Of a stretch of 41,880 nucleotides of DNA, positions 1 through 41,880 are shown piece by piece. The stretch lies in NCBI GenBank assembly GCA_015064155.1, contig SVST01000021.1:1-41880 (forward strand). Reading direction: 5' to 3'. The DNA is from Oscillospiraceae bacterium. Lineage in GTDB: Bacteria; Bacillota; Clostridia; Oscillospirales; CAG-272. Every line of letters begins with the position of its first letter. Position 1 is the first letter of the stretch. The notes below the pieces were generated by a model, which was given only the letters and a program-made list of their open reading frames with translations, had not been told where the DNA came from and did not search any database. Made by a program: the position numbers and the translations under genes.

Positions 1-193
1 ATGAACGTATCCAACTCAAAACAAAACTGACACCACTCGAAAAGCGATGTCAGTTCGTTGCTTAATTTTTAATATTTTCTACCATAGGGGTGTTTTTTGT
101 ACTGTCCGCACAATTTGGGGCAGTTCAGTTTTTGAAGAGGGGTATGGGGAGAAACTTTTTAAAAAAAGTTTCTCCCCATAAAAACATATTCCC
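1..193. other. Left-edge non-coding stretch
   Basis: I see no gene here. An inverted repeat, AACTGACA at 25-32 and TGTCAGTT at 48-55, is followed by a T-rich stretch (61-80) and could be the terminator of a gene lying left of the window. Around 100-130 a tract reading CTGTCCGCAC then GGGGCAGTTCAG has the look of a transposon-end remnant, but no transposase is present to support it. The hairpin at 144-179 belongs to the dispersed repeat family described elsewhere. Confidence 0.35.
130..180. repeat. Mosaic-repeat hairpin module (single copy)
   Basis: A long palindrome at 144-179 (ATGGGGAGAAAC ... GTTTCTCCCCAT) has an AT-rich centre and is preceded by the family flank TTTTTGAAGAGGGGT. It is the same outer hairpin found at 2467, 7488, 11623, 15305 and 24321. 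It lies 15 bp beyond the stop codon of the minus-strand aminotransferase, so it may protect or end that transcript, but no clear T-run follows the stem. Confidence 0.75.
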
Positions 194-1357
194 TTATTTT
201 CCCAAGAATTTAGCGATACGGGAGAGGGCTTCGGTGATATGCTCGGTGGAGTAGCAATAGGAGGCGCGGATAAAGCCTTCGCCGCCCTTGCCGAAGGCGG
301 TACCGGGGACGACGGCGACCTTTTGCGCGTAGAGCAGCTTTTCGCAGAATTCGTCGGAGGTCATACCGGTGGATTGAATGGAGGGGAAGGCATAGAATGC
401 GCCCAGGGGTTCGCGGCAGGAAAGTCCGAGCTTGTTAAAGCCTGCGACGATAAGTCGGCGGCGCATGTCGTATTCCTCCAGCATTGCCGACACGGCGGCG
501 TCCCCGTTTCGGAGTGCTTCGATTGCGGCATACTGCGCGGTGGTGGGAGCACTCATAATGGCGAACTGATGGATCTTGACGATCTGTGCCAAGATCTCGG
601 CAGGTCCGCAGGCATAGCCAAGCCGCCAACCGGTCATGGAAAAGGTTTTGGAAAAGCCGTTGATCACCACAGTGCGATCTTTCATGCCGTCGATGGCGGC
701 AATTGACACGTGACGCTCCCCGTTAAAGGTCAATTCGGCATAGATTTCGTCGGACAGTACCACGATATCGGTGTTCTGCAGAACCTCGGCGATCGCTTCC
801 AGATCGGAGCGATCCATAATCGCGCCGGTGGGGTTGCAGGGATAGGGGAGGATCAAGGCTTTGGTGCGCGGTGTAATGGCGGCGCGCAGCTGCAGGGGGG
901 TCAATTTGAAGCTGTTTTCGGCAAGCGTTTCGATGATGACGGGCTTACCGCCTGCCAGGGAAACGATGGGCTCGTAGCAAACGTAGCTGGGCTGCGGGAT
1001 GATGATCTCGTCCCCGGGATCGGTAATGGCGCGGATTGCCGCGTCGATTGCCTCGGAGCCGCCAACGGTGACCACAACGTCGGTTGCGGGGTCGTAGGAA
1101 ATCCCGTATTTTCGCTCGGTATAGCGGCAGATTTCGCGGCGGAGCGCATCCAAGCCGCGGTTGGAGGTGTAACGGGTCTTACCGCTTTCCAGCGAGAGAA
1201 TGCCCGCTTTTCGGATCTCCCACGGGGTGGGGAAGTCGGGCTCGCCCACACCCAGGGAGATGACGTTCTCCATGGATTCGGCAATGTCGAAATACTTACG
1301 AATGCCCGAGGGCTTGATGGCAAGCGCGGTTTTGGAAAGAATCTTTTCGTAATTCAT
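194..1357 (-). CDS. Class I/II PLP-dependent aminotransferase (PatA/AspC-like)
   Basis: The product is 387 residues, a full-length fold-type I aminotransferase. It has the N-terminal SLGVGEPDF, the substrate/cofactor motif PYPCNPTGA, the D-E-I-Y stretch and the Schiff-base lysine K237 in FSKTFSMTGWRLGY. The C-terminal arginine that binds the substrate carboxylate is present in FIRASYC. It would transfer amino groups between amino acids and 2-oxo acids in the cytoplasm; the exact substrate cannot be read from sequence. The start is taken as ATG at 1357, whose A is shared with the TGA of the upstream Lrp-type regulator (TGATG); a GTG at 1360 is the alternative. Translational coupling to that regulator suggests amino-acid-responsive control of the pair. 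Confidence 0.93.
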   Translation of the reverse strand: MNYEKILSKTALAIKPSGIRKYFDIAESMENVISLGVGEPDFPTPWEIRKAGILSLESGKTRYTSNRGLDALRREICRYTERKYGISYDPATDVVVTVGGSEAIDAAIRAITDPGDEIIIPQPSYVCYEPIVSLAGGKPVIIETLAENSFKLTPLQLRAAITPRTKALILPYPCNPTGAIMDRSDLEAIAEVLQNTDIVVLSDEIYAELTFNGERHVSIAAIDGMKDRTVVINGFSKTFSMTGWRLGYACGPAEILAQIVKIHQFAIMSAPTTAQYAAIEALRNGDAAVSAMLEEYDMRRRLIVAGFNKLGLSCREPLGAFYAFPSIQSTGMTSDEFCEKLLYAQKVAVVPGTAFGKGGEGFIRASYCYSTEHITEALSRIAKFLGK

Positions 1358-1839
1358 CACAGTGAATAGCTCCCACGCTCGTCCTTACCCGAGCCGAGCA
1401 GGGCAACGTCCAGCTCCTTATAGCGGCGCAGTACGAAATGGGTGGCGGTGGAGGTGACCGATTCGATCGTGGAAAGCTCCTTTGCCACGAATTGCGCAAC
1501 CTCCTGGAAGGTTTTGCCCTTGACCACGACGTTCAGATCGTAAACGCCCGACATGAGGTATACCGACTCTACCTCGGGATATTGCATGATTTTGGAGGCG
1601 ACCTCCTCAAAGCCAAAGCCCGCCTTGGGGGTAACCTTCAATTCGATAATCGCGGAAACGTACGCCGAATCAAGGCGGTCCCAGTCGATCACTGCCTTGT
1701 AGCCGCGGATGATTCCCTCACGCTCCATGTCGGCAATCTCGGCTTTCACCTCGTCCTCGGTGATGCCAAGCATCACGGCAAGGTTTTCGGTGCTCGTGCG
1801 CGAGTCCTTTGCCAACAGCTTCAAAAGTTTTACGTTCAT
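1357..1839 (-). CDS. Lrp/AsnC family transcriptional regulator
   Basis: This 160-residue protein has the usual family layout. An N-terminal winged helix-turn-helix occupies about residues 1-55 (ENLAVMLGITEDEV then EREGIIRGYKAVID). A C-terminal RAM ligand-binding/oligomerisation domain with the VYLMSGVYDLNVVVKG core covers about 65-145. Family members form dimers to octamers and sense amino acids. Its stop codon overlaps the start of the aminotransferase, so it probably regulates that gene and itself; the effector is unknown. A ribosome binding site GAAAGGAG precedes the ATG. It lies 39 bp downstream of the cyclophilin gene and may be cotranscribed with it. Confidence 0.93.
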   Translation of the reverse strand: MNVKLLKLLAKDSRTSTENLAVMLGITEDEVKAEIADMEREGIIRGYKAVIDWDRLDSAYVSAIIELKVTPKAGFGFEEVASKIMQYPEVESVYLMSGVYDLNVVVKGKTFQEVAQFVAKELSTIESVTSTATHFVLRRYKELDVALLGSGKDERGSYSL

Positions 1840-1878
1840 TGGAAAAGCTCCTTTCTGGATGGTACGGCGGACGCGTGT

Positions 1879-2382
1879 TTATTGCTCGATGATTTCAATT
1901 TTCTCAATCACAACGGGGGTCTTGGGTACGTCGTCGTACCAGCCCATGCGACCCGTTTTGACGTCGGCAATTTTATCCAGCACGTCAAAGCCGTCGGTCA
2001 GCTTGCCAAAGCCTGCGTACTGTGCATCCAGGTGCGGCGCGTCCTTGTGCATGACGAAGAATTGAGAGGATGCCGAGTTGGGGTCCTGCGTGCGAGCCAT
2101 CGACAAAACGCCGCGCGTGTGACGCAGATCGTTGTCCATAAAGCCGTTGGCCAAAAATTCGCCGCGGATCGGCTCTGCCTCGATTTGCGTGAAGCTTTCG
2201 TCAAAGCCGCCGCCCTGAATCATAAAGCCCTTGATGACGCGGTGGAAAATCATGCCGCTAAAGAAGTCCTTTTCGATTAAAGAAAGAAAGTTGGCAACGG
2301 TTTTGGGTGCCTTTTCGGGATACAGCTCGGCGGTCATAACGCCGTAGTCGCGTACGGTAATTTGAATTTTCGGATGTTTCAT
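1879..2382 (-). CDS. Cyclophilin-type peptidyl-prolyl cis-trans isomerase
   Basis: The product is a 167-residue single-domain cyclophilin. Visible family features are FHRVIKGFMIQGG (catalytic Arg and Phe), the core RGVLSMART, SASSQFFVMHKDAP, and YAGFGKLTDGFDVLDKI. There is no signal peptide or lipobox, so it is cytoplasmic. It catalyses proline isomerisation during protein folding. It is the first gene of a minus-strand run with the Lrp regulator and aminotransferase, driven by a clear SigA-type promoter at 2421-2449. The link to amino-acid metabolism is probably only positional. Confidence 0.95.
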   Translation of the reverse strand: MKHPKIQITVRDYGVMTAELYPEKAPKTVANFLSLIEKDFFSGMIFHRVIKGFMIQGGGFDESFTQIEAEPIRGEFLANGFMDNDLRHTRGVLSMARTQDPNSASSQFFVMHKDAPHLDAQYAGFGKLTDGFDVLDKIADVKTGRMGWYDDVPKTPVVIEKIEIIEQ

Positions 2383-2420
2383 GGTTTGTTCCTTTCGTGT
2401 GGTTTTTATCTTTCCCCCCT

Positions 2421-2449
2421 ATTGTACCATTTTTTCGCGCGTTTGTCAA
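2421..2449 (-). promoter_or_regulatory. SigA-type promoter for the cyclophilin-lrp-aminotransferase run
   Basis: On the minus strand TTGACA (2449-2444) and TACAAT (2426-2421) are separated by exactly 17 bp. The -10 box lies about 40 bp upstream of the cyclophilin ATG. The -35 box directly abuts the repeat cluster that begins near 2450. Confidence 0.85.
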
Positions 2450-2830
2450 TTGTGGGGAGGCTTTTTGTGGGGAGGAACTTTTTTCAAAAAGTTCCTCCCC
2501 ACACCCCTCTTCAAAAACTTTCACAGCATTTTATTTTTTTCTTGGGAAAACTTTTGAAAAAGTTTTCCCAAACCCTTTCAAAACTTTCACAGCATTTTTT
2601 ATTGCGTGAGAGTTTTTATTTTTTTGTGTCGGACGTACGGTACTGCCGACAGTTTTCAGGTGCCACCACCCTGAAAACTCTGGCGAGGAAGCAACACTCT
2701 TTGGGGTATTTCTGTAGGGACCGGCGTCCTCGACGGTCCGTGGCAAATACTTGGTATTGCCGAAAAGTAGGGACGACCATCGGTCGTCCGCTGGAGAGTG
2801 TAGACCAAAGCAAGTGTAATTATCAAAATA
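2450..2830. repeat. Mosaic intergenic repeat cluster 1
   Basis: This gap between divergent genes holds several modules in series. Two outer hairpins lie at 2467-2502 and 2542-2572 (GGGGAGGAAC and TTGGGAAAAC stems). The CTTTCACAGCATTTT module follows each of them. A perfect 10-bp stem, AGTTTTCAGG (2651-2660) with CCTGAAAACT (2670-2679), encloses the loop TGCCACCAC. A nested palindrome has arms ACACTCT (2694-2700) / AGAGTGT (2795-2801) and GTATTT (2706-2711) / AAATAC (2745-2750). It contains two smaller hairpins, GGACCG...CGGTCC (2718-2739) and GGACGACC-ATC-GGTCGTCC (2771-2789). No gene is present. Confidence 0.85.
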
Positions 2831-2838
2831 ATGAAAAC

Positions 2839-3010
2839 AACCCCTCCGACACGGCAAGCCGTGCCAATTTGCTTGCAAATTTTCTCCCACTTACACAGGG
2901 GAGGCTTTCAAAAATCATTCGCCTCGGAAATACAGTTGTTTTAGCGCAAAGAACTTTTTTAGGCTCTCTTGTGTAAAGGGAGCTGTCACCGTAGGTGACT
3001 GAGGGATTGT
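2839..3010. repeat. Second-family repeat, two monomers with ends facing inward
   Basis: The left monomer (2839-2905) reads AACCCCTCC, then the hairpins CACGGC-AA-GCCGTG (2850-2863) and AATTTGC-TT-GCAAATT (2866-2881), then ACACAGGGGAGGC. The right monomer (2962-3010) reads GGCTCTCTTGTGTAA, then GTCACC-GTA-GGTGAC (2985-2999), then TGAGGGATTGT. Both share the frame (G)GCTCYCYTGTGTAA...GAGGGRTTGT around different internal hairpins. The same two monomer types occur at 26360-26500 in the opposite arrangement. The 56-bp spacer between them shows nothing recognisable. Confidence 0.8.
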
Positions 3011-3085
3011 TCTTTGTACAATGTGCGATTGCATACACTTTTGTCTACAGCCACAAAATAAAAAACAAAAAAATCCGAAAGAAAA

Positions 3086-3114
3086 TTGACAGAATCTCCC
3101 AAAGGGTGTATAAT
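3086..3114 (+). promoter_or_regulatory. SigA-type promoter for the MBL-GDPD and maf genes
   Basis: TTGACA (3086-3091) and TATAAT (3109-3114) both match consensus, with a 17-bp spacer. The -10 box is 41 bp upstream of the ATG at 3156, and a GGAGGAG ribosome binding site sits at 3144-3150. Confidence 0.9.
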
Positions 3115-3155
3115 AGAGGTGAAATAAAGAAGATTGTACGATTGGAGGAGCTTTG

Positions 3156-4616
3156 ATGGAAAGGGAAGAGAAATATATTGCGCCGTTTCGGATGCTGGAG
3201 AACTTGTATTTTGTGGGGACGTATGCTGCGTCGTCGCACCTGATCGACACGGGTGCGGGACTCATTCTGATCGACACGGGCTACGAGCACAATGCCGAAA
3301 CCGTTGTGGAAAATATGAAGACGCTCGGCTTTGATATTGCCGACGTCAAGCTGATTTTGCACTCGCACGGTCACTACGACCACACCGATGCGACGCAGCA
3401 TTTGCTTCCTCTGTGCCATGCCAAGACCTATCTTGGGCGCGAGGATCTGCGGTACATCCGAGGCTTTGAGCCCGATGAATATTACACCGACGGTCAGGTG
3501 ATCCGTCTTGGAAACACCGAAATCACTTGTCTGCACACCCCGGGTCACACCAACGGAACCTACTCCTTTTTCTGGGAGATTCTCTACGAGGGAAAAACGC
3601 TCCGTGCGGGAATGTTCGGCGGTGCGGGCTACAACCAGCTCAAAAAATCCTATCTGGATCCGCGCGGTCTTTACTATTTCCAGCGTGGGGACTATCTCTC
3701 TTCGGTCGAACGGCTGAAGCACGAGCAGGTGGACGTATTCGTCGGCAATCACTCGTGGAACAACAAGACGATGGAAAAGGCACAGGTTTTGCGTGAAACG
3801 GGAGAAAATCTCTTCATCGACCAAGAGGCTTGGGGGAAGTTTCTCAACCGTTGTGCGCGCAAATTGAAGGAAGTCATTCACACCGAAAGCCGCGAGCTGT
3901 TTGTCAACTACGCGCACAGAGGGGCATCGGAATATTGTCCCGAAAACACGCTGATGTCCTTTTATACGGGGCTTTTCATGGGAGCCAACGGCATTGAAAC
4001 CGACGTGCGTGCGACAAAGGACGGCGTGCTTGTGCTGTTCCACGACGACACGCTTGAGCGCGTGACGGGAGAAGCGGGCGGCGTTTGTGACTACACGTGG
4101 GAGGAATTGCAAGCGTTTACGGTCAAAAAGAACGGCTTGTGCGATAAGATCGTTTCGCTGGAGGACTTTTTAAAGCATTTTTCTTTCCGCGAGCTGACCT
4201 TTGCCATTGAGCTCAAGGCGGAGGGCGTTGCCGCAGGTGTGGCAGAGCTTTTGCGCAAGTACGATATGAAAGGCAAGACCGTGGTGACCTCGTTCCGGTT
4301 GGACTACCTGAGGGAGTTCCACGCAGCAGCACCCGAGTTCAAGCTGGGGTACCTGACAAAAGAGGTGACCGACGAGCTGCTTTTGGAGTTAAAGGAGCTT
4401 GGCATCGACGAGCTGTGTCCCCGCGCGGAGTACGGAGCGATGGGCGAATGCATTGACGCATGGCACGCTCTCGGCTTCCGCGTGCGTATGTGGGGCGTGA
4501 AAAACGAGGAGCTGATGCGCGGCACGTACGATGCGGGGGCAGACGGAATGACCGTCAATTTCCCCGATCAATTGCGTGCGTATATCGAAGAATGCACGAA
4601 TCGGGAGGACGTATGA
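3156..4616 (+). CDS. Metallo-beta-lactamase-fold hydrolase fused to glycerophosphodiester phosphodiesterase
   Basis: This is one uninterrupted 486-residue reading frame with two complete enzyme domains. Residues about 1-245 form a metallo-beta-lactamase-fold hydrolase with the metal motif HSHGHYDH (69-76), a later HTPGHTNGTYSF histidine and GNHSWNN. Residues about 250-480 form a glycerophosphodiester phosphodiesterase (GDPD) TIM barrel with YAHRGA (catalytic H254, R255), PENT, GIETDVRATKDG and FHDDTLERVTG. GDPDs release an alcohol and glycerol 3-phosphate from glycerophosphodiesters; the partner domain's substrate is unknown. There is no signal peptide, so it is cytoplasmic. The start is ATG 3156 with GGAGGAG in front. 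Its TGA overlaps the maf start (ATGA), implying coupling. The fusion itself is the oddity. Confidence 0.9.
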   Translation: MEREEKYIAPFRMLENLYFVGTYAASSHLIDTGAGLILIDTGYEHNAETVVENMKTLGFDIADVKLILHSHGHYDHTDATQHLLPLCHAKTYLGREDLRYIRGFEPDEYYTDGQVIRLGNTEITCLHTPGHTNGTYSFFWEILYEGKTLRAGMFGGAGYNQLKKSYLDPRGLYYFQRGDYLSSVERLKHEQVDVFVGNHSWNNKTMEKAQVLRETGENLFIDQEAWGKFLNRCARKLKEVIHTESRELFVNYAHRGASEYCPENTLMSFYTGLFMGANGIETDVRATKDGVLVLFHDDTLERVTGEAGGVCDYTWEELQAFTVKKNGLCDKIVSLEDFLKHFSFRELTFAIELKAEGVAAGVAELLRKYDMKGKTVVTSFRLDYLREFHAAAPEFKLGYLTKEVTDELLLELKELGIDELCPRAEYGAMGECIDAWHALGFRVRMWGVKNEELMRGTYDAGADGMTVNFPDQLRAYIEECTNREDV

Positions 4617-5266
4617 GCAAATCGGATGAAATCTTGATCGGCTCGTCGGATGCCAAGACGTTCGCACACGGCGAACGAAAAAAGCTGATTTTGGCTTCTC
4701 AATCTCCGCGCAGACGCGAAATTTTGGAAAATTTAGGCGTGAAATTTGAGGTTGTGGTGGCGGACACCGACGAATCGAGTGACGAGCGCGACCCTCGACG
4801 CTTGGTTCGGACGCTATCGCAAAGAAAGGCTTTGGCGGTGCGAGATGCACTGCTGGCAGAGGGACGCGACCTTTCGGACACGGTGATTCTTGCCTCGGAC
4901 ACGGTGGTGTCGGTGGACGGAGAGATCCTGGGAAAGCCGCGCGACGCAGAGGATGCCAAGCGGATGCTTCGTCTTTTGTCGGGCAGACGGCACGAGGTGA
5001 TCAGCGGGATTGCTCTGGTGTGCGGCGAGGTGCAGGACGCTGCTTATGAAGTGACCGAGGTGGAGTTTGACGAAATGGACGAGGAAACCGTGGAGTATTA
5101 CGTTCGCGTTGCCCGTCCCTTTGACAAAGCGGGAGCTTACGCCATTCAAGGACTTGCTTCTGCATGGATTCGCGGCATTCACGGGGACTACTTCAACGTG
5201 GTGGGACTTCCCGTTCATCGGTTGAATTGTCTGTATCGGTCGCTGTTTGATGAAAAAATTTTTTGA
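4613..5266 (+). CDS. maf: Maf family nucleoside triphosphate pyrophosphatase
   Basis: The product is 217 residues. After a roughly 23-residue N-terminal extension it has the Maf motif LILASQSPRRREIL, then VILASDTVVSVDG with the catalytic-base region, GKPRDAEDAKRML, SGRRHEVISG, and the C-terminal DKAGAYAIQG...GDYFNVVGLPV. Maf proteins hydrolyse dTTP/UTP or modified nucleotides to monophosphates and act as house-cleaning enzymes; in Bacillus maf lies near shape and division genes, and here mreB follows within 100 bp. The start is ATG 4613, overlapping the previous stop by 4 bp. An upstream in-frame start at 4460 is rejected because it would lie deep inside the GDPD domain. Confidence 0.93.
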   Translation: MSKSDEILIGSSDAKTFAHGERKKLILASQSPRRREILENLGVKFEVVVADTDESSDERDPRRLVRTLSQRKALAVRDALLAEGRDLSDTVILASDTVVSVDGEILGKPRDAEDAKRMLRLLSGRRHEVISGIALVCGEVQDAAYEVTEVEFDEMDEETVEYYVRVARPFDKAGAYAIQGLASAWIRGIHGDYFNVVGLPVHRLNCLYRSLFDEKIF

Positions 5267-5293
5267 AAAGACGTAAAAAATCCAAAAAGCCTA

Positions 5294-5322
5294 TAGGCAA
5301 ACCGAATTTTTTATGTTATAAT
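5294..5322 (+). promoter_or_regulatory. Extended -10 promoter for mreB
   Basis: TGTTATAAT (5314-5322) is an extended -10 element with a perfect TATAAT. The -35 position (about 5294-5299, TAGGCA) is a poor match, as is common for extended -10 promoters. The ribosome binding site GAAAGGAGA follows and the ATG is at 5360. Confidence 0.6.
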
Positions 5323-5359
5323 ATTTCTGAAGTCTATTATTCTTGAAAGGAGAGCGCGT

Positions 5360-6373
5360 ATGGCAAAGCAGATCGGTATCGATTTGGGGACCTCGACCAC
5401 CAGTATTTTCCGCGATAAAAAGATCGTTTTCCGCGCGCCCTCCGTCGTCAGCATCGACCGCCTGACCCGTGAGGTCATTGCCTCGGGCAAAATGGCGAAG
5501 CGGATGATCGGCAAAACGCCCGGGAACATCCTGGCTTTGCGACCGCTTCAGAACGGCGTGATCACCGACCTTGAGGTGACCTCCCTGATGCTGCACGACT
5601 TTTTCGTTCGCTTGGACATGACCTCGGTATTCAACCGTCCGTCGGCTTTGGTCAGCATCCCTTACGGGGTGACCGAGGTAGAACGGCGCGCGGTGGAGGA
5701 TGCCGTTTTTGAGGCGGGCGCGAAAAACGTGGGTCTGATCGACGAGCCGATTGCCGCGGCGGTCGGTGCGGGGATTCAGGTTTCCAAGGCGCGCGGTGCC
5801 ATGCTGGTTGACCTTGGCGGCGGTGTATCCGAGGCGGCGGTGATCAGCCTTGGCGGTGTGGTAAAGTCCAACTCTCTTCGCACGGCGGGGGACGAATTGG
5901 ATCTTGCCATCATCAACTATCTCAAAGCAACCCGAAACATTTTGATCGGAGAGATTACCGCAGAAACCCTGAAGCTGAAGATCGGAACAGCCGTCAGCAC
6001 CATCGACCGAGGCAGCCTGGAGGTTTGCGGTCGCGATCTGCGCACGGGACTTGCCGCAACGGTGGAGGTGACCTCTGCGGAGATCCGCGAAGCCATTCGC
6101 GAGCCGATTTCCGAGATTTTGACCATGGTCAAAATGACGCTGGAGGAAACGCCCCCCGAGCTTTCCGCCGACATTTTTGATTTCGGCATCGTCATGCTGG
6201 GCGGCGGTGCGCTTTTGCCCGGGCTTGACGAAGCCATCCATAAAAAAACGGGACTGCGCGTGATTATTCCGAAGCAGCCGCGTCCGCGCGACTGCGTGTG
6301 CGTGGGTCTTGGGCGGATGCTGCAAAGCACGGGCGGTGACTTTTCGGAGTTCGTCAAATACAAAGTACGGTGA
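5360..6373 (+). CDS. Rod-shape actin homologue MreB/Mbl
   Basis: The 337-residue product is full length for the family. The phosphate-1 loop IGIDLGTSTTSIF, the connect/phosphate-2 region AMLVDLGGGVSEAAVISLGG, the DEPIAAAVGAG stretch and the adenosine motif VMLGGGALLPGLDEAI are all present. MreB polymers form on the inner face of the membrane and guide lateral wall synthesis. mreC and mreD do not follow, so this could be a second paralogue (Mbl- or MreBH-like) rather than the mreBCD copy. A class B penicillin-binding protein lies 1.8 kb downstream, consistent with a wall-elongation neighbourhood. Start ATG 5360 after GAAAGGAGA. Confidence 0.92.
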   Translation: MAKQIGIDLGTSTTSIFRDKKIVFRAPSVVSIDRLTREVIASGKMAKRMIGKTPGNILALRPLQNGVITDLEVTSLMLHDFFVRLDMTSVFNRPSALVSIPYGVTEVERRAVEDAVFEAGAKNVGLIDEPIAAAVGAGIQVSKARGAMLVDLGGGVSEAAVISLGGVVKSNSLRTAGDELDLAIINYLKATRNILIGEITAETLKLKIGTAVSTIDRGSLEVCGRDLRTGLAATVEVTSAEIREAIREPISEILTMVKMTLEETPPELSADIFDFGIVMLGGGALLPGLDEAIHKKTGLRVIIPKQPRPRDCVCVGLGRMLQSTGGDFSEFVKYKVR

Positions 6374-6375
6374 CG

Positions 6376-6434
6376 GTCAAGACAGCGACTTGGACAAGGA
6401 CGGCGGTCGGTTTGTCTTGACTGTCTTTCTTTTT
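6376..6434 (+). terminator. Probable Rho-independent terminator after mreB
   Basis: GTCAAGACA (6376-6384) and TGTCTTGAC (6413-6421) form a perfect 9-bp stem, followed by TGTCTTTCTTTTT. The loop is long (28 nt), so termination may be partial and the CPBP gene 20 bp later may still be read through. Confidence 0.5.
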
Positions 6435-6454
6435 CGATTGTAGGAGGATATGAA

Positions 6455-7453
6455 ATGAACGAGCCAAATCAAACTGCCGATAGGGAAAGCCTCCGTGGGG
6501 AGTATGCCCGACAGATTCTTTCGGTCTGTGCCGGGATTGCCTCCATCGTGCTGTTTACCACGGTGGCACAGCTGCTTTTGATAGAGCTGATCAAAGCGTA
6601 CGCCCCCTCCTTGTTTGCACGGGGGTGGTTTTTGGTGGTGCTTTCGTCGGTTCCCATGTACCTTGTTGCCATGCCGTTGTCGCTCTTCTTTTTCCGTGCG
6701 GGAAAGCCGCTGCCGCCACGCGTCGGCGGCAAGCTTTCGGTTTTGGCTTTTCTGGGACTGTTGGTCATTTGCTTTTCGATCACCGTCGTTGGAAATCTGG
6801 TGTCCAATTTTATCCAAACCGTCATTTCCAAGTTCACGGGTGACCCCGTTGTCAACGAAGTGGGCGTTATGACCATGAACACCCCGTTTTGGGCGAATCT
6901 CCTATTCATGGGAATTTTAGCCCCCATTCTGGAAGAAATTTTTTACCGCAAGCTGGTGATCGACCGTTTGCGCGTGTTTGGCGACCTCCCCGCGGTTCTC
7001 TTGTCGGGGGTTCTGTTCGGGTTGATTCACGGAACGGTCAGCCAGGTTTTCTACGCCATTCTGTTTGGCATTCTTGTGGGGCTTGTATACGTGTATACCG
7101 GAAAGCTTCGTTACGGCATTGCCTTGCACTTGTCCTTGAATCTCTTGGGCGGTGTGTTGTCTACCGAAATCGTGCGCGGCTTGAACGCAAAAGGGCTTGG
7201 CGAGCTTGACGGCGGACAGCTCTATGCGCATCTTGCCGATTACCCTCTGCAGGTCGTACCCTATCTGCTTTACAACTTGTTTATGTGGGCTTGCATCATC
7301 GCAACCCCCGTGGCACTTGCACTCCTTTGGAAATACACGCGCCTGCCCAAATCTCCCTCGCAACCATCCAAAAAATGCATCGCGCGCGCGTTCCTGACCA
7401 ACCCCGCCGCCTGGATCCTTGCCCTCGTTATTATCCTGCTGTTTTGCGCGTAA
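6455..7453 (+). CDS. CPBP (CAAX-like) family intramembrane glutamic endopeptidase
   Basis: The product is 332 residues with about eight hydrophobic segments. The three Abi/CPBP motifs are visible: EEIFYRK (EExxxR), LFGLIHG (FxxxH) and HLSLN (HxxxN). These form the active site of intramembrane proteases related to eukaryotic Rce1; bacterial members process peptides or act in self-immunity, and the substrate here is unknown. The basic C-terminus (KYTRLPKSPSQPSKKC) ends in one more membrane segment. The start is ATG 6455 with TAGGAGGA ahead. It lies downstream of mreB and upstream of repeat cluster 2. Confidence 0.9.
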   Translation: MNEPNQTADRESLRGEYARQILSVCAGIASIVLFTTVAQLLLIELIKAYAPSLFARGWFLVVLSSVPMYLVAMPLSLFFFRAGKPLPPRVGGKLSVLAFLGLLVICFSITVVGNLVSNFIQTVISKFTGDPVVNEVGVMTMNTPFWANLLFMGILAPILEEIFYRKLVIDRLRVFGDLPAVLLSGVLFGLIHGTVSQVFYAILFGILVGLVYVYTGKLRYGIALHLSLNLLGGVLSTEIVRGLNAKGLGELDGGQLYAHLADYPLQVVPYLLYNLFMWACIIATPVALALLWKYTRLPKSPSQPSKKCIARAFLTNPAAWILALVIILLFCA

Positions 7454-8127
7454 GGACGCAAGGGCGCGATTTTGGGGGCGCGGTTTTGGGGGAGAAACTT
7501 TTGAAAAAGTTTCTCCCCCATACCCCCTCTTCAAAACTTTCACCGCATTTTTTGTTGTGTGAGAGTGTTAATCTTTCGTGTCGGACTTCGATATACTGCC
7601 GTTAGCATTTTGCCGTTGCCAAAACGCTCTGGCGAAAAGGAAACATTCACACATTTTCGTAAAAGAGGGAATGATTTTCTTTTCATATCACGGATGCAGA
7701 GCATCCTACCCCTCATCCGTCACCTGCGGTGACACCTTCCCCCCAGGGGGAAGGCTTTCATGGACATCGCCTTGACAGAGTTTATATATCGTAATTGTTA
7801 TCAACTTATTGAAACGTAGTAACTAAATTTTATTAAAATACAAGCACTTGACTTGATAAAGCGGCAACTTTTCAGAAGCCTTCCCCCTTGGGGGAAGGTG
7901 ACGAGGAACGAGGCGGATGAGGGGTAGCCAACTCAAAACTATCTTCTTCGGCAGAGCGTTGTGGCTACGGCACAATGCTAACGGCAGTACCGAGCGTTCG
8001 ACACAAAAAACAAAAACTCTCACACAATAAAAAATTCTGTGAAAGTTCTTGAAAGGGGTGTGGGGAAAACTTCTTGAAAGAAGTTTTCCCCACAAAAGAA
8101 AAAAGAAAAAAGAAAGGAGGGGATCAG
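7454..8127. repeat. Mosaic intergenic repeat cluster 2: full nested palindrome
   Basis: The gap contains one large mirror-symmetric element. From the outside in: hairpin GGGGGAGAAAC...GTTTCTCCCCC (7488-7519); the CTTTCACCGC...GTGTGAGAG module; a stem AGCATTTTG/CAAAACGCT (7604-7628); the tract with GGATGC-AGA-GCATCC (7693-7707); TCACC-TGC-GGTGA (7720-7732) beside CCTTCCCCCC...GGGGGAAGG. An AT-rich unique core follows (about 7770-7870). The inverted series then runs CCTTCCCCC...GGGGGAAGG (7875-7927), AGCGTTGTG/CACAATGCT (7955-7979), CTCTCACAC...TGTGAAAG, and GTGGGGAAAAC...GTTTTCCCCAC (8060-8093). The last hairpin ends 35 bp before the penicillin-binding protein gene. TTGACA at 7772-7777 has no good -10 box, so that gene's promoter is not clear. 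Confidence 0.85.
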
Positions 8128-10185
8128 ATGGAGAAGACTGTTCGGAAATGGCGGTTTATGGGAGTAGCCGTTTTGTTTTGTGTGATCAGTGTTATTTATT
8201 TGGGTCGACTGTTTTACATTCAGATTTCGGGCAGGGTGCGCGGCACCGAGCAAAAGAACGAGATACGGACGGTCACCATTCAAGCGGTGCGCGGCGAAAT
8301 TTTTGACCGCAACGGGGAGCTGCTGGTAGGCAACCGATACACCTACGATCTGGTTCTCTCTTACAAGACCTTTTCGTCGATGGACGTACGGGAGGCGAAC
8401 CGCGAGTGCCTGCAGATTTTGCAGGGGCTTTCGGAGAATCCCGAAGAGGGGAGCAACCTGCGAGAGGAGCGTTATTTTCCGTTTGAGGGGACTTACCCGT
8501 ATTATCGGTATTCCGAAGCGGCTTTGGACGGTGAGTCGGTGGTCTATTTTCGTCTGCAGCGCGTGCTGTCGGATTTGAAGCTGGACGGAGATCTTACTGC
8601 CAAGGAGCTGGCGGAATACTATATAGATGCGCACGGGCTTTTGATGAAGCAAAACAACGGCAAGCGGTATTTTGACGACGATCAGGTTGATGCCTTGATT
8701 CGTCTGTATTACGACATGGATGCCCAGCGGTTTCGTGCGCTTGGGGAATACGTTTTTGCCGAAAACGTCAATCTGTCTGCGATGACGTATATCAAGGAGT
8801 TGTCGGTTTCGCTGGCAGTGTTCCACATGAATGCCGAGCGTGTATACGAGTATCCCGGATACGCGTCGCATATTCTCGGCAGGGTAGGTCCCATTTATGC
8901 CGAAACCTGGTCGTACTACAAGGAGCAGGGCTATCAGATGAATGCCATTGTCGGCATCGACGGCTGTGAAGCCGCGTTTGAGTCCTATCTTCGCGGCATC
9001 GACGGCGAGATGGAGATTGAGCTGGACGCGTCGGGAACCCTTTTGCGCTCCACTGTTAAAAAGGAGCCCGTGGCGGGGAAGGACGTGTATCTGACCATCG
9101 ACGTCGATCTGCAGATTGCCGCCGAGGACGGGCTTGCCGAGAACGTTGCGTTGGTGGTGGAAAAATCCAACGGGTACGCATCAAAGGGAAGCGACTGCAA
9201 CGCGGGCGCGGCTGTGGTGATGGATCCCAACGATTTTTCGATATTGGCACTGGCGTCCTATCCCACCTACGATCTTTCCACCTACAGCCTTTTGTACAAC
9301 GATCTTTTGGCAGATCCCGCGGGTCCGTTGCGCAATCGCGCGCTGAACGAGAGTTACGCGCCGGGATCGACCTACAAGTTAGGCGTTGCCGCGGCGGCGA
9401 TGTGCGAGGGGCTTTTGGAAGCCGGTGAGCGTGTGCTTTGCAATCGGGTTTCTCCATATGGATCGAACCCCACTTGCTCGACCTACTCGCAGCACCCGAA
9501 TGAATATCTGAACGTCCGCGAAGCGATTGCCGATTCCTGCAACCTGTTCTTTTACGAGATCGGGCATCGCTTTGACATCAATGAAAAGCTGAGCGATATG
9601 GGTGCTTTTATGAGCAAGCTCGGCTTTGGGCGTGCCACGGGAGTGGAGCTTCCCGAAGCAATCGGAAGCGTGTCTGACCCCAACGACTGGGGCTCCACCG
9701 ACAGCACGTGGAAATCCTTGTTTGCCGCGATCGGGCAAGCAAACGACGCAACGCCGCTTCAGCTGAGCTGTTATCTCGGCACGTTGCTTGGCGGAACGCG
9801 CTACGCGGCGCATCTGTTATACGGAGTTTCCGAGTTCGGAAGTGACGGCATTACGCAAAAAAACGAGCCGGTGGTATTGGACACCGTAGAGATCCCCACG
9901 TGGGTTCTTGACGAGATCGTGGGCGGCATGAAGCAGGTGGTCACCGATAACGCAACGGTGCGCTCCAATTTTTCAGAGGTGCGCAAGAAGATGACCGTAG
10001 GCGCAAAAACGGGTACGGCGCAGGTTGGCGGTGACAATCCCGACAACGCGCTGTTCGTCTGTGCCGCACCGATTGAAAGCCCCGAGCTTGTGATCTCGGT
10101 GGTGCTGGAAAAGGGTGCGGGCGGTAGTGCCGCGTCCCTGACCGCCGCGCGGATTCTGGAAGCCTATCTCAAAAAACAGCCTTGA
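8128..10185 (+). CDS. Class B penicillin-binding protein (D,D-transpeptidase, PBP2-like)
   Basis: The product is 685 residues: a short basic N-terminus, one membrane anchor (about residues 9-30), a dimerisation/pedestal domain beginning ITIQAVRGEIFDRNGELL-like, then the transpeptidase domain. Catalytic motifs are S414-T-Y-K417 (SxxK), S470-C-N472 (SxN) and K627-T-G629 (KTG). It cross-links peptidoglycan outside the membrane, most likely during elongation or sporulation-linked synthesis. The start is ATG 8128 after AGAAAGGAGGGG. An upstream in-frame ATG at 8074 is rejected because it would translate part of the repeat hairpin. It probably forms an operon with yqeG and the endonuclease gene downstream. 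Confidence 0.93.
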   Translation: MEKTVRKWRFMGVAVLFCVISVIYLGRLFYIQISGRVRGTEQKNEIRTVTIQAVRGEIFDRNGELLVGNRYTYDLVLSYKTFSSMDVREANRECLQILQGLSENPEEGSNLREERYFPFEGTYPYYRYSEAALDGESVVYFRLQRVLSDLKLDGDLTAKELAEYYIDAHGLLMKQNNGKRYFDDDQVDALIRLYYDMDAQRFRALGEYVFAENVNLSAMTYIKELSVSLAVFHMNAERVYEYPGYASHILGRVGPIYAETWSYYKEQGYQMNAIVGIDGCEAAFESYLRGIDGEMEIELDASGTLLRSTVKKEPVAGKDVYLTIDVDLQIAAEDGLAENVALVVEKSNGYASKGSDCNAGAAVVMDPNDFSILALASYPTYDLSTYSLLYNDLLADPAGPLRNRALNESYAPGSTYKLGVAAAAMCEGLLEAGERVLCNRVSPYGSNPTCSTYSQHPNEYLNVREAIADSCNLFFYEIGHRFDINEKLSDMGAFMSKLGFGRATGVELPEAIGSVSDPNDWGSTDSTWKSLFAAIGQANDATPLQLSCYLGTLLGGTRYAAHLLYGVSEFGSDGITQKNEPVVLDTVEIPTWVLDEIVGGMKQVVTDNATVRSNFSEVRKKMTVGAKTGTAQVGGDNPDNALFVCAAPIESPELVISVVLEKGAGGSAASLTAARILEAYLKKQP

Positions 10186-10202
10186 CGCGAAAGGATATAG
10201 CT

Positions 10203-10742
10203 ATGAAGGATTATTTGACCCCCGACTATATGTTTGGGCATTACTATGAAATTACACCCGAATTTTTGCAGTCGATCGGTGTGCGTGCGCTTCTCATTGA
10301 CATTGACAACACGCTGGCACCCTACGAGCAGCCCGACCCCGACGAGTCGATTCGTGCGTGGTTTGCGCGTCTTGCCGAAGCGGGTATTTCGGTGGCGTTG
10401 GTTTCCAACAATCACGCGCCGCGTGTTGAGCGATTCAACCAAACGCTGGGGCTTCTCGCCTATCCCGACAGCGGCAAGCCGAAGCGCAAAACGCTGGAGA
10501 TTGCCATGCAAAAGCTTGGTGTGACGCATGCTGAAACCGCGATGCTGGGCGATCAGCTTCTCACCGACGCGTATGCCGGCAAGCACATCGGACTTCGCGC
10601 GATTATCGTGCCGCCGATTCACGACAAAACCAATCTGTTCTTCCGCTTCAAGCGGCTTTGTGAGCGTCCGTTCATTCGCAAATTTGCCAAAAAGAACCGA
10701 TACCGTGACTATCTTTCCTTTTGGAAGATCAAGAAAAAGTGA
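10203..10742 (+). CDS. YqeG family HAD IIIA-type phosphatase
   Basis: The product is 179 residues. The HAD motif I is D33-I-D35-N-T, motif II is VALVSNN, the lysine region is SGKPKRKTLEIA, and motif III is MLGDQLLTDAYAG. The C-terminal basic region RFKRLCERPFIRKF is typical of YqeG. Family members are cytoplasmic phosphatases; Bacillus YqeG lies in a conserved ribosome-assembly and DNA-replication neighbourhood, but its physiological substrate is not established. The start is ATG 10203 (GAAAGGA ahead). A TTG at 10182 overlapping the previous stop is the alternative. Confidence 0.9.
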   Translation: MKDYLTPDYMFGHYYEITPEFLQSIGVRALLIDIDNTLAPYEQPDPDESIRAWFARLAEAGISVALVSNNHAPRVERFNQTLGLLAYPDSGKPKRKTLEIAMQKLGVTHAETAMLGDQLLTDAYAGKHIGLRAIIVPPIHDKTNLFFRFKRLCERPFIRKFAKKNRYRDYLSFWKIKKK

Positions 10743-10751
10743 GGAATCCGT

Positions 10752-11600
10752 ATGAGTATTGCAACCTTTGGCCCCGGCGGAAACGGGGATCTGTTTTACG
10801 CGGACGGCGGAAAATCGACCGTACAAGCACCCGGTTGGGTCAAGCGGTTTGGTCTTGACGCTTTCGAATACGAGGCGGGGAATGGGCTGACCGCGGGCGA
10901 GTCCTCCTTGCGTGCCGTTGGCGAAAAAGCCCGCGAGCACGGCATCAAAATGTCGTTGCACACCCCGTATTACATTTCGCTTTCGGGGGTCGATCCCGAA
11001 AAACGGCTGAAAAGCATCGATTATATCCAAAAGTCGCTTTGGGCAGCCGAGCTTTTGGGTGCCGACACCATTGTGATCCACAGCGGCAGCGCGGCAAAAA
11101 TCTCGCGTGCGGAAGCCATGGCACTCTCCAAGGACACCTTGGGAAAGGTCGCCGAAGCGGTTGGGGAAACCTCCATCCGTTTGGGAATCGAAACGATGGG
11201 GAAGATCAACCAGCTTGGCACGCTGGACGAAGTGATCGAGCAGTGTCGCGTGTCCCCCATCTATGCCCCCGTGGTTGATTTCGGACACCTCAACGCGCGC
11301 AACGTCGGCGGTGCGTTCCCCGATACCGATGCCTATCGCCGTGTCTTTGATACCATTGCAACGCAGCTTGGCGACTCCTTTGCACAGTCGCTTCACTGCC
11401 ATTTCTCCAAAATTGCCTACACCTCGGCAGGCGAGAAAAAACACCTCACCTTTGCCGATTCCGAGTTCGGTCCCCTCTTCGAGCCCCTTGCCGAAGCCAT
11501 CGTCAAAGAGCGCGTCGCTCCCCGCATCATCTGCGAGTCCGACGGTACCCAAGCCGAAGACGCCCTCTATATGAAAAAAGCCTACCTCTCTTTGCTGTAA
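10752..11600 (+). CDS. Endonuclease IV-like (AP endonuclease family 2) TIM-barrel protein
   Basis: The product is 282 residues. The order of metal-ligand regions matches endonuclease IV: SLHTPYYISL, IHSGSA, LGIETMGK, VVDFGHLNAR, LHCHFSKI and ICESDG. Such enzymes use three zinc ions to cut the backbone 5' of abasic sites in base excision repair. The aspartate of the usual D-x-H ligand pair is not obvious near EKKHLTF, so activity could differ, and a sugar-isomerase role in the same fold cannot be excluded. It follows yqeG by 9 bp and is probably cotranscribed. Confidence 0.8.
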   Translation: MSIATFGPGGNGDLFYADGGKSTVQAPGWVKRFGLDAFEYEAGNGLTAGESSLRAVGEKAREHGIKMSLHTPYYISLSGVDPEKRLKSIDYIQKSLWAAELLGADTIVIHSGSAAKISRAEAMALSKDTLGKVAEAVGETSIRLGIETMGKINQLGTLDEVIEQCRVSPIYAPVVDFGHLNARNVGGAFPDTDAYRRVFDTIATQLGDSFAQSLHCHFSKIAYTSAGEKKHLTFADSEFGPLFEPLAEAIVKERVAPRIICESDGTQAEDALYMKKAYLSLL

Positions 11601-12379
11601 AGACGCGGGGACGCGGCTTTTTGGGGGAGAAACTTTTGAAAAAGTTTCTCCCCCATACCCCCTCTTCAAAACTTTCACAGCAATTTTTCTTGTGTGAAAG
11701 TGTTCGCTTCTCGTGTCGGACTTCGATATACTGCCGATAGCATTTTGCCGTTGCCAAAACGCTCTGGCGAAAAAGAAGCCTTCCCCTTGAGGGGAAGGGG
11801 GACCGCGCAGCGGTGGATGAGGTGTAGGATGCGAAGCATCCGTGATATGAAAAGAAAATCATTCCCTCATCCACGAAAATGTGTGGATGTTGCTGTCGAA
11901 CGAAACGGGTTCGGGGACCCCTCATCCGCCTCGTTCCTCGGCACCTTCCCCCGAGGGGGAAGGCTTTCTTTCGCCAGAGCATTTTCCCTTGGGCAAAATG
12001 CTAACGGCAGTATATCGAAGTCCGACACAAAAAAATAAAAACCCTCACACAATAAAAAATTCTGTGAAAGTTTTGAGGGGTTTGGGGAACTTTTTCAAAA
12101 GTTCCCCAAGAAAAAATTTTCTCAAAAGTTCCCCATAAAACCCGCGTCCTCGCATCCTCCCGGCAGAGCCGGCAGGGTGGTGGCACCTGACGGCTAACGG
12201 CAGTACCTAAGGTTCGACAGAACCAAATGAAAACTTTTACACCAGATATCAAGTTTTGGAAAAGTTTTGAGGGGTTTGGGGAACTTTTTCAAAAGTTCCC
12301 CAAGAAAAAAATTTTCTCAAAAGTTCCCCAAGAAAAAATTTTCTCAAAAGTTCCTATGCAAGATCAAGAAAGGACAGTT
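11601..12379. repeat. Mosaic intergenic repeat cluster 3: nested palindrome plus uvrD-leader repeats
   Basis: The mirror arrangement of cluster 2 recurs. Left arm: GGGGGAGAAAC hairpin (11623-11654), CTTTCACAGC module, AGCATTTTG/CAAAACGCT stem, CTTCCCCTTGAGGGGAAG with CCGC-GCA-GCGG (11803-11813), and GGATGC-GAA-GCATCC. Right arm: CCTTCCCCCGAGGGGGAAGG, AGCATTTTCCC/GGGCAAAATGCT (11978-12002), CTCACACAAT...TGTGAAAG, and TTGGGGAAC hairpin (12082-12109). After this comes a further degenerate half-unit (12118-12303) with the GGCAGGGTGGTGGCACCTG stem variant. No gene is present apart from the uvrD leader. Confidence 0.85.
12291..12355. repeat. Short tandem repeat in the uvrD/pcrA leader
   Basis: A unit reading AAAAGTTCCCCAAG followed by AAAAAATTTTCTC occurs as 28 bp (12291-12318), 27 bp (12319-12345) and a 10-bp remnant (12346-12355) that runs into ATG 12356. 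The units derive from the right half of the family hairpin. They end 24 bp before the chosen helicase start. Confidence 0.85.
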
Positions 12380-14851
12380 ATGATAGAGCAAGAATATTTA
12401 GAAGCCAAGCGTGCGTTATTTGACAAGGTCTACGCAGCGTTGAACGAGAAGCAGCGCGAGGCGGTTTTTACAATCAATCATCCGTTACTGGTGCTTGCGG
12501 GAGCAGGAAGCGGAAAGACGACGGTGCTGGTACGTCGAATTGCTTTTTTGATCCGCTACGGAAACGCGTATATGAGCGAGTACGTGCCGTACGGAGTGGA
12601 TGCTGCGCGGGTACGCGAGCTGAGGGAGGCACTGTCCCTGCCTGCTGCCGAGATTGAGTCGGGGATTTTGCCCGAATTTACCAACAATGCCTGCGAGCCC
12701 TACCGCGTTTTGGCAATCACCTTTACCAACAAGGCGGCAAACGAGATCAAGTCGCGTCTTGCCAAAATGTTCCCCGAGGAGGACGGTGTGGCAAGCGAGA
12801 TCTGGACGGGAACCTTCCATTCGGTCTGCTTGCGGATTTTGCGTCGGCACTGCGAGAAATGCGGTTACCGTGAGGGCTTTACCATTTATGATACCGACGA
12901 TTCCAAGAAGACCGCGATTACCGCCATGCGTGACTGCAACGTGGATGAAAAGCTGTTGCCCGTCAAGGGGGTACTGAGTGCCATCAGCCGCGCAAAGGAT
13001 CGGTTGATTTCGCCCGACGGCTATCTTTTGGAGGCGGGAAACGATTTCCGTGCCAAGCAGATCGGCAGAGTTTACGAGCGCTATCAGCAGCTGCTTCGCG
13101 AGTCCAATGCCATGGATTTTGACGATATCATCATGCAAACCGTCCTGCTTTTGAAGAACCACGCCGAGGTGCGTGAGGCGTATCAGAAGCGGTTCAAGTA
13201 CGTCTGCGTGGACGAGTTTCAGGATACCAACGTCGCCCAGCTCCATCTTACGGTTTTGCTTTCGGGCTTCCATCAAAATTTGATGGTGGTTGGTGACGAC
13301 GACCAGAGTATTTATAAATTCCGCGGAGCCACCATTGAAAATATTTTGACCTTTGACAAGACCTTCCCCGACGCAAAGGTGATCAAATTGGAGCAAAACT
13401 ACCGTTCCACGCAAAATATTTTGGATGCCGCCAACGCGGTCATTAAGAACAATGCGGGAAGAAAGGGAAAAACGCTTTGGACGGCGGCAGGCGAGGGGGA
13501 AAAGCTCCACCTGCGGATCTGCGACGATCAAAATGCCGAGGCACGCTTTGTGGTGGATACGGTGAACCGTATCGTTGCGAAAGGCACGGCAACCTATCGC
13601 GATTTTGCGGTTTTGTACCGCACCAACGCGCAATCCAACAGCATTGAAAAGGCGTTTGCACGCTCGGGAGTTCCGTACCGTGTGCTGGGCGGCACGCGCT
13701 TTTCCGACCGTAAGGAGATCCGTGACGCGGTTGCCTATCTGCAGCTTGTGAGCAATCACGACGATAACGTCCGTCTTGCCCGTATCATCAACGAGCCGCG
13801 TCGAAAGATCGGAGCCAAGACGCTGGATGCCATTGCCGCGATTGCCGAGGAGCAGGGAAAAAGTCATTTTTGGGTGATCGAGCATGCGGCAAGCTTCGTT
13901 GCCCTGGAGCGCAGCCGTGCGATTCTTGAGGGCTTTGCCGATCTGATTATTTCTTTGACCGAGCTTTCCGAGCGCGTGTCGATGGACGTGCTGTTTGACG
14001 CGGTGCTGGATCGTTCGGGTTACCGTCAGATGTTGATCGACGCGGGCGAGGAGGAAGCAGAGCGTTTGGAAAACCTGACCGAGTTTAAGTCGGGTATTTT
14101 GGAATACATCAAAGAAAACGAAGACCCCACTTTGGTCGGTTTTTTGGAGGAAACCGCGCTGGTTGCCGACGTTGACCGTTACGATGAAAGTGCCGATGCG
14201 GTGGTGATGATGACCATCCACAGCGCAAAGGGCTTGGAATTTCCCATCGTCTTTTTGCCGGGTATGGAGGACGGACTCTTCCCCGGAATGCAGACCATCA
14301 CGGCGGGCGAGAGCGAGATGGAGGAGGAGCGACGTCTTGCTTACGTTGCCATTACGCGTGCCAAGCGGGAGCTGTATCTGTTGCACACCAAAAACCGCCT
14401 TTTGTACGGACAAACCATGTACAATCCCGTTTCGCGGTTTGTCAGCGAAATCCCCGAAGCCTTGATCGAGCAGCCCCGCGAGGACCGTTTCGGTAGCCTC
14501 GGCGCGAAGTCGGGCTTTGGCTCTTACGGGGGCTTTGGTTCACGCGGAACCGATGCACCCGCATCGCAAAAACGGGTCTATTATACCGCACCGTCCACGC
14601 ACGTGCAGGTCAAGCCGCAGGCAACGCCCGCGCCCGAACGGATTACGGTTGGCAAGCCGATCGTGCACACGCCGAGCGCGAAAAATCTGACGCTGTTTGC
14701 ACCCGGGGATCGCGTTCGTCACATGACCTTTGGCGAGGGCGAGGTGCTGTCTGTGCGTCCGATGGGTGCCGATACCTTGTACGAGATCGTGTTTGACCGC
14801 GTGGGAACCAAAAAGCTGATGGCAACCTACGCAAAGCTGACAAAGATATAA
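12380..14851 (+). CDS. pcrA: ATP-dependent 3'-5' DNA helicase, PcrA/UvrD family
   Basis: The product is 823 residues, full length for superfamily 1A. Motif I (Walker A) is GAGSGKTT with K46; motif Ia is ITFTNKAA; motif II is D278-E279 in VDEFQDTN; motif III region is VVGDDDQSIYKFRGA; motif IV QNYRST; motif V/VI IHSAKGLEFPIVF and VAITRAK. A roughly 40-residue insert lies between motifs I and Ia. The C-terminal RVRHMTFGEGEV region is the PcrA Tudor-like domain that contacts RNA polymerase. It acts in nucleotide excision repair and replication-fork clearance. The start ATG 12380 has AGAAAGGA ahead. Upstream in-frame ATGs (12227, 12356) would translate repeat sequence and are not preferred. Confidence 0.95.
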   Translation: MIEQEYLEAKRALFDKVYAALNEKQREAVFTINHPLLVLAGAGSGKTTVLVRRIAFLIRYGNAYMSEYVPYGVDAARVRELREALSLPAAEIESGILPEFTNNACEPYRVLAITFTNKAANEIKSRLAKMFPEEDGVASEIWTGTFHSVCLRILRRHCEKCGYREGFTIYDTDDSKKTAITAMRDCNVDEKLLPVKGVLSAISRAKDRLISPDGYLLEAGNDFRAKQIGRVYERYQQLLRESNAMDFDDIIMQTVLLLKNHAEVREAYQKRFKYVCVDEFQDTNVAQLHLTVLLSGFHQNLMVVGDDDQSIYKFRGATIENILTFDKTFPDAKVIKLEQNYRSTQNILDAANAVIKNNAGRKGKTLWTAAGEGEKLHLRICDDQNAEARFVVDTVNRIVAKGTATYRDFAVLYRTNAQSNSIEKAFARSGVPYRVLGGTRFSDRKEIRDAVAYLQLVSNHDDNVRLARIINEPRRKIGAKTLDAIAAIAEEQGKSHFWVIEHAASFVALERSRAILEGFADLIISLTELSERVSMDVLFDAVLDRSGYRQMLIDAGEEEAERLENLTEFKSGILEYIKENEDPTLVGFLEETALVADVDRYDESADAVVMMTIHSAKGLEFPIVFLPGMEDGLFPGMQTITAGESEMEEERRLAYVAITRAKRELYLLHTKNRLLYGQTMYNPVSRFVSEIPEALIEQPREDRFGSLGAKSGFGSYGGFGSRGTDAPASQKRVYYTAPSTHVQVKPQATPAPERITVGKPIVHTPSAKNLTLFAPGDRVRHMTFGEGEVLSVRPMGADTLYEIVFDRVGTKKLMATYAKLTKI

Positions 14852-14912
14852 AACGGTACGGAGCAAGTGACCGTACTCCGTGAATCGACAACAAGAGAGG
14901 AGAACCGTTTAT

Positions 14913-15296
14913 ATGGATATTCGAGAAATCAGCGCGCCCGCGCTTGCCTACCTCGGGGACTGTGTTCTGGAGCTGTGTGTACGGCGGCATTTGGTGGAAA
15001 AGGGACTTTCCACGTCGGCGCACCTGAATGCCGAAGCGTTGGATTTCGTGCGCGCGCCCGCGCAAGCCGAGGCAATGAAGCGAATCCTGCCGCACCTGAC
15101 CGAGGAGGAGGATCGTTATTTCCGCCGCGGCAGAAATTTGGGGCACGGGAACGTCCCCAAGCGTGCCACAGTGAGCGAATACCGCGCCGCTACGGGCATG
15201 GAGGCTCTGTTTGGATATCTGCACCTGACAGGGCAGTCCGAGCGCATCGACGAGCTGTTCCGCCTTGCCTATTTTTCCGGTGATATAACTGAGTAA
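14913..15296 (+). CDS. mrnC: Mini-ribonuclease III
   Basis: The product is 127 residues, the usual size of Mini-RNase III, a dimeric RNase III-like enzyme without a double-stranded RNA-binding domain. The signature ALAYLGDCVLELCVR carries the catalytic aspartate, followed by RGRNLGHGNVPK and the second acidic motif region EYRAATGMEALFGYLHL. It matures 23S rRNA ends. The start is ATG 14913 with AGAGAGGAGA ahead; a GTG at 14880 is less likely. It follows pcrA by 61 bp with a small GTACGG/CCGTAC hairpin between them, and is probably in the same operon. Confidence 0.93.
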   Translation: MDIREISAPALAYLGDCVLELCVRRHLVEKGLSTSAHLNAEALDFVRAPAQAEAMKRILPHLTEEEDRYFRRGRNLGHGNVPKRATVSEYRAATGMEALFGYLHLTGQSERIDELFRLAYFSGDITE

Positions 15297-15958
15297 AGGG
15301 ATTTGTGGGGAGAAACTTTTTGAAAAAAAGTTTCTCCCCACACCCCACTTCAAAAACTTTCACAGCATATTTTTGTGTGTGAGAGTTTTTATTTTTTTTG
15401 TGTCGGACTCTCGGTACTGCCGATAGCATTTTGCCGTGGCCAAAACGCTCTGGCGAAAAAGAAGCCTTCCCCCTCGGGGTAGCGAAGCGGCGCGAGGGCA
15501 ATGAATGACAGCCCGGTGGGCTGTCAGAACCCGAGCGTGACCGAGCCGCAGCGAGACAGGGGGACCGCAGGTGACGGATGAGGGGTCCCCGAACCCGTTT
15601 CGTTCGACAGCAACATCCTCATATTTTCGGAGGAGTGTTGATTTTTCATCAATCCCAAGTTTTTGAAACGGACCGTCGAGGACGCCGGTCCCTACAGATT
15701 CACACATTCTCGTAAAAGAGGGGATGATTTTCGCTTCATATCACGGATGCTTCGCATCCTACCCCTCATCCGCCTCGTTCCTCGGCACCTTCCCCCGAGG
15801 GGGAAGGCTTCTTTTTCGCCAGAGCGTTTTGGCAACGGCAAAATGCTATCGGCAGTACCTAAAGTTCGAGGAAAAAAATAAAAACTTTCACGCATAGAAA
15901 AATGCTGTGAAAGTTTTGAGGGGTGTGGGGAACTTTTTCAAAAGTTCCCCACAAAAAA
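15297..15958. repeat. Mosaic intergenic repeat cluster 4: nested palindrome between convergent genes
   Basis: The third copy of the nested layout. Left arm: GTGGGGAGAAAC hairpin (15305-15341), CTTTCACAGC module, AGCATTTTGCC/GGCCAAAACGCT stem, and CCTTCCCCCTCGGGG with a long insert containing CTGACAGCCC-type pairing (ACAGCCCGG/TGGGCTGT near 15510-15526). The core holds GGACCG...CGGTCC (15670-15691). Right arm: GGATGC-TTC-GCATCC, CCTTCCCCCGAGGGGGAAGG, AGCGTTTTGGC/GGCAAAATGCT, CTTTCACGCAT...ATGCTGTGAAAG and GTGGGGAAC hairpin (15925-15952). The last stem ends 7 bp from the stop of the minus-strand ceramidase-like gene and may serve both converging transcripts. Confidence 0.85.
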
Positions 15959-17278
15959 TTAGTACAACTTTTTCAAGGTATCCACACCTGCTTGGATGAT
16001 GGCGTCCATGGCACCGAAGCCGGTGGTACCCGAGCTGAAGCGACCCTCGTAGGAGCCGTTTTCGCGCACGCTATCGGGGATGACGTAGCCGTGATGTCCG
16101 TTTGCCAGCTCAACGGGAATTGTATGTGCAAAGGGGGAGCCTTCTTTGACGGCTCTTCCGACGGCGGTATACATTTCGCCCGGCATGGCGATCATGCCCC
16201 AAGGACCGATGCGGTAACCGGTAACGGTGAAGCGTTCGGTTTCGGGGACGTTGCGGCTTTCTTCGATGTAAGCCTCTGCCGTACCGTACTCCCAAATGGG
16301 CAGGTATTCGGTTTCGGCGCGCTTCATCACGTCGTCCGCCCACGCGCGCTCGGCATCGGTGATCTGACGGCGATTGACGGTGATGGGGGTTTCGAACACA
16401 CCCACCCTTTCGTCGTTCACCGTTTCGGTAATGCCGTCGAGGGCTTTGATTGCGTTTTTTGCCATGCCGCGTCCGATATATTCGGGTGTGAAAACGTCGG
16501 GGGCGCAGTGCCCCGTCTTATGCGTTTGATGGATAAAGTCGTAGTGGTTGACGTCACCGCAGCAGCCGTTGAAGAACAGCACGGTTACGTCGTCACCGTA
16601 GGCTTCCTTGAGCGCAATACGCAAAAATCCGGGCCAGTCGGCACAGAATTCGTTGCGCGGCTTGCCGCCGCCCCAGGTGTCGGGGTGGTTGGCAAAATTG
16701 ATCAGGATGGCAACGGTTTTTTCGTTTCGCGTGACGCGCAGCAGTTCAATCGTATGGTCGGGGGTGTCGCAGGTGCGAACGAACAGATCGGCATACTTGT
16801 AGCTTGGGTTCGTTTTGATGGTTCCGTCGGAGAGAATGACGTCACGGCAGAACGAGAACCGCTTTTCCTCGGTCGTGGCAACGGCAAGCGAAGCCCCGTC
16901 GGTCATAGCTTCAAATGCCTTGACACCTGCTTCTGCGATACGGGAGGCGACTACCTTAGCCACGTTGGGCTCGGCGGGCGATTTCCAGCAGGGCAGGTCG
17001 TAGGAGGGACCCGTGTGCGTGTGGGTTGCGGCAAGCAGGATATTCTTTACGGGGAGTCCCGTTTTTGCCGCAATTCTTTCGCGGATATCGGTAGCGTATG
17101 CGTTATGGAACAAGAGGTGATCGGCGGAGATCAGAATGACGGTCTCCCCGTTGCTTTCAAATGCGGCGGCGTTGGCTTGCAGGGTCGTGCAAGCACCGTT
17201 TGCGTAGTAGGCTTCAAATTCCCCGGGCATAAAGCCGCGCGACGGGGTAAAGTCCACTTCAGAAAATCCGGCTTTCAT
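15959..17278 (-). CDS. Neutral/alkaline ceramidase-like hydrolase (N-terminal domain only)
   Basis: The product is 439 residues and matches only the catalytic N-terminal domain of neutral ceramidases; the usual C-terminal domain is missing. The zinc-ligand motif ATHTHTGPSYD (about 103-113) is present, with an LINFANHPDTWGG histidine. The region equivalent to the GDVSPN nucleophile motif reads GCCGDVNHYD, so the family serine is replaced by N244. There is no signal peptide, so it acts in the cytoplasm. Comparable proteins are widespread in glycan-degrading bacteria with unknown substrates. A true ceramidase role is doubtful. It follows the AGE epimerase in the same direction, 90 bp apart with a likely terminator between. 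Ribosome binding site AAGGAGGA precedes the ATG. Confidence 0.8.
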   Translation of the reverse strand: MKAGFSEVDFTPSRGFMPGEFEAYYANGACTTLQANAAAFESNGETVILISADHLLFHNAYATDIRERIAAKTGLPVKNILLAATHTHTGPSYDLPCWKSPAEPNVAKVVASRIAEAGVKAFEAMTDGASLAVATTEEKRFSFCRDVILSDGTIKTNPSYKYADLFVRTCDTPDHTIELLRVTRNEKTVAILINFANHPDTWGGGKPRNEFCADWPGFLRIALKEAYGDDVTVLFFNGCCGDVNHYDFIHQTHKTGHCAPDVFTPEYIGRGMAKNAIKALDGITETVNDERVGVFETPITVNRRQITDAERAWADDVMKRAETEYLPIWEYGTAEAYIEESRNVPETERFTVTGYRIGPWGMIAMPGEMYTAVGRAVKEGSPFAHTIPVELANGHHGYVIPDSVRENGSYEGRFSSGTTGFGAMDAIIQAGVDTLKKLY

Positions 17279-17303
17279 GGATAAATCCTCCTTGGTGAGT
17301 AGA

Positions 17304-17343
17304 CAAAAGAGGGACGCCGTTGTCTTATGTTTCGGTGCGTCCC
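17304..17343 (-). terminator. Probable terminator after the AGE epimerase gene
   Basis: On the minus strand GGGACGC (17343-17337) pairs perfectly with GCGTCCC (17317-17311), followed by TCTTTTGTCT. The loop is about 19 nt. It sits between the AGE epimerase stop and the ribosome binding site of the ceramidase-like gene. Confidence 0.5.
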
Positions 17344-17368
17344 CCTTGATCGGTTATTTGTGCAATGA

Positions 17369-18568
17369 TTATTTTACCATCTCGGAGATCATGATATCGA
17401 CCATCGAGAGCATACGGGGCAGGTGGAAGGGACCCTTAAAGGTAGAGCCCTTGCAGGGAGGCATGGTGGGCTTGCCGTCGCGGCGGAGGTAGCCGTACCA
17501 TTCACCGTATGCGGGATCGGAGAAGACCTCTTGGCAGTATTCCAGCGTTTTGTAGAACCAGTCGAGGTACTCTTCCTTGCCGGTATCGCGGTAGAGCATC
17601 ATCGAGCTGATGAGGATCTCGTTATGAGGCCACCACAGCTTCATGTCGTGCTCGTAGGATTCGGGCGGAAGTCCCTTGGCATCGATGAAGTACAGAAGAC
17701 CGCCGTATTCGTGGTCCCAGCCGGCGTTGATTGCCCAGTTGAAGATCTCCTCGCACTTGGCAACCAGCTCCTTGTCGCCGGTTTCCTTTGCTCTTTCCAG
17801 CATGAACCAAACGGCTTCGATATCGTGTCCGGGGTTCACAAAACGACCCTCGGTGTAGTTCAAACGGGCGGAGCCGTCGGGCGCAACGCTTTCCAGCACG
17901 CACTTCAGCTCGGGATGCACGTGGTAAGCGAAGATATCGTGGATGCATTCGTCGGCTCTTTGGTTGTAAAGCTCCTTGTGGGTATCGTCAACGCGCGACA
18001 AGATGGCGGTGACGTTGAGGTAGATCATGGGGAAGCCGAAGGCGCGTCCGGTGCGCGTTTCGGGAATGGTCTTGGGACCGATGCCGGTGGGGTCGGGCGC
18101 ACCGTGCCACAGATCCCAGTAGGTGTTGTAGGCACGCAGAGCGCGGTCGAGGTAGACCTGCTCCCCGGTCAAGCCGTAGTACTCGGCATTCGCCATGGCG
18201 TAGAAGGACTCGGAGTAGAAGTAGCGGCGCTGACGCAAGGGCTTTCCGTCCTCGGTGACGGTGAAGTACATACGGTCGCCCGCTTCGCGGTTGATGCAAT
18301 AGTTTTCCATAAAGTCGAGGCAGCTCTTTGCGGCATCCATCCACTCGGGCTTTTTGCCGTAGAGGTGGCAGAGCCAAGAGAAGATCCAGGCGCAACGACC
18401 CTGCATCCAAACGCTCTTATCGGTGGAAAAGACCTTTCCCTCGCGGTCAAGGCAGGTGTAAACACCGCCGTGAACCTTATCGATACCGTTCTTGAGCCAA
18501 AAATTGACACAGCGATCGAGCTCTTCTCTTACCCAAGCCTGTGTTTGTAACAGTTTTTCTTTATTCAT
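17369..18568 (-). CDS. AGE family (N-acylglucosamine 2-epimerase-like) sugar epimerase/isomerase
   Basis: The product is 399 residues, the normal size for the (alpha/alpha)6-barrel AGE family. Two conserved histidines of the family are present: H248 in NPGHDIEAVW and H382 in GPFHLPRML. Also present are MQGRCAWIFSWL and EWYGYLRRDG. Members interconvert N-acetylglucosamine and N-acetylmannosamine, epimerise cellobiose or isomerise mannose; the exact sugar cannot be told from sequence. It is cytoplasmic. Its own promoter lies at 18604-18631, divergent from the Gfo/Idh/MocA gene, hinting at a shared sugar-catabolic function. The ribosome binding site GGGAGGAA precedes the ATG. Confidence 0.92.
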   Translation of the reverse strand: MNKEKLLQTQAWVREELDRCVNFWLKNGIDKVHGGVYTCLDREGKVFSTDKSVWMQGRCAWIFSWLCHLYGKKPEWMDAAKSCLDFMENYCINREAGDRMYFTVTEDGKPLRQRRYFYSESFYAMANAEYYGLTGEQVYLDRALRAYNTYWDLWHGAPDPTGIGPKTIPETRTGRAFGFPMIYLNVTAILSRVDDTHKELYNQRADECIHDIFAYHVHPELKCVLESVAPDGSARLNYTEGRFVNPGHDIEAVWFMLERAKETGDKELVAKCEEIFNWAINAGWDHEYGGLLYFIDAKGLPPESYEHDMKLWWPHNEILISSMMLYRDTGKEEYLDWFYKTLEYCQEVFSDPAYGEWYGYLRRDGKPTMPPCKGSTFKGPFHLPRMLSMVDIMISEMVK

Positions 18569-18603
18569 CTGTGATTCCTCCCGATGATTTTGGTTTCAAG
18601 TCT

Positions 18604-18631
18604 ATTATAACATAAAGCGCGAAAATTGCAA
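18604..18631 (-). promoter_or_regulatory. Promoter for the AGE epimerase gene
   Basis: On the minus strand TATAAT (18609-18604) is perfect, with TTGCAA (18631-18626) 16 bp upstream as a -35 box. The -10 box is about 35 bp from the ATG. It diverges from the promoter at 18732-18760. Confidence 0.65.
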
Positions 18632-18731
18632 GAGTAAAAATGAGAAAAAAGAAAAAAGAGAGGGCGTCGGTTTTCTCTTGCCTATGCACGCACACAAAAA
18701 AATGTATGGGTAAGAGAAAAACTTCCACCTC

Positions 18732-18760
18732 TTGACAAAAAAGCCGATTTCTTGTATAAT
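18732..18760 (+). promoter_or_regulatory. SigA-type promoter for the Gfo/Idh/MocA-ktrBA run
   Basis: TTGACA (18732-18737) and TATAAT (18755-18760) have a 17-bp spacer; TTGTATAAT adds part of an extended -10. The ATG is at 18803 with GGAG at 18791-18794. Confidence 0.9.
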
Positions 18761-18802
18761 GTAGACAGCTATCATTTCATTTTGATTTTTGGAGTGTATA
18801 CT

Positions 18803-19828
18803 ATGGAAAACAAGGTTTACGGAGTTGTTGTAATCGGATGCGGCTACATCGGCGAGGAGCATTTGCACGACATTTGCTTCCACGAAAACATCCGCGTTGT
18901 GGCTACGGTGGACTATAACGTGGAATTGGCTTGCGCAATGGCGAGAAAATACAGCGGCGGTCATCACGTTCTGTATGGCAGCGACTACCATGAATTTATC
19001 ACGCGCGACGACGTGGATATCGTGATCGTTGCCACCTATGCAAACACGCATTTTCAGATTCTGCGCGACTGTATTCGTGCGGGCAAGCACGTGCTTTGCG
19101 AAAAGCCCATCGCGCCCACCTACGAGGAGTCCGAGGAATTTTACCACACCGTCAAGGAGCATCCCGAGGTACGCGTGCTGATCGCGCATATTTTGCGCCA
19201 TAACACGCTTTACCAAAAGGCGGGAGAGCTGATCCAAGCCGGGGTAATCGGTGACGTGCGCTTGATTCGCATGGCGCAGAACCACCATATTCTGAACCGT
19301 CCCCGTTACATGAATCTGCTCAGCGCCTGCTCGCCCATCGTGGATTGCGGCGTGCATTACGTCGACGTGATCCGCTGGCTGACGGGACTGGAAATCGTGG
19401 AATTTTCGGGAAAGGGCGCGATCATCGATCCCACCATTCCCGAGGGTGCTTACGATTACGGCATGATCCAGATGCGTCTTTCCAACGGCGCAATGGCTTA
19501 CTACGAGGCAAGCTGGGCTTCAACCATCGAAACCGAAAATCTCAAGGAATTTGTGGGAACCAAGGGTCGCATGCGCTTGATCCTTGCCGAAAACCGCGGG
19601 CTCTTCCGCGAAGAGGGCAACCTCATCGAGCTGTTTACCAATGACGGCGGACGTCAGCAAATCAACGTTGAGGGCGAATACAAGGATATGTACGCGCAGC
19701 TTTGCTGTCTGATCAACATGATCGAAACCGGCAGCGATGGCACGCCTACCCTGGAGGACGCGATGCTGGCATTCCGCATGGTGACCGATTGCGACAAGAT
19801 GGTTCGCGAGCAGCTGGGGCTTCTGTAA
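18803..19828 (+). CDS. Gfo/Idh/MocA family NAD(P)-dependent oxidoreductase
   Basis: The product is 341 residues. An N-terminal Rossmann fold has the dinucleotide motif VVVIGCGYIGEEH, then VATYANTHF and the family motif CEKPIAPT. The C-terminal substrate domain carries DCGVHYVDVIRWL, with the histidine and aspartate typical of sugar dehydrogenases in this family. It would oxidise or reduce a cyclic sugar or polyol in the cytoplasm. It diverges from the AGE epimerase, so the two may treat the same sugar. KtrB starts 39 bp downstream, probably by read-through. The start ATG 18803 has GGAG ahead; an in-frame ATG at 18752 lies upstream of the predicted transcription start. Confidence 0.92.
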   Translation: MENKVYGVVVIGCGYIGEEHLHDICFHENIRVVATVDYNVELACAMARKYSGGHHVLYGSDYHEFITRDDVDIVIVATYANTHFQILRDCIRAGKHVLCEKPIAPTYEESEEFYHTVKEHPEVRVLIAHILRHNTLYQKAGELIQAGVIGDVRLIRMAQNHHILNRPRYMNLLSACSPIVDCGVHYVDVIRWLTGLEIVEFSGKGAIIDPTIPEGAYDYGMIQMRLSNGAMAYYEASWASTIETENLKEFVGTKGRMRLILAENRGLFREEGNLIELFTNDGGRQQINVEGEYKDMYAQLCCLINMIETGSDGTPTLEDAMLAFRMVTDCDKMVREQLGLL

Positions 19829-19867
19829 TACGCTTCGAAGCTTTTTAAAGAGAACGGAAAGGGGCTT

Positions 19868-21172
19868 TTGACGGTGTTTGCTTTTATTAGAAAACAGCCG
19901 CCCGTGCGCTTGATTGCATTCGGGTTTCTCTCGGTCATCCTCTTGGGCTCGGTGCTTTTGATGTTGCCGTTCAGCTTGCGGGATGGCGTGCAGCTTTCTT
20001 ACATCGATTCGCTGTATACCTCCACGAGCGCCGTGTGTGTCACGGGTCTTTTGGCGGTGGATTCCTATGAAACCTTTACGCCCGTAGGTCAAACCATTCT
20101 TTGCTTGCTGATCCAGATCGGCGGACTGGGCGTGACCGCGGTCGGTGCGGGAGTGATTCTTCTCATCGGCAAAAAAATGGATTTGAAAAGCCGAAACTTG
20201 GTAAGCGAGGCGATGAGTCTGGAATCGGGCAGGGGCGTTGTGCGCTTCTTGCGCGACGTGTTTCTGACCACGCTGGTCATTGAGCTGGTCGGTGCGATTC
20301 TTTCCTTTTTGGTGTTTATACAGGATTTCCCCCTGCCACGTGCCATCGGCACGAGCCTGTTCCATTCGGTGGCGTCGTTTAACAATGCGGGCTTTGATAT
20401 TTTGGGCGGTATGACCAGCCTGATTCCGTACCGGAGTAATGTGCTGCTCAATCTGGTAACCGTTGCCATGATTTTGCTTGGCGGTATCGGTTTTTTGGTG
20501 ATTAAGGAGCTTCTTGCCAAGAAATTCCGTTGGAAGAAGCTTTCCATGCACACCAAGGTGATGCTTTCGATGACGGCGATTTTGCTGACGGTGGGTACGC
20601 TGTTGATCCTATTGACCGAACGGATCCATCCTCTCGGTGCGTTTTTTGCCAGCGTGACGACGAGAACCGCAGGCTTTTCAACCTATAACTACGGAAGCTT
20701 CTCCAACGCGGGTCTTTTGGTGATGATGGCGCTGATGTTCATCGGAGCCGCGCCGGGCTCTACCGGAGGCGGTGTCAAGGTAGGCACCTTTTTCGCACTC
20801 CTGCAGGGACTGAAATCGGCGGCAACCAACAAAAGCGAAAAGGCGTTTCACTATTCGGTCCCCAAGGATGCCTTCCGAAAGGCGGCGGTGGTTACCGTGC
20901 TGGGCTTGACGGTGATTTTTGCGTCGTCGTTTGCAATTATGGTCTTGGAGCCGGAGCTTGCAATGCGCGACGTGCTGTTTGAAATGTTCAGCGCGTTCGG
21001 GACGGTTGGTCTTAGCACCGGCATCTCCCCGGGACTTTCGATCCCCTCGAAGCTGATCTCCATATTGATGATGTTCATCGGAAGACTTGGACCTTTGACC
21101 ATTGCGTCTTTGTGGTATTTCTCGCGCGGTGAGCGCGTTCGTTATCCCGACGGCAATCTGACCGTGGGCTGA
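19868..21172 (+). CDS. ktrB: Potassium-translocating membrane subunit KtrB/TrkH
   Basis: The product is 434 residues with the four membrane-pore-membrane repeats of the SKT family. The four selectivity-filter segments each carry the key glycine: SAVCVTGL, SFNNAGFD, TTRTAGFST and FGTVGLST. It forms a dimeric K+ (often Na+-coupled) channel-like uptake pore gated by the KtrA ring encoded 16 bp downstream. The start is a TTG at 19868 close behind GAAAGGGG; a GTG at 19874 is possible. There is too little upstream space (39 bp) for a c-di-AMP riboswitch. Confidence 0.94.
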   Translation: MTVFAFIRKQPPVRLIAFGFLSVILLGSVLLMLPFSLRDGVQLSYIDSLYTSTSAVCVTGLLAVDSYETFTPVGQTILCLLIQIGGLGVTAVGAGVILLIGKKMDLKSRNLVSEAMSLESGRGVVRFLRDVFLTTLVIELVGAILSFLVFIQDFPLPRAIGTSLFHSVASFNNAGFDILGGMTSLIPYRSNVLLNLVTVAMILLGGIGFLVIKELLAKKFRWKKLSMHTKVMLSMTAILLTVGTLLILLTERIHPLGAFFASVTTRTAGFSTYNYGSFSNAGLLVMMALMFIGAAPGSTGGGVKVGTFFALLQGLKSAATNKSEKAFHYSVPKDAFRKAAVVTVLGLTVIFASSFAIMVLEPELAMRDVLFEMFSAFGTVGLSTGISPGLSIPSKLISILMMFIGRLGPLTIASLWYFSRGERVRYPDGNLTVG

Positions 21173-21188
21173 TGGGAAAGGATTGGAT

Positions 21189-21875
21189 ATGTTTGGAAAA
21201 AAGAAGAAAAAGACGGGAAAACCGATATACGGGATCGTCGGCTTGGGTCGATTTGGACAAGCACTTGCGCAGGAGCTTTATGACGCGGGAGCCGATCTGA
21301 TCATCATTGACCGCGACGAAGAAAAGATTGCCATGGCGCGCGATTGGACCGAAAATGCCTTTATCGTGCGCGGCTTGGATAAAAAAACGCTGCTGGAAAC
21401 GGGGATGCATAACTGTGACGTTGCCGTGGTTTGCATCGGAAGCCAGATCGACACCTCGATTCTGACCTCCTTGAACCTGGTTTCGATCGGTGTGCCGAAG
21501 GTAATTTCCAAGGCAACCAGTATTGAGCACGGTGAAATTTTGGAAAAGCTGGGAGCCGAGGTGGTCTATCCCGAGCGCGATATGGGAATCCGACTCGCGC
21601 ACCGATTGGAAACCTCGCAAACGCTTGACTACGTGCAGCTGAGCGAAAAGATCAACATTTCCAAAATTATGGTGCCGCCCGTTGCCGTGGGGCAATCGGT
21701 TGTCGAATTGAACCTGCGCGGACGGTTCGGACTTAACATCGTGGCGGTGGAAAATCACGCCGAGGTGGTGGAAAACATCGGACCGAAGTACGTCTTCCGC
21801 AAGGACGACATTCTGTATCTTTCGGGAAGCAAGGACGGCTTCCTCAAGCTTTCGGATTGGACGCAGGAATCATAA
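21189..21875 (+). CDS. ktrA: Potassium uptake regulatory subunit KtrA/TrkA
   Basis: The product is 228 residues. After a lysine-rich start (FGKKKKKTGKP) comes an RCK_N Rossmann domain with GIVGLGRFGQALA and the acidic residue in LIIIDRDEEK. It is followed by an RCK_C domain (about 145-225), the site where c-di-AMP binds in Firmicute homologues. It forms an octameric ring on the cytoplasmic face of KtrB and gates it by ATP/ADP. The start ATG 21189 follows GGGAAAGG; a TTG two codons upstream is the alternative. The order ktrB-ktrA is reversed from Bacillus ktrAB but common in Clostridia. Confidence 0.94.
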   Translation: MFGKKKKKTGKPIYGIVGLGRFGQALAQELYDAGADLIIIDRDEEKIAMARDWTENAFIVRGLDKKTLLETGMHNCDVAVVCIGSQIDTSILTSLNLVSIGVPKVISKATSIEHGEILEKLGAEVVYPERDMGIRLAHRLETSQTLDYVQLSEKINISKIMVPPVAVGQSVVELNLRGRFGLNIVAVENHAEVVENIGPKYVFRKDDILYLSGSKDGFLKLSDWTQES

Positions 21876-21933
21876 TTTTCTTGTTGTTTAGGTTATAATC
21901 TGGAATAAAATCGAAAAAAGTGTGAAAAAACAC

Positions 21934-22001
21934 TTGACAGAAGAGAAAAAAACGCATATAATGTAGGTATCTTTATTTTTAGCGTGATAAAGCGTTATTA
22001 C
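21934..22001 (+). promoter_or_regulatory. SigA-type promoter and short leader of serC-serA
   Basis: TTGACA (21934-21939) and TATAAT (21957-21962) are both perfect with a 17-bp spacer. The roughly 75-nt leader contains a small hairpin, GTGATAA-AGCG-TTATTAC (21984-22001), with no terminator or T-box behind it. The ribosome binding site CCGGAGGAA is strong, so this pair is probably well expressed. Confidence 0.88.
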
Positions 22002-22045
22002 ACCAAGAATCAAAGAGCAGAAAACAATTTCCGGAGGAACTTATT

Positions 22046-23137
22046 ATGAACAGAGTTTACAATTTTTCGGCTGGACCGTCCATGCTTCCGCTTCCTGTGT
22101 TGGAAAAAGCCGCATCCGAGCTGGTATGCTACGGCGAGTCGGGAATGTCAGTCATGGAGATGTCACACCGATCTCCGGACTATGAAGCAATCATCAACGA
22201 TGCCGAGGCTATGCTCCGCAAGCTGATGAATATTCCCGATAACTACAAGGTTCTGTTTTTGCAGGGCGGTGCGTCCACGCAGTTCGCCGCAGTTCCGCAG
22301 AACCTGATCAACAGAACCGGCAAGGCTGACTACGCAGTTTCGGGTCAGTTCTCGGGCAAGGCATTCAAGGAAGCGCAGAAGCTTGGCTACGACGTCAAGT
22401 GCATCGCCACCACCAAGGACGATAACTTCGACCACGTTCCGAAGATCACCAAGGACATGGTTCGTCCCGATGCGGCATATCTGCACATCTGCTACAACAA
22501 CACCATTTACGGCACCAAGTATCCCGAGGTTCCCGAAATCGGTGATATCCCGCTGGTTGCAGACCTGTCCTCCTGCATCATCTCCGAGCCGGTGGACGTT
22601 TCCAAGTTCGGTGTGATCTACGCAGGTGCACAGAAGAACATGGCTCCCGCAGGACTGACGCTGGTCATCGTGCGCGAGGATCTCTTGAACTATGCCGAGG
22701 AAAAGATGCCCACCATGCTGGAGTGGAAGACCATGGCTGAAAACGGCTCTATGTACAACACTCCCCCCTGCTACACCATCTACATGGCAAAGCTGGTTTA
22801 CGAGTGGATTCTCGAAATGGGCGGTCTTGAGGTGATGAAGGAGAAGAACGTCAAGAAGGCGGCTCTTCTGTACGATTACCTCGATTCTCAGGATTACTAC
22901 GTGGCTCCCGTAAAGAAGTGCAGCCGTTCGATGATGAACGTCACCTTCGTAACCGGAGATGCCGATCTCGATAAGAAGTTCGCATCCGAAGCCTCCAAGG
23001 CGGGCTTGAAGAACCTGAAGGGTCACCGTTCGGTTGGCGGTATGCGCGCGTCGATCTACAACGCAATGCCCTACGAGGGAGTGGAAGCACTCGTTGCTTT
23101 CATGAAGGACTTTGCAAAGAACAACCCCAAGGCGTAA
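22046..23137 (+). CDS. serC: Phosphoserine aminotransferase
   Basis: The product is 363 residues, full length. It begins RVYNFSAGPSMLP, carries FLQGGASTQFAAVP, and has the PLP-binding lysine K197 in YAGAQKNMAPAG. The C-terminal GHRSVGGMRASIYNA binds the phosphate of the substrate. It converts 3-phosphohydroxypyruvate and glutamate to phosphoserine, the second step of serine synthesis; family members can also act in PLP synthesis. It precedes serA by 27 bp in one operon. Codon use is strongly biased towards abundant-tRNA codons (GTT, ACC, AAG), in keeping with the strong promoter. Confidence 0.97.
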   Translation: MNRVYNFSAGPSMLPLPVLEKAASELVCYGESGMSVMEMSHRSPDYEAIINDAEAMLRKLMNIPDNYKVLFLQGGASTQFAAVPQNLINRTGKADYAVSGQFSGKAFKEAQKLGYDVKCIATTKDDNFDHVPKITKDMVRPDAAYLHICYNNTIYGTKYPEVPEIGDIPLVADLSSCIISEPVDVSKFGVIYAGAQKNMAPAGLTLVIVREDLLNYAEEKMPTMLEWKTMAENGSMYNTPPCYTIYMAKLVYEWILEMGGLEVMKEKNVKKAALLYDYLDSQDYYVAPVKKCSRSMMNVTFVTGDADLDKKFASEASKAGLKNLKGHRSVGGMRASIYNAMPYEGVEALVAFMKDFAKNNPKA

Positions 23138-23164
23138 TGCCCCTACAGAAAGGACAAAAGCTTT

Positions 23165-24313
23165 ATGAAAATTCAACTGTTGAATAAAATTGCGGCTGTG
23201 GGTCTGGCACAGCTGGGTGACGCTTACACCGTAGGCGAAGCCGTTGAAAATCCCGACGGTATTCTGGTTCGCTCCGCCGCTATGCACGACATGGAGCTCG
23301 GCGGCGACCTCAAGGCAATTGCTCGCGCAGGTGCCGGTGTCAACAATATTCCGATCGACCGTTGCACCGAAAAGGGTATCGTGGTATTCAACACGCCCGG
23401 TGCCAATGCAAACGGCGTTAAGGAGCTGGCAATTTGCGCACTTCTGTTGGCTTCGCGTGACGTAGTCGGCGGTATTGCTTGGGCAAAGACGCTCGATGCC
23501 GACGTGGCAAAGCAGGTAGAAAAAGGCAAGTCCAAGTTCGCAGGCGTTGAGCTCAAGGGCAAAACGCTGGGTGTGATCGGTCTTGGCGCAATCGGCGGTC
23601 TGTTGGCGAATGCCGCAATCGCGCTTGGCATGAACGTGGTTGGTTGTGACCCGTTTTTGTCGGTAGAAGCCGCTTGGAATCTCGATTCGCGTATCATTCA
23701 CGCAAAGACGTATGACGAGGTGTTTGCCGCTTCCGATTACGTATCTCTCCACGTTCCGTCCACCAAGGACACCAAGAACATGATCAACACCGTCAGCATC
23801 GCAAAGATGAAAAAGGGTGTTCGCTTGATTAACCTTGCGCGTGCCGATCTCGTTTGCGCTGCCGACGTGGCTTCGGCTATGGCTGACGGCAGAGTTGCCG
23901 CTTACGTCACCGACTTCCCCACCGAAGAGGTGCTGGCAATTCCCGGTGTGGTTGCAATCCCCCACCTGGGTGCTTCCACCGAGGAATCCGAGGATAACTG
24001 CGCAATTATGGCGGCTCAGGAAATCAACGAGTACCTCGTAAACGGTAACATCAAAAACAGCGTAAACTTCCCGAACCTCGAAATGAACCGTTCGGGCGCG
24101 GTTCGTATCTGCACGCTGCACGCAAACGTACCTGCCGTGATTACACAGCTTACCGCGGCTCTTTCCGACGAAGGACTGAATATCGAAAATATGACCAATA
24201 AGTCTAAGGGCGATAACGCTTATACCGTGATCGACCTCTCGTCTGCTCCCTCTGCCGACGCTGTCGCTCGCATCTCCGCGATCAACGGTGTTCTCAAAGT
24301 TAGAGTGATTTAA
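23165..24313 (+). CDS. serA: D-3-phosphoglycerate dehydrogenase with ACT domain
   Basis: The product is 382 residues, a short SerA. The NAD-binding motif is GVIGLGAIGGLLAN. Catalytic Arg sits in INLARADLV and catalytic His in VAIPHLGASTEES, the standard D-2-hydroxyacid dehydrogenase arrangement. A C-terminal ACT domain (about residues 312-382, RICTLHANVPAVITQL) probably gives serine feedback. The intervening domain of long SerA types is absent. It makes 3-phosphohydroxypyruvate from 3-phosphoglycerate and so feeds SerC encoded just upstream. A repeat hairpin (24321-24352) begins 7 bp after the stop. Confidence 0.96.
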   Translation: MKIQLLNKIAAVGLAQLGDAYTVGEAVENPDGILVRSAAMHDMELGGDLKAIARAGAGVNNIPIDRCTEKGIVVFNTPGANANGVKELAICALLLASRDVVGGIAWAKTLDADVAKQVEKGKSKFAGVELKGKTLGVIGLGAIGGLLANAAIALGMNVVGCDPFLSVEAAWNLDSRIIHAKTYDEVFAASDYVSLHVPSTKDTKNMINTVSIAKMKKGVRLINLARADLVCAADVASAMADGRVAAYVTDFPTEEVLAIPGVVAIPHLGASTEESEDNCAIMAAQEINEYLVNGNIKNSVNFPNLEMNRSGAVRICTLHANVPAVITQLTAALSDEGLNIENMTNKSKGDNAYTVIDLSSAPSADAVARISAINGVLKVRVI

Positions 24314-24983
24314 TGTTTTTGGGGGAGAAACTTTTGAAAAAGTTTCTCCCCCATACCCCCTCTTCAAAACTTTCACAGCATTTTTTATGTGTGAAAGTTT
24401 TTGTTTTTTTATGTCGGACTTCGATATACTGCCGTTAGCATTTTGCCGTGGCCAAAACGCTCTGCCGAGGGACGCAGTTTTGGGGGAGGAACTTTTTGAA
24501 AAAAGTTCCTCCGCGTTTTTTCTTGGGGAATTTTTGAAAAAGGGTCCCAAGAACCCCGCATCCTCGCATCCTTTCGGCAGAGCCGGCAGGGTGGTGGCAC
24601 CTGACGGCTGTCGGCAGTATATCGAAGTCCGACATAAAAAAACAAAAACTCTCACACACGAAAAAATGCTGTGAAAGTTTTGAAAGGGTTTGGGAAAACT
24701 TTTCCAAAAGTTTTCCCAAGAAAAAACACAAAAAATGCTGTGAAAGTTTTTGAGGGGTGTGGGGAACTTTTTTCAAAAAGTTCCCCACGAAAACCGTAGC
24801 CCCACGGCAGAGCCGGCAGGGTGGTGGCACCTGACGGCTGTCGGCAGTACCTGCGGTTCGATAGAATCAAATGAAAACTATTACATAGACGAAAAATTTT
24901 AGGAAAGTTTTGAGGGGTGTGGGGAACTTTTTCAAAAGTTCCCCACGAAAAGCTCTTTTTTCAAAAGTTCCCTATCAAAATTC
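24314..24983. repeat. Mosaic intergenic repeat cluster 5 between convergent genes
   Basis: This gap is packed with first-family modules but lacks the CCTTCCCC part. Outer hairpins lie at 24321-24352, 24482-24512 (imperfect), 24690-24719, 24759-24788 and 24919-24946. A stem of the AGCATTTTG type follows the first. The AGCCGGCAGG/CCTGACGGCT variant appears near 24581-24617 and again near 24811-24843, both inverted. CTTTCACAGCATTTTT-type modules lie between. The last part (24850-24910) is a degenerate unit much like the one upstream of pcrA. No gene is present. Confidence 0.85.
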
Positions 24984-25931
24984 TTATTTAAACGCTTGCT
25001 TTTTGAAGGCAGCGACTTCGCTAACGTAGCGGTCGGTATCATAGAAGTAAGCCAAACCATGACCTGCGTTTGGGATGGCGAGCAATTTTTTTTCGCTTGC
25101 GCAGGCATTGTAAATTTCGCGGCACATTTCAAACGGGACGAAGTCGTCGGCTTCTCCGTGCATAATCATCACAGGGATCTTTGTGTGGGTCACGGCTTCC
25201 ACGGCACCGCCGTCCTTGAGGGAAAAGTGACCGAACAGACGCGCGCCGAGTGCCAAAAACGGATAGCCCAATCGGTCGGGGATTCCGCGGTCACGGCAGA
25301 CCTTTCGGATAATTGCTTCGGGAGAGGAGTAGCCGCAATCTCCCGTCACCGCGACCACTTGCGGGGGAAGCTCGTCAAGTCCCGCCGCCATAAAAACGGT
25401 TGCCGCGCCCATGGACACGCCGCCCAAGAGAATCTGCACGTCCTCACCGAAGCGCGAAACGACAAAACGCACCCAATCAATGCAGTCGTATTTTTCCAAA
25501 ATTCCGAACGTGATGGTATTTCCCTCACTGTCACCGTGCGCGCGCTGATCGACGATCAACAGATTATATCCCGTGTCGCGTGCGATTTTTGCACCGCCGC
25601 TTGCGTCGCGGATGCCGCTGCTGCGCCAGCCGTGGAACAGAATCTCCACGCGGTTTCGTTCGGAGAAGCGGTACAAGCGACCATAAAGTCGCAGACCGTC
25701 GCGCGACGTGATGCACACCCTTTCGAAAGGCACGGCTTCGAGCGCATCGACCAGCTCCAGCATCGGCCGGTGGCAAAATTCGCTGTTTTTAGCCCCAAAA
25801 AAGCGGCGTGGGTCTACGTGCTTGTCGGCATCCGAAAAATAAAACGCTTGACGGTAGCACCAATACGCGATCCCCAAGGTCGCGACGAGCAGAGCCGCAA
25901 TCACACCCATTGAAATCCACAATCCCGGCAT
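24984..25931 (-). CDS. Membrane-anchored alpha/beta hydrolase
   Basis: The product is 315 residues: an N-terminal hydrophobic segment (about 5-27), then a serine-hydrolase fold. The oxyanion region is LFHGWRSSG, the nucleophile is S173 in GGVSMGAA, the acid is in MHGEADDFVP and the histidine in NAGHGLAY. VDQRAHGDSEG is also typical of this esterase/peptidase-like group (S9/Bem46-like). The catalytic domain is probably outside the membrane if the segment is an uncleaved signal anchor, though the orientation is not certain. Substrate unknown. It is 12 bp downstream of the small unknown gene and is likely cotranscribed with it. Confidence 0.88.
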   Translation of the reverse strand: MPGLWISMGVIAALLVATLGIAYWCYRQAFYFSDADKHVDPRRFFGAKNSEFCHRPMLELVDALEAVPFERVCITSRDGLRLYGRLYRFSERNRVEILFHGWRSSGIRDASGGAKIARDTGYNLLIVDQRAHGDSEGNTITFGILEKYDCIDWVRFVVSRFGEDVQILLGGVSMGAATVFMAAGLDELPPQVVAVTGDCGYSSPEAIIRKVCRDRGIPDRLGYPFLALGARLFGHFSLKDGGAVEAVTHTKIPVMIMHGEADDFVPFEMCREIYNACASEKKLLAIPNAGHGLAYFYDTDRYVSEVAAFKKQAFK

Positions 25932-25943
25932 CTTGACGCTCCC

Positions 25944-26276
25944 TTACCGATAATAGACGTAGTACACGATGACCGTGCGCTCGCGTCCGTCGTGCTCCAA
26001 ATCGGGCGCGGTAATGACCACACCGTCCTTGGATAACAGCTCCCAAGCCTGCATTTCTTCGATTTTGCACCGAAAAACCACGTCAGCCGAAGCAAACACC
26101 AGCAATTCGTCGTCGCGGATGTTCAAGCCGCCGTTGCGACCGATCACCTCATCCACCCCGTTGATTTTTTCGGTTACGTAGCGGATGTGATGGTTGCTCA
26201 TCTGACGAGCCATCTCCCATTTGTACTGCTTGCTGTTGGGATTTTTCTTCTTTTTGGCAAATAATTTCCGAAACAT
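25944..26276 (-). CDS. Uncharacterised small protein
   Basis: I do not recognise this 110-residue protein. It starts with a lysine-rich segment (FRKLFAKKKKNPNSKQ), then KWEMARQMSNHHIRYVTEK and a predicted beta-rich middle (DDELLVFASADVVFRCKIEEM), and ends in ERTVIVYYVYYR. There is no membrane segment, signal peptide or cysteine pair. The ribosome binding site GAAAGGAAAA precedes ATG 26276 and the reading frame is clean, so it is probably real. It lies directly upstream of the alpha/beta hydrolase, perhaps as its partner or only as an operon neighbour. Confidence 0.75.
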   Translation of the reverse strand: MFRKLFAKKKKNPNSKQYKWEMARQMSNHHIRYVTEKINGVDEVIGRNGGLNIRDDELLVFASADVVFRCKIEEMQAWELLSKDGVVITAPDLEHDGRERTVIVYYVYYR

Positions 26277-26359
26277 TTATTTTTCCTTTCTTTTGATAGC
26301 AATCATTTTTTGGGGTTGCCTCACGAAGGGAACGTTGCGCGAAACGCGGAGAAAAGAAA

Positions 26360-26500
26360 GGCTCCCCTGTGTAAAGGGAGCTCCGCCGAAGGCGGTGAGG
26401 GATTGTTTTTGACAAGTTCTTTATGTCTTTTACAACCCCTCCGTCACGGCAAGCCGTGCTAATTTGCTTGCAAATTTTCTCCCACTTACACAGGGGAGGC
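26360..26500. repeat. Second-family repeat, two monomers with ends facing outward
   Basis: The left monomer (26360-26406) reads GGCTCCCCTGTGTAA, then CCGCC-GAA-GGCGG (26383-26395), then TGAGGGATTGT. The right, inverted monomer (26434-26500) reads AACCCCTCC, CACGGC-AA-GCCGTG (26445-26458), AATTTGC-TT-GCAAATT, then ACACAGGGGAGGC. Together they give terminal inverted repeats about 140 bp apart, like a miniature transposable element, but the copy at 2839-3010 has the monomers in the reverse order. The rest of the gap 26277-26556 shows no gene. Confidence 0.8.
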
Positions 26501-26556
26501 TTTTTTATATCACCTGAATGCAACAGTCCCAAAAACGAATTCTCTTTTGTTTTCCC

Positions 26557-28320
26557 TCATCCCAAGTCGGGTTGATCAAAAAATTCGATAAAGAGGCGGT
26601 CGGTGGAATCGGACTCAAATACGATGACCTCATTGTCGCCGCTGTGCAGGAACGGTGCGGGAACGTAGAGCGTTTTCTGCGGTCCTGCTTCGTTGAAGTA
26701 TCTGCCGAGGTTGTGTCCGTTGATCATGACGAAGCCCTTTTTGAAGCCGTCCAGGCGGACAAAGCTGTCGGCAGGCTCGCCCTCAACGTGCAGTCTTCCG
26801 CGCAGGAAGGTGGGGCGCACGGAGGGCTTTTGGTCGGTCACCTCAAAGCGCAAGCCCGAAAGATCCTCCATGGGCAGGGGGTACATATCCCAGCCGAAAT
26901 GATAGAAGTTTCCGAAGCGGATGCCCGAAACACCCTTGCGGTCCTTCATCATGGGACCGTAGTTGACGCGACCCATATTTTCCACAAGGATATCCAGCTG
27001 TGCGCTTTCCCCGTAGCCGAGAGAAAGCTTTGCCGCATCCTCGTTGGATAGCGGTGCCCAACGCTCGTAGGTTTTGCGGAACTTTCCGTCCACAAAGATC
27101 TGTGCGCGGTCATGCACCTCGTTGAAGAGGATGGGACGCTCCTCGCGCGGTCCCTTGACCTGACTGCGGTACAGAATATATCCGAAATTCTGTCCCACTT
27201 GCTCCATGGATTTGGGGGCAGCCGTGTGAATCGGCTTGGAAATGCGATCCAGATTGTCAAGCAGATCGGCTTGTTCGGTCAGATACACTCTGCCGTACGC
27301 CGCTTTTTTGGAATCGGTTGCGGTCATGGGCGGCAGCTTGCCGAAATATTCTTCAAACAGTGCGCGCAAGCCGTAGTACAGAGGCGTGCGGTCACCCGCT
27401 TCGCTCAAGGGCGCGCAATAGTCGTAGCTGGTAACGGTGGGCTCCAGCGTTTTGTCGTGGTTGGAGCCGTTGGTAAAGCCAAAGTTGGTTCCGCCGTGGA
27501 ACATATACAGATTCAGCGACGCGCCCATATCCAAGAAGCTGCGGACGGCGGAAATGACCTCTTGGGGATCCTTTTCGTGGTGTTGTTCAAACCAGTGGTC
27601 GAACCATCCGCACCAAAATTCACCGCACATCAGGGGTTGATTGGGGCGGTATTCCTTGAGTGCCGGGAAGCGCAACTTGGGGTCGGCACCGAAGTTTGCC
27701 ACGGCAAGGTATTCGTCAAGCATACCGCCGTTCATCATGCTGTAGCAGGTACCGTCCGAGGTAAAGTAGGTGCAATCCATTTGATTTTCGCGGTAGATTT
27801 CGGCAATGGCGCGCAGGTAGTCCTTGTCGTCACCATAGCTGCCGTACTCGTTTTCCACCTGCAGCATGATGATATTGCCGCCGTTGGAGGCAAGATAAGG
27901 ACGCACGCGCCCCAAAAGCTCGTTGTAGTATCTTCTCACCTTGGAAAGAAAGACCTCGTCATAGCAACGAAGCGGCATATCCTCGTAGGAAAGAATCCAT
28001 GCGGGAAGACCGCCGAATTCCCACTCGGCGCAAATGTAGGGACCCGGACGGAGAATGACGTAAAGTCCCAGCTCGCGCGCGATTTCCAAAAAGGCTTCGA
28101 TATCCAAGCCGTCCGAGAAGCAAAATTCTCCCTCACGCGGCTCGTGCAGATTCCAGCAGGTATAGGTTTCCACCGTGTTGAAGCCGCACTCCTTGAGCTT
28201 GAGCAAGCGGTCGTACCAGTACTCGCGCGGTACGCGGAAGTAGTGAATCGTGCCCGAAAGAATCAGAAAGGGCTTGCCGTTCATATAAAAACGTGATTTG
28301 TCGTAGGTCAGATTTGTCAT
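26557..28320 (-). CDS. Beta-galactosidase, glycoside hydrolase family 35
   Basis: The product is 587 residues, the size of compact bacterial GH35 enzymes. The TIM barrel starts with FLILSGTIHYFRVPREYW. The acid/base is E158 in QVENEYGSYG and the nucleophile is E234 in CGEFWCGWFDHW. Beta-sandwich domains follow (about 380-587), ending with FVMINGHNLGRYFNEAGP. It removes terminal beta-linked galactose. There is no signal peptide, so it works on imported oligosaccharides. It has its own promoter at 28361-28366 and diverges from spoIIGA. No transporter is adjacent. Confidence 0.95.
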   Translation of the reverse strand: MTNLTYDKSRFYMNGKPFLILSGTIHYFRVPREYWYDRLLKLKECGFNTVETYTCWNLHEPREGEFCFSDGLDIEAFLEIARELGLYVILRPGPYICAEWEFGGLPAWILSYEDMPLRCYDEVFLSKVRRYYNELLGRVRPYLASNGGNIIMLQVENEYGSYGDDKDYLRAIAEIYRENQMDCTYFTSDGTCYSMMNGGMLDEYLAVANFGADPKLRFPALKEYRPNQPLMCGEFWCGWFDHWFEQHHEKDPQEVISAVRSFLDMGASLNLYMFHGGTNFGFTNGSNHDKTLEPTVTSYDYCAPLSEAGDRTPLYYGLRALFEEYFGKLPPMTATDSKKAAYGRVYLTEQADLLDNLDRISKPIHTAAPKSMEQVGQNFGYILYRSQVKGPREERPILFNEVHDRAQIFVDGKFRKTYERWAPLSNEDAAKLSLGYGESAQLDILVENMGRVNYGPMMKDRKGVSGIRFGNFYHFGWDMYPLPMEDLSGLRFEVTDQKPSVRPTFLRGRLHVEGEPADSFVRLDGFKKGFVMINGHNLGRYFNEAGPQKTLYVPAPFLHSGDNEVIVFESDSTDRLFIEFFDQPDLG

Positions 28321-28360
28321 ACGAAGCCTCCTTTGGCGCTATGTATTTCTCATCGTCTTT

Positions 28361-28389
28361 ATTATAACAAACTCGGGCTGAAAAAGCAA
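28361..28389 (-). promoter_or_regulatory. Extended -10 promoter for the GH35 gene
   Basis: On the minus strand TGTTATAAT (ending at 28361) gives an extended -10 with perfect TATAAT (28366-28361). TTGCTT (28389-28384) is a partial -35 at 17 bp. The ATG is 41 bp downstream behind AAAGGAGG. Confidence 0.7.
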
Positions 28390-28463
28390 GGGCTATTGCC
28401 GATTTTTCGCGGCATTTTTGTATCCTGCGAAAACTTTTCAAAAAAAATTCGGGGGTACAAAAA

Positions 28464-28496
28464 CAGACAATTTTAGCGCGTGCGGCGGAGTATAAT
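28464..28496 (+). promoter_or_regulatory. Candidate spoIIG-type promoter with over-long spacer
   Basis: TATAAT (28491-28496) is perfect, but the best -35-like box, CAGACA (28464-28469), is 21 bp away instead of 17. The Bacillus spoIIG promoter is known for a 22-bp spacer and needs phosphorylated Spo0A. Upstream TGCCGAT (28397-28403) and CTGCGAA (28435-28441) loosely resemble Spo0A boxes (TGNCGAA); these are weak matches. Confidence 0.5.
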
Positions 28497-28521
28497 AGGC
28501 AAAGAGAGAGGAGGCGCGAGA

Positions 28522-29370
28522 ATGGAAGAGGTATACGTTGATTTATATTTTCTGATCAACCTCAGCATGAATTTTTTATGCCTGATGATCGGAGCGACGC
28601 TCTTGCATCGCACGGCACGGCGCGGTCGCGTTTTGTTGGCGGCGGCATTTGGCGGCGGATACGCACTGGTTGCACTGCTTGTGGGATCGGACGGAGTGGT
28701 TGGACTGCTTTTGGATATTCTGACGGTGATCGGAATGTGTGCCATTGCGTTCGGAACACGCAAAAAGGGGGTACGGGGGCTTCTTCGCGCGGCGGCGGTG
28801 GTATGGCTGACCTCGATGCTGCTCGGCGGTGTGATGACCGCGCTGTATGCGGGCTTGAATCGTTTGAATCTCCCCTTGGAGAGCCTGGAGGACGACGGAC
28901 TTTCGGTATGGGTCTTTGTGGCGGTCAGCGCGTTGGCAGGGATTTTGACGGTCAAGGGAGGACGGTGGTTCGGTCTTTCCGCAAAAACGAAGAGCGCAAT
29001 TTTAGAGGTTACGCTGTTTGGAAAGACGGTTCGCCTCCGTGCTATGATCGACACGGGGAATCTGTTGCGCGATCCCGTCAGCGGAAGAGGCGTTGCGGTG
29101 ACCGAGCTTGCCGCCGTGGAAAAGCTGTTGCCGAAGGATCTCTTCCTCGCTTGCAAAACGGGGGATGCTACCGCGTATCTTTCAAACCACGAAAAAGCCA
29201 AGCGGGTGCGATTGATTCCCGCCAATTCGGCGGCGGGCAGTGCGCTTCTTTTGGCGGTGGTTCCCGAGCGCGTGGTCATCACCGTGGGACGGGAGAGCTT
29301 TTCTTCCGATTATCTGATTGCGCCGCGTCCCTTGGGACTTGACGAATTTGATGCGATCATCGGTCAATAA
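28522..29370 (+). CDS. spoIIGA: Sigma-E processing peptidase SpoIIGA
   Basis: The product is 282 residues. The N-terminal half (about 1-150) has five hydrophobic segments. The C-terminal half is an aspartic protease domain with the catalytic D177 in MIDTGNLLRDP, matching the DTGN motif of the family. It sits in the septal membrane on the mother-cell side during sporulation and cleaves the pro-sequence of sigma-E after a forespore signal. The start is ATG 28522 with GAGAGGAGG ahead; an in-frame upstream start at 28480 precedes the predicted promoter -10 box. sigE follows by 32 bp as in the classical spoIIG operon. Confidence 0.95.
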   Translation: MEEVYVDLYFLINLSMNFLCLMIGATLLHRTARRGRVLLAAAFGGGYALVALLVGSDGVVGLLLDILTVIGMCAIAFGTRKKGVRGLLRAAAVVWLTSMLLGGVMTALYAGLNRLNLPLESLEDDGLSVWVFVAVSALAGILTVKGGRWFGLSAKTKSAILEVTLFGKTVRLRAMIDTGNLLRDPVSGRGVAVTELAAVEKLLPKDLFLACKTGDATAYLSNHEKAKRVRLIPANSAAGSALLLAVVPERVVITVGRESFSSDYLIAPRPLGLDEFDAIIGQ

Positions 29371-29402
29371 CGGGATAAAAACCGATTACATAAGGAGGAA
29401 AC

Positions 29403-30095
29403 ATGAGAATCATCACAAGGCTTTGGCGGCTGCTGGCAGAAAGAAAGCGTCGCGGCATTTTTTACATCAACGGTCCCGACGTGCTGCCCGCACCGCTTTC
29501 GCAAGAGGAGGAGGCGGCTTGCATTGCGCAGCTGCCCGACGAAAAAAATCGGGCGATCTTGGTGGAGCACAATCTGCGCTTGGTGGTTTATATTGCCAAA
29601 CGCTTTGAAAATACGGGAACCGGCATTGAGGATCTGATCTCGATTGGAACGGTGGGCTTGATGAAAGCCATCAACACCTTTTGCGCCGACAAGAGCATCA
29701 AGCTGGCAACCTATGCCTCGCGCTGTATCGAAAATGAGATTTTGATGTATCTGCGAAAAAACAACGGACAACGGTGCGAGGTATCGATTGACGAGCCGCT
29801 GAACGTCGATTGGGACGGCAACGAGCTGTTGCTTTCCGATATTTTGGGGAGTGAAGAGGACGGAGTTTCTTACGAGCTGGAAAAGCGCGAGGAACGGCAG
29901 GTAGTGCGTCATGCCGTGGCGGAGCTGGACGAGCGCGAGCGTGAGTTGATTGAATTGCGCTACGGCTTGCGCGGTGGGGAGGAGATGACGCAAAAGGAGG
30001 TTGCCGATCTGTTGGGGATTTCGCAATCCTACATCTCCCGTTTGGAAAAGCGGATTCTTTTGCGACTGCGCGACCGTATTGCGGGGAAGATTTGA
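29403..30095 (+). CDS. sigE: RNA polymerase sporulation sigma factor SigE (pro-form)
   Basis: The product is 230 residues. Region 2 includes [32 protein letters not shown] and [16 protein letters not shown]; region 4 includes [22 protein letters not shown]. An N-terminal basic pro-sequence of about 21 residues ends in GIFY-ING, where the family is cut by SpoIIGA, so cleavage after Y21 is predicted. The mature factor drives mother-cell gene expression. sigG, which follows sigE in many spore-formers, is not here: a strong terminator (30111-30151) and a convergent gene follow. The ribosome binding site AAGGAGGAAAC is strong. Confidence 0.97.
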
Positions 30096-30110
30096 GGGCG
30101 TGAAAAAAGA

Positions 30111-30151
30111 GAGGGGAGAAGCGTTTTCGCTTCTCCCCTCAACGTTTTTTT
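30111..30151. terminator. Strong bidirectional Rho-independent terminator
   Basis: GAGGGGAGAAGCG (30111-30123) pairs perfectly with CGCTTCTCCCCTC (30128-30140) around a TTTT loop. A T-run follows on the plus strand (30145-30151), and TCTCTTTTTT follows on the minus strand. It separates convergent sigE and the DUF4091 gene; the T-run touches the latter's stop codon. Confidence 0.93.
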
Positions 30152-31820
30152 ACTGTGCAAATGCGCGTGCGATTTTTTCACGCAGGTTGGAAAGATACTC
30201 GGGTGCCGTGGGATATTCGGTAAAGGTCAGTTTTCCGTCGGTGTCCTCCAAAATCAAACGGTTGGCAGCATCTCTGCCGAACTTTTCCTCGTACAAGCGG
30301 AGCGCGCGGATATCGTCTACCGCCTCGCGCAGCGCGTTCAGACGGAGCGATTCCCATGCGGTATCGTCGGTACCCGGGTATACCAGGAAGCAGTCGCCAG
30401 CAGGGGTAAAGAAGCTTCCGTCGGCATATCCGATGGGATCCAGCACGTTATAGGAATGACAGGTATTGTAGAAATTATAGCCCCAATGTAAAAAGCCTTC
30501 AATGTTGTAGTAGTAGAGCTGAACTCCGAGAATGCGGGTGCGGTGCGAGGGCATCGCAATCGAACGGTCGGAAACACCGCCCTTGCCGCCGCCGCAATAG
30601 TATGCCCAAAGCCCCGGGACCTTGGCATCGATAAAGGGGGTCAAGCCACGCGTGTGCGGTGCCGGCTTTTCCAAGGCACCCGTGCGGTAAAATTCAAAGT
30701 CGGACAGCGCATCGATAATCGGATAGCCCTCCAGGTACTGTCCGATCAGATTCTTGCAGCGCGTGTAGTGCTCCAAATGCTCCATGTGCGGCTCGTCGGA
30801 TACGTGGAAGAAGCATTTTTTGTCCACACCGCGTGCCTTGAACTCTCCAAGCAGTGCGGGAATGAACTGAGAGAGGAAGGTTGCGTATTCCTCGCCCATC
30901 GAATCGGAGTGCCAGCCGAACAGCTTTTTGTTTCTGCCGTTGACCTTGACCACGATCTTCGGTGCCGCCTTTGCGCCCCACTGGGTGAAGAAATGGGGAA
31001 TTTCGAAATACTCATAGCCGCAATCGAGTGCCAGATCGATCCAGCGGTGCAGCTTGTCAAAGCCGAACCGATAGGTTCCTTTTTCGGTTTGCTCAATGTC
31101 AACCAGCTGCGTGGTGAGTCGCTCACCGCCGATGTAGGTGTCCAGCTCGGGGGTGAAAACCGGAGTCAGAACCATGTTGATTCCGTTTCTCGTTGCCGTG
31201 CGCATATAGCTTTCGATCAGCTTCCAGTGCTTTTCGGAAAACGCCTTTACGCGGTAGTGGTTGGCGATACAGTCGGTATAGAACCACTCGGTATGAATGA
31301 GGGTCTGCTTCGGAAGCTCGGCATCCACCACCTGAACCGTTCCCGTGACCTCGCCCAGAAGATCGTTGGTTTTCTCGTGCAGAATTGCCACCGAAATATC
31401 GTAGCTGCCGGCAGAAAAGCCCTCGGGCAGCTCAACGTCGATCCACAAGGCGTGCGTCTGCTCGTGCGGAAGCGACACCGCGTTGGGGTACACCAAGGGA
31501 CGAAGCAGATCGGGATATGCGCCGGGCTCGGTGGTGATGAACTCGCCGCCGGGATTTTTTGCATAAGTGGGGTACATATTCAGGACGTTAGACACAAGCC
31601 GTACCCTTGCGTACTTTGCCAAAGCACCACCCAAGCGAACGGGATTCCAACGGCGGAGATCTCCACCCTCCTCGGTCAGGTCTGCGCGATACATGACCTG
31701 AAAGGAGAGGCGTTCGTTACGGAACATCAAAAAGCTGTTTTTTTCCTGCTTGCTCTCAATGGAATCGCTGTAAAAGCATTTTTCCATGGAGGATACCATT
31801 TTCATTTTCAAAGAAAGCAT
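30150..31820 (-). CDS. DUF4091 (glycoside hydrolase-like) domain protein
   Basis: The product is 556 residues. An N-terminal beta-rich region (1-170) is followed by a TIM-barrel-like central part with FHVSDEPHMEHLEHY and the C-terminal DUF4091 region (about 390-540, AYYCGGG, GFLHWGYNFYN, DDIRALRLYEEKFG). DUF4091 proteins are linked with glycan metabolism and presumed to be hydrolases, but I know of no firmly established substrate. There is no signal peptide. The start is taken as ATG 31820 with CAAGGAGAT ahead; an upstream start at 31940 would overlap the methyltransferase gene and is rejected. It is the last gene of a five-gene minus-strand run. Confidence 0.85.
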   Translation of the reverse strand: MLSLKMKMVSSMEKCFYSDSIESKQEKNSFLMFRNERLSFQVMYRADLTEEGGDLRRWNPVRLGGALAKYARVRLVSNVLNMYPTYAKNPGGEFITTEPGAYPDLLRPLVYPNAVSLPHEQTHALWIDVELPEGFSAGSYDISVAILHEKTNDLLGEVTGTVQVVDAELPKQTLIHTEWFYTDCIANHYRVKAFSEKHWKLIESYMRTATRNGINMVLTPVFTPELDTYIGGERLTTQLVDIEQTEKGTYRFGFDKLHRWIDLALDCGYEYFEIPHFFTQWGAKAAPKIVVKVNGRNKKLFGWHSDSMGEEYATFLSQFIPALLGEFKARGVDKKCFFHVSDEPHMEHLEHYTRCKNLIGQYLEGYPIIDALSDFEFYRTGALEKPAPHTRGLTPFIDAKVPGLWAYYCGGGKGGVSDRSIAMPSHRTRILGVQLYYYNIEGFLHWGYNFYNTCHSYNVLDPIGYADGSFFTPAGDCFLVYPGTDDTAWESLRLNALREAVDDIRALRLYEEKFGRDAANRLILEDTDGKLTFTEYPTAPEYLSNLREKIARAFAQ

Positions 31821-31863
31821 TGTTCTATCTCCTTGTTTTGAGAATTCAATCGGGCGGGATGCG

Positions 31864-33036
31864 TTATTGTCCCAGCAAAAAGCGTTTGGCTTGCTCGTAT
31901 TCCTCCGCCAGACGCTTTGCGTGCGCGGAATCGGGGTCAAACTGCTTGACTCGTAGGGCGCGCAGCATAATATTCTTGGGGGTTTCCTCGGGGTCGATCA
32001 GCTCCAGTGCCGCCACCGAATAGCCGCGGGATTCCAGTAGCTTGAGGCGCAAAGCATCGGTTGCCGCGTCGCAAAGCTTCTGCCGCAGCATCGAATGCTC
32101 GGCGATAAAGGAAAGAGCCTCACAGTTGAGCGTGTGGTTCAGCTCGTGATGACAGCAGGGAGTGGACAGAATTACGTCGGCATTCCATTCCACCGCCTTG
32201 GCAAGCACCAGATCGGTTGCGGTGTCGCAGGCGTGAAGCGAGATCACCAGGTGAACCTTTTCGCCCGCGTCGTATTTGGAAATATCACCGCACAGAAAAT
32301 CCAAGCCGTCAAAGTGCAGCTTTTTTGCCACCTCGTTGCAGTACGCTACCACGTCGGGCTTGAGATCCACACCGGTCATGCGGACCTTACGTCCCAGCAC
32401 GTTGGCAAAATAATGGTATGCGGCGAACGACAGATAGCTTTTTCCGCAGCAGAGGTCACAGATGCGCAATTCACCGTCGCTCGGCAGATTCGAAAGACAG
32501 TCGCGCGTCAGCTCCAAAAAGCGGTTGATCTGACGAAATTTCGACTGCCGCTTGTCCTTGATGCGTCCGTTGGCATCGCTGACGTCCAAGAGGCGCAAAA
32601 ACGGCTCGCTGCCGTCTAAAACGTAGGACTTTTGGCGGTTGTTTTGTTGTATTTCCGCCGACGGAGCGTCGGATTTCTGCAAAGCGCGCAAGAGCTTGTC
32701 ACCGCCAAGGAGGGTGCGGTTGCCCGATTTGGAGCAACGCAGCTCACATTCTCCCACCGTGGTGATCAGATTGATCTGCCCGTAGCCCTCGCAAAGAGCG
32801 CAAAAGCGGACGAGATCGTTCGGTGCAATATTTTCGTGGATTGCCTTGTTGTCGGTCAAAAGGCTTTCGGCTTGCGCCATGACGCGTCCGCCGATTTTTC
32901 GCAGGGTGATGACCGTTCGTTTTACGCTTTTGTCAAACGGCTTGGAGAAGACTGCCTTTTTCAGGGATTGTCCCTCGGCGGCAAGTCGGATCAGCTCGCC
33001 CAGTTGCTCGGTCGGCAGAGCCGCCGCGTCACGCAT
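31864..33036 (-). CDS. SAM-dependent methyltransferase (Methyltransf_32-like)
   Basis: The product is 390 residues. The SAM-binding motif is ICDLCCGKSYLSFAAYHY (about 198-215), with the acidic post-motif MTGVDLKPDVV and LVISLHACDTATD. PCCHHELN lies where nucleic-acid and protein methyltransferases have NPPY-like motifs; the pairing resembles the Methyltransf_32 (METTL25/RRNAD-type) group. The N-terminal 130 residues hold cysteine pairs (FCALC, CELRC) that might bind metal, ahead of KFRQINRFLEL. The substrate is unknown, perhaps RNA. It overlaps plsY by 8 bp, so translation is coupled. Confidence 0.85.
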   Translation of the reverse strand: MRDAAALPTEQLGELIRLAAEGQSLKKAVFSKPFDKSVKRTVITLRKIGGRVMAQAESLLTDNKAIHENIAPNDLVRFCALCEGYGQINLITTVGECELRCSKSGNRTLLGGDKLLRALQKSDAPSAEIQQNNRQKSYVLDGSEPFLRLLDVSDANGRIKDKRQSKFRQINRFLELTRDCLSNLPSDGELRICDLCCGKSYLSFAAYHYFANVLGRKVRMTGVDLKPDVVAYCNEVAKKLHFDGLDFLCGDISKYDAGEKVHLVISLHACDTATDLVLAKAVEWNADVILSTPCCHHELNHTLNCEALSFIAEHSMLRQKLCDAATDALRLKLLESRGYSVAALELIDPEETPKNIMLRALRVKQFDPDSAHAKRLAEEYEQAKRFLLGQ

Positions 33037-33829
33037 CGTTTTGCCCTCCGTCCGAGTGCTCGGCCGTGTTGACGGTTTCCTCGTTTGTTTTTTCTTCTTG
33101 GTTTATTTTGGCGTCTTGGTTCTTTTTTGCTTCTGCCTTTTTCTGCTTTCTCTTTTCGAGCGCGCTGATTTTAAACTTGGAGAAATCCAATTTGCTTTCC
33201 TCGTAGTTCCAGATGCGCTTCAGGTTTTCGCGGTGCATAAAGACGATAAAGCAGGTTTCCACAACGGCAAACGCAACGCCCAGGGAAAAGTTCGGTGCAA
33301 AAGCGCGCAGCAGCAGGGGGTACAGCAAAGCCGCCATCACCGATGCCAACGACACGAATTTCGTGCCGATGACGATCACCAAAAAGACGAACAAAAGACC
33401 AAGGAAGGTCAAGGGGCTGATCATCAGGGCAACGGTTGCGTAGCAGGCAACGCCCTTACCGCCCTTGAACTTGTAATAAACGGGGAACATGTGTCCAAAG
33501 CCCGCGAAGAAGCCGGCAATCGACATTCCCATCTGTCCGATCAGCAAGAGCCCGAACAGAACCGACAGAACGGTTTTGAGCATATCGCAAACAAAGGTTA
33601 AAAGCGCCGCCTTTTTACCGAACGTGCGGAGCATATTGGTGGTACCGCCGTTTCCGCTTCCGTGGGTGCGGATATCGTCGTGGTAAATCAATTTGGAAAA
33701 AACGATAGCGGGGTTGATGCTTCCCAAAAGGTAGGGGATGACCATACACAAAAAAGCAAATATGAGAAAGACAATCGCCGATGGATTGTTCTCCAGCGCA
33801 TATTTTTCAATGATCCATTCCAGTAACAC
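33029..33829 (-). CDS. plsY: Glycerol-3-phosphate acyltransferase PlsY with charged C-terminal tail
   Basis: The product is 266 residues. The PlsY motifs are present: LLGSINPAIVFSKL, GSGNGGTTNMLRTFG (substrate binding) and FKGGKGVACY, within five or so membrane segments. It transfers the acyl group from acyl-phosphate to glycerol 3-phosphate, the first step of phospholipid synthesis. Residues about 215-266 form a lysine-, glutamate- and asparagine-rich low-complexity tail (EKRKQKKAEAKKNQ...) not found in typical PlsY (about 200 residues). It lies between the M24 peptidase and the methyltransferase in one operon. Confidence 0.95.
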   Translation of the reverse strand: MLLEWIIEKYALENNPSAIVFLIFAFLCMVIPYLLGSINPAIVFSKLIYHDDIRTHGSGNGGTTNMLRTFGKKAALLTFVCDMLKTVLSVLFGLLLIGQMGMSIAGFFAGFGHMFPVYYKFKGGKGVACYATVALMISPLTFLGLLFVFLVIVIGTKFVSLASVMAALLYPLLLRAFAPNFSLGVAFAVVETCFIVFMHRENLKRIWNYEESKLDFSKFKISALEKRKQKKAEAKKNQDAKINQEEKTNEETVNTAEHSDGGQNDA

Positions 33830-33850
33830 GGTTGAAGCTCCTTTCCGATT

Positions 33851-34930
33851 TTAAAACAGTTCGATCAGTTCCTTGGGACTTTGCGTAAAGTTGTAAAAGC
33901 TGCCATCGGGACGAATACAAGCCATGTCCTCGATACGGCATCCGTATTTTTCCTCGATATAGATGCCCGGCTCAAAGGTGACGACGTGACCGCGGGACAA
34001 AAGGCTGTTCTCGCGTGCCGATTGCGAAAGGCGCGGATCCTCGTGTACGAGCATTCCGACCCCGTGCCCCAGCGAATGTCCGAAGCAGCCGCGATAGCCC
34101 GCACCGTCAATGATATCGCGTGCGATCTTGTCAAGAGAACGGCAAGCAACCCCCTCGGCGGCGGCATCCAATGCCGCGCGCTGTGCCGAAAGGACGGTTT
34201 CGTACAAGCGTTTCATTTCCGCGTCGGCTTTTCCGAGAACGACGGTTCGCGTCATGTCCGAGCAGTAGCCGTCCACCTGCGCGCCGAAATCCATGGTCAG
34301 AAAGCCTTTCTCTAAGGGGACTCTGCGCGGAACACCGTGCGGCAGTGACGATGCCGTTCCCGACACCGCGATGGTGTGAAACGCCACGTCCTCCGCGCCG
34401 CTGCGGCGCATGAAAAATTCCAGCTCCACGGCAACGTCAACCTCGGTCATGGTGGGGCTTATCCGTTCCAAAATATGCGCAAAGGCGGCGTCCGTGATGC
34501 TCTGCGCCCGCGCAATGACGGCAAGCTCCTCCCCGTCCTTTCGTTCGCGAAGCTCTGCCAGTATACGCGAGGCTCCGCCTTTTAGTTGGAAGTCGCAGAG
34601 GATCTCGCAGTAGCGCGCGTGTGACGCAAAGGAGAGTGACTGCTCTTCAAACAGCACGGTTTTACAGTGGTTGTCGGCAAGCAAGCCCGCGACGCACAAA
34701 AGCTGTCCCGATTGCGGAACGACCACCTGCAGGGCAGGATCGGCTTGCTTCCGTGCCGCTTCGGCATAGCGGAAATCGGTAATCAGGTAAGATTCCCCCT
34801 TGGTCACCAGCACCAAGCCGTCACTGAACCGAAAGCCCGAGAGATAACGCTGACCGATCGGATCACTGATGATCGCCGCGTCGGCACCCTCTTTTTGCAA
34901 AGATATCTGAAATTTGCTTAAATGTGACAC
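33851..34930 (-). CDS. M24 family Xaa-Pro aminopeptidase
   Basis: The product is 359 residues: an N-terminal creatinase-like domain (about 1-125), then a pita-bread catalytic domain. Metal ligands are visible in LTMDFGAQVDGYCSDMTR (two Asp), GHSLGHGVGM (His), TFEPGIYIEE (Glu) and GCRIEDM (Glu). It removes N-terminal residues next to proline from peptides in the cytoplasm, using two metal ions. In many Firmicutes such a gene lies upstream of efp; here it lies between acyl-CoA ligase and plsY. It starts at ATG 34930 and is 31 bp from the ligase gene. Confidence 0.93.
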   Translation of the reverse strand: MSHLSKFQISLQKEGADAAIISDPIGQRYLSGFRFSDGLVLVTKGESYLITDFRYAEAARKQADPALQVVVPQSGQLLCVAGLLADNHCKTVLFEEQSLSFASHARYCEILCDFQLKGGASRILAELRERKDGEELAVIARAQSITDAAFAHILERISPTMTEVDVAVELEFFMRRSGAEDVAFHTIAVSGTASSLPHGVPRRVPLEKGFLTMDFGAQVDGYCSDMTRTVVLGKADAEMKRLYETVLSAQRAALDAAAEGVACRSLDKIARDIIDGAGYRGCFGHSLGHGVGMLVHEDPRLSQSARENSLLSRGHVVTFEPGIYIEEKYGCRIEDMACIRPDGSFYNFTQSPKELIELF

Positions 34931-34961
34931 ACAATTCCTCCTGCTTCAAGCAACGTGACAA

Positions 34962-36662
34962 TCAACGCTTCTTATTGAGATATTTTTGATATTCGCGTTC
35001 GGCGAGCCCCGCGCGTTTGATTTTGCGGGAGGTGTTCTTGGGGAACTCCTCTTCGCAAAGCACGTAGGATTCGATGCGTTTATAGGATTGCACCATGGCG
35101 TTGACACCGGCAATCGCGCGTTGTAATTCAAGGTCAAGCTGCTCGGCGGTGAGGGTGGGATATTTTTCACGCAAGCGTTCGTAGTCGGGATAGATCAAAG
35201 CAACGATGTCGTAGTCGTGCTTCTTTTCGTTCATATAGCCCACAACCACCGATTCCTTGACGAAGTTGGTGCGTCCGAGATAGGTTTCCAGCTCCTCGGG
35301 GAAGATGTTCTTTCCGTTGGCGGTGACGATCACGTTTTTCTTTCTGCCCGTGATGAACAGAAAACCCTTTTCGTCGAGATATCCGAGGTCACCCGTATAA
35401 AACCAGCCGTTCTTGATGACACGCGCGGTTTCCTCGGGCATTTCGTAATAGCCGAGCATCACGTTGTCCCCCTTGAAACGGATCTCGCCCGTGCCGTCGT
35501 CCTGCAGATCGTAAATATCGAGCAGGGTATCGGGGGTGGCAAGACCTGCCGACGCGTCGTTATAAAGCCAGTCGCGGTTGAGTGCGGCAATGGGCGCGCA
35601 TTCGGTCAGTCCATAGCCCTGACGCGTGGAAATTCCGAGATCGCGCAAGCCTGACAGCACGGCGGGGTCAACGGGAGCACCGCCCGAAACCAGCATGCGC
35701 AAGCGTCCGCCAAAGCTTTGATGAATGGTGGAGAAGACCTTTTTCTTGGTGGCAATCCGCAGCTTTTCGGGATAGATCGCGTTGGTCATTTTAATGGCGG
35801 ACAACACCTTTTTTTCCATTCCCTGACGGCGGATATTTGCCCAGACCTTTTGATACATGGTTTCCAGGAGAAGCGGCACGCACAGCATCATCGTGGGCTT
35901 GACCTCCTGCATATTCTTGGTGATATAGCGCAAGCCCTCGGAAAATGCCACGGTACAGCCGCGGTAGATCTGACACAAAAAGCCGCAGGTGCATTCATAG
36001 CAGTGGTGCAGGGGAAGAATCGAGAGGAATACGTCCTTTTCTCCGATATAGACCATCTTGCACATCTGATTGAGATTGAAGCAGATGTTGTGGTGAGAGA
36101 GCATAACGCCCTTGGAAACACCGGTCGTCCCCGACGTAAAAATCAAGGACGCCAAGGCTCCGTTGTCGATCTCGGCATCAAGATAGCGGCGATCCCCGTT
36201 CTTCATACGGCTGCGTCCGCGCGCGATCAGCGTTTTGAGGTCGTCAAAGGAAATGCGCTCGACCGACGCGTCCAAGGCAGCGATCTTTTCCGCAACCTTG
36301 GGGGAATAGATGACCGCCGCCGCACGGGAAATTCTTGCAATGTTGCAGATCTCCTCGGCGGGAATCTCCTTGTCAACGGGAACGACTACGCCAACGCCGC
36401 AGATCACTGCCATGTACGCGGTGACCCAGTTGTAGCAGTTTTCACCGATGACGATGATGCGTTTACCGCCAAAGCCACGTGCCAACAGCTCGGTTCCGAG
36501 CGAGTTGACGTGACCGCAATAGGTACGGAAGCTGATGCTCTCGTACGTCCCTTTTCGTTTTTCCATGAAAAGCGTTTTGGTTCCAAAACGTTCGGTTGAC
36601 GCGTGGAGCATTTGCTTCAAATCGTCGAACAGCTCGGTTGGGTAATTTTGATAGGAAGCCAT
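34962..36662 (-). CDS. AMP-binding long-chain acyl-CoA ligase
   Basis: The product is 566 residues, typical of FadD/Faa-type adenylating enzymes. The P-loop is LIFTSGTTGVSKGV; other motifs are GYGLTECAP, WFYTGDLGYLDEKGF and the hinge GRKKNVIVTANGKNIFPEELE. It would activate a fatty acid with ATP and CoA. The large lid domain ends with the catalytic-lysine region PKNTSRKIKRAGL. It leads a minus-strand run with the M24 peptidase, plsY, methyltransferase and DUF4091 genes, under the promoter at 36692-36720. A role in recycling fatty acids for lipid synthesis fits plsY nearby. Confidence 0.92.
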   Translation of the reverse strand: MASYQNYPTELFDDLKQMLHASTERFGTKTLFMEKRKGTYESISFRTYCGHVNSLGTELLARGFGGKRIIVIGENCYNWVTAYMAVICGVGVVVPVDKEIPAEEICNIARISRAAAVIYSPKVAEKIAALDASVERISFDDLKTLIARGRSRMKNGDRRYLDAEIDNGALASLIFTSGTTGVSKGVMLSHHNICFNLNQMCKMVYIGEKDVFLSILPLHHCYECTCGFLCQIYRGCTVAFSEGLRYITKNMQEVKPTMMLCVPLLLETMYQKVWANIRRQGMEKKVLSAIKMTNAIYPEKLRIATKKKVFSTIHQSFGGRLRMLVSGGAPVDPAVLSGLRDLGISTRQGYGLTECAPIAALNRDWLYNDASAGLATPDTLLDIYDLQDDGTGEIRFKGDNVMLGYYEMPEETARVIKNGWFYTGDLGYLDEKGFLFITGRKKNVIVTANGKNIFPEELETYLGRTNFVKESVVVGYMNEKKHDYDIVALIYPDYERLREKYPTLTAEQLDLELQRAIAGVNAMVQSYKRIESYVLCEEEFPKNTSRKIKRAGLAEREYQKYLNKKR

Positions 36663-36691
36663 ATAGCACCCCTTTCTTTTTGTTCAAGCAC

Positions 36692-36720
36692 AGTATATCA
36701 CAGATTTCGCTTTTTGGCAA
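36692..36720 (-). promoter_or_regulatory. SigA-type promoter for the acyl-CoA ligase-plsY operon
   Basis: On the minus strand TTGCCA (36720-36715) and TATACT (36697-36692) are 17 bp apart, with TGATATACT giving a partly extended -10. The ATG at 36662 follows GAAAGGGGTG. Confidence 0.8.
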
Positions 36721-36748
36721 GCGGTATTTCAATTCTGACGGGTAGTTT

Positions 36749-37918
36749 TTAGGCGCGATCCACGGTCACGACCGTAAAATAGGAGGGATCAAGGCGGCTG
36801 ATCGCGTCGGAAACCGCCCTTTTCAGCTCCTCGTCGCTCATTTTCAGTTCAAACGGCGCGGCAATATCAAAAATCAGGTTGGAGTGCGTCGCGCCCGTAA
36901 CGAATCGGAAATCATGGATGTTCAAGCGTTCGTCGATGCCAAGAACCACCTCCAAAACCTGTTTGCGCAGGCGCGAGGTCAATTCGTCGTCGGTCACGAT
37001 GGGATCCATGTGGATGGTCGCTTCGATGCCCAGGTCTCCCCGAAGTCTTCTTTCCAGCGTGTCGATCATGTCGTGTGAATGGAAAACGTCTATTTTTCCG
37101 TCCACCTCCACGTGCAAAGCGGCAACCACGTGCCCGACACCGTAGTTGTGAACCACCAGATCGTGAATACCCAACACCTGCGGCTCGGAGCGTACAAGCT
37201 CCGAGATGCGGCTGACGATCTCCTCGGACGGTGCCTCACCGAGAATCGAGTTTTTGGAATCGTTCAGAATCTTCAAGCCGGCAATGATAATCAGGATCGC
37301 AACGAGCAACCCCACGTATCCGTCCGGACTGAACGGAAGATGAGGGAAGAAGAGGATAAGCAGTACCGAGAGCAGGACCGCCGAGGTGGACAAGACGTCG
37401 GAAATCGAATCCGAGGCGGTTGCCCGCATGACGGCGGAATCGATGCGTTTTCCGATCTTGCGGTTGAACAGCGCTAACCAAAGCTTGACTAAAATCGAGC
37501 CACCCAGAACTCCCACCGAAAGCCAGTTCGCCTCGGGCTTTTCTCCCGATATGATTTTGGAGATCGATTCGCCAAACAGATCCAATCCGATGTGTAGGAT
37601 TAAAAACGATACGAGCATCGATGCAACGTATTCAATCCGTGCGTGCCCGAACGGATGCTCACGGTCGGCAGGCTTTGCGGCAATGCGAAACGACAGCAGA
37701 GAGATCAGCTGAGATCCCGCATCGGACAGATTGTTCACCGCATCGGCGGTGATCGAAACGGCACCGAACAGTGTTCCCACAAAAAATTTTGCACCGAACA
37801 GAATCAGATTCAAAATGATGCCCGTGATGCTGACGAGCGTTCCGTATGCCGCCCGAACCGACGGCTTGCTCGTTTCACGGTAATTCTTTACAAATAATTT
37901 GGATAACAGGTCTGTCAT
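36749..37918 (-). CDS. Cation diffusion facilitator (CDF) family metal transporter
   Basis: The product is 389 residues. Six membrane segments occupy about 15-225, with the metal-binding motif SITADAVNNLSDAGS (an A-site with Asp/Asn) and HPFGHARIEYVAS. A cytoplasmic C-terminal domain follows with HDLVVHNYG, VEVDGKIDVFHSHDMIDTLE and an extra C-terminal extension of about 80 residues. CDF proteins export Zn2+, Mn2+ or Fe2+ by proton antiport; the N in the usual HD/DD position might hint at Mn2+ or another ion. Start ATG 37918 (AGAGAA ahead). It follows the ComM/YifB gene by 59 bp. Confidence 0.92.
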   Translation of the reverse strand: MTDLLSKLFVKNYRETSKPSVRAAYGTLVSITGIILNLILFGAKFFVGTLFGAVSITADAVNNLSDAGSQLISLLSFRIAAKPADREHPFGHARIEYVASMLVSFLILHIGLDLFGESISKIISGEKPEANWLSVGVLGGSILVKLWLALFNRKIGKRIDSAVMRATASDSISDVLSTSAVLLSVLLILFFPHLPFSPDGYVGLLVAILIIIAGLKILNDSKNSILGEAPSEEIVSRISELVRSEPQVLGIHDLVVHNYGVGHVVAALHVEVDGKIDVFHSHDMIDTLERRLRGDLGIEATIHMDPIVTDDELTSRLRKQVLEVVLGIDERLNIHDFRFVTGATHSNLIFDIAAPFELKMSDEELKRAVSDAISRLDPSYFTVVTVDRA

Positions 37919-37977
37919 AGCGTTCTCTTTTCTATGGTTTGTTCTATTGGGGGTGAAAACCGCCGCCTCTCGTCCTC

Positions 37978-39522
37978 TTAGCCCCAATATTTACGGTCGA
38001 GGCTGCGGAGCTGAATGGCTTCGGCGACGTGGGGGGCGCGGATGAGGTCGCTTTCGTCGAGGTCTGCGATGGTACGGGCAACGCGCAGGATTCGGTCGTA
38101 GCCGCGCGCGCTGAGCCCCATACGGTCATAGGCGGCGCGCAGGAGTGCGGAGGCATCGTTGTCCAGGATGCAGTAGGTATGGATTCCTTTTGCGTCGAGC
38201 TGAGCGTTGCAGTAGAGGGGAGTGTTGCTGTCTTTCATACGGTTTTGTGCAAAGGCGCGTGCGGCGCAAACGCGTGCGCGGACGACCTCGGAGCGTTCTG
38301 CCGCTTCGTCGGATGCGGACAGCTCGGTGTAGGACAGCGAGGGCAATTCAATTTGGATATCAATGCGGTCGAGCATGGGACCGCTGATGCGTGAGATGTA
38401 GCGTTTGACGTCCTCGGGCTTGCAGGTGCATTTGTGGGAGGGATGTCCGAAGTAGCCGCAACGGCAAGGGTTCATTGCACCCACCAGCATAAAGGAGCAG
38501 GGAAAGGTCACGCGTCCGTTTGCGCGCGTAATGGTAACCTTGCGATCCTCCAAGGGCTGGCGCAAGGCATCGGTAACCTGCTTGGGAAACTCGGGCAGCT
38601 CGTCAAGAAACAACACACCGTTGTCGGCAAGCGAAACCTCGCCCGGCATGGGGTTGGCACCTCCGCCGACCAGACTGACGGGGCTCATGGTGTGGTGCGG
38701 AGAACGGAACGGACGAACCGACAAAAGAGAAACACCGTCCGGGAGAGTTCCCGCCACCGAATGCACCTTAGTGGTTTCAATGGCTTCGGCAAAGGTCAGG
38801 GGAGGCAGAATCGAGGGAAGCCGCTTGGCAAGCATCGATTTGCCGGTGCCGGGAGGACCGATCAAGAGGATATTGTGTCCGCCGGCGGCAGCGATCTCCA
38901 TGGCACGCTTTGCCATCGTTTGACCGCGCACGTCGGAGAAATCCAAGGGATAGTTTGCCGTGGCTTCGGTAAAGGAGGCACGGTCGGTTTGGAGGGGCGT
39001 AAGACGCTCTTCTCCGTTGAGGTGCTTGACCAGCGCACGCATATTGGGAACGGCATAAACGTCGATTCCCTCCACCGCGGCAGCTTCGGTTGCGTTTTCC
39101 ACGGGCGCGTAAAATTCGGTAAAGCCGTTGTCACGGGCGGCAACGCACATACAAAGGATGCCGCGCACACCGCGCAACTCGCCCGACAGCGAAAGCTCCC
39201 CCACGATGCAACGCTTTTTCAGCGAAACGTCGCGGTAGATGACCCCCGAGGTTTGAAAAATGGCGGTCAGGATGGCGGCATCGTAAGCCGAGCCCTCCTT
39301 TTTGCGGTCTGCGGGAGCAAGATTGACCGTGATGCGCGTATAGGGAAAGGGGTAGCCGCTGTTTTGGCAGGCGGTGATCACGCGCTCCTTAGCCTCCTTG
39401 ACGGCAAGGTCGGGCAGTCCCACCAATTCAAAGCCCTTGAGATTATTCTTTTGGTTACACTCAACGGTTACCGGAAACCCGTCGATTCCGCACAGCCCTG
39501 CGGAATAGGCACTGGACAGCAT
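37978..39522 (-). CDS. ComM/YifB family Mg-chelatase-like AAA+ ATPase
   Basis: The product is 514 residues. An N-terminal ChlI-like (Lon protease S5-fold) domain begins with LVGLPDLAVKEAKERV. The AAA+ module has Walker A GPPGTGKSMLAKRLPS and Walker B FLDELPEF, with the CRCGYFGHPSHKCTC cysteine cluster and a C-terminal Mg_chelatase_C region RGYDRILRVARTIADL. ComM of transformable bacteria is a branch-migration helicase in natural transformation; YifB in other bacteria has less defined roles. In Clostridia it often lies beside dprA and topA; dprA is not next here. Start ATG 39522; promoter at 39555-39583. Confidence 0.94.
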   Translation of the reverse strand: MLSSAYSAGLCGIDGFPVTVECNQKNNLKGFELVGLPDLAVKEAKERVITACQNSGYPFPYTRITVNLAPADRKKEGSAYDAAILTAIFQTSGVIYRDVSLKKRCIVGELSLSGELRGVRGILCMCVAARDNGFTEFYAPVENATEAAAVEGIDVYAVPNMRALVKHLNGEERLTPLQTDRASFTEATANYPLDFSDVRGQTMAKRAMEIAAAGGHNILLIGPPGTGKSMLAKRLPSILPPLTFAEAIETTKVHSVAGTLPDGVSLLSVRPFRSPHHTMSPVSLVGGGANPMPGEVSLADNGVLFLDELPEFPKQVTDALRQPLEDRKVTITRANGRVTFPCSFMLVGAMNPCRCGYFGHPSHKCTCKPEDVKRYISRISGPMLDRIDIQIELPSLSYTELSASDEAAERSEVVRARVCAARAFAQNRMKDSNTPLYCNAQLDAKGIHTYCILDNDASALLRAAYDRMGLSARGYDRILRVARTIADLDESDLIRAPHVAEAIQLRSLDRKYWG

Positions 39523-39554
39523 AGGTTCACCCCCAAAAAATTACATATAAGAAT

Positions 39555-39583
39555 ATTATACATGATTTTGAAGGAATTGTCAA
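39555..39583 (-). promoter_or_regulatory. SigA-type promoter for the ComM/YifB gene
   Basis: On the minus strand TTGACA (39583-39578) and TATAAT (39560-39555) are perfect with a 17-bp spacer and TG ahead of the -10 box. The ATG at 39522 follows GGGGGTGA. Confidence 0.9.
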
Positions 39584-39677
39584 GAAATTCGCCAAAAGAA
39601 AGAGGGTGGCGTTGCAAGATGCGGCATAAAGAAACGGATTTTCCGCAGCCGTGTGAAAAAAGCTGTGAAAAACCCGT

Positions 39678-40055
39678 TCATTTGGTTTGCCGAGGTTCTG
39701 TTTTCGTTTGATCGCGTTTCTTTTTGAGGGGCTTTTTTCGCGTTTTGAAAATCAACTTGACCTGCTCCTTGAGGGCTTCCTGATGCCGCGGGAACAGAAC
39801 GCGAATCAGCACCAGCGCAATGGTGCAGGTGACCGCCTTTTCGGGCGAGATGGGAAGCCACAGAAATGCGATATAAGCACCCGAAACCGCCAGCATCCAT
39901 GCCGTATCGGTCCATAGCCCCAGCCCAAGCAAGAGATAACTCCAGCCGTTCGTGATCATCCAAGCGATTCCAAAGCAGAGCAGAAATCGCCGGTTGAGAA
40001 GCAATCGCACAATCACCTTTACACGCTGCCAAAGTGTAAGAGTCTTCTGTTCCAT
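39678..40055 (-). CDS. Uncharacterised small membrane protein
   Basis: I do not recognise the family. The product is 125 residues: a short amphipathic start (EQKTLTLWQRVKVIVRLL), about three hydrophobic segments (roughly 22-45, 48-66 and 70-88), and a very basic C-terminal tail (KTRKKPLKKKRDQTK...) likely in the cytoplasm. Start ATG 40055 has GCGAGG ahead; an in-frame upstream ATG at 40196 lacks a ribosome binding site and is not chosen. It may belong to the group of small uncharacterised membrane proteins common in Clostridia. Genes on either side give no clue. Confidence 0.7.
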   Translation of the reverse strand: MEQKTLTLWQRVKVIVRLLLNRRFLLCFGIAWMITNGWSYLLLGLGLWTDTAWMLAVSGAYIAFLWLPISPEKAVTCTIALVLIRVLFPRHQEALKEQVKLIFKTRKKPLKKKRDQTKTEPRQTK

Positions 40056-40243
40056 TTCTTTGCCTCGCTTTCTTCTTTTATGATATGCGTTAGGATATGC
40101 AATCTTGTTAAGTCGTTTCAAATTTTTTGCGAACAAAGGGTAAACTTGTAACGCGGCATCCCAAAATTTGTTTTTGAGGGAGAGAGGATCGGTCAAAAGT
40201 CTGAAAAAAGAGGATAAAAAATGATAAAAAAACGGAAAAGCTA

Positions 40244-40271
40244 TTTACAAAAAAAAATTTTTTGCTATAAT
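40244..40271 (+). promoter_or_regulatory. Promoter for the GH109-like oxidoreductase gene
   Basis: TTTACA (40244-40249) and TATAAT (40266-40271) with a 16-bp A/T spacer. The ATG is at 40315 behind GAAAGGAGA. Confidence 0.8.
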
Positions 40272-40314
40272 TAAGGTGTGAAAAAAAACGACGGATCCGA
40301 AAGGAGATTTTATC

Positions 40315-41544
40315 ATGAAAAAGTTGAAGATGGGTGTCATCGGTCTTGGCGGTCGCGGAAGAGGCATTACCAAGAAGATTCTGATGAATATGCCCGAGGT
40401 TGAGGTGGTTGCCTTGTGCGACGAATATGCCGACCGCGTCGAGGAGATTGCCGCTTTTGCCGAAGAAAAATTCGGCAAGCGTCCCTACACCACAACCGAT
40501 CATCTGCAGCTGCTCTCGCGTGAGGGGATCGATGCCGTTTACGTTGCTACCTCCTGGGAAACGCACGTAGAGGTTGCGATCGACGCCTTGAAAAAGGGCA
40601 TTCCCGTGGCACTTGAGGTGGGCGGTGCTTACTGCATCGAGCGTTTGTGGGATATGGTTCGCACCTATGAGGAAACCAAAACACCCCTGATGTTTATGGA
40701 AAACTGCTGCTTTAACAAAGAGGAGCTTTTGGTGACCGCAATGGTACGCGACGGTGTGCTGGGCGAAATCGTTCACTGCCACGGCGCGTACGGACACTAT
40801 CTTGCCGAGGAAATTGCAAGCGGCGTGGAAAAAAGACACTACCGCTTGAGAAACTATCTTACCCGTAATTGCGAGAACTATCCCACGCACGAGCTGGGAC
40901 CCATTGCAAAGATTCTGAACATCAACCGCGGAAACCAGATGATTTCGTTGGTTTCCATGGCTTCCAAGGCTGTGGGAATGGAGGACTTTATCTCTCAAAA
41001 TGCCGAGAAATATCCTCACCTTGTCGGCAAAAAATTCCGTCAGGGTGACATGGTCAACACGCTGATCTATTGTGCCGACGGCTCTACCATTTCGCTGCGC
41101 CTGGATACCACGCTGCCTCGCAGCTACTCGCGTGAATTCAACATTCACGGAACGCGCGGCATTTACGAGATGAATACCCACTCGGTTTGTCTTGCCGATC
41201 AGCCCGAGTGCTTCGATACGTCGAAATTCTACCGCGAGAATTTCGGAAGTGCCGATAAATACGCGGATAAATATCTGCCCGACGTTTGGAAGTATATGAC
41301 CGAGGAGCAGAAGAAAACCGGACACGGCGGCATGGACGGCATTGAGTTCGTCACCTTTATCAAGCATCTGCGGGAAAACAAGCCCATGCCTATCGACGTT
41401 TACGACGCAGCCGCTTGGATGTGTGTTACCGCGCTTTCCGAGGCATCGATTGCAGCGGGCGGAATGCCGCAGGCAATTCCCGACTTTACCGGCGGTATGT
41501 GGACCCGTCGTCAGCCGCTTGACGTTATTGATCTGAAGGTTTGA
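40315..41544 (+). CDS. Gfo/Idh/MocA family oxidoreductase, GH109-like
   Basis: The product is 409 residues. The Rossmann start is MGVIGLGGRGRGI with an acidic residue in VVALCDEY. The usual EKP motif is replaced by ALEVGGAYC. The segment ENYPTHELGPIAKILNINRGN (H192 within YPTHELGP) closely resembles the pattern of GH109 alpha-N-acetylgalactosaminidases, which use bound NAD+ to cleave glycosides; this is recalled from the family, not aligned. Unlike many GH109 proteins there is no signal peptide, so it is cytoplasmic. It could be an NAD-dependent glycosidase or an ordinary sugar dehydrogenase. No neighbouring gene in the same direction is seen; the repeat cluster starts 30 bp after the stop. 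Confidence 0.85.
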   Translation: MKKLKMGVIGLGGRGRGITKKILMNMPEVEVVALCDEYADRVEEIAAFAEEKFGKRPYTTTDHLQLLSREGIDAVYVATSWETHVEVAIDALKKGIPVALEVGGAYCIERLWDMVRTYEETKTPLMFMENCCFNKEELLVTAMVRDGVLGEIVHCHGAYGHYLAEEIASGVEKRHYRLRNYLTRNCENYPTHELGPIAKILNINRGNQMISLVSMASKAVGMEDFISQNAEKYPHLVGKKFRQGDMVNTLIYCADGSTISLRLDTTLPRSYSREFNIHGTRGIYEMNTHSVCLADQPECFDTSKFYRENFGSADKYADKYLPDVWKYMTEEQKKTGHGGMDGIEFVTFIKHLRENKPMPIDVYDAAAWMCVTALSEASIAAGGMPQAIPDFTGGMWTRRQPLDVIDLKV

Positions 41545-41880
41545 CAGATAAGGATATATTATTTTGAAAAAAGGTTTTTCGTGGGGAACTTTTGAAAAAG
41601 TTCCCCACACCCCTCAAAACTTTCACAGCATTTTTCTATGCGTGAGAGTTTTTCTTTTTTCTATCGAACCATAGGTACTGACGATAGCCGTCAGGTGCCA
41701 CCACCCTGCCGGCTCTGCCGTGGGGGCGCGGGGACGCGATTTTTATGGGGGAGCTTTTGAAAAAGTTCCCCACACCCCTCAAAACTTTCACAGCATTTTT
41801 CTATGCGTGAGAGTTTTTCTTTTTTCTATCGAACCATAGGTACTGACGATAGCCGTCAGGTGCCACCACCCTGCCGGCTC
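41545..41880. repeat. Mosaic repeat cluster 6 with 165-bp direct tandem duplication
   Basis: The gap after the last gene holds two direct copies of a first-family half-unit. Copy one is 41589-41753; copy two starts at 41754 and runs off the window at 41880, matching copy one base for base as far as I can read. Each has the CTTTTGAAAAAG hairpin, the CTTTCACAGCAT...ATGCGTGAGAG module and the stem AGCCGTCAGG/CCTGCCGGCT (41686-41714) around the loop TGCCACCAC. Upstream the hairpin GTGGGGAAC is complete only in copy one. No gene is present. Confidence 0.9.

Follow-up and report, generated by a model that had tools for sequence, protein, structure and literature searches.

What are the long, self-complementary sequences that fill three intergenic gaps of the window, a stretch of 41,880 nt from an Oscillospiraceae bacterium? 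A first-pass annotation had described them as three copies of a mirror-symmetric mosaic, with the same modules read inward from both ends. Folding as single-strand DNA gave -176.4 kcal/mol for gap 1 (z -21.1; 20 shuffles), -164.1 kcal/mol for gap 2 (z -21.4; 100 shuffles) and -217.9 kcal/mol for gap 3 (z -27.4; 20 shuffles), with none of the shuffled sequences as stable. All three gaps are indeed long imperfect inverted repeats; they are, however, only three of many copies. Their outer parts belong to an intergenic, multi-copy repeat unit of ~120 bp in the genome of this gut bacterium, which we call the arm. Each arm runs from a G-run hairpin (H1) through a short C/T tail to another hairpin (H2), T-rich at its end, and then to variable stems, and a 3-nt linker (ACA, AAA or ATA) separates H1 from the tail in the 15 arms parsed in the window. 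The annotation had not remarked on a mirror coupling between tail and hairpin. The arms of the three elements (E1 to E3) are laid out below, where a predicted tail is one derived from the H1 of the same arm by the mirror rule described further on.

7488..8091, unstranded: E1, with left arm (+), core of C(+), 118 nt and C(-), and right arm (-); DNA fold and profile matches
7488..7519, +: E1 left H1 hairpin, GGGGGAGAAAC-TTT..AAA-GTTTCTCCCCC
7523..7537, +: E1 left mirror tail CCCCC-TCTTC-AAAA-C, equal to the prediction from its own H1
7533..7569, +: E1 left H2 hairpin, an 11-pair stem in the arm alignment
8013..8049, -: E1 right H2
8045..8058, -: E1 right mirror tail CCCC-TTTC-AAGAA-C, matching its own H1 and not the left arm
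8062..8091, -: E1 right H1, of another type than the left, GGGGAAAAC-TTCTT
11623..12107, unstranded: E2; DNA fold (z -21.4) and profile matches
11623..11654, +: E2 left H1
11658..11672, +: E2 left mirror tail, equal to the prediction
11668..11704, +: E2 left H2
12038..12074, -: E2 right H2
12070..12080, -: E2 right mirror tail CCCC-TC-AAAA-C, equal to the prediction
12084..12107, -: E2 right H1, GGGGAAC type
15307..15950, unstranded: E3; DNA fold (z -27.4) and profile matches
15307..15339, +: E3 left H1
15343..15357, +: E3 left tail CCCC-ACTTC-AAAAA-C, one base different from the predicted CCCCTCTTC
15353..15389, +: E3 left H2, then a T-rich run
15881..15917, -: E3 right H2
15913..15923, -: E3 right mirror tail CCCC-TC-AAAA-C, equal to the prediction
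15927..15950, -: E3 right H1, GGGGAAC type

Arm identity between elements is ~74-92%. The two H1 hairpins within each of the three elements are of differing sequence types, so an element's left arm is not a copy of its right arm. In 345 kb around the matches, an arm profile found 80 matches covering at least 80 positions, of which 69 were strong arms (>60 bits); three of the 80 overlap called genes and were excluded from the table of islands. As a blast query, E2 gave 188 matches across its own genome, and no Rfam family reached its gathering score anywhere in the window. Profile matches placed further arms in the window as follows.

146-232: further arm match
2469..2652, +: half arm of H1 plus tail joined to a full arm
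12193..12301, -: additional arm adjoining E2
24320..24946, unstranded: island between convergent genes, with one + arm and several - arms
41581..41853, +: two arms in direct order

Arms thus occur singly and in tandem besides in pairs. Taken as neighbouring pairs, the full arm matches that lie outside called genes were oriented +- in 12 cases, -- in 17, ++ in 6 and -+ in 3, and all three -+ pairs overlap by 34-36 bp, that is, they are the palindromic H1 read backwards; a weak H1-inward match at L042:5319 (27.6 bits) overlaps a called gene and was left out. Module order is not random. Paired arms have H1 outward, which gives the elements their mirror symmetry.

Inward of the arms lie copies of a C module, composed of the stem GGGGGAAGG and then GGATGAGGGG.

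7708..7925, unstranded: nested C(+)..C(-) element of 218 bp in E1, 84% identical to L036:4799-5016
11762..11780, +: arm-to-C junction CTCTGGCGAAAAAGAAGCC in E2, exact
11776..11825, -: E2 C module, profile match
11917..11966, +: E2 C module, profile match
15448..15466, +: arm-to-C junction CTCTGGCGAAAAAGAAGCC in E3, exact
15761..15810, +: E3 C module, profile match
15806..15824, -: third copy of the junction, reverse complement, in the E3 right arm

The mirrored inward order claimed earlier was confirmed in part: the left C module of E3 has shrunk to a 20-bp match (15462-15481), and the GGATGC hairpin is not part of the mirror because it occurs once per element, at 7692, 11827 and 15745, in E1 outside the C-module pair and off-centre. 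The junction reported as identical in two elements is so, its third copy having been overlooked. Since the arm-to-C junction recurs, the proposal that the modules travel as a composite stands, and a single segmental duplication is excluded, as similarity between elements ends at module borders and both the cores and the adjoining genes differ.

Each tail echoes the H1 of its own arm, in an order that is mirrored (parallel). By the rule applied, the tail C-run equals the H1 G-run, the complement of the purines follows minus one, and middle C's are retained. Exact H1 hairpins numbered 170 in ~1.97 Mb, of which 132 had a tail that could be parsed and 38 did not. Among 65 distinct species-H1-tail combinations, 39 fitted exactly and 26 broke the rule, against a mean of 4.6 and a maximum of 13 in 5000 permutations and a mean of 13.4 and a maximum of 25 under within-species shuffling, although the copies share descent and the permutation significance is therefore overstated. 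Skipping no base, one base or two bases gave 1, 39 and 4 exact fits of 65, respectively. A parser-free pattern with two independent gaps, applied to whole genomes of the genus, found 76 places in 7 of 35 genomes, and in 76 of 76 a T-run of k in the H1 3' arm went with one of k-1 in the tail, more than one k being present in four genomes. Asymmetric cases keep the mirror order, AGAA going with TCTT in G000 and G023. Exact fit to the own H1 was found for five of the six tails in the three elements and for 13 of 15 over the window, and the coupling was seen, uncounted, in partnerless arms too.

Some details of the coupling count against the triplex explanation given below. A's in the purine block are followed by the tail in 79 of 81 cases and single G's inside it in 12 of 21, the remainder showing T, and the GGGGGAGC type carries CCCCCGC, for which no standard triad accounts. 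The stem is homopurine only over its first 5-10 bases, and the coupling continues beyond this block into the stem T-run; the arms have the adjacent, mirror-ordered third block and the short loop of a triplex motif, and lack an unbroken homopurine duplex strand of one class (I-IV). Near purine hairpins of class I, mirror partners outnumbered direct ones in the own genome (41 vs 19 of 120) and in the genus (57 vs 27 of 158), were no commoner in other relatives' DNA (15 vs 16 of 92), and for class II in the own genome showed the reverse trend (5 mirror vs 23 direct of 112), in counts that scan both strands and may include a hairpin twice. Watson-Crick alternatives for the tail, worked through by hand (opposite arm, slipped partner, upstream flank), do not predict the coupling. 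Judged from sequence, an intrastrand triple helix does predict it and appears to be its best explanation. Runs of C disfavour a C+GC triplex at neutral pH, which counts against this explanation.

Having seen the elements between co-directional and convergent genes alike, the first-pass annotation held that they are not simply terminators. Arms do occur in 20 of 180 co-directional gaps, but this dismissal was too quick, as they also occupy 17 of 34 convergent gaps (and 1 of 36 divergent ones) and lie with their outer ends close to stop codons. Of the 55 outermost H1s, 43 lie toward the 3' end of a gene, a count that, like the gap counts, partly retains wrong-strand matches of the palindromic H1; 36 of these 43 are at most 34 nt from the stop codon, and the 12 toward a 5' end are never closer than 33 nt. 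The placement test was therefore repeated with the strand set by the tail, which put 57 of 67 toward a 3' end in the own genome (30 within 40 nt) and 37 of 52 in other genus members (29 within 40 nt). The right arm of E1 faces a 5' end, where a terminator is not needed, and this counts against a 3'-end or terminator explanation.

The H2 stem has 11 pairs, is 87-100% paired per column pair across 63 arms, and is AT-rich with T-rich sequence afterwards. On the gene-sense strand its non-Watson-Crick pairs were 52 G.T vs 2 A.C and 17 others, with 44 of the 52 G.T confined to one column pair; pairing in RNA would leave such an excess of G.T over A.C. In a consensus terminator scan, H1 and H2 both went unflagged, and the number of sites was 16 vs 13.8 ± 3.4 in shuffles. 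Earlier work reported in the accessible text of PMC4666352 ascribes no terminator or promoter activity to PIT elements in E. coli.

The reading we prefer, at a probability of roughly 0.55, is that of an intergenic repeat, present in many copies, which caps the 3' ends of genes, with H1 and the mirror tail forming an intrastrand triplex and H2 acting in RNA. In the outer part of the arm, the H1 stem would stand as the duplex with the tail alongside as third strand, which would switch sides where the stem turns from purine to pyrimidine and skip one base pair there. The triplex would act in RNA rather than in DNA. H2 and its T-rich end would then work in the gene-sense RNA, probably as a terminator or mRNA 3' end, and the arm may in this way end transcripts. 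Long mirror elements would form where a gap is bordered by H1-outward arms at both ends, with the C element and other repeats nested between, and arm-plus-C pieces may subsequently have been copied onward.

Among the alternatives, the one that survives best, though unlikely, is that these are ordinary MITEs, non-autonomous DNA transposons bounded by long terminal inverted repeats and moved by a DDE transposase supplied in trans, with hairpins that are incidental. Like MITEs, they have long inverted arms, no internal transposase and nested composites; an arm pair surrounds two ORFs (L037:6371-8202), and the site of E1 is empty in six relatives, with arm matches in 0 of 6 and both flanking genes adjacent. 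Unlike MITEs, they showed no target duplication (the 25-nt flanks share no direct repeat >4 nt in any of the three elements), and arms are common singly and in tandem, not just paired; a MITE origin also fits poorly with placement tied to stop codons and leaves the mirror coupling unexplained.

Slightly less probable than MITEs are plain intrinsic terminators homogenised by gene conversion, with the tail as a spacer constrained by Watson-Crick pairing to the opposite arm's tail or to a slipped partner outside H1. The location behind stop codons speaks for this, as do the T-rich end of H2 and its wobble pairs in the sense strand, and by our own reasoning slipped pairing of the tail C-run with the H1 G-run could link run lengths. 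Such slippage, however, links neither the inner A-run to the tail T-run (76 of 76) nor the middle C's, tails match their own H1 and not the opposite arm, partnerless arms are coupled as well, and the terminator scan was negative.

The last alternative, REP/BIME-type elements spread by a Y1 (RAYT) transposase, draws on the annotation's likeness to REP mosaics and its suggestion of a Y1 gene flanked by one copy. The arrangement is similar: like REP/BIME as described in the accessible text of PMC3733652 and PMC12306157, the arms are palindromic, clustered, in fixed opposite-orientation pairs, on the 3' side of genes with a portion near stop codons, and rare between divergent genes, and they differ in lacking the GTAG/CGTC tag, in that no Y1 was detected and in a multi-hairpin arm with mirror tail. 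Y1 genes over the family cut-off occur in 5 of 35 genomes of the genus. Nevertheless this alternative is improbable, as no Y1 gene was detected in the own genome (86% complete) or in the arm-rich G004, G010, G011 and G021, G014 has a Y1 gene without an arm match, the loci around four Y1 genes (L181-L184) contain no arm or C match, and near H1 GTAG/CTAC occurs in 1 of 82 and CGTC/GACG in 0 of 82. RAYT mobilisation is accordingly not supported. Carriage by phages or plasmids was likewise rejected: E2 has no match in phages, an exact 41-base arm pattern has 0 matches in IMG/VR, and the sole plasmid match is a 41-bp C-module match in Selenomonas ruminantium. A 38-base pattern with a fixed loop register has only 2 places in the own genome, and its negative was set aside.

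Returning to the capped 3' ends with an intrastrand triplex, hairpin and third strand stay matched, beside stop codons, across dozens of natural variants from several species; comparative evidence of this sort is also what supports RNA helices. To our knowledge, earlier proposals of triplex-forming repeats in bacteria drew on single sequences and on experiments with oligonucleotides, and gave them no clear role; the coupling near stop codons makes the function of an intrastrand triplex directly testable. Triple-helix 3'-end elements occur in viral and mammalian RNAs. By analogy, and at less than even odds, the arms could be genus-wide 3'-end modules whose three strands covary because together they form a functional triple helix that changes strand partway, either at the end of the mRNA or in the DNA that follows it; they would then be comparable in effect to those elements, and have spread as a BIME-like mosaic without RAYT.

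The closest known kind are the PIT/BoxC/TM-ECO triplex motifs (Holder et al. 2015, PMC4666352), here in a BIME-like arrangement. Going by the accessible text of that paper, both have three consecutive blocks of which two form a hairpin and the third is mirror-ordered, a 3-nt loop before the third block, and many intergenic copies, some as inverted pairs, in a genus rich in them with poor relatives. The sequences differ, the published TM-ECO pattern having 0 matches in the 345 kb, as does the order, since the reverse strand of the arm follows class I (third strand first) whereas TM-ECO reads pyrimidine, purine, third strand. The arms also differ in a third strand that would change sides, in their greater length including H2, and in sitting at stop codons, whereas that text describes BoxC as uncorrelated with gene orientation. 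We found no covariation argument for triplex repeats in the accessible parts of PMC4666352, whose main text does not contain 'covaria' or 'compensat', or in searches of an open-access library.

Element 2, used as a blast query, gave 188 matches across its own genome (2.14 Mb in 29 contigs), placing the elements in a large repeat family. All three gaps fold far more strongly than shuffled sequence, and similarity among them is limited to shared modules. The repeat unit is an arm of about 120 bp, comprising a G-run hairpin (H1), a short C/T tail, a second hairpin with a T-rich end (H2) and variable stems.

7488-8091: element 1
11623-12107: element 2
15307-15950: element 3
L032:6379-7417 (stretch fetched from the same genome): direct array of six arms spaced about 176 bp apart, interrupted by a 10-N assembly run

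The arm's outer 119 positions were made into a profile and run over the window and 20 further stretches (345 kb, picked around matches and thus a non-random sample). This yielded 112 non-overlapping arm matches, 80 of them covering at least 80 positions and 69 scoring above 60 bits. Some arms stood alone, others formed oppositely oriented pairs or direct arrays, and a half arm (about positions 1-68) was joined outside a full arm, with the same fusion at several loci. The first-pass annotation had described a composite junction identical in two of the elements; its recurrence is real, with three rather than two occurrences in the window of the boundary between an arm and a separate nested module (C). 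Four places (the window, L034, L035 and L036) hold a nested C..C element 216-218 bp long, with identities of 84% between the window and L036, 87% between L034 and L035, and 53-61% for the remaining pairs in the orientation compared. Another short repeat (GTAGGGACCGGCGTCCTCGACGGTCCG) is nested within several elements, and its copies at window:2711-2766 and 15643-15698 are 89% alike.

Neighbouring full arm matches sharing one gap were oriented -- in 17 cases, +- in 12, ++ in 6 and -+ in 3. All three -+ pairs overlap by 34-36 bp, which corresponds to the palindromic H1 read in reverse; opposite arms thus carry H1 outward, which accounts for the mirror symmetry of the elements. H1-outward arms also enclose about 1.5 kb at L037:6371-8202, a possible cargo-carrying element holding two ORFs missed by the gene caller, of 81 aa (-; by eye resembling a small HTH regulator) and 151 aa (+). 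At L036:5275-5537 an arm adjoins the beginning of an ORF that is truncated where the contig stops and that by eye resembles an insertion-sequence gene.

Using genes from a simple codon-usage caller, we found arms in 17/34 convergent, 20/180 co-directional and 1/36 divergent gaps (345 kb). Genes near the elements encode a CAAX protease, penicillin-binding protein, HAD hydrolase, TIM-barrel protein, UvrD/PcrA helicase and RNase III-domain protein (Pfam). Of 55 outermost H1s, 43 faced the 3' end of a gene, and for 36 of those the distance to the stop codon was 3-34 nt; all 12 that faced a 5' end were at least 33 nt away. Because the palindromic H1 yields some wrong-strand matches, the test was redone with strand set by the tail, giving 57/67 toward the 3' end in the own genome (30 within 40 nt, inner arms counted) and 37/52 in other genus members (29 within 40 nt), where 4 of the 15 H1s toward a 5' end were also within 40 nt. 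Across these loci of other genus members, H1 occupied 15/41 convergent, 26/156 co-directional and 2/52 divergent gaps.

The H2 stem has 11 pairs, each kept in 87-100% of 63 arms, followed by T-rich columns. Read in the gene sense, its non-Watson-Crick pairs were 52 G.T (44 in one column pair), 2 A.C and 17 other; among 17 distinct stems, G.T outnumbered A.C by 15 to 2. This excess of G.T over A.C in the sense strand points to a gene-sense RNA. Predicted RNA folds of six arms formed both H1 and H2 (z -5.4 to -8.8), the tail being unpaired in five. A consensus terminator scan flagged neither hairpin and showed no excess overall (16 sites, shuffles 13.8 +- 3.4), which counts against a terminator reading of the arm.

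The main surprise of the family is the covariation evidence for a third strand. In an alignment of 63 arms, the stretch after H1 varies together with H1 as a same-direction complement, following the mirror order of H1's 3' arm with no reverse complementation.

H1 types and the tails paired with them
GGGAAAAC: CCCTTTC
GGGAACC: CCCTCC
GGGGAAC: CCCCTC
GGGGAAAC: CCCCTTC
GGGGGAGAAAC: CCCCCTCTTC
Stem T-block to tail A-block: TTCTT to AAGAA; TTTT to AAAA; TTTTT to AAAAA

About 1.97 Mb contained 170 exact hairpins. A tail could be parsed for 132 of them, which reduce to 65 distinct combinations of species, H1 and tail. The rule of mirror order fitted exactly in 39/65, for C-run length in 51/65 and for A-run in 54/65 (permutation means 4.6, 24.3 and 25.1), and 0/5000 permutations reached the observed fit for any measure, within-species shuffling included. 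Exactly one skipped base is required, as skipping none or two left 1/65 and 4/65 exact fits. Many exceptions were one-base misses, mainly T opposite a single G within the purine block (9/21 such sites). A parser-free pattern with two independent gaps, AAAAGTTN{0,2}CCCCNNNCCCCTN{0,2}CAAAACTTT, occurred at 76 places in 7/35 genus genomes, one place having an extra C. Hairpin T-runs of 2, 3 and 4 paired with tail T-runs of 1, 2 and 3 in 76/76 (26, 38 and 12 places; within-genome shuffles, mean 57.0, maximum 70), although these are not independent events, given common descent among copies and perhaps a few contig-end duplicates. Four genomes each contain more than one T-run type, and all agree with the rule.

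Strands paired by Watson-Crick rules run antiparallel, which does not yield a same-direction complement. Nor is the constraint a pairing between the left and right tails, because the two arms of each element carry different H1 types while tails match their own H1 exactly (5/6 in elements 1-3; 13/15 across the window). Known triplex rules would predict just such a complement if a third strand occupied the groove of the H1 stem. In the gene-sense strand it would run parallel to the purine 5' arm, with C over G-C and T over A-T; in the opposite strand it would run antiparallel, with G over G-C and A over A-T. Beyond the purine block, purines are on the stem's opposite side and the third strand would have to cross, where a single skipped pair would agree with the one-base skip. 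Triplex classes and strand orientation follow those set out in PMC4666352.

C-module stems (GGGGGAAGG; window:11776-11825 and others) are followed by a small hairpin and then GGATGAGGGG, approximately the stem's mirror, and one more repeat pairs GAGGGAG with TGAGGGAGA; together these possibly form a second mirror-coupled family. The C module at window:11777-11817 matches Selenomonas ruminantium plasmid NC_017078.1 (41 bp, 95%), and is thus not restricted to the genus.

Relatives identified by the UvrD/PcrA helicase were mostly herbivore-gut MAGs named Clostridia or Oscillospiraceae (best 80 of 139). A 123-bp arm query matched 18/40 relatives, all of the same genus, and 0/15 genomes from the order's other families; beyond the own species, the matches listed were mostly limited to the H1-tail part, and relatives G004 and G011 have different interiors under the same outer arm part. 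The coupled H1-tail pattern occurred in 1/291 genomes sampled from the class, the own genome. At the element 1 site, no arm match was present in the gap of any of six relatives with the flanking genes adjacent (L051, L053, L054, L057, L061, L080), at least four of these gaps being short; at the element 2 site in L056, the flanking genes are about 30 bp apart. No target duplication was visible at the elements.

We conclude that the arms are a real, orderly repeat family. The suggested likeness to BIME/REP mosaics holds for arrangement, in which arms and BIMEs work alike, but not for the expected RAYT/Y1 gene: no Y1 transposase was detected in the 86% complete own assembly, and Y1 above cut-off in 5/35 genus genomes bore no relation to arm number. 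PMC12306157 links E. coli REPs near stop codons to ribosome stalling, by analogy a possible further effect of arms so placed. In its mirror block order and 3-nt loop, the arm's putative triplex-forming outer hairpin groups with the intrastrand triplex motifs (PIT/BoxC/TM). The arm differs from them in its sequence, in the proposed strand change, in having H2 and in its position at stop codons.
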